Shown: positions 1-33,501 of the stretch, one piece after another
Position numbering within the stretch: position 1 is the stretch's first letter
How the letters are laid out: each line of letters begins with the position of its first letter
Origin: a virus
DNA: 33,501 nucleotides
IMG/VR virus record: IMGVR_UViG_3300037847_000167
Coordinates: 1 to 33,501 of that record
Strand: one strand, 5' to 3'
Program-made: the position numbers and the translations under genes
The notes under the pieces: generated by a model
Told to the model about the DNA's origin: nothing
The model's input: only the letters and a program-made list of their open reading frames with translations
Database searches by the model: none

Positions 1-1
1 A

Positions 2-157
2 GAGCTTGCAAAGGACATGGTCCGACCAGACGAGTTCCAAAAGGAAATGGACGCCGGGGTGCCCGATTATGATGGGGCACACTCCATAGCGTCCATGTTG
101 CGTTACTTTAGTTCAGTAACAGATGAGATGATGGATAAGTCAGGCGGGTATATCTAG
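2..157 (+). CDS. 3' end of an unknown plus-strand gene (partial)
   Basis: This is the only gene on the plus strand. The frame is open from the window edge to a TAG at 155-157 and gives 51 C-terminal residues, beginning ELAKDMVRPDEFQKEMDAG and ending MMDKSGGYI. The start lies outside the window. I do not recognise the family. The fragment is acidic to neutral with a plausible soluble composition, has no membrane segment, and reads like a real protein end rather than a shadow because no minus-strand gene covers it. Its stop overlaps the stop of the minus-strand gene at 154-426 within a CTAG palindrome, so two transcription arms converge here. It may belong to the early or DNA-metabolism arm of the phage, which is inference from position only. 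Confidence 0.65.
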   Translation, partial: ELAKDMVRPDEFQKEMDAGVPDYDGAHSIASMLRYFSSVTDEMMDKSGGYI

Positions 158-426
158 ATTACTTTTCTGCCTTTGAGAATGTCAGCCTGCGTGATTTGAC
201 CATCACCTGTCAGGTCCGGAAACTTGCCGCCCCTCTTCATGCCCATCATCGGCATCTTATTCTGCTGCATCTGCTGCTGCTTCTGCGTTGTTGACATCAT
301 GCCCCCCGCTTGAGCTTTCTTGCGGGGCTTTTTCTTTTGTGCCATGCCGCCGTACATCATCGGCTTACGCTTTGACATGCCACCATACATCATGGCCTTG
401 CGTTGGCCGTTGTTGTACTGCTTCAT
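154..426 (-). CDS. Met-rich basic protein with C-terminal EF-hand/dockerin-like loop
   Basis: The protein has 90 residues, 14 of them methionine, and is rich in Lys and Gln. The motif MMYGGM occurs twice (residues 12-17 and 23-28), followed by a KKKPRKK cluster and a Gln run. Residues 71-82 (DLTGDGQITQAD) fit a calcium-binding loop: D71, T73, D75, Q77, T79 and D82 sit at the six ligand positions, with Asp at position 12 as in dockerins. AGGAG lies 7 bases before the ATG, and ATGA overlaps the stop of the large gene upstream. It is the last gene of the minus-strand arm. I associate such proteins with marine phage structural regions, but their function is unknown. A virion or DNA-associated role is a guess. 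Confidence 0.8.
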   Translation of the reverse strand: MKQYNNGQRKAMMYGGMSKRKPMMYGGMAQKKKPRKKAQAGGMMSTTQKQQQMQQNKMPMMGMKRGGKFPDLTGDGQITQADILKGRKVI

Positions 427-3400
427 TCTATTACTCCTACGTTCTTGGGGTTTCTGCGCATCTGTTCGTACGCAAATTCTGGGTAAAATTCATCGAATGG
501 AAATACGGGCAGATTAGTTTGGCTGTAATCCATAGGGTCTGTCAGCATTTTTAATCGCACTCCAGACATACCGGGGAACATGACTTCTTTCGGTGGGCCT
601 ACATCGCGAGGTCGATCAAAAGTGCTTTCTGCTTTCACAAAGGCAACAACCAACCCGTTCACAAACTCTAGTTCCTGCTGGATAGATAGAGGCTTACCAC
701 TCTCTAGCATGTCTACAAATGCCTTGCCCACTTTGGGATCAGTCAAAGCTGCTTGGATTATACTAAAGTTCGCAATCCGCATCCGCTGCAGAATCGATTC
801 AGTTATGACGTATTGCGGTCCAATCACATCGCGGTTGACAGCGTAAAAGCGAGAGATATAGCTTTCAACGGAGAAGTTACGGGGGATGCCTGTTACGCTA
901 GGCATACCCATGACTGACCCGTCCTTGTTCTTCATAAACCTAAACATAGCCATAGCTACGTCGTGTCGTTCTTTTCCGATAGTCTTGCGGACAAGAGCCT
1001 CTCTGTTTTTGTCGCCATAACCCAGTATGCTGCCCAGTGCGTTCACGTCGAAGTCAAACAGAGGTATCATTTGCTGCGGGTTCTTGACGTTAACACCGAA
1101 TTGACCTGTGGGCCGCATGACCAGACGGTGCATAGCAGACGCTACCATGTCGCCTAGATAGCCGTCTATTTCATCTTCAGTCAGTGACGATCCGTCTTCT
1201 CTTTTGATTCTGCTAAGAGATGTGCGGAAATTGTTTACAGCGGCATCTCCCCCCTGAAGAAGAGCTACGATCATCTCCTCGGGGTCTTTACCTGCCCCCG
1301 GGACAAACGGACGAAGCGCCGCTACGACAGAGTTCATGTCCCGCTCGTACAAATCTTTTTGTTTGTTCCACTCTGCACGCTTCTCGTTAATCAATATGTC
1401 TGCGTCTTGTTCTGTCTTTTTGTATACGCTATCTTTGAGAGAACCCGGGCCGTATGCCTTTGTTTCGAAGGTGTTCTTGCCCAGATTTGGAAATAGGTCT
1501 ACTTCTTCTCCGGCGTCGTTTACACCCTTCATCTTACTCTTCACACGCATCAACATATTGTCGATGGCGTTAACGTCCACGCCGGCACTTTCGCTTTCAT
1601 CAACCAGTGTCTGTAGCCATTGATTTAGATTTGCTTGTAACACCTCACTAAGAGCTTGTCCCTCGGGACTGTCGGGATTGATCTTTGGCTTGTCTTTGTA
1701 AGCTACACGGGGCACACCTGCTGCTTCTTCAAATGTTAGTATCAATTTATCGACATATTTTGCCGCCGCTTCATCTCCTGCTTGTGTGCCATCGCTCATG
1801 GCTTTAGACCAATCTAACCACTCCTCCGGGCCAAGCGGTAGACGTATGCCCATTGGGTGATTGCCATCTGGTGTTTTAGCCGCACGTCGTCCCCAGCCCA
1901 TCCACGAACTAAGAACAGGATTATCGTACCAAATGTTTTTGTAGTTCATAAATCCTTCACGGGCCTTCTTTCGAAATTCTATGACAGATTCTGTCATATT
2001 TGGACCCGTCTGAATGCGAAGTTCTCCGATGTCTACTTTGTTGCCTTCTGCGTCAAGCACGAATGCTTCGTCAAATTTTCTCTCCATCGCCTTCGCGAGA
2101 TTGCCGTACTTTCTCGCGGCAGTCGTATTCCCTGCGGCATTGGCTTTTTGTGCAAGTTCTCGGAATGAGGCGTTCATGCGACTGACTGCCAACATACTGA
2201 TGTTCAAGTTTGCAACTTCGAAGTCATTTGCTTTTGCAAGATATCGCTGATAACTTGCCGCAATCAATCCGTCTTTGTTTCCGGGAAGTTTTTTAAGACG
2301 ACGTAACTGATCAGCGAATCCGGGATCGTCTTTTGCCGCATCGACAGCCTCTTTGATTACTTCGTCTATATTTTCATCAGCGCCTTTGGACATGATGAAG
2401 AAGTCAATTGCTGCCTCGTTTGCGGTGTCAACTGTAGAGCGAGTGACCGTTGGAGACACGTCTTTCTTTGTCATAAAATTTAACAAAGATATATTGTCGT
2501 CTACTTCCAGTGTGTCCATGAAGTCAGCAATGAGATCACTTACGTCTGCTTTTGGACTGCCGCCGACTGGCACGATGTCGTTGTCTACAACACGGACGTA
2601 TGGCTGCTTGTCCATAACTCGGAAGGGTGCAGTGGCCTTTTCACGCGCACCAAAGTGTGCGATCTCTGTCCATGCGTGTAACAATTTAGGACCGGAGTCT
2701 AGTCGAGGAATAAATTTATCATCTCCCGGGCCTCCTACCGTAACGTCTCTTTGTGCAACTCGTAAACCTTTAGAGGGAAGGGTGTTGTCGATTGCCTTTT
2801 GTCCACCAGATACATCAACTAGGTCTGTGCGGTGCTTGGCGACACGATCCCTAAGAAGATTGAACGCTTCGCTCTTTCTTGCTTCTGCAATGCTGTTAAT
2901 GGCGGCAACGGTGTTGGCATCTTCCAGAACGTATCCCAGTTCTGCAAGCCTCTCCAGTGCCTGATCGAATCCCAGCATAGAGTTTGTAGATGTGCCTTGC
3001 AAGTCCTCTGACTGTCCGGAAGAGTTGTCAAGCATACGGTTCACTTTGATAGCCAGTTGACCCATCACAATCTCGATGTCCTTCTTGCGATCAATCATGC
3101 TAAGTTGTATGTAATCTATCCCCTCTTGTGCCATCTTGCGAATGGTATCGCCTGCACTCCCGTCCGGAAAGTTTTTGGTTGCCATTGACGCGAGAATCTT
3201 TTCCAAAGACGAATTCAACTGCTCTGACTGGGTTTGCAGATCAATTTTGTTGATAACATCTTCGTCAAAGTTACCCAACTTGCGTACGGCAATGTCTTGT
3301 TTGACTGTAGAATCCAACGCTTGCAGCACGGCAAGACCCGTCAATTGCCCTATGGTCATGTCTAACGTGTCGGCATCAATCTCCCCTGTTTGAAGCAACT

Positions 3401-5465
3401 CGTTACGCAGTTCATTCATGTAATTTACACGGGCAAGAATAGCTTCGCGATAGTTTGGATCAAAGGAGTTTATGTTCTCTGCAACCAGAGCAGCAAGATC
3501 GAGAGGCTTTTTACTTCCCGGCATCAACTTGGAAACAAAATCTTTTGCAACAGCGGGGCTTCCTGCCGTCATAGAGAATATTAACCCCGTAAATATTCCC
3601 ACAAGTTCTCCCACCTCTGGGTCACCACCCATTTCTGTGACAAGATTGTTGCCTGTTGCAGCACCTATAGTCATGTACACGTCTTGAGTTAAAGACTGTT
3701 GCAAGAAGGGTGGCATGTCTCCTCGTGCAACTTCGGCCATGAGATCGTGATTGTGCATCTGCAGCTTTTTGGTAAGAGCGTCAAACTCTGCTTGTTCCTT
3801 TTCAGTGAAAGGTCTGTCGTTATCGTCCTTGGCTCGTTGAAGCATTGCAGAGCGTCGTTCATACGTCCTGTCACGCTCTTGTATTACAGCTTGCGCTCTA
3901 ACACGCAAGTTTGGTGCCTTTGTAAGAGCTTCGTTCAAATCAGAACCTGCGTTCAATCGACTTACAAGTCCCATGCGTGCCCACTTGACTGGTCCGCGAC
4001 GACTGCCGAACAGTTTGTTCGATGATTGAATTACAAAACCGTAGAAAGGAGAATCGCCTATCTTCACAGGGATTTGTCCGCGCATACGCAGTGTTATAAA
4101 GTCGTTCACTAGGTCAATAGAATCTTCTGCACCCTCTGCAATTCTGCGCGTGCGATATTCATTAAATGCGGCATACTCCCTCTTTGCCAGATTTGTTTTA
4201 CGAAGGGCTGCCAACAGCGAGGGACCAAACGTCTCTACTGCCGCTCCCGCTGTGCTTACACCGATTCCCAAATCATATCGTGCAAGATACTGGGCAAGAG
4301 GCAAATCTATTTCCACGCCGCGATTTGCAAGTTGGAACATTAGCTCGTGGGAGTAGCTAGGGAGGATTTTACCCATCTTTTCTTGACGTGCAATCGAACT
4401 GAATGGACCTACCTCGGGTATCGACGGTATGCTAAGTGTTTTATCAAGAACTTTACTGATCGCCTGTGAGCCTTCGAATACGAGGTATCCAGCCGCGTCT
4501 ATTGCAAAACGAACGGCGGGTCTGCCATATTCTGCTGCAACTCGTCCAAAGTCAGTGCCCGACTGATTTTTTGCAAGCATGTAGTCAATGATACCCAGAC
4601 GGGTTCTGTCGTCTTTTAGATACGGATACTTATCGCTCAGAGCCACTAAGTTCTGTGCCAACACGGTTATGGCTTCAGCATCTCGTAGCTCTGGCTCTGC
4701 AAAATTAGGAACGGTAAATGTAAGATAATCAAATCCCAACGCCTCGTCACCTGCGGTGGGTGGTATGCCGACATCGAGCTTCGGCACCTTTAACTGTATA
4801 CGCATTTGACGAGCTTTGTAATCTCTGGGTTTGCCAATGCGATTTGCGATACCCATGTCATAGGGTATGGTTGTAATTAAATCCTCTTCTGCCCCGGGAA
4901 CCTCGGTGTAAAAAGAGACTGCGCCCATTTGATTGGCAAATCGGACTCTCTCGTCAAAGTTGCGATCCCCAAATTCGAACACTTGTCCATCGCCTTTACC
5001 GGGAGTTCTTTCTCGCGTGCGAAAACCTGTGTAACTTTCTATGTCTGCGCGAAAATCGGCGTCAGATATATCGTACACATCCTCCAGCCCTACGATGGGC
5101 GCGATTTTGTTTATGAACATCAGGTTGGGTTCGATTTTGGCTGGCTGCATTGTCCCGGGAACTAGTCCGGGTTCGTATGTGATTGTAGGTTGACCATACG
5201 CTGGTGCGCCATACGGGACAGCGGGTCCGGATTCTAAAAGTCCGCCGCCTTTTTGTCTTTTCATCTCCTGTTCTAATGCTAACTGTTGATTCTCGTTGAG
5301 CATCGGATCAACAGTCTTATACATGTTTACTTCTTTGTCGAAGTCCTGTATCTCAAACGGACCACCCGGAGAGGCTACGGCAAGAGGGCTGCCACTACCG
5401 CTGGCTTGCATACGCCGCAGAAACTCGACTTGCGACTCTTCTGTGGTCATCTCGGGTTCAGTCAT
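423..5465 (-). CDS. Giant (about 1680 aa) putative internal virion/ejection protein
   Basis: This is the largest gene in the window. The sequence is mostly helical and charged throughout, with only short hydrophobic stretches, for example VGIFTGLIFSMTAGSPAVA in the first half. No catalytic motif was recognised. Position and size recall the large internal core protein of T7-like podoviruses (gp16), which is ejected into the host to help DNA cross the envelope. The gene follows tail tube, fibre and smaller core-type genes. An ATG at 5483 would extend it by 6 residues, but GAGG stands 9 bases before the ATG at 5465 and the upstream one has no ribosome site. It overlaps the preceding gene by 8 bases. 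The ejection role rests on synteny, since no sequence match was visible. Confidence 0.8.
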   Translation of the reverse strand: MTEPEMTTEESQVEFLRRMQASGSGSPLAVASPGGPFEIQDFDKEVNMYKTVDPMLNENQQLALEQEMKRQKGGGLLESGPAVPYGAPAYGQPTITYEPGLVPGTMQPAKIEPNLMFINKIAPIVGLEDVYDISDADFRADIESYTGFRTRERTPGKGDGQVFEFGDRNFDERVRFANQMGAVSFYTEVPGAEEDLITTIPYDMGIANRIGKPRDYKARQMRIQLKVPKLDVGIPPTAGDEALGFDYLTFTVPNFAEPELRDAEAITVLAQNLVALSDKYPYLKDDRTRLGIIDYMLAKNQSGTDFGRVAAEYGRPAVRFAIDAAGYLVFEGSQAISKVLDKTLSIPSIPEVGPFSSIARQEKMGKILPSYSHELMFQLANRGVEIDLPLAQYLARYDLGIGVSTAGAAVETFGPSLLAALRKTNLAKREYAAFNEYRTRRIAEGAEDSIDLVNDFITLRMRGQIPVKIGDSPFYGFVIQSSNKLFGSRRGPVKWARMGLVSRLNAGSDLNEALTKAPNLRVRAQAVIQERDRTYERRSAMLQRAKDDNDRPFTEKEQAEFDALTKKLQMHNHDLMAEVARGDMPPFLQQSLTQDVYMTIGAATGNNLVTEMGGDPEVGELVGIFTGLIFSMTAGSPAVAKDFVSKLMPGSKKPLDLAALVAENINSFDPNYREAILARVNYMNELRNELLQTGEIDADTLDMTIGQLTGLAVLQALDSTVKQDIAVRKLGNFDEDVINKIDLQTQSEQLNSSLEKILASMATKNFPDGSAGDTIRKMAQEGIDYIQLSMIDRKKDIEIVMGQLAIKVNRMLDNSSGQSEDLQGTSTNSMLGFDQALERLAELGYVLEDANTVAAINSIAEARKSEAFNLLRDRVAKHRTDLVDVSGGQKAIDNTLPSKGLRVAQRDVTVGGPGDDKFIPRLDSGPKLLHAWTEIAHFGAREKATAPFRVMDKQPYVRVVDNDIVPVGGSPKADVSDLIADFMDTLEVDDNISLLNFMTKKDVSPTVTRSTVDTANEAAIDFFIMSKGADENIDEVIKEAVDAAKDDPGFADQLRRLKKLPGNKDGLIAASYQRYLAKANDFEVANLNISMLAVSRMNASFRELAQKANAAGNTTAARKYGNLAKAMERKFDEAFVLDAEGNKVDIGELRIQTGPNMTESVIEFRKKAREGFMNYKNIWYDNPVLSSWMGWGRRAAKTPDGNHPMGIRLPLGPEEWLDWSKAMSDGTQAGDEAAAKYVDKLILTFEEAAGVPRVAYKDKPKINPDSPEGQALSEVLQANLNQWLQTLVDESESAGVDVNAIDNMLMRVKSKMKGVNDAGEEVDLFPNLGKNTFETKAYGPGSLKDSVYKKTEQDADILINEKRAEWNKQKDLYERDMNSVVAALRPFVPGAGKDPEEMIVALLQGGDAAVNNFRTSLSRIKREDGSSLTEDEIDGYLGDMVASAMHRLVMRPTGQFGVNVKNPQQMIPLFDFDVNALGSILGYGDKNREALVRKTIGKERHDVAMAMFRFMKNKDGSVMGMPSVTGIPRNFSVESYISRFYAVNRDVIGPQYVITESILQRMRIANFSIIQAALTDPKVGKAFVDMLESGKPLSIQQELEFVNGLVVAFVKAESTFDRPRDVGPPKEVMFPGMSGVRLKMLTDPMDYSQTNLPVFPFDEFYPEFAYEQMRRNPKNVGVIE

Positions 5466-8400
5466 CACCATTTTCCTCGGCATCGTCAGGATTATTTTTC
5501 TGTTCGAGCTTCATAAATTGTTCGTATAGTTCGGGGAACTTAGCTTTTGCCTTTTCTGCAGTTCCAATTCCACTAGGCATCGCACCCTTTTGATTCGGCT
5601 GTGTGGCTACAAATCTACCAAATGCCTGCGCATCATAGACAACCTCCACGGGTCCGGTATCTGGTGCCGTGCCCCCCGCGCCGTCCATTCTAAGATACGA
5701 TGCTGCAGCGTTGATATCGTTATAGATTGTGACGCGATAGGGATCACCCGCTGATCTTTCAAGTTCCTGATATTTCAGTGCCGCATGTTTCTGTGCAGGA
5801 CTGCCGCTGCCTATTGCAGAATCAATGACAGATATACGTAGCATCATGGATTTAGCTGCGCGGACTGCGGCAAGTTCCTTTTCAGGTGTAGTGATTCCGT
5901 CAAAGTTAAATGCGTTCAGCATGTTTTCAACGTCTTGGTCAGAAATCGTACGGCCACCTGTGCCGCCCTGAATGGCTGCGGCCATCTGATATGCAGCGAG
6001 GTACATGTATAGCTTGCGGGTAGCAAGGATGTTCTTTGCCACGCCATTTTCAGCGACAGAGTCGTCACCAAGATCGGCTATAATCCCGTCAAGTATTCTT
6101 CGGTTGTTTTCTCTGGCTTTTCTGTTTTCATCTACGGTGCCACGTCCTGCCTTTGCAGCCTCTTCGGGAGACATGACCAGCCCCATGGCACGAGAGTAAC
6201 TAGACTCTGCAACGCCCACTGCATCTTTAATCTCCAGTATGGGCTTTCCCCGTATGAAATTAACGCCCTTGTTAACAAAGTACAGCAGCCCGTCTACGCC
6301 AGATATAAGTTTAGCTTCCGTCATGGTCATATTGATCATGCGGTTTGACGGCAAACCTGTTTCAGGGTCTGGCATAAAGTAAGATGCTTCAATGTTAAGA
6401 AGCGTCTGAAAAGCCTGTGTTGCTGCACCTGCAGATTGTTGGGCACTAGAAATAACATCTTGCATGTTCTTACCGGCGTATACCCTGCGGAACATTTTTT
6501 CAGATGTGGTGTCTGAGAGAGGCACTAGATTCATAATTATGTCCATGCCCCCTTGGGGATCACGAACGACTGTGCCCGGAATCATACCCGGACGAGTTGA
6601 TGCAGTCATAAATTCGTTTGCAATTTCAGTGCGATCTCGGGTATCTATTTGAGATGTGTTTGCACGAAGCTCGTGGGGGGTCAACATGTTTACAAACGCA
6701 TCTAGTTGTGTTCCCCCTCCCGACACTGGCATACTCTCCAGTCTGTCAATGAAGTTCAACCTGTAGTGGAAGTCATCCATTACACGATACGGTTCTCCTG
6801 ATCTCGTGTATTTGATAACATCTTCTCGGCCCAGACCAGAAGTTTTGTAACTAACAAAGTTAGGGATATTGTTCTCCACCACACCTACTCGCCGTAAAGC
6901 CGCTAATGTAGGGCCGTGCTTCTGATCGGGGAAAGGCATTTGCGCTACAAATTTTAATTCTTGGCCGTCTTGAGTGTACTTTATTTCCTGTGGAATGACA
7001 GTGTTTGTTCTTTCATTCCGAGATATCTCGTCTCGATCAACAGCCGCATTTGCTTGTGTTTTAACATCGAACGCCTGTTCTAACGCTTCGCGTATCCCGG
7101 GGACACTTTCTAAGCCGCTTGCAACTCGAAATGCGTAGTCATCAATCGGATTTATCAAGTCGGCAACAGAAGAGATTTTCATTCCCGACTGGGGATCAAC
7201 GCTTGCCTCTGCGTGCAGAGCTACTACTCGATTTGCGAGAAGGTTCACCCACTGATCGTAAGCGGTGGATCGAGTCGCGGCATCCCCCGTTATCATAGCG
7301 CCCATTTTCTTGAACACTTCGGGACGATTGTAGTAATCCATCACCATGTAGTCCACTTGTTCCCGTGTTCCGAATTTGGAATCGGCTGGATATCCTACCT
7401 TCACTTCTGTTTCGTCGTCGCCCGGAAGGAATTTTCCAGTAACGCCAATTATTCCATCGCTGGCATTTTTAGCGGCGTTCTTGGACTTGCCGGTGGTGTC
7501 GCTCTTTGCCTCTATATACTTTACGACATTGCCTTTGCCATCACGGATTAGTCTTTTTAGGTTGCCAGCTTGGTATTTTTCAATATCCTCTGGGCTTGCA
7601 GAGGACATGAATTCGTCGAAAGGTACATACTTCTTTTTATTGGGGTCAAATATCTCTTCGGTTTGTCCCTCTTTCTTTGCCTCTGGCTTTAGAAGTTTCA
7701 TCTCTCCTATGCTAACCGGCATATCATCTTCATAGTCTACCTTGCGCTTTTCGATTTTAGCTGTGGGATTATTTTTGTCACGATACTCTGTTGCTGCCAG
7801 TTCAGACCTAAATGTAACTGTGCTACCAGAGCGAGTTGATACAGTATATTCGAAGCCTGATGTTTTCTTTGGATCGGGTTTATCTTGCCCGGCGAACAGA
7901 ACTGTTTTACTTTTGACCGTGCCGTCTGGGTCGTAGTTGATGGTGAATACCTCTTTTGTGTTATCTTGTTGGTATCTTTTTCTAGCTTCTGCTACACTTT
8001 TTACGATATCGTCACCGTAGTATACTTCTACTTTACCCTTCTCGGTTTGCACTTTCGCTTCGTGTATTGTTTCAATGTCTCCCGTTTTTGAACTGATCTT
8101 GTACAGACCTGCGTCCTTATCCTTTTCGTATGCTTCTTTTCCACGGATGGGACTATTGGTTGTGTATCCCCCGACTACATACGTAAATTCTTCTGGACGT
8201 TCCACACCAGCAATCGCTACGGATACCTTGCCATTTTTGTCAATTTGACGAAGGGGTTCACTTCTGTCACTTTCCATCCATGCCTTCTCTGCCTCTGCAA
8301 ATGTGGAGTAGGGGTTTCCGTCAAGACTGTATGTAGATGACTCGCCCTTATCTTCTACTATGACTCCGAGCGACTTTAGAATGGCGTTATCGAACAACTC

Positions 8401-8961
8401 GTACCCACCCTCGGGCTTGGTGAAGCCTACGTGTGGAAACCCTCTGTCTATGGCGTCTCCCAAGAAAGTCCCCATATTTACAAATTGTTCTTCAGATGTC
8501 GCTCCCGGAAATTCTATTTGACCCATGATCGGAACTTGTTCTCCTGCGGCGGGTCCAGCAGTCGCAGTTACGTTCGGACCCCTGCCAATAAACGGGCCAT
8601 ACTTAGTTTGAGGGGCTGCTGCGCGTACTGCGGAATCCATGCGACCTGCTTGACGACCCAGAACGTATTCTTGATTAGTCATAAAAGATTTAGTATCTTT
8701 GTTGTAATACACTTTCTGGGGAGTAAACGGCTTATCGGGAATTTTCTGGGGTTGATTGTTGCCTACTTGAAACGTATGGATACGAGCAAACTTAGCGTAC
8801 TCGGGATCACTAGCCTTGACACGTGCCATTTGTCTACCGGCAGCGTCCTCTCCAAAGTAGTATGTTGTGCCTGCCTCTCTTTTAGCAGCCTCTACCATTT
8901 CTAAACTTTTATTTGAAGCGTGCATACGGCTTGCCGCATATGCCAACAATACTAGAGACAT
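5458..8961 (-). CDS. Large (1167 aa) putative internal virion protein
   Basis: The N-terminus begins MSLVLLAYAASRMHASNKS, a short hydrophobic stretch followed by charged sequence. The first half (about residues 150-500) looks beta-rich, with repeated short segments such as YVVGGYTT, EVYYGDDIVKS and FRSELAATEYRDK that suggest small repeated domains. The second half is helical and ends in an acidic tail (DDAEENGDD). No enzyme motif was recognised. Its place before the giant gene matches the order of T7 gp14-gp15-gp16, so it could be an ejected core protein. The start codon overlaps the upstream stop as TAATG, with AAGGGG 7 bases before it. Family unknown; virion role inferred from position. Confidence 0.8.
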   Translation of the reverse strand: MSLVLLAYAASRMHASNKSLEMVEAAKREAGTTYYFGEDAAGRQMARVKASDPEYAKFARIHTFQVGNNQPQKIPDKPFTPQKVYYNKDTKSFMTNQEYVLGRQAGRMDSAVRAAAPQTKYGPFIGRGPNVTATAGPAAGEQVPIMGQIEFPGATSEEQFVNMGTFLGDAIDRGFPHVGFTKPEGGYELFDNAILKSLGVIVEDKGESSTYSLDGNPYSTFAEAEKAWMESDRSEPLRQIDKNGKVSVAIAGVERPEEFTYVVGGYTTNSPIRGKEAYEKDKDAGLYKISSKTGDIETIHEAKVQTEKGKVEVYYGDDIVKSVAEARKRYQQDNTKEVFTINYDPDGTVKSKTVLFAGQDKPDPKKTSGFEYTVSTRSGSTVTFRSELAATEYRDKNNPTAKIEKRKVDYEDDMPVSIGEMKLLKPEAKKEGQTEEIFDPNKKKYVPFDEFMSSASPEDIEKYQAGNLKRLIRDGKGNVVKYIEAKSDTTGKSKNAAKNASDGIIGVTGKFLPGDDETEVKVGYPADSKFGTREQVDYMVMDYYNRPEVFKKMGAMITGDAATRSTAYDQWVNLLANRVVALHAEASVDPQSGMKISSVADLINPIDDYAFRVASGLESVPGIREALEQAFDVKTQANAAVDRDEISRNERTNTVIPQEIKYTQDGQELKFVAQMPFPDQKHGPTLAALRRVGVVENNIPNFVSYKTSGLGREDVIKYTRSGEPYRVMDDFHYRLNFIDRLESMPVSGGGTQLDAFVNMLTPHELRANTSQIDTRDRTEIANEFMTASTRPGMIPGTVVRDPQGGMDIIMNLVPLSDTTSEKMFRRVYAGKNMQDVISSAQQSAGAATQAFQTLLNIEASYFMPDPETGLPSNRMINMTMTEAKLISGVDGLLYFVNKGVNFIRGKPILEIKDAVGVAESSYSRAMGLVMSPEEAAKAGRGTVDENRKARENNRRILDGIIADLGDDSVAENGVAKNILATRKLYMYLAAYQMAAAIQGGTGGRTISDQDVENMLNAFNFDGITTPEKELAAVRAAKSMMLRISVIDSAIGSGSPAQKHAALKYQELERSAGDPYRVTIYNDINAAASYLRMDGAGGTAPDTGPVEVVYDAQAFGRFVATQPNQKGAMPSGIGTAEKAKAKFPELYEQFMKLEQKNNPDDAEENGDD

Positions 8962-9494
8962 TAGGCTACCCCTTGATCCTCGGTGTTAAGAAAGTTAGGC
9001 TCTGCTGGTTTCTCCGGACGAGGAGTCGCGTTCAACTCCTGTGCCCGAGTTTCGGCGTTGATGTATTCATTCATGGCGCTGAATAGCTCCGGGTTGCGTT
9101 CTTTAAGGATTGCGAAGAAGTTGTCCTCGGACACGGCAGAGGGAGTATCCTGACTTATAAACAACTTTGGTTCAAAACCCTCGTCATTCGCAATACCCAA
9201 AAGAAAAATGGCAATAGCTGGCTTGATTAGCTCTGCTACATCGGGGGTAAAAGCTCCTGCTGTAAACCCCTTGAATGCAACTTGTGATACTAATTCCTCG
9301 ACAGTTACCCCCGCCAACATAAGTTTGGACATGTCCTCCCGCATCTGTGGAGTGTCCATCTGCCCTACGACGAAATCTATTGCATCGTCGGGATCGGGGT
9401 ATTCCGGCGGATTCTCCCACGGCCACTTGCCGGGTTCGTCTGTCAAAGAGTGTCCCGGAGGTGCGGCTAGAGGTGTAATTTTATCAAGAGCCAT
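8961..9494 (-). CDS. Conserved phage protein, probable virion-associated (177 aa)
   Basis: The protein starts MALDKITPLAAPPGHSLTDEP and continues with a Pro-rich segment (PWENPPEYPDPDDA), then a helical body including KLMLAGVTVEELVSQVAFKG and PDVAELIKPAIAIFLLGIA. I have the impression that this start and the AGVTVEELV region recur in marine phages, always near structural genes, but I know no function. There is no signal peptide, and one moderately hydrophobic helix at about residues 90-101. The GAGG at 8 bases before the ATG supports the start. It is coupled to the 1167-residue gene by a TAATG overlap, which suggests that the two products are made together and may act in the same particle. 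Confidence 0.75.
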   Translation of the reverse strand: MALDKITPLAAPPGHSLTDEPGKWPWENPPEYPDPDDAIDFVVGQMDTPQMREDMSKLMLAGVTVEELVSQVAFKGFTAGAFTPDVAELIKPAIAIFLLGIANDEGFEPKLFISQDTPSAVSEDNFFAILKERNPELFSAMNEYINAETRAQELNATPRPEKPAEPNFLNTEDQGVA

Positions 9495-9507
9495 ATCGTT
9501 TGCCTCG

Positions 9508-9969
9508 TTATCCCGTGGTCTTCATGGGCATGGGTTTGTACTGCGTAGAACCGAGCTTGATTGTTCGCGCTGTGCCTCTGATGTTTGGTTTTGCAAGCGG
9601 TATGGTTTGTGACGCTTTAATTATGGCGTCACGAACTGCCGGTCGTTGTGCAATTCCCGGAACAGTAGGGCTGCGTCCCATAGGCACACTTGTTACCTGT
9701 CCTGCCGCGCCAATACTTGCAGCAGCCATAGAGGTAGCTCTATTAAGCTCTACGTCGGGCATATCACCCATAGTCGTCACGCTTGTTCCAAACAGCGTAC
9801 GTGCCACCGCACTTCCCGCTTCACCTGCTTGTTTTGCTCCGAATCCAAAATCATCTAGAAAACTACCGAACGCAGTAGGAGCAACGTATTCCGTGTACAG
9901 ATTACTTACAACAGGGGCGGCCATTGCAGCGCCCACAGACGCTAATGCTATTTTGAATAAATTAGTCAT
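9508..9969 (-). CDS. Hypothetical protein of the internal-virion block (153 aa)
   Basis: The N-terminus MTNLFKIALASVGAAMAAPVV is hydrophobic and Ala-rich, like a signal peptide or a membrane-active helix. The rest is Gly/Ala/Thr-rich with basic patches near the C-terminus (TARTIKLGSTQYKPMPMK). Small proteins with one membrane-active helix are common among podovirus ejected proteins, so this could be a gp14-like or P22 gp7-like component, but no homology was recognised. The ATG overlaps the stop of the 450-residue gene (TGATG), and only a weak ribosome site (GAGTG) is visible, which points to translational coupling. Function unassigned. Confidence 0.7.
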   Translation of the reverse strand: MTNLFKIALASVGAAMAAPVVSNLYTEYVAPTAFGSFLDDFGFGAKQAGEAGSAVARTLFGTSVTTMGDMPDVELNRATSMAAASIGAAGQVTSVPMGRSPTVPGIAQRPAVRDAIIKASQTIPLAKPNIRGTARTIKLGSTQYKPMPMKTTG

Positions 9970-11321
9970 CAGTCACTCTTATATACTGGGAAGATATTGT
10001 CGATTGCTTTGATCTTCAAGAAGTCATCAAACTTGTCGCTGTACATGTCCGCATTGGCAGCGATAGACATAGATTGCATTGCCGCGTTGTGCGCTCGTGC
10101 CAAATTGTTTTCTGATATTTGCAAGTTCCACGACGCTTGATCGCGGTATGCTTGCCACAAATTGTTCAACGATTGCTGATTGATTTGCAACAAGTTCATT
10201 ACGTTCTGTTGATTTGCGGCGTTAGTTGCTGCGGTGTTAGATGTGTTGATGTTACGCCGCCAAGTTGCATTACTTTGTGCAATCTGTGCAGACATGCTGG
10301 CGTTAAATTGATCACGAGCCGCTTGCATTTGAGTGTTGAATTGAGACATTGCGTTCTGTTGCGACACATTATACTGTTCAACAGCAGCTTTTCTGTTTAG
10401 CGTTGCTGACTCAACCTGTACACCTAGTTGGGCAAAAAACGTGTCAATTTGTGTCTGGGTCTTAGCGTTGAACTGTCTAGCAGCATTTTCTTGGGCTACA
10501 TCCGATAGCATTGCCTGAAGTTTTCCTTGATAGCTTATACTAGCAGCCTGTTGCTCGTTTGTCAGATTCTGCATATCAAGAGCAAGGAAAGATTTTGCGT
10601 TGTTTGCCGCAGCCTGTTGCCTTGCATTTAAGTTAGCCATATCCATCTGTGCAGAGGCCGCAGCATTTTGCAACACGGCCTGTTGTTGATTAGATAAATT
10701 TTGCAACTGAATGGTGGCGTATTTTTGTGCATCTTGGGCAGCAATTGGAATGCCGGATTCCATGATTGCTTGCACATTGGCAGCGGCTGCCATGCTAGAT
10801 GCGCCCAGACCGCGCTGCTGCATGATTGCAGACACTCTACGCACAGCGGGGGCAGCCCACGGCGGAAGAGGCTTGCCATCTTCGATAGTATTAAATAACT
10901 CTGCTAATTGATAACGAGTTGTGGCACGAGGGTCTAATTCAGCGGTGGCAGCAGATGCCAAACTTTCAGGAGAGAGAGTGGCCTGTGCAGCTTTCATAAT
11001 TGAGCCGGATGAAAGTTCTCCTTTTGCTGCTTCTGCATCAGGAACTACACCTACCTGTTCTGCTTGTATTTGAGGTGCTTGAGGTTTCTCTGGTGCTTGT
11101 TGATCAAATTTCTGTGCGTCAATCGCCGCAGCCAAGGCAGCAGGATCGCGACTTTCCACCCGCCCCGCGTCTTCTGGAACTAACTCGCCCTCTTGAAGCA
11201 CCATGTCAGTAGGGGTAATTTGTTGGGTTTCAGGAAGTTCGGTAGCTTCAGCCTTACGTGCCTGTTGCTGTACGAGTTCTGCCTCTAGCTGTTCGCCCGT
11301 TTTACCTTCGAGTTCTGCCAT
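9969..11321 (-). CDS. Gln/Ala/Asn-rich putative internal virion protein (450 aa)
   Basis: Residues 1-110 are acidic, Gln- and Pro-rich and look disordered. From about residue 130 onward the protein is a long, low-complexity helical region rich in Gln, Ala, Asn and Ser (segments such as QNAAASAQMDMANLNARQQ, QFNTQMQAARDQFNASMSAQ). This composition is typical of podovirus core or ejection proteins that form helical assemblies. There is no membrane segment and no enzyme motif. The next four genes downstream are likely members of the same assembly. The ribosome site is weak (GATAAG region), and the start follows the 72-residue membrane gene almost directly. Assignment is by composition and gene order. 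Confidence 0.75.
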   Translation of the reverse strand: MAELEGKTGEQLEAELVQQQARKAEATELPETQQITPTDMVLQEGELVPEDAGRVESRDPAALAAAIDAQKFDQQAPEKPQAPQIQAEQVGVVPDAEAAKGELSSGSIMKAAQATLSPESLASAATAELDPRATTRYQLAELFNTIEDGKPLPPWAAPAVRRVSAIMQQRGLGASSMAAAANVQAIMESGIPIAAQDAQKYATIQLQNLSNQQQAVLQNAAASAQMDMANLNARQQAAANNAKSFLALDMQNLTNEQQAASISYQGKLQAMLSDVAQENAARQFNAKTQTQIDTFFAQLGVQVESATLNRKAAVEQYNVSQQNAMSQFNTQMQAARDQFNASMSAQIAQSNATWRRNINTSNTAATNAANQQNVMNLLQINQQSLNNLWQAYRDQASWNLQISENNLARAHNAAMQSMSIAANADMYSDKFDDFLKIKAIDNIFPVYKSD

Positions 11322-11322
11322 C

Positions 11323-11541
11323 TTATCTAAATCCCATAAATACGGAAACGACCATAGCCACGACTAAAATCGTGCTTCCCATGATCATTGCTTCTAAGCG
11401 CCACATACGTTTGTCAAGGCTGTCTAGCTTCCCGTGAACCAGTTCTCGAAACATGGCGCATTCTTTCTCGTGCGCTTCGAGTTGCATCTGGGTCTTCAGT
11501 GCGGGTTCCATCGTCTGTTCCATTTTCATACTAGCTTGCAT
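11323..11541 (-). CDS. Small coiled-coil protein with one C-terminal membrane helix
   Basis: The 72-residue protein has a charged helix at about residues 18-50 (HEKECAMFRELVHGKLDSLDKRMWRLE) followed by a single membrane span at about residues 52-71 ending FMGFR. This layout resembles XhlA-type haemolysin/holin-associated proteins, in which a short coiled coil precedes one C-terminal span. It could therefore assist lysis or serve as a membrane anchor for DNA ejection. It sits between a tail fibre gene and the core proteins, far from the lysozyme. The gene overlaps the upstream stop by 11 bases. Internal ATGs at residues 5 and 7 are alternative starts; none has a good ribosome site. Confidence 0.65.
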   Translation of the reverse strand: MQASMKMEQTMEPALKTQMQLEAHEKECAMFRELVHGKLDSLDKRMWRLEAMIMGSTILVVAMVVSVFMGFR

Positions 11542-13477
11542 TTAGACTGCGACCTATTTCGTACAGATTTGTTCCGTCCGAGAGGAATGTGAAAATGTCT
11601 TTAGCACTCGCTGCCGTTGTCAGGGTGGGAGTTCTACCTGCTGCCCACTTAAAGACTGCATTCCAAGTGCCTGTGCGTGAACCCGTGCTGTCTTGCTTCA
11701 CCATTAGAACGTACACACCACCGTCAACTTGATTGGTAGGTGCGCCAAAGGTACGGTTGCCACCGAGTTCGACGCTAGTCACCTGATTGCTGGATACGTC
11801 CCACGCGATTGTAGATGCGTCAGTCAGCGTAGTGGCGTTGAAGTTTTGTGTTTTGGTGAACTCCTGCGCTTTGCTGTCGATGATCACGTTGCCTGTTGCA
11901 TCTGGTAGAGTGATTGTACGATCTGCTGTCGGGTCCGTTACGGCAAGGGTGGTTTCGAAGTCGTTGGCTGTAGCGCCTTCAAACACAATATTAGCGCCGA
12001 ACGTGGTGTCTACCGCAGCTACCTCCGTGTCAACATACGCTTTGATAGCCTTAGCAGAAGCGAGTGTAGTGTCTGTGCCAGCTACGGATGATAGGTCTGT
12101 ATCAAGGACTCCTGACTTGAAGTTGTCTACTTCGATGTTGGACAGGGTATTGTTGTCAACGTCGATTGTTTTGTTAGTTAGGGTCTGCGTAGCACTTGCG
12201 CCCACAATTTCTTGATCACTACCGGCGGGTAGAGTCAGCGTGTTTGTAACACCTGCAGAGTGAGGCTGTGGTTGTAGGGTTTGAGCGTGTGCGTTGCTAG
12301 ACTCGCAGTAAAACTTGACCTGCGAACGCGAACCCGTTCCGGTGCGGATGTCAACCAAGCCATCCGACACACTGACGCCACCGGACGATCCATCTCCATC
12401 TATATTTACTTTGCCGTCACCATTTGGCACGATACCAATGTTGCCGTTGGTATCTGTAGAAGTAATCGAGTTGCCGTTGATGTTGATGTTGTCAACATCG
12501 AGATCGCCTGTTACGTTGGCAGCGCCCGTGATAGTCAGGGTGGCGGTGTCGATGGTCACGGCTGTCGCTGCGTCGATGTCAATAGTCGGCGCGACTAGCT
12601 CTAGCTCCGTGTCCGCGTCAATATCAAGTTGACCATTCGTTGTTGATCCAATAGTCAGCCCCGAGTCACGGAACTGCAACTCCATTGCGGCGTTGAGAAG
12701 CAAGCCAGTGTCAGCAACGTGTGTAAGGTTTACGTCGTCATCTGCGCCAAAGTTCAAGACGGCAGCATCAGAGCGAAGGAACACATCGTCCGGAGCTATC
12801 ACATCATCGTCTTGCAGGGTGAGGGCGGTGGTTAGGGCTTCTGCGTTGCCTGTCTGGAAGACGAGCTTTACATCGTCTCCACCAGTGTCATCAAGGCTGT
12901 CCACTACGACAGCATCAATCTTTGCAACGTCTACGCCCGACTGTTGCGTATCTAAGGTCTCAAAAACAATAGAACCAACACTATCTGCCGCAAGCATGTC
13001 GGTAGACGTGTTGGTCAGGGTGATGACTGGTGCATCGTTTTTACGAACATTTAGGTTGACGAGATATGCGTTGTTCCACAGGTAGGTAGTAGAACCCAGA
13101 TCAAAAGATGCGTTTGTCAGTGGCTGCAGATGCGAACCCACACCGTCTGCAGAACCATCAGAGGCAGCTACTGTAAGACGATCAATATATGCAATACCGT
13201 CGAGATACAGGTCTTTGAACTCGGCAGAAGACGTACCAAGATCGATACTGTTGTCACCGCTAGGTGTCAGGGCTGTCGTTGTTTGCTCTAGCTGCTGGGA
13301 CGGTCCTAGCTTGCTAACAGGTCCACCATCCCCACTGGTAGAGCCGTCATGCGTATGTCCGGACGATACGTTGAATGCTGCTTGGATGGCGTTAAATTCA
13401 CCATCGAGAGGCGCGGCGTTAATTACGTTGCCGTCTGCAATCTGGTTCGTCGTATCGTTACGAGTATAACCTGCCAT
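11531..13477 (-). CDS. Tail fibre protein (648 aa)
   Basis: The N-terminal domain (MAGYTRNDTTNQIADGNVIN, then EFNAIQAAFNVSSGHTHDG) is of the kind that attaches fibres to marine podovirus-like tails. The middle is beta-rich and repetitive, with Asp-rich modules such as DLDVDNININGNSITS and TELELVAPTIDIDAATAV, typical of trimeric shafts. Residues 537-648 form a C-terminal domain that is about three-quarters identical to residues 53-164 of the gene at 21455-21949. It lies directly after the nozzle gene, with AAGG 9 bases before the ATG. Likely role: host recognition. The receptor is unknown. Confidence 0.85.
   Translation of the reverse strand: MAGYTRNDTTNQIADGNVINAAPLDGEFNAIQAAFNVSSGHTHDGSTSGDGGPVSKLGPSQQLEQTTTALTPSGDNSIDLGTSSAEFKDLYLDGIAYIDRLTVAASDGSADGVGSHLQPLTNASFDLGSTTYLWNNAYLVNLNVRKNDAPVITLTNTSTDMLAADSVGSIVFETLDTQQSGVDVAKIDAVVVDSLDDTGGDDVKLVFQTGNAEALTTALTLQDDDVIAPDDVFLRSDAAVLNFGADDDVNLTHVADTGLLLNAAMELQFRDSGLTIGSTTNGQLDIDADTELELVAPTIDIDAATAVTIDTATLTITGAANVTGDLDVDNININGNSITSTDTNGNIGIVPNGDGKVNIDGDGSSGGVSVSDGLVDIRTGTGSRSQVKFYCESSNAHAQTLQPQPHSAGVTNTLTLPAGSDQEIVGASATQTLTNKTIDVDNNTLSNIEVDNFKSGVLDTDLSSVAGTDTTLASAKAIKAYVDTEVAAVDTTFGANIVFEGATANDFETTLAVTDPTADRTITLPDATGNVIIDSKAQEFTKTQNFNATTLTDASTIAWDVSSNQVTSVELGGNRTFGAPTNQVDGGVYVLMVKQDSTGSRTGTWNAVFKWAAGRTPTLTTAASAKDIFTFLSDGTNLYEIGRSLNAS
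11534..11869 (-). repeat. Shared fibre-tip domain, copy 1 (112 codons)
   Basis: This stretch encodes the last 112 residues of the 648-residue fibre. It matches the stretch at 21458-21793 with no gaps, from AQEFTKTQNFNATTLTDA to the residue before the stop. By eye 84 of 112 residues agree. Both copies keep GGNRTFGAPTNQVDG and SDGTNL(Y/H)EIGR. It appears to be a mobile C-terminal module used by two fibre genes. Confidence 0.85.
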
Positions 13478-13483
13478 CGTTAA

Positions 13484-15037
13484 TTACCTTCTTCCGTATT
13501 GCCCATACTCTATCACTGCAGCATCAAGAGAGAACGGAGGGCTTGTGCCGCTCGACTCGAACTGTAGCGACACAGTAAATCCGGAGCCTTGTGTTTGTGT
13601 GTCAAAGATAGATTGGAGAGATTCTCCGCTATAAGTTGCTGTTCCAAATTTTGCCCCCGGATCACCGAAGATAAAGATTCCTCCTGAACTAGAGGTATTG
13701 CTTAGGGTAATCGTGTCAGGCTCGATGACCCCACTTTCACTAAGATCGTATTTGACGTTAAAGTCGAGATCGACCGTGCCTTGCGGATCGGTATAGATTG
13801 TAGCACGATATATAGTCTTTCGCGTTCGAGGGTCTGTAATTGGAAAGAAGGGCGTCGAGAAACTAGCTGTAATATCTGACCCATCAAAACTGTTGCCGGA
13901 CTCCATCTGATAGATGTATCCGTCGTCATTTGCAAAGAGTGCAACCTCTGTCTTTCCGGTGTATGTGGAGTCTGCAACAAAGGCTTTTATTCCTGTAGTT
14001 TCAGACCAATTGATCTCTGCCCCTTGTGCGCCCTGTAGTTGGGTTCCGATGATGCCCTTCGAAGCTGCGGCTGTCGTTGTCGATGCGAATCCAAAGATAC
14101 GATACTGGGATTTCTCTCGTAAGGTCAGGGACGAAAAGGATGTGTTGCCGGTTGTGAGAGCAACAATCTCTTTTTGCACTGGCTTTGTGATTGACGCCAG
14201 ATTAAAGTCTTCGTTTCGTTCTGTCCCAGCAACTGTACGTAAGCCGTCTGGTCCTAAGAAGATAACATCACCTGATATTTCTTGTGCCGTATCGTTTACA
14301 ACACAACCTATGTTGTCCGTAATCGGCTGCATCTGAAAGTCCGCAATGCTGTTACCAACGATGCGTGATATACGATCTTCAGAGAAAACAATAAGCTGTT
14401 CACGGAAAACGATTAAGTCGGTTATAGTGCTGCCTACGTTGATTATACCACCGCCTGATGCTGCTGTAAAGTCATCATCTTCGAACGGCGCAGAAAACAC
14501 AAGGTTTTCGCCTTTTGCAGCAAAGATATGTTCTTTAAATTCTACTGCGTGGGTGGCACCCTGTAGGTCTGACGGTCCAGAAAGTTGTGACAGATCGGAA
14601 GCAGCAACTCCTGCAAGTATTAGGGGGTAACCTATGCCGTCAACAATGAAGAGTTTGTCGTTGCCGTCAAAGTTATACTTGCAAAAGCGTACACGTGATG
14701 TGTTCGTACCGAGAGTCAGTGATGTCGAAAGGTCTGTCCACGCGCCTGATCCGCTTGCACCTGCAAAAAGTTTCGGATCACCGGATGTCTGATCACGTGC
14801 TGTAATCGCTCTGTCTCGAAAGAACGTAACCCCTAAGATATTGTTTTGTCCGGTGACTACATTCGAGTTGAACTTCGAGAACCCTTCGATACGACGATAG
14901 CCTCCCTCTGTAGATGCCTCGAAGTTGATGAGGTTACGCGCAGAACCCGGCGCGGCACTGCCGTGCTGCAGCGGACTAAGGTTGCTGATAAGACCCCCAC
15001 GAAACTCGATGGGGTACGTCTGCCAACGATCCGGCAT
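13484..15037 (-). CDS. Tail nozzle / DNA stabilisation protein (T7 gp12, P22 gp10-like)
   Basis: The 517-residue protein begins with a start typical of this class (EFRGGLISNLSPLQHGSAAPGSARNLINFEAS), in which the nozzle protein lists its RNL(I/V)NFE motif after a Gly-Gly-Leu. The body is beta-rich with repeated blades, for example DKLFIVDGIGYPLIL, EFKEHIFAAKGENLVFSAPF, FREQLIVFSEDRISRIVGNS and GDVIFLGPDGLRTVAG, which fits a beta-propeller. It closes the tail tube below the adaptor ring and holds the packaged DNA. The gene directly follows the adaptor gene, the usual order. AAGGGC at 8 bases supports the start. Family identification is from motif memory and synteny. Confidence 0.85.
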   Translation of the reverse strand: MPDRWQTYPIEFRGGLISNLSPLQHGSAAPGSARNLINFEASTEGGYRRIEGFSKFNSNVVTGQNNILGVTFFRDRAITARDQTSGDPKLFAGASGSGAWTDLSTSLTLGTNTSRVRFCKYNFDGNDKLFIVDGIGYPLILAGVAASDLSQLSGPSDLQGATHAVEFKEHIFAAKGENLVFSAPFEDDDFTAASGGGIINVGSTITDLIVFREQLIVFSEDRISRIVGNSIADFQMQPITDNIGCVVNDTAQEISGDVIFLGPDGLRTVAGTERNEDFNLASITKPVQKEIVALTTGNTSFSSLTLREKSQYRIFGFASTTTAAASKGIIGTQLQGAQGAEINWSETTGIKAFVADSTYTGKTEVALFANDDGYIYQMESGNSFDGSDITASFSTPFFPITDPRTRKTIYRATIYTDPQGTVDLDFNVKYDLSESGVIEPDTITLSNTSSSGGIFIFGDPGAKFGTATYSGESLQSIFDTQTQGSGFTVSLQFESSGTSPPFSLDAAVIEYGQYGRR

Positions 15038-15038
15038 G

Positions 15039-15719
15039 TTAGGTTGCCCTTACGTAGTAATTTTCATTTACAAGTATCTTACGCATGTTTTTCATGCCTT
15101 CATCAAACTTGTTTTTTGATATTGATGCCATCTCCATGTTGTCACGGAACATGTAGCAGTAGTACATAGCACCATCTACAATGACGTATTTGTATGGTTC
15201 TGGTATCATAGGCACGTCATCATGCAGGGACAAATTGACAGGGTGTAGGAAATACTCGTACTCGACCCTGTACGCTTTGTCAGGCATGGGTATGATACCA
15301 AAGTAGCCGTCTTGTGATCTAAATACAAACTCGGGTACGCCACCCTTTGTGGTATCTGTTTCATCCTCTTGATCTATGTAGCGATCTACATATTCCACGT
15401 AGGTAATCTTACGTAACTTACGTGCCCTGCCTACGTCGAGGCTTGTGTCTCGCTTGACTCGAAACGTATCGAAGTCTACATATTTAGCCTCGTCCGCAAA
15501 CGAGTAACGAGTCTCTCCGGCAACCAGTGTGATTTCATCCGAGTTGTGATTGTAGGGCCAGTACAGATAGTACTGATTGATGTCACGGATAGAAGAGTTC
15601 ACTGCATCTTTGATAGTCCCGTAAAACCCTTTTGCAGTAGAAAAATTAGTAGATGTAAGTTCTGTTTCGTTGAGACGACGAGCAACGCTGTTGACGAGTT
15701 CGAGATAATTGTATGCCAT
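15039..15719 (-). CDS. Head-tail adaptor (tail tubular protein A; T7 gp11 / P22 gp4-like)
   Basis: The protein has 226 residues, close to the usual length for this family. It starts MAYNYLELVNSVARRLNETEL, a helix pattern common to podovirus adaptors, and continues with a helix (IKDAVNSSIRDINQYY), a beta segment (ITLVAGETRYSF) and a C-terminal Tyr-rich helical part (YKYVIVDGAMYYCYMFRDN). The adaptor ring binds below the portal and carries the nozzle. The order fibre-tail adaptor, this gene, nozzle matches podovirus tail modules. The start overlaps the upstream stop (TAATG), and GGGAG lies 9 bases before it. Confidence 0.85.
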   Translation of the reverse strand: MAYNYLELVNSVARRLNETELTSTNFSTAKGFYGTIKDAVNSSIRDINQYYLYWPYNHNSDEITLVAGETRYSFADEAKYVDFDTFRVKRDTSLDVGRARKLRKITYVEYVDRYIDQEDETDTTKGGVPEFVFRSQDGYFGIIPMPDKAYRVEYEYFLHPVNLSLHDDVPMIPEPYKYVIVDGAMYYCYMFRDNMEMASISKNKFDEGMKNMRKILVNENYYVRAT

Positions 15720-16060
15720 TAGTTACGCTCCCTTACTCGCAAGTTGATTACCCGTTTCGTAACGATAGCAGCAGTGGTCTTAGCTGACGTGCTTGTTGTG
15801 ATCTCGCAGATTAATTTGTTGTCCACATTTGCTGTGCCGCCTGATAGCACAATGGTGGCTGTCGTACTAGTGTTCGCAATACGATTTACAGTCATGCCGT
15901 TGATCGTATCCGAAGCAGAAAGGTTGCTCGACTCTGTGCCGTCAGACTGTACAAAGCGCCACGCAACAGACGCAATAGTCAGCGTGTCTAAGTACCGAGA
16001 CCAATCTACAGTGTAGTCTAGCTGTTCATCCGGGTCTTTGTCGGGCCATCGTAATGACAT
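15719..16060 (-). CDS. Phage fibre-tail adaptor-like protein (113 aa)
   Basis: Residues 3-22 (LRWPDKDPDEQLDYTVDWSR) match the characteristic start of small phage proteins annotated as fibre-tail adaptors: a KDPDE(x)LDY(x)(I/V)DW signature. A beta sandwich-like body (TATIVLSGGTANVDNKLICE) follows and the C-terminus is a basic strand (VINLRVRERN). It probably links fibre proteins to the tail tube. Its location, between the repeat-rich protein and the gp4/gp11-like adaptor, agrees with that. AAGG is 9 bases upstream of the ATG. Confidence 0.8.
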   Translation of the reverse strand: MSLRWPDKDPDEQLDYTVDWSRYLDTLTIASVAWRFVQSDGTESSNLSASDTINGMTVNRIANTSTTATIVLSGGTANVDNKLICEITTSTSAKTTAAIVTKRVINLRVRERN

Positions 16061-16061
16061 T

Positions 16062-17291
16062 TTATGCTACCTTTGCTAATCTTTGTGCGGCTTGAGGCAC
16101 AGATACCATTCGGGGTTTTTCTGCAGATACGAGGGCAATTCGCTGTTTATCTTGGGCAATATAAATAACATGCTTACGTTCGTAGAGCGTCGCGTCAAAG
16201 AAGAAGGATCGGAATCCGTCTGCAGTGACTGTCGCTTGACCTGATACGGATGCGGTTCCTACTTGAAGACGAGTTGCCAGTCCTGTAATCGATGCAGTGC
16301 CAACTACAGAGACCGTTACAATCACTGTCCGAACACCAGTGGCTGTGGCTGTTGTTGCGCTGGATACGGATGCGTCTACGTTGTGAATTCGTACTGCCGC
16401 GCTGGATTGAGAGGCAGTGCCGCTGACGCTGCTTGCGCCGTCCCGAACGCGGATTGCACTTCCAGATACGGTTGCCTGACCAGAAGCAGAAGAACTTGCA
16501 TTGAAAACAACTGTCGAAGATGCGGAAACAACCGCTGTACCCGAAATAGACGCCGAAACGTCCCTAACTCGAATTGCCGCTCCGGCGACCGTGCCTGCGC
16601 CCGATACGGAGCTTCCGCCCTCCTGTACCCTGATTGCCGTTGCGGAAACTGTACCCGCACCTGACACGGAAGATTCTGCGACGGCTCGTAGGGCTGCAGA
16701 AGACGACGCGGTTGCCTGACCAGATACAGAGCCAGTAACAGGAGCGAGAAGTGTAGCCGCCGCCGATACAGTCGCTGTCCCAGATACAGACGCTGCAGCA
16801 GTTTGGATGCGAATACCGCTGGCTGATACCGTGGCGGCACCGGACACGGACGACACACCCGCCGCTCTAAGCAGCGCACTTCCTGATGCTGTTGCTGCAC
16901 CAGAGATGGCGGAGTCGCCCGGACGAAGGGCTGTTCCTGTCGAACTTGACGAGCCACCTGCAGAGATAGAGCTACTTGCAATAAGACGAGCGGTGGCTAC
17001 TGACGTTTGCGTACCCGCAGCAGATACAGATGCAGCGCCCGTGGCTGTCAGTGTGGCACTTGCACTAACCGTGCTTGAGCCGCTTGAATCTACTCCTGCT
17101 AACTGGAACGATACTGTATCTACGTCCGCTATAGTAGCAGCACCAGATACAGAAGCTGTTACATCCTCTAATAAACCTATCGATGCAGATACTGCTATAC
17201 TGGCAGCACCAGAAACGGAGGCAGTTACCTCAAAGAGCGAAGTACCCGGAGACGAAAAAGGTGCTTGCGAAAATGAGGAGGATGCAAACAT
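16062..17291 (-). CDS. Ser/Ala/Val-rich structural protein with 20-residue repeats (409 aa)
   Basis: The start MFASSSFSQAPFSSPG resembles N-termini of phage structural proteins of the 'MxFGSSxFGxxxFS' kind. Two or three degenerate units precede residue 88. From residue 88 to 367 the protein consists of fourteen 20-residue units in exact register with consensus near SVSGxATVSASAIRVxxxxS. The last 42 residues are different and charged (YERKHVIYIAQDKQRIALV), suggesting a separate anchoring domain. Alternating small polar and hydrophobic residues suggest a beta-solenoid or stacked beta hairpins. It is flanked by a chaperone-like gene and the fibre-tail adaptor, so a fibre or tail decoration role is likely. 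I know no named family for it. Confidence 0.8.
   Translation of the reverse strand: MFASSSFSQAPFSSPGTSLFEVTASVSGAASIAVSASIGLLEDVTASVSGAATIADVDTVSFQLAGVDSSGSSTVSASATLTATGAASVSAAGTQTSVATARLIASSSISAGGSSSSTGTALRPGDSAISGAATASGSALLRAAGVSSVSGAATVSASGIRIQTAAASVSGTATVSAAATLLAPVTGSVSGQATASSSAALRAVAESSVSGAGTVSATAIRVQEGGSSVSGAGTVAGAAIRVRDVSASISGTAVVSASSTVVFNASSSASGQATVSGSAIRVRDGASSVSGTASQSSAAVRIHNVDASVSSATTATATGVRTVIVTVSVVGTASITGLATRLQVGTASVSGQATVTADGFRSFFFDATLYERKHVIYIAQDKQRIALVSAEKPRMVSVPQAAQRLAKVA
16191..17030 (-). repeat. Fourteen 60-bp coding repeats
   Basis: Codons 88-367 of the 409-residue gene fall into 14 units of exactly 60 bases. There is no insertion or deletion over 840 bases. Units are degenerate in DNA but keep S-(V/I/A)-S-G at the start, Ala/Thr-rich centre and, in many units, (A/G)IRV at positions 13-16. 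Confidence 0.9.
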
Positions 17292-17295
17292 CTAC

Positions 17296-17847
17296 TTAGT
17301 CCAGCGGATCAGGCCAGTCGTTGATCGGTGCGTTGCCTGTTGGCTTTTTATTTGAATCTGTAGGCGTATCAAACAATGCTACGAAGGCTGCGTGATCTGC
17401 AGCGTTGTCGATGGCAGTTTCGATTTTGCCACTCGCTGTACGGACCGCAGCGCGGTAGGTAGACACATCAGAAGGAATAGCTGTGTCTGTTTCTGACTTG
17501 CGTACGACGTACCAATCGGTGTCTTGCAGCAACCCACCAGCAACATCTTTTGTTTTATTTTTCCAGATGGTCTTCAGGCCGGGTACAACAACTTGCTTAC
17601 CATCGATGCCAAGAATCGGATCACCCTTTTCATCGACTTGCTTTACATCGTCAAGGGCTTTGGGTGTTTTTGCGTCCCAATAAAATTGACTGTTGTAGGG
17701 TGCCGGATCATCTTCCCACACCAGACCAACAGCTTTCTTTTCTGCATCCGTAGTCAGAGATAACCAGTTGCCCGGATATTGGTTGCCGTCGTTATCAGAC
17801 CAAGCCTTCCCTGCTCGAATGATTTTACTACTGTATTTCCATGCCAT
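17296..17847 (-). CDS. Tail fibre assembly-like protein (183 aa)
   Basis: The N-terminal part (MAWKYSSKIIRAGKAWSDNDG, then QYPGNWL and LVWEDDP) is a domain I associate with phage fibre regions. The C-terminal part (LLQDTDWYVVRKSETDTAIP then VSTYRAAVRTASGKIETAID) is very like the C-terminus of tail-fibre assembly chaperones, which typically have a (T)DWxxxRxxExxxxIPxxxxxYRxxxR pattern. It probably helps fold or attach the adjacent fibre proteins, the 1198-residue protein upstream or the repeat protein downstream. AGGAG at 8 bases before the ATG is a strong ribosome site. Confidence 0.75.
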   Translation of the reverse strand: MAWKYSSKIIRAGKAWSDNDGNQYPGNWLSLTTDAEKKAVGLVWEDDPAPYNSQFYWDAKTPKALDDVKQVDEKGDPILGIDGKQVVVPGLKTIWKNKTKDVAGGLLQDTDWYVVRKSETDTAIPSDVSTYRAAVRTASGKIETAIDNAADHAAFVALFDTPTDSNKKPTGNAPINDWPDPLD

Positions 17848-17861
17848 CAGTACGTCTCCTG

Positions 17862-20800
17862 TTATCTTGCATTGGCATATTTAAAAGGTTGTTCAGCGAA
17901 GGCGAGGTACATGAATGTGCTACCGCTTCCATTTTGTTCAGCGCTCGTGCCTCTTAACTTAAATCCGTTAGATATTAAATCTATGCTATAGCTGCTGGAT
18001 GTGCTTTCTGCGCCACTATTATCTGCCTCAATTCTAGCATCAATAACATTGAAGGGGTCTGGTCTTTTGTTATCGAAGATTTTCCAAGAACCTGTCGTGT
18101 TGGTGCGTTTCAACATTATCCATGCTGGCTTAAATCCTGTGTAAACAAACGCGCCATCGCTTGAGCCATTGCCGGTGTAAGTACCAACCTTGCTGTAGCC
18201 TTCAATTTCGGCAAAACAGTAAGCAATTAGTTCTTGGCTTGAACTGCTAGTGTAAGAGCCGCCGCCCAAGTTTAGTACTGTGCTAGTGGGTGCGCCGGTA
18301 AAAAAGGTGGAACCGGCATTTGTTTGTTTGGCAGCGGTATCATCAAGCAAAAGGTAATCACTTGTCCACGTCCAGTTTGCAATATCAGCGCCAATAACCC
18401 AATTACCTGTTGCTGTTCTCTGCTTAACCATAACAAAATCAGGCGCAACCCCTAATCCGTGACCCACAGTCGCCGCAGAATCAGACCCAGTATATGCAAC
18501 AATGCTAAATCCAGCTTCAGTATTCACAGATACTTGACTGGCTAGATCGCCAACATCATTAGTGGAATCTGATCCACCCGCTTTCCAGTTCCACGCAACG
18601 TAGGTTGCACCACTGTTTCCGCCCCAGACCCCAGAACCAGAACCTGATCCTACTGTAAATCCGTCAGAGTCAAAACTTTTAAGACCGTTAGCATCAGTTG
18701 ATTCGGCGGTGGTTGCGTTCGGGAACAGAGTTTTAGTAACGCCACGAACTACATCAGAGGTTGCGTGATTGTCGGTAGCAGAACGCTTTTTAGCCCAGAC
18801 CCAGTCTGGTTGGAATCCTACTCCTGTGATTGACAGGGTTGATGCGCCAGTTCCCGTATAAGTCACCGTATTGAAGTACTCGTCCGCCGTTTCGCCCTTA
18901 TTCGGATCGATGGCGGGATCGGGTAGATTTTCGCTGCAGAGAGCAAGAAAACCAGTGGGCGGCGCATAATAGAAATCGCCATGACCCCTACTGTCCGTGT
19001 TTCCCTGTGCAACTTCAGTGTTATTAAAGTCGCCGTTCTGCCCGAAGTTAATGATAAATGTTTCCGTTTCGCTTGCCCCGGTCATCTCAATCATCGGGGT
19101 CCACGGTTCGCTAAAATCTAATGACGTAAAGGACGCATTCGTGCCAGCCGCTGGATCACCAGATGTACCAGTGATGTCGCCACTCCCATCTCCAGAGTAA
19201 AAATTCGTCCCGTTGCCTACCCACATCTTTCCATTGTCGGCATCGAGAGCAATCTGTACGATGTTTGTGACGGTCGGCCCTGTTCCTGAAATAGCTGTTG
19301 AACCTGTGCCATCCTTTGCGAAAAAAGTTACCGCTGCCGTTGATTGAGTTTGAAATGAAGCAAAACCGACGCCCTCGCTAGGATCGGTGTGCAGCATATA
19401 CCTGAAACCGCTGCGAGAAATTCCAAATCCTACATAATCACCAGTGCCGGGCAGCGTTAGCTCCCAATACCATTTACCGCTCGTAATATGAAATGTCGAA
19501 CCTAATCGACTGCGATTTGCCTGTCCCGAACCAGAGGTAAGAGTCGCCTTTAGGTTGCCCTCTTCCAAAGTCGGAGACGTGTTAAAAAGCAACGGGTTGA
19601 AGGTCGCAAAGTTATTCGTCGGCCTGTCCGGCACCACATCGGTATGCTCTAGGTTGATGTGCTGAAAGTCATTGTTGTTACCCGACTGATCAGTCCAGAA
19701 AGCGTACTCGCGGGTGTCAGCGAATGCCATGTAAACGTATTCACCACTTGATGTGTTTACGGCTGGAGAGTTCGTGTTAAGCTCAAAGCCTGTGCTGGTG
19801 AAGGTGAAGAAGTCGTTTGTTGAACCTTCGGCGTTTGATAGGTTCGCATAGAGCAAGTCATCATTACCTGCGGCAGTGTTCACTGTGCGGGTATTGTCAA
19901 CGATATACCACGAGTTAACTGCATCTCTGCGTTTTACCATAAGCCACGCAGGTGCAAAGCCCGTTGTGATAGCGTGCCCAGAAGAGCCGTTGCCGGTGTA
20001 GCTGCCCATTTTGCTGTAACCAGAAATGTCAGTCCAGCAGTAAGCTACGTATGTGTCACCACTTTCGTTTGTTCCGCTGCCGGTGCCGACTGAAAACACA
20101 GTAGACGTTGGCGCGGTATCGTTCCAAGTCGTGTTGTCATCGACTGTCGCTGCGTCAGTATTAAAAGTTAATTTATCAGTTTCTGGATTAGCAGTGTTAC
20201 CGGAATGATAGACCTGCCATGCTTGCGTATCATTTGTCCGTTTTTTCACAATAATCATTGTTGGCGCAGCACTAAGACCGTGCGCGATTGTTCCTGCAGA
20301 ACCTGTCCCTGTGTAAGTAACGATACTAAAACCGCGAGTTGTATTAGCTGATAATTTGGTTGCTGGGATTGTACCAGCAAGCGCAGAACCTAGATTAGCG
20401 CCGTCAATTTTTACAGAGCCAGCGGTTGGGGTTGCCCCTGCACCTGCGCTGTTGGTTGCTGTGGGCGCACCTCCAGCCTTCCAGCACCACGCGGCTAGTT
20501 CATTGCTACTACCATTTACGCCGCTGTTGTCAGATGTGCCTGTTGCGACGGTAAAGCCATCAGCGTCGAAGCTGTCGATTTTTCCGTTATCACCTGCGGC
20601 TTCTACGGCTGTGGTGTTGCTTTCTATCTTTTGAGTGCCGCCGCGAACACTGTCAAACCAGCCGTGATCTTTTGCGGTGTCCCTGCGTTTGATCCAGACA
20701 AGATCAGGTTGAAAACCTACTCCGCCGACTGACCTGCTTGAAGCGTTATTACCCAGCCAAGTAACCGTATTGAACCCTTCGACAGTCGTGTCGTCTTCGA

Positions 20801-21458
20801 ATGTGAGACGGAAGCCGTTGGTGCCGTAGCTGCCGGTGTATTGTTTCGGTATCCAGATGCCACTTTTTGTTTCGCCAAAGCTAGATGCGTCGAGGGCTGT
20901 GCCGTCGATGAAATTGATCTCTGCCATATAGCCGTCAAAATACCGATTAGTATCAGACGCGCTTCTTCCAATATTATGCGCTTCGGTATTGTTTATTCCT
21001 GTATCGTAATTTTGTGCTGGGTATGTTTCTGTGCCAAATGATGTAACTTGTGTGCCATTAATGTAAACTTTGCAACGGTTTGACGCTGTCGATTGCGTTG
21101 TGTCTACTTCAACAGCGATATGATAAAACGCGCTTGTATCTCTAAACTTTTGGCTTGTTCTTAAATGACCATCCGTAGTACCCCCAAACAAAACATCAAG
21201 CGTATCGTCAGAAGCGTGTAACCTGATTTGGGTATTTTCTGTGCCGCAACTAAAAAGCGTTTGATGATTTGTTGACCCAAGAGTAAGGCTACTTCGCTTA
21301 ATCCACGAACTCCAAGTCCAAGTTCTTTGATTTCCAGCAGATGTAGGTGTGCGTTCTAGATACGCGCTGTCACCGTCATTGAATCGCAAGGACTGGTCTA
21401 AAGGAAAGTCATAAAACCCAGTGTCACCACCGGCACCGATGCCAAGAATACCACTCAT
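17862..21458 (-). CDS. Lectin-like tail protein: LamG-like, SPRY-like and repeated domains (1198 aa)
   Basis: Residues about 22-200 look like a LamG/concanavalin-A-type domain (SLRFNDGDSAYLERTP, then WTWSSWIKRSS, FYHIAVEVDTT, VYINGTQVTSF, FDGYMAEINFIDGT). Residues about 640-810 resemble a SPRY/B30.2 domain (HITSGKWYWELTLPG, VGFGISR, KMWVGNG). On each side lies a cassette of three repeats marked by G(x)xPxxxxxKxR: at about 246, 393 and 500, and again at about 879, 1000 and 1105. I know similar repeats as DUF7483-like domains. These are carbohydrate-binding style folds, so it is a candidate receptor-binding tail protein. It overlaps the upstream gene by ATGA. Confidence 0.8.
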   Translation of the reverse strand: MSGILGIGAGGDTGFYDFPLDQSLRFNDGDSAYLERTPTSAGNQRTWTWSSWIKRSSLTLGSTNHQTLFSCGTENTQIRLHASDDTLDVLFGGTTDGHLRTSQKFRDTSAFYHIAVEVDTTQSTASNRCKVYINGTQVTSFGTETYPAQNYDTGINNTEAHNIGRSASDTNRYFDGYMAEINFIDGTALDASSFGETKSGIWIPKQYTGSYGTNGFRLTFEDDTTVEGFNTVTWLGNNASSRSVGGVGFQPDLVWIKRRDTAKDHGWFDSVRGGTQKIESNTTAVEAAGDNGKIDSFDADGFTVATGTSDNSGVNGSSNELAAWCWKAGGAPTATNSAGAGATPTAGSVKIDGANLGSALAGTIPATKLSANTTRGFSIVTYTGTGSAGTIAHGLSAAPTMIIVKKRTNDTQAWQVYHSGNTANPETDKLTFNTDAATVDDNTTWNDTAPTSTVFSVGTGSGTNESGDTYVAYCWTDISGYSKMGSYTGNGSSGHAITTGFAPAWLMVKRRDAVNSWYIVDNTRTVNTAAGNDDLLYANLSNAEGSTNDFFTFTSTGFELNTNSPAVNTSSGEYVYMAFADTREYAFWTDQSGNNNDFQHINLEHTDVVPDRPTNNFATFNPLLFNTSPTLEEGNLKATLTSGSGQANRSRLGSTFHITSGKWYWELTLPGTGDYVGFGISRSGFRYMLHTDPSEGVGFASFQTQSTAAVTFFAKDGTGSTAISGTGPTVTNIVQIALDADNGKMWVGNGTNFYSGDGSGDITGTSGDPAAGTNASFTSLDFSEPWTPMIEMTGASETETFIINFGQNGDFNNTEVAQGNTDSRGHGDFYYAPPTGFLALCSENLPDPAIDPNKGETADEYFNTVTYTGTGASTLSITGVGFQPDWVWAKKRSATDNHATSDVVRGVTKTLFPNATTAESTDANGLKSFDSDGFTVGSGSGSGVWGGNSGATYVAWNWKAGGSDSTNDVGDLASQVSVNTEAGFSIVAYTGSDSAATVGHGLGVAPDFVMVKQRTATGNWVIGADIANWTWTSDYLLLDDTAAKQTNAGSTFFTGAPTSTVLNLGGGSYTSSSSQELIAYCFAEIEGYSKVGTYTGNGSSDGAFVYTGFKPAWIMLKRTNTTGSWKIFDNKRPDPFNVIDARIEADNSGAESTSSSYSIDLISNGFKLRGTSAEQNGSGSTFMYLAFAEQPFKYANAR

Positions 21459-21949
21459 TTTGTGTCCAAAGCCCTTCCAATTTCGTGCAGGTTTGTACCG
21501 TCAGATACAAAGACAAGTTGATCACGCGCACTGGCAGTCGTCGTAAGCGTCGGAGCCGTGCCACCAACAAACTTAAACACAGAGTTGAATGTAGCTGTGC
21601 GCGAACCTGTACCGTCCTGTTTAATTATCAAAACGTATGCTGCACCGTCAACCTGATTCGTCGGCGCACCGAAAGTGCGATTGCCGCCTAACGTAACACT
21701 TGTCACCTGATTAGCAGAAGTATCCCACGCAATTGTAGAAGCATCTGTAAGTGTCGTCGCATTGAAGTTCTGGGTAGCCGTAAACTCCTGCGCCGTTTTC
21801 AGGTTCGCAACAGCGAAACCGCCTGCCTGCGAGTTGTCGTGAACAATGAGGGTATCCTTGTCGGTATCGACTGTGACCTCGCCTACCGCGCCGGTAAAGG
21901 AGCCGTGTTCAGAAGTCGTGCCCCGTCTAAGCTGTACTTGCTGTGCCAT
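21455..21949 (-). CDS. Short fibre-tip protein (164 aa)
   Basis: Residues 3-45 (QQVQLRRGTTSEHGSFTGA, then VGEVTVDTDKDTLIVHD) are a module found at fibre N-termini or inside fibres (the 'xLRRGT...FTGAxGExxxDTxxxTLxVHD' pattern). Residues 53-164 form the domain shared with the C-terminus of the 648-residue fibre. The gene sits between the repeat-rich fibre (TAATG coupling) and the lectin-like protein (ATGA coupling), so the three are probably translated together. It may be a detachable tip or a cap for the 667-residue fibre. Role inferred from shared modules and position. Confidence 0.8.
   Translation of the reverse strand: MAQQVQLRRGTTSEHGSFTGAVGEVTVDTDKDTLIVHDNSQAGGFAVANLKTAQEFTATQNFNATTLTDASTIAWDTSANQVTSVTLGGNRTFGAPTNQVDGAAYVLIIKQDGTGSRTATFNSVFKFVGGTAPTLTTTASARDQLVFVSDGTNLHEIGRALDTK
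21458..21793 (-). repeat. Shared fibre-tip domain, copy 2 (112 codons)
   Basis: This stretch encodes residues 53-164 of the 164-residue protein and pairs with 11534-11869. Alignment is gap-free, with 84 of 112 residues identical by eye. Differences cluster in the last third. Confidence 0.85.
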
Positions 21950-23952
21950 TAGGTTATTGCTCCATAATCTTGTGAACTAGCGGCTGATCCCGTAATCAAA
22001 CCGAAGTCGAGGTCGCCAAGACCCAAATCTGACACAACCTCTGATGCTGATCTGCCCTCTATCGAGGTTCCGTTAACACGCAAGAAGTCGTCGTCTGCAA
22101 CGCCGGATGTAAACACGGGGACGTTACCGTTGCTGATGCCTGTGGCTGCAACAGCCGCTGTGCCGAGACCTAGAGATGTTCGTGCTGTGGCCCCGGTTTC
22201 TAGTACAAAGTTCGAACCATCGCCGACGATAAATCCACCGTTGGTAACGGCGAGGCCAGCTATATCCTGTAACTGTGCGTCGAGTCTGGCGTTAGCCACT
22301 GTGCCGGATAATTGGGAAGCGTTTATTGTTTTGTTTGTAAGCGTGTCAGTGGAACTGGCTGTAATCGCTCCTATGTCAGACAGAACTTCCGACGTTGACC
22401 TGCTTTCTAATCCATTTGCAGTGAACCGTGCATACTCGTCATCTGCTACAGAGGAACTGTCGATCTTGACTGCATTGGTGTTACTGATGCCAAAAGTAAG
22501 GCTGGCTTGACCGCCAATGTCAGACAGCACCTCGCTAGTTGATCGGCTCTCTAGGCCATTAGCTGTGAACCGGGCATATTCATCATCTGCAACAGATGAG
22601 CTATCAATTTTGACTGCGTTGGTGTTACTGATGCCAAACGTCAAAGCAGCTTGACCGCCAATGTCTGACAAGACCTCTGATGTTGACCGGCTTTCTAAAC
22701 CACTGGCTGTGAAGCGTGCGTACTCGTCATCAGCAACTGAACTGCTGTCTATCTTTACAGCATTTGTGTTCGAGATGCCAAACGTCAAGCTGGCCTGACC
22801 ACCGATATCGGACAAGACTTGCGAGGCAGAGCGGCCCTCAATAGCAGTGCCATCAACTCGTAAGAAATCATTGTCAGCAACGCCAGACGTAAACTTGGGT
22901 ACGTTCGTATTCGATATGCCTGTGTCTAGCACGGCTGCTGTGCCGAGTCCCAGACTTGCTCTCGCAGTAGAACCAGACTCTGCAACAAAGTTCGATCCGT
23001 CGCCTACGATAAAGTTACCGTTAGTTACTGCAAGGCCAGCCACGTCCTGTAGCTGCGCGTCGAGTCTAGCGTTAGCGACAGTGCCTGTAAGATTAGCTGC
23101 AGGTATGCCGCCTGTGCCTGTGATGTTGTTGCTGTTGAGATCGAGATTGCCCCCGAGTTGTGGGCTAGTATCGTCAACCAAATCCTGCATAGCAGAGTCT
23201 GCGGTAGACCCCTGTGCCGCAGTAGCAAAGTCAGACGAGTCGAATGCTTTAACCTGCGAAAGGTTAGTGACTTCGCTGTCCATCAACGCGCCAGCAGCAG
23301 TAACATTTGCTGTATCAGTTACGTCCGCAGAGGCTTCGATACCGTTTAGTTTAGTATGGTCAGCGTCGGTAAAGACATTACTGTCGGAAGCACTCTCTAC
23401 AAGTGTGCGGATTTCAGCAGCAGTTTGATCTGCAGTTGCACTGGCCTCGATGCCATTTAGCTTGGTATGGTCAGCATCAGTAAAGACGTTACTGTCACTT
23501 GCGCTTTCAACAAGTGCGCGTATCTCACTTGCTGTCTGATCAGCGGTAGCACTCGCTTCTATGCCGTCGAGTTTCGTACCGTCAGTAGCAAGATCGCGGC
23601 CATCAATCGTGCCGGGAATGGAGATGTTGTTACTGCCGTCGAGGAACACCGCCTTCTCTGCTGGCTGCGTTATAAAAACGTCTCTTGTGCCAGCGCCCCA
23701 GTTAACAGCATTGTTGCTGTTACTAGACTCTAAGATAGTGGTGCGTGCTAAAGTTGTTCCAGATGAAGCGAAGGTGCCGATACCGACCTCAAAGTCATCT
23801 CCGTCTGTGCAACAGTAGTAGGTAGTATCTCCGTTGCTTAACACAGCATTGAAAGACTGAAACCCGGTGGCAGCACCTGCTAGATTGTAAGCATCCGTGC
23901 TTCCCGTGGTTGTAGTCGTTTCTTTGACGCGATCTTTTACAACAAGAGCCAC
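21949..23952 (-). CDS. Repeat-rich tail fibre protein (667 aa)
   Basis: The N-terminal domain (residues 1-105: MALVVKDRVKETTTTTGSTD ... TRDVFITQPAEKAVFLDG) is a recurrent phage tail-fibre attachment domain. Three repeat types follow: 37-residue units (TKL(D/N)GIEAS..., from residue 126), a 58-residue block present twice (288-345 and 548-605, starting L(T/S)GTVANARLDAQLQD), and 48-residue units starting near LTFGISNTNAVKIDS (three close copies, plus diverged copies at 346 and 606). This is typical of an extended fibre shaft. The start codon is GTG with AGAGG 8 bases before it. It is coupled to the fibre-tip gene downstream by TAATG. Confidence 0.85.
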   Translation of the reverse strand: MALVVKDRVKETTTTTGSTDAYNLAGAATGFQSFNAVLSNGDTTYYCCTDGDDFEVGIGTFASSGTTLARTTILESSNSNNAVNWGAGTRDVFITQPAEKAVFLDGSNNISIPGTIDGRDLATDGTKLDGIEASATADQTASEIRALVESASDSNVFTDADHTKLNGIEASATADQTAAEIRTLVESASDSNVFTDADHTKLNGIEASADVTDTANVTAAGALMDSEVTNLSQVKAFDSSDFATAAQGSTADSAMQDLVDDTSPQLGGNLDLNSNNITGTGGIPAANLTGTVANARLDAQLQDVAGLAVTNGNFIVGDGSNFVAESGSTARASLGLGTAAVLDTGISNTNVPKFTSGVADNDFLRVDGTAIEGRSASQVLSDIGGQASLTFGISNTNAVKIDSSSVADDEYARFTASGLESRSTSEVLSDIGGQAALTFGISNTNAVKIDSSSVADDEYARFTANGLESRSTSEVLSDIGGQASLTFGISNTNAVKIDSSSVADDEYARFTANGLESRSTSEVLSDIGAITASSTDTLTNKTINASQLSGTVANARLDAQLQDIAGLAVTNGGFIVGDGSNFVLETGATARTSLGLGTAAVAATGISNGNVPVFTSGVADDDFLRVNGTSIEGRSASEVVSDLGLGDLDFGLITGSAASSQDYGAIT
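22366..22797 (-). repeat. Three 144-bp coding repeats in the fibre
   Basis: Codons 386-529 of the 667-residue fibre form three tandem 48-codon units. The second and third are identical in protein over 43 residues (from LTFGISNTNAV to VLSDIG) although 23 of those 43 codons differ. Diverged relatives of the unit lie at codons 346-385 and 606-645. Confidence 0.9.
23329..23577 (-). repeat. 111-bp coding repeats in the fibre (two full, one partial)
   Basis: Codons 126-162 and 163-199 are two 37-codon units (TKL(D/N)GIEASATADQTA, then EIR(A/T)LVESASDSNVFTDADH). A third partial unit (TKLNGIEAS) follows at codon 200. Confidence 0.88.
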
Positions 23953-23955
23953 AGT

Positions 23956-24345
23956 TTACGCCTCTGAAATTGTAATTGCACCCGATGCAAAGCGGAGTGT
24001 GTCTCCGTCTGCAATAGTCTTAGAAGCTGAAAGAGCGCCGTAGTAGAGAAGATTTCCCGACGATGAAGCGTCCCATATCCCGAAGTGTGTCACCGTACCA
24101 AAAGCACCGCCACTAGCTGTAAACTCTTCTACAGAGTTGCTTGCGGCTGAACCACTACTAGCAGAGGCGAAGGTGATGGCTTGACGAGAGTATCCGTTTC
24201 CGGAAACCTCCGCGCCAGAACCCGCATCTGTAGGGTTTGCTGTGTGCAAAGCGAGGTACACATTACTGGGTGAAGAAGTAGAGGCCGTACCTAGAAAGTG
24301 GTCAAGAACCTTCAACTCCAAGTAATTAGATTTTGCATCTGACAT
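23956..24345 (-). CDS. Small phage tail/virion protein (129 aa)
   Basis: The protein matches a widespread phage type with SNYLELKVLDHFLGT at the start, a central NVYLALHTANPTDAGSG motif, then GYSRQAITF and VTHFGIWDASSSGNLLYYGA near the end. These conserved signatures lie in tail or fibre gene regions of many phages. The biochemical role is not established. It is a predicted beta-rich protein without signal or membrane segments. GGGAG 6 bases before the ATG supports the start. It lies two bases before the GTG of the fibre gene, so it is probably part of the fibre assembly. Confidence 0.8.
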   Translation of the reverse strand: MSDAKSNYLELKVLDHFLGTASTSSPSNVYLALHTANPTDAGSGAEVSGNGYSRQAITFASASSGSAASNSVEEFTASGGAFGTVTHFGIWDASSSGNLLYYGALSASKTIADGDTLRFASGAITISEA

Positions 24346-24356
24346 AATTTACTCCC

Positions 24357-24698
24357 TTATGTCTTGTTTGGATCGTACCTCTCCTCAACAGAGACGGTTA
24401 CGAGTAGAGTGTTAGCGGTTGTTGCCGTAGCATAGATAATATCTCCCGCGTCCAGAAATAGTGGAGAATTCATGTCCACCAGTGCTACAGAAGAATTAGA
24501 CGATATGGCGCGTGCCTCGAATATATTAAAGGTACTACCCCCGTCATTCCTCTGAATCAGTATGTTTCGATTAGCCGAATCTGTATTAGATAAAATAATA
24601 GCCTGCACCACAGACGAATGATTGGCAGGCACCGTGTACACTGTTGTCTGATTCGTCGTGGTCAAGTCCGCTGACTTGGTGATTAGTTTGGTAGCCAC
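24357..24698 (-). CDS. Small beta-rich virion protein (113 aa)
   Basis: The sequence has a beta pattern (TTVYTVPANHSSVVQAIILS, then NRNILIQRNDGG and TLLVTVSVEERYD) like small phage capsid or tail accessory proteins that carry the 'YTVPANxxxxVxxxxxxN' motif. The start is GTG, shared with the upstream stop as TAGTG, so translation is coupled to the preceding basic protein. No catalytic residues are evident. A structural role is likely from neighbours and composition. Confidence 0.75.
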   Translation of the reverse strand: MATKLITKSADLTTTNQTTVYTVPANHSSVVQAIILSNTDSANRNILIQRNDGGSTFNIFEARAISSNSSVALVDMNSPLFLDAGDIIYATATTANTLLVTVSVEERYDPNKT

Positions 24699-24958
24699 TA
24701 ACGAACCCTTCTGTATGCGCGTGTCTTCTTCGCTATCTTCTTAGGCTGCTTCGCCACCTGTTTACCGGCCTTCGTCGCCTTACGCTTTGCGCGAGTCGTA
24801 GCAGCGTACTCTTTCGCGGAGAGCGCCTTAATAGCTTTTTCCGGTAGATATCTCTCCCCGGTAGCTTTCGGACCTTGTGTGGACGGCTTGCCACTACGTG
24901 TGCGCCACTTCTGTTTAGTCCAAGCGGTCAAAGAGCGTTGGCTCTTCTTCTTCGGCAT
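24698..24958 (-). CDS. Basic miniprotein, DUF5872-like (86 aa)
   Basis: The protein is strongly basic. It begins MPKKKSQRSLTAWTKQKWRT and contains a conserved stretch GERYLPEKAIKALSAKEYAA followed by TRAKRKATKAGKQVAKQPKK. I connect this pattern (SLxxWTxQxWRTxSGKPS ... RYLPxxAxxALS) with the domain of unknown function DUF5872, also found outside phages. That link is from memory. The start lies 44 bases inside the end of the upstream gene. GGAG is 7 bases before the ATG of a well conserved N-terminus, so this start is preferred. A nucleic-acid-binding role would fit the charge but is unproven. Confidence 0.8.
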   Translation of the reverse strand: MPKKKSQRSLTAWTKQKWRTRSGKPSTQGPKATGERYLPEKAIKALSAKEYAATTRAKRKATKAGKQVAKQPKKIAKKTRAYRRVR

Positions 24959-25166
24959 CCTCTATCTCCATCGTAAGCGTAGCCAGCGCGGCCAGTTTAT
25001 CTTGAGCTTCCCCCCATTTTTCAAGCGCCGTGTCCATCTCCTCCAACAGACCCGGATGCTCACCGATACCCGTCGGCTTATCCAGATAAACCCGGAATAC
25101 AAACTCTGCATCTGCCATCTCCGCTTGATATTTATGCCGCAGGGCTTCTATCGCTAATTTGTGCAT
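24915..25166 (-). CDS. Small acidic hypothetical phage protein (83 aa)
   Basis: The protein starts MHKLAIEALRHKYQAEMADA and contains TGIGEHPGLLEEMDTALEKW, then a strongly acidic end (EIEDAEEEEPTLFDRLD). I recall the (V/T)GIGEHxxxLEEM motif from small proteins of marine cyanophages and related phages. Function unknown; predicted helical hairpin. It is the first gene after the promoter at 25187-25215, with GGAGA 5 bases before the ATG. Its 3' end overlaps the basic DUF5872-like gene by 44 bases in another frame. Confidence 0.78.
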   Translation of the reverse strand: MHKLAIEALRHKYQAEMADAEFVFRVYLDKPTGIGEHPGLLEEMDTALEKWGEAQDKLAALATLTMEIEDAEEEEPTLFDRLD

Positions 25167-25186
25167 GGTATCTCCTGACTACATAT

Positions 25187-25215
25187 ATTGTAGCATAAAT
25201 ACATAAAATTTACAA
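25187..25215 (-). promoter_or_regulatory. Sigma70-type promoter with extended -10
   Basis: On the minus strand the -35 box TTGTAA (25210-25215) and the -10 box TACAAT (25187-25192) are 17 bases apart. TGC stands directly before the -10 box, giving an extended -10. The surrounding DNA is AT-rich and non-coding, and the expected start point is near 25180, about 15 bases before the ATG of the 83-residue gene. It probably starts a transcript for the tail fibre block. This is one of only two good promoter matches I found. Confidence 0.65.
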
Positions 25216-25220
25216 GAAAA

Positions 25221-25652
25221 TTATAGTCTGCCCTGTGCGTGTAAGACTAGCAAGATAACCGCAGCAAAAATGCTGGCAATCACGATCAAAAGAAATGATA
25301 TTATGGCTACTTCAACGTGATGCTTGTGTTTTCGTACCCGCTCTTCTTCTGCCTCCCTCCGAGCAACCCGTGCTTTTGCCTGAAAGCGTTGCCAGTCACT
25401 CCACAGTCCGGGGCGACCAGCATAGATCATTATCTGTTTTAGTTGTTCTTCTTGTTCGCGTATCTGTTCGAGAGCCATAAACTCTTCGAGGTCAGAGCCG
25501 CCACCCTTTTTTTGTGCCTTTCTTTGTAGCTGTTCTTTTGCCCCTACAAAGTTAGCAATCGCCTTACCAGCACTGGCAATCTCCTTGCCATTCTGGACAG
25601 CACTTTTGATCACAGCAAAGGCGGCGTTTGCGGCAGCGAGTTCGGCAAGCAT
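25221..25652 (-). CDS. Coiled-coil protein with C-terminal membrane anchor (143 aa)
   Basis: Residues 1-38 are an Ala-rich helix (MLAELAAANAAFAVIKSAVQ). A charged coiled coil follows at about 55-108 (DLEEFMALEQIREQEEQLKQ, then RFQAKARVARREAEEERVRK). One membrane span lies at about 113-138 and the tail is short and basic. I have the impression that this N-terminus recurs in cyanophages and other marine phages. The topology would suit an accessory lysis protein (spanin-like or holin regulator), and the gene lies near the lysozyme, but there is no diagnostic motif. The start overlaps the upstream stop (TAATG). Confidence 0.75.
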   Translation of the reverse strand: MLAELAAANAAFAVIKSAVQNGKEIASAGKAIANFVGAKEQLQRKAQKKGGGSDLEEFMALEQIREQEEQLKQIMIYAGRPGLWSDWQRFQAKARVARREAEEERVRKHKHHVEVAIISFLLIVIASIFAAVILLVLHAQGRL

Positions 25653-25840
25653 TAATAGACTCGTACTTTATCATTTACTAGTTTCGGTAGGCAGTACGCC
25701 GTGACCGTTCGACCTTGTTCGTGTAGCTTTTGTGCGTACCACTTGCACTCTCGTAGGTCGCGAAAATACAAATCGTTACTGACCAGACGCTTATCATCCC
25801 CTAGCCCAAGAAAGACAAACAGGAGAAAGGCGTGCTGCAT
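25652..25840 (-). CDS. Small exported or membrane-anchored protein with two Cys (62 aa)
   Basis: The N-terminus MQHAFLLFVFLGLGDDKRLV has a short hydrophobic core that could act as a signal or anchor. The rest contains YFRDLRECKWYAQKL and TAYCLPKLV, with Cys at 32 and 50 that could form a disulphide outside the cytoplasm. A longer reading from 25909 is possible, but the ATG at 25840 overlaps the upstream stop as TAATG and gives the sensible N-terminus. The protein may belong to the lysis set, perhaps as a periplasmic partner of the next gene. Family not recognised with certainty. Confidence 0.68.
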   Translation of the reverse strand: MQHAFLLFVFLGLGDDKRLVSNDLYFRDLRECKWYAQKLHEQGRTVTAYCLPKLVNDKVRVY

Positions 25841-26049
25841 TAGTCTCTGTAGCCGCCCCCTGCTTTTTTGTAGGCAGAAGCCAGCATTTGCGCTTTTCTC
25901 GCACTCCACTGACCCGGCCTCCCGCCTTTTCCGCCAGCCTTGATACGATTGAACAGACGCTTTCTCATCGCAGGCTTGGTGTAATTGCCAGCCTCGTTGA
26001 CGCGGCTCTTAGTCTTTTTCTTAGGTCGAGATGGTTTACGAGGGGCCAT
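25840..26049 (-). CDS. Basic miniprotein with KGGRPGQWSARKAQ motif (69 aa)
   Basis: The protein is Lys/Arg-rich: MAPRKPSRPKKKTKSRVNEA, NYTKPAMRKRLFNRIKAGGK, GGRPGQWSARKAQMLASAYK and GGGYRD. The second half is a conserved pattern I remember from many phages and some plasmids or bacteria (KAGxKGGxPGQWSARKAQxLAxxYKxxGGGY). No function is established. A DNA- or RNA-binding role is plausible from charge. AGGAGA 5 bases before the ATG is a strong ribosome site. It neighbours other basic miniproteins in this block. Confidence 0.8.
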   Translation of the reverse strand: MAPRKPSRPKKKTKSRVNEAGNYTKPAMRKRLFNRIKAGGKGGRPGQWSARKAQMLASAYKKAGGGYRD

Positions 26050-26064
26050 CAGTTTCTCCTGTAT

Positions 26065-26394
26065 TTACGGTCGCATCCTGATTTTTGTATCGGACATCTT
26101 TTCGTTTCGCCGTAGTGTTTGCAGGAAGTTACGCATACCCGGAGTAATCATCCGACCTGAATCTGTACTTCGTCGCTGTTCTCCGTATCTGGGTTCAGTT
26201 TGCATTTTGCTTCTACTGCCTATTTGGGCTGCACCTTCTACGTTATCCTTCTGGGCCGCACGGGCCGCTTCACCGCCATCGTCAGCCTTTTCAGCACTGG
26301 GGGCAGCTTTACGAGGGGAAGGACCACGCCCGTAGTACTCCTTGCCAGTGTCGTCCATTTGATCTGGTTCTTTTTTCTTCAGTTCTACTGGCAT
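26065..26394 (-). CDS. Hypothetical charged protein (109 aa)
   Basis: The protein is hydrophilic and probably disordered: MPVELKKKEPDQMDDTGKEY at the start, then a Lys/Glu/Ala-rich centre (PRKAAPSAEKADDGGEAARA), ending SGRMITPGMRNFLQTLRRNE and KIRMRP. A longer reading from 26520 exists but would lie inside the lysozyme gene. The ATG at 26394 overlaps the lysozyme stop (TGATG), with GGGAGAG 5 bases upstream, so I prefer it. No family recognised. Its coupling to the lysozyme suggests co-expression only. Confidence 0.7.
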   Translation of the reverse strand: MPVELKKKEPDQMDDTGKEYYGRGPSPRKAAPSAEKADDGGEAARAAQKDNVEGAAQIGSRSKMQTEPRYGEQRRSTDSGRMITPGMRNFLQTLRRNEKMSDTKIRMRP

Positions 26395-26909
26395 CAGAAC
26401 TCTCCCTTCTTCATAGCGTCCGAGAGTTTCGTCGCCCGTGATTTTACTTGCCGCGCCCAACGCGAATCGAGCATCTCGACGGATGCGGTGTCGAAGTCGC
26501 CTGCCTCGATGGCAGCCCACATCTTTTTAAATTTACAGAGGCGTGGCACGCCCATATTGAATGCCATGTCCATCACTATCAGTTGACGCACTGCATCGAG
26601 ATCGTACACACAGGGCTTTGCTCGTGTCAGTTCGTTCTCTACGATTGCAATGTCATTGGTGGCTAGATAATACGCATCCTCTTCTGTGATGCCATGTTGG
26701 TAAACAGCATCTATGGAGGGAATGTCCATGTAATCAAGTTCTGCCTTACTAATTCCTCGGCCTTCTAAATTGCGCCCGATACCTATGGTGTCGATGCCGA
26801 GAGTGTCTTTGTATACGGTAAGAACCAAGCCTTCGTGCTGTCTTACCTTTTCTACAAATGTATTTAGGTCGTACTTCATTCCGCGTTTTATGTTATTTGC
26901 ATTCATCAT
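26394..26909 (-). CDS. Endolysin, T4-type lysozyme (GH24)
   Basis: The protein cleaves the glycan strands of peptidoglycan at the end of infection. Residues 25-45 (HEGLVLTVYKDTLGIDTIGI onward) match the GH24 active site: E26, D35 and T41 keep the 9- and 6-residue spacings of the T4 lysozyme E11-D20-T26 triad. The C-terminal lobe has LIVMDMAFNMG and FKKMWAAIEAGDFDTASVEM, as expected for the family. No signal peptide is present, so it should need a holin. The ATG overlaps the small membrane gene (ATGA), with GAGG 7 bases upstream. A second ATG follows at once. Total 171 residues, normal for the family. Confidence 0.93.
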   Translation of the reverse strand: MMNANNIKRGMKYDLNTFVEKVRQHEGLVLTVYKDTLGIDTIGIGRNLEGRGISKAELDYMDIPSIDAVYQHGITEEDAYYLATNDIAIVENELTRAKPCVYDLDAVRQLIVMDMAFNMGVPRLCKFKKMWAAIEAGDFDTASVEMLDSRWARQVKSRATKLSDAMKKGEF

Positions 26910-27115
26910 TCTTTTGCCTCATGTCCCATCCACACCGCAAACGCACCTGTCATGGCCCCCGTCACCACACTTACAAGTGCTGCCTGTTGGCTTGTCGGGT
27001 CTGGTATTGCCATGAACCACTCCACTACGCGCCACGCCGAGATCGACATCCCCAACATCATCAAACGGGGGAGTATCCTCCACCGGAGTATTCTCTCCAT
27101 AGTAACTTCGGCCAT
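26906..27115 (-). CDS. Small two-span membrane protein, probable lysis accessory (69 aa)
   Basis: The protein begins MAEVTMERILRWRILPRLMM and has two hydrophobic spans at about residues 15-35 and 43-63, with the pattern IPDPTSQQAALVSVVTGAMT between and within them, and a charged end (GHEAKE). Small two-span proteins next to lysozymes are usually holins, antiholins or pinholins. Here a separate 3TM-type holin lies just upstream, so this one may be its partner. AAAGG 5 bases before the ATG supports the start at 27115. It is coupled to the lysozyme by ATGA. Confidence 0.78.
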   Translation of the reverse strand: MAEVTMERILRWRILPRLMMLGMSISAWRVVEWFMAIPDPTSQQAALVSVVTGAMTGAFAVWMGHEAKE

Positions 27116-27117
27116 GC

Positions 27118-27501
27118 TTACCTTTTCCCAAAGAATTTAGTAGCGCTACGAACGCCAAATGAGGCAGCAACGATAATCCCCAGAGAATATTGATACCATT
27201 GCGGCATAGCTTCGAGTTGTGCGAATCCATTAGCTACCACGCCCTCCATGCCCGGGATGAATGCAAGGATCAATGGCACCGAAAACAAAATAACCAGCCA
27301 CTCGTCTTTCCACGATGACTGGCTTCCACGTGCCATTTCTAAGTCCCATTCGAGTTCCCCCGTAGCTTTCTTTTCCATGATGGTCGCTTCGGCTTTCGCT
27401 CGTGCGACTTTGGCTCCCGTCTCGGCCTTTGTTTTTTCGACCTTACCCTCTAGCCATGTACCAGCTAAGTTGGCTATCGGGCCGATCAGCGCAGTTAACA
27501 T
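27118..27501 (-). CDS. Holin, GTA_holin_3TM family (127 aa)
   Basis: The protein matches the family of 3TM holins named after gene transfer agents (PF11351): LIGPIANLAGTWLEGKVEK at the start, a charged KAxAEA helix, GSQSSWKDEWLVILFSVPLI in the middle, and a final span (QYSLGIIVAASFGVRSATKF). Hydrophobic spans lie at about residues 67-83 and 103-120, with an amphipathic N-terminal helix. It should form the membrane lesion that releases the GH24 lysozyme two genes downstream. A GTG at 27507 is possible, but GAGG is 5 bases from the ATG at 27501. The gene overlaps the upstream gene by 7 bases. Confidence 0.88.
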   Translation of the reverse strand: MLTALIGPIANLAGTWLEGKVEKTKAETGAKVARAKAEATIMEKKATGELEWDLEMARGSQSSWKDEWLVILFSVPLILAFIPGMEGVVANGFAQLEAMPQWYQYSLGIIVAASFGVRSATKFFGKR

Positions 27502-27779
27502 TTCCACCTCTTCCGCGCCTGTCTAAGGCGGCTATTCGGATTCTTTGCAGCTTTTGGAAACTTCTTCATCTGCCCAGCAGAACGCGCACAGAACGACTTG
27601 CGCCGCTTGGCATCTTTGCTTCCGGGCTTGACTTTGCCGGTGACTGCAGTCTTAAGTTTAGAACCGGGGTTCTTACGACGATACGCAGCTACCCCAGCCT
27701 TAGTCATACCCGCGCCCTTTTTGGTAGGACGAAAGTTCTTTTTGTTACGGGCTGGCATGTTGTCGGCTTTACGTGCCAC
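27495..27779 (-). CDS. Basic miniprotein, DUF6321-like (94 aa)
   Basis: The centre and end carry a recognisable pattern: GMTKAGVAAYRRKNPGSKLK, TAVTGK, KPGSKDAKRRKSFCARSAGQ and NSRLRQARKRWKC, which I link to the DUF6321 family of phage-borne basic proteins. The RRKSFCARSxGQMKK motif and the last Cys are typical. Two Cys and many Lys/Arg suggest a nucleic-acid- or metal-binding role, unproven. The start is GTG at 27779, overlapping the upstream stop (TAGTG) with AGGA 7 bases upstream. An ATG at 27758 would shorten it by 7 residues but has no ribosome site. Confidence 0.82.
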   Translation of the reverse strand: MARKADNMPARNKKNFRPTKKGAGMTKAGVAAYRRKNPGSKLKTAVTGKVKPGSKDAKRRKSFCARSAGQMKKFPKAAKNPNSRLRQARKRWKC

Positions 27780-27928
27780 TAGCGTTTCCTTGCGGTTTGT
27801 GCGGCACGTTTAAAGTTGCCTGTTGTTGGTGCGCCTTTGCTACCAGCCTTACGCATCTTCTCACCGCTACCGGCTTTGATACGACGACGTTTGGCTGCAA
27901 TGTTGGCATATAATCCGCGACGTGCCAT
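27779..27928 (-). CDS. Basic miniprotein MARRGLYANIAAKRRRI type (49 aa)
   Basis: The 49 residues are MARRGLYANIAAKRRRIKAG, then SGEKMRKAGSKGAPTTGNFK and RAAQTARKR. It is a short gene that length filters miss. I recall the pattern (K/R)GLYANIxxKRxRIxxGSGEKMRKPGSKGAPT from many marine and other phages, always near structural genes. It is extremely basic, function unknown. AAGG is 9 bases before the ATG. The stop TAG overlaps the GTG start of the DUF6321-like gene by one base, so the two are probably translated together. Confidence 0.82.
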   Translation of the reverse strand: MARRGLYANIAAKRRRIKAGSGEKMRKAGSKGAPTTGNFKRAAQTARKR

Positions 27929-27932
27929 CTGA

Positions 27933-28142
27933 TTACGCCTTTACGAGCTTATAGCCTTTGGCTTTAGCAGCAGCACGAATAGCAGCGAGGGTCATTGCGC
28001 CGCCGCGCTTGCCGCCTTTTGCTTTACCGCCCTTCTTCATCATCATCTTACGGCCACCGCGCATACCGCCCTTAGCCATGCCTTTGGCTTTTGTCTTGCC
28101 GCCGCGCTTCATGCCTTTACTCTTCATCGTCATCTTCTTCAT
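27933..28142 (-). CDS. Lys/Gly/Met-rich basic miniprotein (69 aa)
   Basis: The protein is made of K, G, M and R runs: MKKMTMKSKGMKRGGKTKAK, GMAKGGMRGGRKMMMKKGGK and a helical end MTLAAIRAAAKAKGYKLVKA. A longer reading from 28187 is open, but GGAGAG stands 5 bases before the ATG at 28142, so I use that start; it overlaps the previous gene by 26 bases. The heptapeptide GMKRGGK also occurs in the Met-rich gene at 154-426. The low complexity suggests a nucleic-acid-condensing or virion-associated role, which is inference. Confidence 0.72.
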   Translation of the reverse strand: MKKMTMKSKGMKRGGKTKAKGMAKGGMRGGRKMMMKKGGKAKGGKRGGAMTLAAIRAAAKAKGYKLVKA

Positions 28143-28806
28143 AATCGCTCTCCGCATAGAGGTTGTCGAATACCCGTGCCGTGTCACTTACGTAGTTCGG
28201 GTCTTGTTTTGAATGATGGACCCACTGACTTGGGGCAAAATCTGGTGGTCCTTCGCCTGTCACAAACCATGCAGGATTCGTGACTCTTACTCTGTTGTTG
28301 GGCAGTGCAACCATATTGCCTGTCCACTTACCCGCATCGAGTAGTTCTAGCACATGACTTTGTTTATGTTGGGCAGGGTCATCTGCTACTTCTGTGTCTG
28401 TGTAGTCTACTGTAAAGTAGTACTTGGCTGGATAGAACTCCCCATCTATCTTTGCCAACCACGGACAAGGTGTGGCTCTGTTCAATACAAACACCGAGTG
28501 ATGATGTGATTGACAGTCCCACGGCTGGGCTAAGTACGTTGGCATAGGCTCGGGCCATTCGTCGAAGGGCGTGTCACCTACAAGTGCTGTGAGAGGCATA
28601 CGTGCCCACATTGCACCGCCATGTACATTCTCTTCCTCATCACACCCCGTAAATAACACCTGAAAGGATAGGGTACGCATCGGCAGAGTTGTGACTGCTA
28701 TCACCATTGCGTGTAAAAACTCGCCCTGATAGCGGTCGTGATTCGTTGTGTATTCTCTACGCACCCATGCTTTGAAGTAGGGCACATTGCTTGTTATGTA
28801 GTTCAT
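28117..28806 (-). CDS. Conserved phage hypothetical protein (229 aa)
   Basis: The sequence begins MNYITSNVPYFKAWVRREYT and contains YQGEFLHAMVIAVTTLPMRT, LSFQVLFTGCDEEENVHGGA and MWARMPLTALVGD, ending in an acidic tail (SDYEEDDDEE). I remember this type of protein from marine phages, without a known function. The mixture of conserved Trp, Tyr and His looks like a folded soluble protein. ATG 28824 gives a longer reading, but AGGAG at 28815-28819 stands 8 bases before the ATG at 28806, and that N-terminus looks more natural. It is the first gene after the terminator/promoter region. Confidence 0.8.
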   Translation of the reverse strand: MNYITSNVPYFKAWVRREYTTNHDRYQGEFLHAMVIAVTTLPMRTLSFQVLFTGCDEEENVHGGAMWARMPLTALVGDTPFDEWPEPMPTYLAQPWDCQSHHHSVFVLNRATPCPWLAKIDGEFYPAKYYFTVDYTDTEVADDPAQHKQSHVLELLDAGKWTGNMVALPNNRVRVTNPAWFVTGEGPPDFAPSQWVHHSKQDPNYVSDTARVFDNLYAESDYEEDDDEE

Positions 28807-28814
28807 AAGCGAAA

Positions 28815-28819
28815 CTCCT
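28815..28819 (-). promoter_or_regulatory. Ribosome binding site that decides the start at 28806
   Basis: The minus strand reads AGGAG, 8 bases before the ATG at 28806. The upstream ATG at 28824 has only a poor site, so the shorter reading is preferred. Confidence 0.7.
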
Positions 28820-28831
28820 GTCATTTTCCCG

Positions 28832-28845
28832 GCAGGGGTTCCTGC
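28832..28845. promoter_or_regulatory. Inverted repeat at the predicted transcription start
   Basis: GCAGG and CCTGC are 5-base arms around a 4-base centre. The repeat lies between the -10 box and the ribosome site of the gene at 28117-28806 and covers the predicted start point near 28838. It could be a small operator or a 5' hairpin in the RNA. The arms are short, so chance is not excluded. Confidence 0.35.
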
Positions 28846-28873
28846 TTATATCATGTATAAGTAAAAGGGTCAA
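28845..28873 (-). promoter_or_regulatory. Sigma70-type promoter with extended -10
   Basis: The minus strand shows TTGACC (28868-28873) and TATAAG (28845-28850) separated by exactly 17 bases, with TGA directly before the -10 box. The -35 box lies inside the descending arm of the terminator hairpin. It would restart transcription for the accessory and lysis block after the capsid operon ends. Confidence 0.7.
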
Positions 28874-28895
28874 GGGGGCAAGACGCCCCCCTGAC
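28869..28895 (-). terminator. Intrinsic terminator after the decoration protein gene
   Basis: The minus-strand RNA can form an 11-pair stem (outer GUCA pairing with its complement, one G-U pair, then GGGGGC/GCCCCC) around a 5-base loop. The hairpin begins 8 bases after the decoration gene. CCUUUUACUU follows, so the U tract is short. The position, just after coat and decoration genes, is where podoviruses such as T7 place their main late terminator. Partial read-through is likely. Confidence 0.7.
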
Positions 28896-28902
28896 AGGTT
28901 GG

Positions 28903-29325
28903 TTAGGCGAACGATGCCGCCGTTTCAGCAGTACCCATCTCTGCAATCACTGCAAAGACACGGCACTTGCCGTCAAAGGTTGCCGAGTTTACGATCATGT
29001 CAATCGTGTCAGCGGCAGTATACAGCTTGGCTGTACCTGCTGCGTTGTTGATCTCGTGACCTGTTGCCGTGGCATCCAAAGCAGCAACATACAGATCGTC
29101 GTCGGAATCATCGCCTAAGTCGATAACACAACCAGAGTTGGATGTTGCAGTCAGGATTTCCACACCCGCCATAAGGACGAGAGTGTTAGCATTCATCTCG
29201 AAGACTTCAATCGAGTCGGAAGTCGTCAGGTTAGTGGACGAGAAGTCCAGAACAACCTCGATGATCTGCGGCTTGATGCCAAGAGGGACGCCTGCGACAG
29301 CGCCAGTTACAGTGTAAGTAGCCAT
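28903..29325 (-). CDS. Putative capsid decoration/stabilisation protein (140 aa)
   Basis: The protein begins MATYTVTGAVAGVPLGIKPQ, is Thr/Ala/Asp-rich and beta in character (IEVVLDFSSTNLTTSDSIEV, then DTIDMIVNSATFDGKCRVFA). It directly follows the major capsid gene, is of decoration-protein size and has a very strong ribosome site (GGGAGG at 7 bases), as expected for a protein made in high copy. No exact family is recognised. A capsid cement role is the best inference; a head completion protein is the alternative. Confidence 0.75.
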   Translation of the reverse strand: MATYTVTGAVAGVPLGIKPQIIEVVLDFSSTNLTTSDSIEVFEMNANTLVLMAGVEILTATSNSGCVIDLGDDSDDDLYVAALDATATGHEINNAAGTAKLYTAADTIDMIVNSATFDGKCRVFAVIAEMGTAETAASFA

Positions 29326-29340
29326 TACTAAGCCTCCCTA

Positions 29341-30279
29341 TTAGTCAGTCTTAATGACGCCTTGGACGATAGCTTCCGGGCGAATGACCTTACGGCCAAA
29401 CACGTGGAGACCACGAACAATGTCACTAAAGGTTTCGGTCGAACGGACAACCTCGGTCTTCGCAATGTGCGAAGCGGTAGCCGTTGAGGACATGTGACCA
29501 GCCATGACAACAAAGTCATTGGTGGTGTCCTGCGAAGTGATAGTCACAACGTCAGTTCCCGAGTTGTTCAGGGCGGTGGACTTGTAACAGTTAAAGCCAG
29601 CAATGTTGCCAGCCATTACAAGGCCGTTGCGGAGCGGCGAGGTGCCGTCACCAGTTACCTGAACTTCTGCGAACTTGGCACCAGCCTTGAACGCATTCTC
29701 GTAGAAGATCGGAGGTGCTACAAACCAGCGGTTCTCTTCCGGAACGGACTGGTCGTCAAGGATACGAGCCATTGTCATCAACAGGTTGACCGCAACGTCT
29801 TCGTTGCCGCTACCAGTGATGTCAATAGGCGAAGAAGCCGTGCCAACAGAGGTGCCGGTGTTACCAGCATTATCTGCCATGTTTTGCAGGATGTTCGCAT
29901 CGTACTTGCGCTTCAGGGAGAATGCTCCCGAAGAAGTAGCAAGTGCCTCGAAGTTGACGTGAGAATGACGCTCTTCAATGTCGTCAATCTTAAACGCAAA
30001 AGCGTTTGCTTGATCGACCACCATAGTGATCTGATCGTCAGCAAGGTCTTGCGGGTTTACTACCGTGCCGCGTGCATAAGAGGAGACCGTAATGGTCGGC
30101 TCTTTGATGATGCGGACGGTATCGCCAAAATTCTCAATTTCGCCAGCGTAGTCGGTATTCGTAATGTCTTCTGCAACCGAAGCGCGACGGAAGAATTTGA
30201 GAACTTTTTGGCTAAAAATTTCCGGTGTAAAGTTACCGGATGGCAGGTTATTATGACCTGACGCGCTATTAAAAGCCAT
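29341..30279 (-). CDS. Major capsid protein
   Basis: The 312-residue protein has the expected features of a P22/HK97-fold coat protein: an N-terminal arm (NNLPSGNFTPEIFSQKVLKF), a spine-helix region (YDANILQNMADNAG), and the block ARILDDQSVPEENRWFVAPP followed by a Tyr/Phe segment and the C-terminal strand (FSDIVRGLHVFGRKVIRPEA). VPxxxRxxVxxP is a recurrent motif of coat proteins of this class. It lies between scaffold and decoration protein, the standard order. The ribosome site is AAGGA at 7 bases. It forms the capsid shell. Identification is by motif and order. Confidence 0.92.
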   Translation of the reverse strand: MAFNSASGHNNLPSGNFTPEIFSQKVLKFFRRASVAEDITNTDYAGEIENFGDTVRIIKEPTITVSSYARGTVVNPQDLADDQITMVVDQANAFAFKIDDIEERHSHVNFEALATSSGAFSLKRKYDANILQNMADNAGNTGTSVGTASSPIDITGSGNEDVAVNLLMTMARILDDQSVPEENRWFVAPPIFYENAFKAGAKFAEVQVTGDGTSPLRNGLVMAGNIAGFNCYKSTALNNSGTDVVTITSQDTTNDFVVMAGHMSSTATASHIAKTEVVRSTETFSDIVRGLHVFGRKVIRPEAIVQGVIKTD

Positions 30280-30310
30280 TAGTCCATCCTTCCTATTTGG
30301 AGGTTAAGGG

Positions 30311-31189
30311 TTAGTTTTCGTAATCGATTCGGCCCTCTGTCCTCGCGGTATCGAGTTCTGCTTCATGCTTCTCGAATTCCCACGGTTTCATCCGACCGAT
30401 TTCAGAGGCTTTCCAAATACGCCCCTCTCCTTTTGCTTCACCTGTAATGTCACGTGCCTTGGGAGAGTTTACAGCCGCTGCAGCAGCTTCACTCTTCTTG
30501 GCACGTTTTTTACTTGTGATGCCAACATCCACCTTGTACAGATCAAGAACACGAGATGCCCACCGGGCGTCAGTATTGTTCTTCAGGATGCCGTCAGAGA
30601 TGTTTTCGGGCTGTTCTTCTAGCCACTGGAGAAAACGCTCATCCGTACGCAACTCGTTAAAGTCTGGATGATTGTTTGTTAGTTCTTGGTATGCGGCCTG
30701 TACCCGTGTGTTTTGTTCCTTTTCGCGGATGGTAGCGAGTTCTTTTTCCAGTTCACCTGCCCGTTCGCCAGCCTTCATAGTTGCAATCGTCTCGACAACG
30801 TCGTACACGTCGGGATATTGTTCTTTGAAGGATTCTAGTTCTTCGGGGGACTTGGGTAGAGCAATGTTCTCTTGGCGAGTAGCTTGTGAAAGGGTCGCCG
30901 TCATCTCTTGCTCTTTTGTCTTAAACTCTTCTACCTTTGCATCGTAGTGCCGCTTGAGATCGTCGTAACGCTTCTTGTAGTCGTGTTCCGCTTTCTCTGC
31001 GCCTTCTACAAAGTTGGGTTCGGATTCCTCATCCGACTCTTGTTGCTCCGCATGCTGTTCTACCACCTCGTCGTCTTCGTCTTGGTACACCTCTTCTCGG
31101 TACTTACCCTTGTAAAGAGCGTCGTTGTTGATAGTTCCAAAGGAGTCGTTGGGTTTATTGGCACGAATGCCACGAACTTTTTTTGCCAT
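30311..31189 (-). CDS. Capsid scaffolding protein
   Basis: The 292-residue protein is acidic and rich in Glu, Lys and Gln, with coiled-coil regions at about residues 68-100 (AEHDYKKRYDDLKRHYDAKV) and 140-170 (GERAGELEKELATIREKEQN), an N-terminal disordered acidic stretch (EDDEVVEQHAEQQESDEESE) and a conserved-looking NNHPDFNELR segment. It ends KPWEFEKHEAELDTARTEGR. This is the classic layout of podovirus scaffolds that guide coat assembly and leave the head before packaging. It is immediately upstream of the coat gene. GAGG lies 8 bases before the ATG. Confidence 0.9.
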   Translation of the reverse strand: MAKKVRGIRANKPNDSFGTINNDALYKGKYREEVYQDEDDEVVEQHAEQQESDEESEPNFVEGAEKAEHDYKKRYDDLKRHYDAKVEEFKTKEQEMTATLSQATRQENIALPKSPEELESFKEQYPDVYDVVETIATMKAGERAGELEKELATIREKEQNTRVQAAYQELTNNHPDFNELRTDERFLQWLEEQPENISDGILKNNTDARWASRVLDLYKVDVGITSKKRAKKSEAAAAAVNSPKARDITGEAKGEGRIWKASEIGRMKPWEFEKHEAELDTARTEGRIDYEN

Positions 31190-31199
31190 TTGATTTACC

Positions 31200-31280
31200 T
31201 CACATGCGGGGCCACTTGGCTGTGGGTAGCCGCTCCGGTTGTGTCAGGGCCGCACTGGCGGGTAGCTGACTAATTCTATT
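31200..31280 (-). other. GC-rich leader of the scaffold gene with an open reading frame
   Basis: Between the stop of the 686-residue gene and the scaffold start there are 89 bases without an annotated gene. The segment 31201-31270 is about 69% G+C by count, clearly richer than its neighbours. A frame one base ahead of the 686-residue frame stays open for 26 codons (starting NRISQLPASAALTQPERLPT) to a TGA at 31200-31202, but has no start codon. Minus-strand RNA could pair GUGCGG with CCGCAU and form an inner GGCU/AGCC hairpin. It could be a structured leader or the relic of a longer reading frame. Confidence 0.5.
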
Positions 31281-33339
31281 AAGTAAGACCTAGTTCCTGT
31301 TTAGCAGCGTAGTACTTTTTAGTTGACGCATCGTTGCCAAAATGCCGCCGTACCAAGTCTTCTTCAGATTTACTCATTCCTGCTTTGTAGTTCATGTACA
31401 AACCAGCAACGATAGGATAATATTTTTTGTGTTCTTCTAAGGGTATATTTCCGTATCCTAATCCTCGATACTTAGCCTTTTCTTCCTCTGATGCGTTCGT
31501 CGGCTTTGATTTACCCTTTGGGCCTTCGTAGATGTCTCCGTATCTCCGCACGTTAACTGCGTTGCGACCTTCTACAATTAACTTATCGTAGTATTCTTTA
31601 AGACCCGGTTCAGTTTTAAATGCCAATTCCAACTGACCAAAATTGTCAATTATCATCGCTTCAAGTGTCTTCTTTGTAATCTGGAGAGGTCCAAATGCAG
31701 AAGATTCTTTCCCTGCTGCATCAGAGCGTGTGAAGAAATATCCTTCGTTTCGATCTTCGTACCCCCTAGTTTCCACAAGGGTCAGGGCTTTTTGCACCGC
31801 TCCTACGTCAATGCCGTTAATCAGTAATGGAGAAACAGGCTCGGGGGGTGCGTCAGTTTCCGAAGAGGGGTAAGGTCCGTCGTACGTGGTAGGTCCGCCT
31901 ATGAATCCTTCTGGCGTAGTTGTACTTAAACCAGATTTCATCAACTCGATCATAGACAGTGGTCCTGCGTAACGCAGCATCCCTGTATTTCCGCCGTTAC
32001 TGTATCCGTCAATAGCCCCCCCATCTGCGGCAGACTGACGACGATCTACTTCGGCTTTGCCTTGATCATTTAGCTTTTCGAGAAAGGAGTACCCAATGCG
32101 CTGGGCTTCTTCGGGTTCAATGACGTACTCGCCCTTGGACAGGGCTACGGGCATCAAGCCACCCTTATTTGCTTTTATTGTAGTGTTTTTATTTGATTTG
32201 TCAACCCTTTTGGGTAACATGCCTGCCTGTTGCAAAGTTTCTACAGTAGGAGCATTAAGCACAAAAGAGTTTTCGCGCACTTGTGTGTTAACTGTGTCGG
32301 CTACAGTTTCGCTTTTAGTGTAATTATCAGGAGAACCTTCGACAAAGCCTGTGCGTTGAACGGGTCCACCTTTTGCTCTGCCACGCACATCTTCAAACGA
32401 ATAGTCTGTAGAAGAGTAAGAAGAACCATAATTGTCTGAAGAAGAGTAAGAAGATGGACTGTCGCCCGGATCAGTTGTGTAGCTAGTTTCTGTTGTAGTA
32501 GTAAATCGAGAATCGGGTTGTGCTGGTTTATCTCCCGGCTGAAACAGTCCTGCACCAGCTTCAATCTCTACTTGATCAGCTTGAGATTGACCAATTCTAC
32601 GCTGACGTTCTGCTTGTTCTCTTCTAAATTGTGAACGACTTTGTTCAGAAATACCTAATAATTGTTCTGTAATAGTTTGACGTTGTTGATGTGTAAGATT
32701 TTGTGGTAATGTGCCTGATAAAACGTATCCGCCAAATAGTCCGGGAGATACGCCAATCACTTGGTTGCCCAACATTCCAAGTGCGTAACCTTCTTCCTGT
32801 GCATCAGCCATGCGACCGATACGCATTAGATTTTTACGGTTAATGGCCTGTCCGAATCCCATCAAAGCCCCTATCATTGGCGGCATAGCCATAGCAAGGG
32901 TTCTAACATCATCTCTTTCGACTCTACCTGTCAAATAATTATACTTATAACCCCCAAACCCAAATGCTTGCTGTATAAGCTGTCCTGCGTAGGCTGCGTT
33001 AACTCCCGGGGGTACACTACCCGGAACATCTTCAGGCCGGTCAGTGCCCCTTACAAAGGGTCTAACAGTCAAGTCTAGGGGTTTTGCACCGGATATAGGA
33101 TATCCCGTACCAGAGTATCCTCCGCCCTCCCCTTCTCCTTGTTGTGCAAATTCATTTATAGCCTCTTGCGAAACGTCAGTAACACGACGAACAGGGAACA
33201 GTTCCTCTTGCTCAAAGGGCTTTGGTCCGGGTCTTGCAGATGGACGTGCGGACGGTGCAGTAGGGACTTGACCGGCCATTACCCTGCCTGCCTCTATAGA
33301 CAATCTATTTTGTAACAGACCCCGTATCGCGTCAGTCAT
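31279..33339 (-). CDS. Virion protein with C-terminal lytic-transglycosylase-like domain (686 aa)
   Basis: Residues 1-270 carry Pro/Gly-rich stretches and short hydrophobic pieces (AMAMPPMIGALMGFGQAINR). Residues about 285-320 are a Ser/Tyr/Asp-rich linker. Residues about 345-435 include SFVLNAPTVETLQQAGMLPK and MPVALSKGEYVIEPEEAQRI, a pattern I recall from marine phage virion proteins. The last 164 residues resemble a lytic transglycosylase: E523 in VETRG as the likely acid, then FGPLQI at 549-554, matching the GxxQI motif. It could open peptidoglycan during DNA entry. It overlaps the upstream gene by 8 bases; the ribosome site is weak. Confidence 0.78.
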   Translation of the reverse strand: MTDAIRGLLQNRLSIEAGRVMAGQVPTAPSARPSARPGPKPFEQEELFPVRRVTDVSQEAINEFAQQGEGEGGGYSGTGYPISGAKPLDLTVRPFVRGTDRPEDVPGSVPPGVNAAYAGQLIQQAFGFGGYKYNYLTGRVERDDVRTLAMAMPPMIGALMGFGQAINRKNLMRIGRMADAQEEGYALGMLGNQVIGVSPGLFGGYVLSGTLPQNLTHQQRQTITEQLLGISEQSRSQFRREQAERQRRIGQSQADQVEIEAGAGLFQPGDKPAQPDSRFTTTTETSYTTDPGDSPSSYSSSDNYGSSYSSTDYSFEDVRGRAKGGPVQRTGFVEGSPDNYTKSETVADTVNTQVRENSFVLNAPTVETLQQAGMLPKRVDKSNKNTTIKANKGGLMPVALSKGEYVIEPEEAQRIGYSFLEKLNDQGKAEVDRRQSAADGGAIDGYSNGGNTGMLRYAGPLSMIELMKSGLSTTTPEGFIGGPTTYDGPYPSSETDAPPEPVSPLLINGIDVGAVQKALTLVETRGYEDRNEGYFFTRSDAAGKESSAFGPLQITKKTLEAMIIDNFGQLELAFKTEPGLKEYYDKLIVEGRNAVNVRRYGDIYEGPKGKSKPTNASEEEKAKYRGLGYGNIPLEEHKKYYPIVAGLYMNYKAGMSKSEEDLVRRHFGNDASTKKYYAAKQELGLT

Positions 33340-33501
33340 TTCGTGCGTCTACTGCGGCTTCGTAATCAGCCTTCAGCCCCTTAATCTGTTCCAGTGAAGT
33401 TATCTTCCCCTGCAGCCGGAACACTTCCAGTTCCGATTGTGCCGCCACCAGTGCCCGTAGCGTCATTTGGATTTGCTCCCGGAGGTACTCCTCCAGACTG
33501 T
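33332..33501 (-). CDS. Small coiled-coil protein, 3' part (start outside window)
   Basis: The frame is open from the window edge to a TGA at 33332-33334 and gives 55 residues, including SLEEYLREQIQMTLRALVAA, QSELEVFRLQGKITSLEQIK and a final VDARND. It is a helical, heptad-like sequence. Small coiled-coil proteins of this type (with 'EVFRLQGKIxxLEQxKxL') commonly sit between terminase and portal or next to portal in phage head modules. The stop lies inside the start of the 686-residue gene, so the two are coupled. The role is unknown; head module membership follows from position. Confidence 0.7.
   Translation of the reverse strand, partial: SLEEYLREQIQMTLRALVAAQSELEVFRLQGKITSLEQIKGLKADYEAAVDARND

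Follow-up and report, generated by a model that had tools for sequence, protein, structure and literature searches.

Collars of 15-fold symmetry that carry fibers have been described in Anabaena phage A-1(L) (PMC10966104), and also in DEV and GP4 (PMC10925440). The neck fibers of A-1(L) are bead chains, i.e. long fibers made of many repeated elements and placed on the collar, the repeated element being a separate trimeric protein (gp81) present about 14 times. In GP4, fiber I reportedly consists of dimers of gp80 that a rope protein links together. Tandem repeats within a phage protein are known as well from crAss-like phages, where repeats of the BACON domain are an evolution hotspot, according to excerpts of the study (PMC6949934); as these excerpts have it, each unit is a whole carbohydrate-associated domain. 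The protein reported here shares tandem repetition with the BACON proteins and, as proposed below, a long repetitive fiber on a 15-fold collar with A-1(L), but its repeats are units of only 20 residues within one chain.

The window, which is the whole stretch of DNA that was analysed (33,501 nucleotides), is an IMG/VR virus fragment. Its tail adaptor shares 51% identity with the one of Roseobacter phage CRP-345 and 47% with the one of Puniceispirillum phage HMO-2011, and we thus assign it to an HMO-2011-like podophage. Phages of this type are described as dominant in the ocean, with a wide distribution there, according to excerpts of the source (PMC9038755). As in GP4, whose 15-fold fiber-tail adaptor is Gp77, the window encodes a Gp77 homologue. 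The repeat protein gene lies directly upstream of it, and an SU10-type adaptor gene comes next downstream. On the other side of the repeat protein gene are a gene for a chaperone-like protein of 183 residues, for which a Pfam Phage_tail_APC match was below cut-off, and then the gene of the DUF7483 protein (Table 1). Such neighbours fit the structural role in the tail region that a first-pass annotation had proposed.

Table 1. Position of the repeat protein, its parts and the neighbouring genes in the window.
Feature	Position	Strand	Evidence or remark
SU10-type tail adaptor, 226 aa (PF24175)	15039..15719	-	Pfam E 5e-23
Gp77 homologue, 113 aa (PF23148, podophage GP4 fiber-tail adaptor)	15719..16060	-	Pfam E 4.8e-15
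Repeat protein gene, 409 aa, ATG at 17291	16062..17291	-	ORF; slot and end caps common to related contigs
C-terminal cap, residues 368-409	16065..16190	-	
About four decapeptides RxVxVxxExx within the C-terminal cap (residues 374-409)	16065-16172	-	
15 units of exactly 20 residues each (residues 68-367)	16191..17090	-	Include the 14 first reported
Two irregular units, 22 and 21 residues (residues 25-67)	17091..17219	-	
N-terminal cap, residues 1-24, begins MFASSSFSQAPFSSPG	17220..17291	-	Similar even in array-less relatives; L009, L028, L159, L180
183-aa protein, short tail-assembly/chaperone-like match	17296..17847	-	phrog_27919 E 2.8e-8, phrog_4912 E 3e-6
1198-aa fiber/virion protein, C-terminal DUF7483 (PF24299)	17862..21458	-	E 1e-208
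164-aa protein with Mtd_N (PF18454), N-terminal domain of phage tropism determinant	21455-21949	-	E 8e-14

The array comprises 17 units over residues 25-367, with lengths of 22, 21 and then 15 times 20 residues. The first-pass annotation had seen 14 of them, in residues 88-367 (DNA 16191-17030), and these are indeed consecutive, gap-free units of 20 residues: at lag 20 the amino-acid identity reaches 0.293, compared with 0.126 +/- 0.016 in 1000 shuffles (shuffle maximum 0.183), and it is as high at lags 40, 60 and 80. The reported absence of indels holds for this segment, but not for the whole array, which opens with the two irregular units; the repeats also extend further than was reported, and at the C-terminus a further repeat, with a period of about 10 residues, had been missed. 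The decapeptides of this second repeat are in register at H374, R384, R394 and R404, and the second half of the last 20-residue unit merges into the C-terminal cap. At the DNA level the units are degenerate, as had been noted, with a mean pair identity of 45% (best pair 67%), and neighbours are no closer than distant units. Since divergence is strong and neighbouring units show no excess similarity, the array is old and does not result from recent duplication.

In 196 distinct units of the window type, the most conserved residues are Gly4 (87%), Ser3 (77%), Val/Ile2 (75%), Ser1 (73%) and Val8 (62%), and positions 13-17 are the most variable. Conserved hydrophobic residues or Gly occupy unit positions 2, 4, 8, 12, 15 and 18. 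Ser, Ala, Thr, Gly and Val make up 78% of the array, and the first four of these 60% of the whole protein. On the opposite strand, two ORFs (16807-17355 and 16263-16664) have the appearance of by-products of the repeat composition.

That no named family was known for this protein was borne out by the searches: it had no Pfam match at E <= 1, none in PHROGs or NCBIfam, and tblastn against the phage collection returned no match. Sequence searches of the PDB, with the protein and with a unit profile, gave nothing useful, and none of the 140 pattern matches from a scan of bacterial genomes was a relative. As the direct tblastn was empty, relatives were found through adaptor and Gp77 searches of viral contigs. 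Matches to Bflower_3 and DUF5649 on contig L008 were below cut-off and probably driven by composition. We conclude that the repeat protein represents an unnamed, modular family of marine phages, well supported as a family; it is annotated only as hypothetical, though HMO-2011-type phages are described as dominant in the ocean. The family of Gp77-associated slot proteins, as defined here, includes the window protein by its position and by both its caps, and its array changes by whole 20-residue units.

We then compared the proteins occupying this slot in related contigs. They range from 107 to 842 residues with the same caps, and close relatives retain the C-terminal cap as well as the peptide MF..SSFS..PFS at the N-terminus, for a number of units going from 0 (L009, L017, L028) to about 30 (L016). 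Spacing between units was exactly 20 in 298 of 345 steps (86%, counts that include near-identical relatives), the other spacings in this set falling at 18-23 or close to multiples, apart from a few larger ones. Internal gaps in pairwise alignments of relatives measured 20 (six times), 40, 60, 80 (twice) and 100 (twice), besides a few of 1-8 and one each of 16, 19 and 26; most large indels between close relatives are thus whole units. Between the repeats of the window and those of L005, dN was 0.030 and dS 0.186, with no indel. All this agrees with the earlier proposal that unit length is under constraint. Variable unit length in homologues, which had been named as the observation that would speak against it, was encountered in part: some units have 18-23 residues, and arrays of 21-22 residues occupy the same slot elsewhere. 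The C-terminal module varies too, and its alignment shows one extra decapeptide, a clean insertion of 10 residues, in L015 and L019. L009 and L028 are without any array, so that the caps do not need it for their own role, whatever this may be.

Besides the number of units, the type of unit changes. Periodicity was significant in 38 of 50 distinct slot proteins, at 10, 20 or 40 residues in 30 of them and mostly at 21-22 in the rest. Quite different units are found in the slot, such as SSAGTSSVSGSALLVAKGVG (L158), SATGTATVTGIASSTVDSVG (L187) or GSFTLTGQDVGLVANNLSVGQ (L180, period 21). The C-terminal module of window-type proteins, modelled as an HMM, nevertheless matched slot proteins whatever their unit type: L028 (E 3e-36), L158 (8e-29), L157 (1e-27), L159 (3e-26), L177 (2e-16), L055 (6e-15) and L180 (1e-5), for a best value of 0.41 among 20 shuffles per protein. 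The C-terminal module therefore persists where the SVSG array is absent or replaced by unrelated units of 20-22 residues. Inserted domains were detected as well. A Laminin_G_3 domain (E 2.7e-11) lies within the array of L078 (L078:1919-3274), and about 380 residues, with no Pfam match, follow the N-terminal cap in L007:5130-6320. The slot protein of L185 (2880-3998) contains an insert that looks cupredoxin-like by eye (H..C..H..M pattern) and has no Pfam match. L180, L188 and L189 were seen to carry GSFTLTGQ-type repeats of 20-22 residues in the slot upstream of Gp77.

Among isolates, Gp77 is present in CRP-345, CRP-207 and CRP-603, each with a protein in the slot upstream. CRP-345 gp55 and CRP-207 gp50, two Roseobacter phage proteins annotated as hypothetical, have a lag-20 peak like the window protein but a different, SVSATGSIGTVSPNIKEDIT-type unit sequence; in CRP-345, an ORF of 37 residues with RTV-type repeats separates gp55 from Gp77. 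The slot protein of CRP-603 has no lag-20 periodicity. With the unit model, CRP-207 gp50 scored E 8e-6 and several contigs had domain E-values of 1e-5 to 1e-3, and none of 20 shuffles of each was matched, so that window-type and CRP-type units are related. HMO-2011, CRP-1, CRP-2, CRP-212, CRP-235 and CRP-738 have no Gp77, and no periodic protein between coat and adaptor: the adaptor gene comes after the coat gene, with at most one small gene between them, and the C-terminal model has no credible match in these six phages. Co-occurrence of Gp77 and repeat protein may reflect shared ancestry, since the isolates with Gp77 form one related group. Together with adjacency, it should be read as an association, and not as proof of contact. 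In Microcystis phage Mae-JY22 (L124:744-1421), 22-residue repeats (LxVxDaxHaHxxDxxxL) were noticed three genes upstream of Gp77. The C-terminus there has a nine-residue, RALVIPTET-like repeat; this resemblance of the tail was seen by eye, the C-terminal model giving no match.

Taken together, these data are compatible, at about even chances in our estimation, with the repeat protein of HMO-2011-like marine podophages forming a fiber, rope or spacer on the virion, a filament anchored to the collar whose length evolves by duplication and deletion of units. As relatives carry from 0 to about 30 units, gained or lost whole, such a tail-collar filament would probably be of adjustable length. It would be encoded in the fiber module beside the collar protein Gp77, with a conserved cap at either end of an array in which each unit probably consists of two short beta-strands joined at the conserved Gly (SVSG-xATVSASAIRV-xxxx). 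One cap would tie it to the Gp77 collar. The likely anchor is the module of C-terminal RxVxV decapeptides, which is kept where the array is missing or exchanged, and which would probably dock on Gp77 or on its neighbour. In-frame recombination would add or remove whole units and so change the length, and the array could be swapped for another repeat of 20-22 residues, or receive an inserted binding-type domain, the caps being kept. The repeats, the caps, the variation by whole units, the exchange of unit type and the association with Gp77 are shown by the sequences; from these we infer presence in the virion, a beta filament, its docking on Gp77 (from gene adjacency and co-occurrence) and a function as length-tunable tether. 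Conservation of both ends, the relatives without an array, the aperiodic slot protein of CRP-603 and the low confidence of the structural models would argue against the filament.

These models were obtained with AlphaFold2, for the full protein with a 24-row alignment (pLDDT 47.8, pTM 0.36) and for six units with a 38-row in-register alignment (pLDDT 52.5, pTM 0.38). In both, at this low confidence, the array is all-beta with two strands per unit, laid out as a strand, a tight turn after Gly4, a strand at positions 7-14 and a loop. The rigid beta solenoid first suggested is not established by these models, which have strands but a low pLDDT, nor by Foldseek, whose best PDB match, at E 0.19, is insignificant. 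A monomeric beta-solenoid with one turn per 20-residue unit, as in curli CsgA or hemagglutinin-type repeats, would account for the unit length, for the two strands per unit and for the conserved hydrophobic or Gly positions, and the insignificant Foldseek matches were mostly beta-solenoids (fusolisin, CsgA, ice-binding proteins). Those repeats have units of about 20 residues, probably with two strands each, but their consensus is different, and neither a significant fold match nor a sequence match was found (no curli or hemagglutinin-repeat Pfam match at E <= 1). AlphaFold2 over-predicts beta-solenoids for perfect repeats (PMC11795689), so that even a confident solenoid would need checking, and a pLDDT near 50 in both runs in spite of this bias speaks against a solenoid, which we hold to be rather improbable. 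Failure of the monomer prediction is, on the other hand, what is expected of a homotrimeric fiber shaft (a triple beta-spiral or similar), which folds only by intertwining three chains. Its unit would be a strand-turn-strand followed by an exposed loop, as the strand, tight turn at Gly4, strand and variable loop of the models suggest, and five trimers would find room on a 15-fold collar, as they do in A-1(L) (PMC10966104). No Adeno_shaft match was found in the window protein at E <= 1, however, and trimeric fibers do not usually have anchoring peptides at both of their ends; we hold such a shaft to be just as improbable as the solenoid.

Conservation of both ends fits with an extended rope, largely one strand thick, each repeat of which would bind one copy of another fiber protein, as the rope protein of GP4 fiber I reportedly does. 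The lack of a globular prediction, the free variation in unit number and the decapeptide tail, which also resembles alternating strand and turn, point the same way, as does a Gp77 collar protein family common to GP4. GP4-related BcepMigl, however, has no match to the repeat model or to the C-terminal model near Gp77, and no repeating partner protein was identified in the window; we give the rope a rather low probability. A mostly disordered, low-complexity linker, in which the period is kept only because units duplicate whole, would explain the composition and the pLDDT near 50. Against it, units have kept their length of 20 despite a divergence that leaves 45% DNA identity, dN falls well short of dS, a period of 20-22 recurs in the slot among several unrelated unit sequences, and hydropathy and charge put the array on that side of the Uversky boundary where folded proteins lie (hydropathy 0.563 versus 0.414). 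Such a linker seems equally doubtful.

If the protein is a collar-anchored filament, recombination between units, by altering its length and inserted domains, would offer a quick route to change the reach and binding of a short-tailed phage. More tentatively, and in our view with the odds somewhat against it, Gp77-bearing podophages may share a modular collar filament, in which the caps are conserved, decapeptides at the C-terminus serve as anchor, and two-strand units of 20-22 residues form an array that can be exchanged: the unit sequence would be substituted as a whole from one phage to another, with a period always close to 20. This would be a new class of beta-filament, in which recombination determines length and cargo. 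A period that hardly changes when the unit sequence is replaced also provides a natural series in which to study what makes a short beta repeat fold.

Two further proteins of the window, both encoded on the minus strand, are periodic. A protein of 450 residues (9969-11321), with no Pfam match, has a weak periodicity of 44 residues (z 4.9), and a tail-fiber-like protein of 667 residues (21949-23952) has a strong one of 48 residues (lag-48 identity 0.24, z 13.5).
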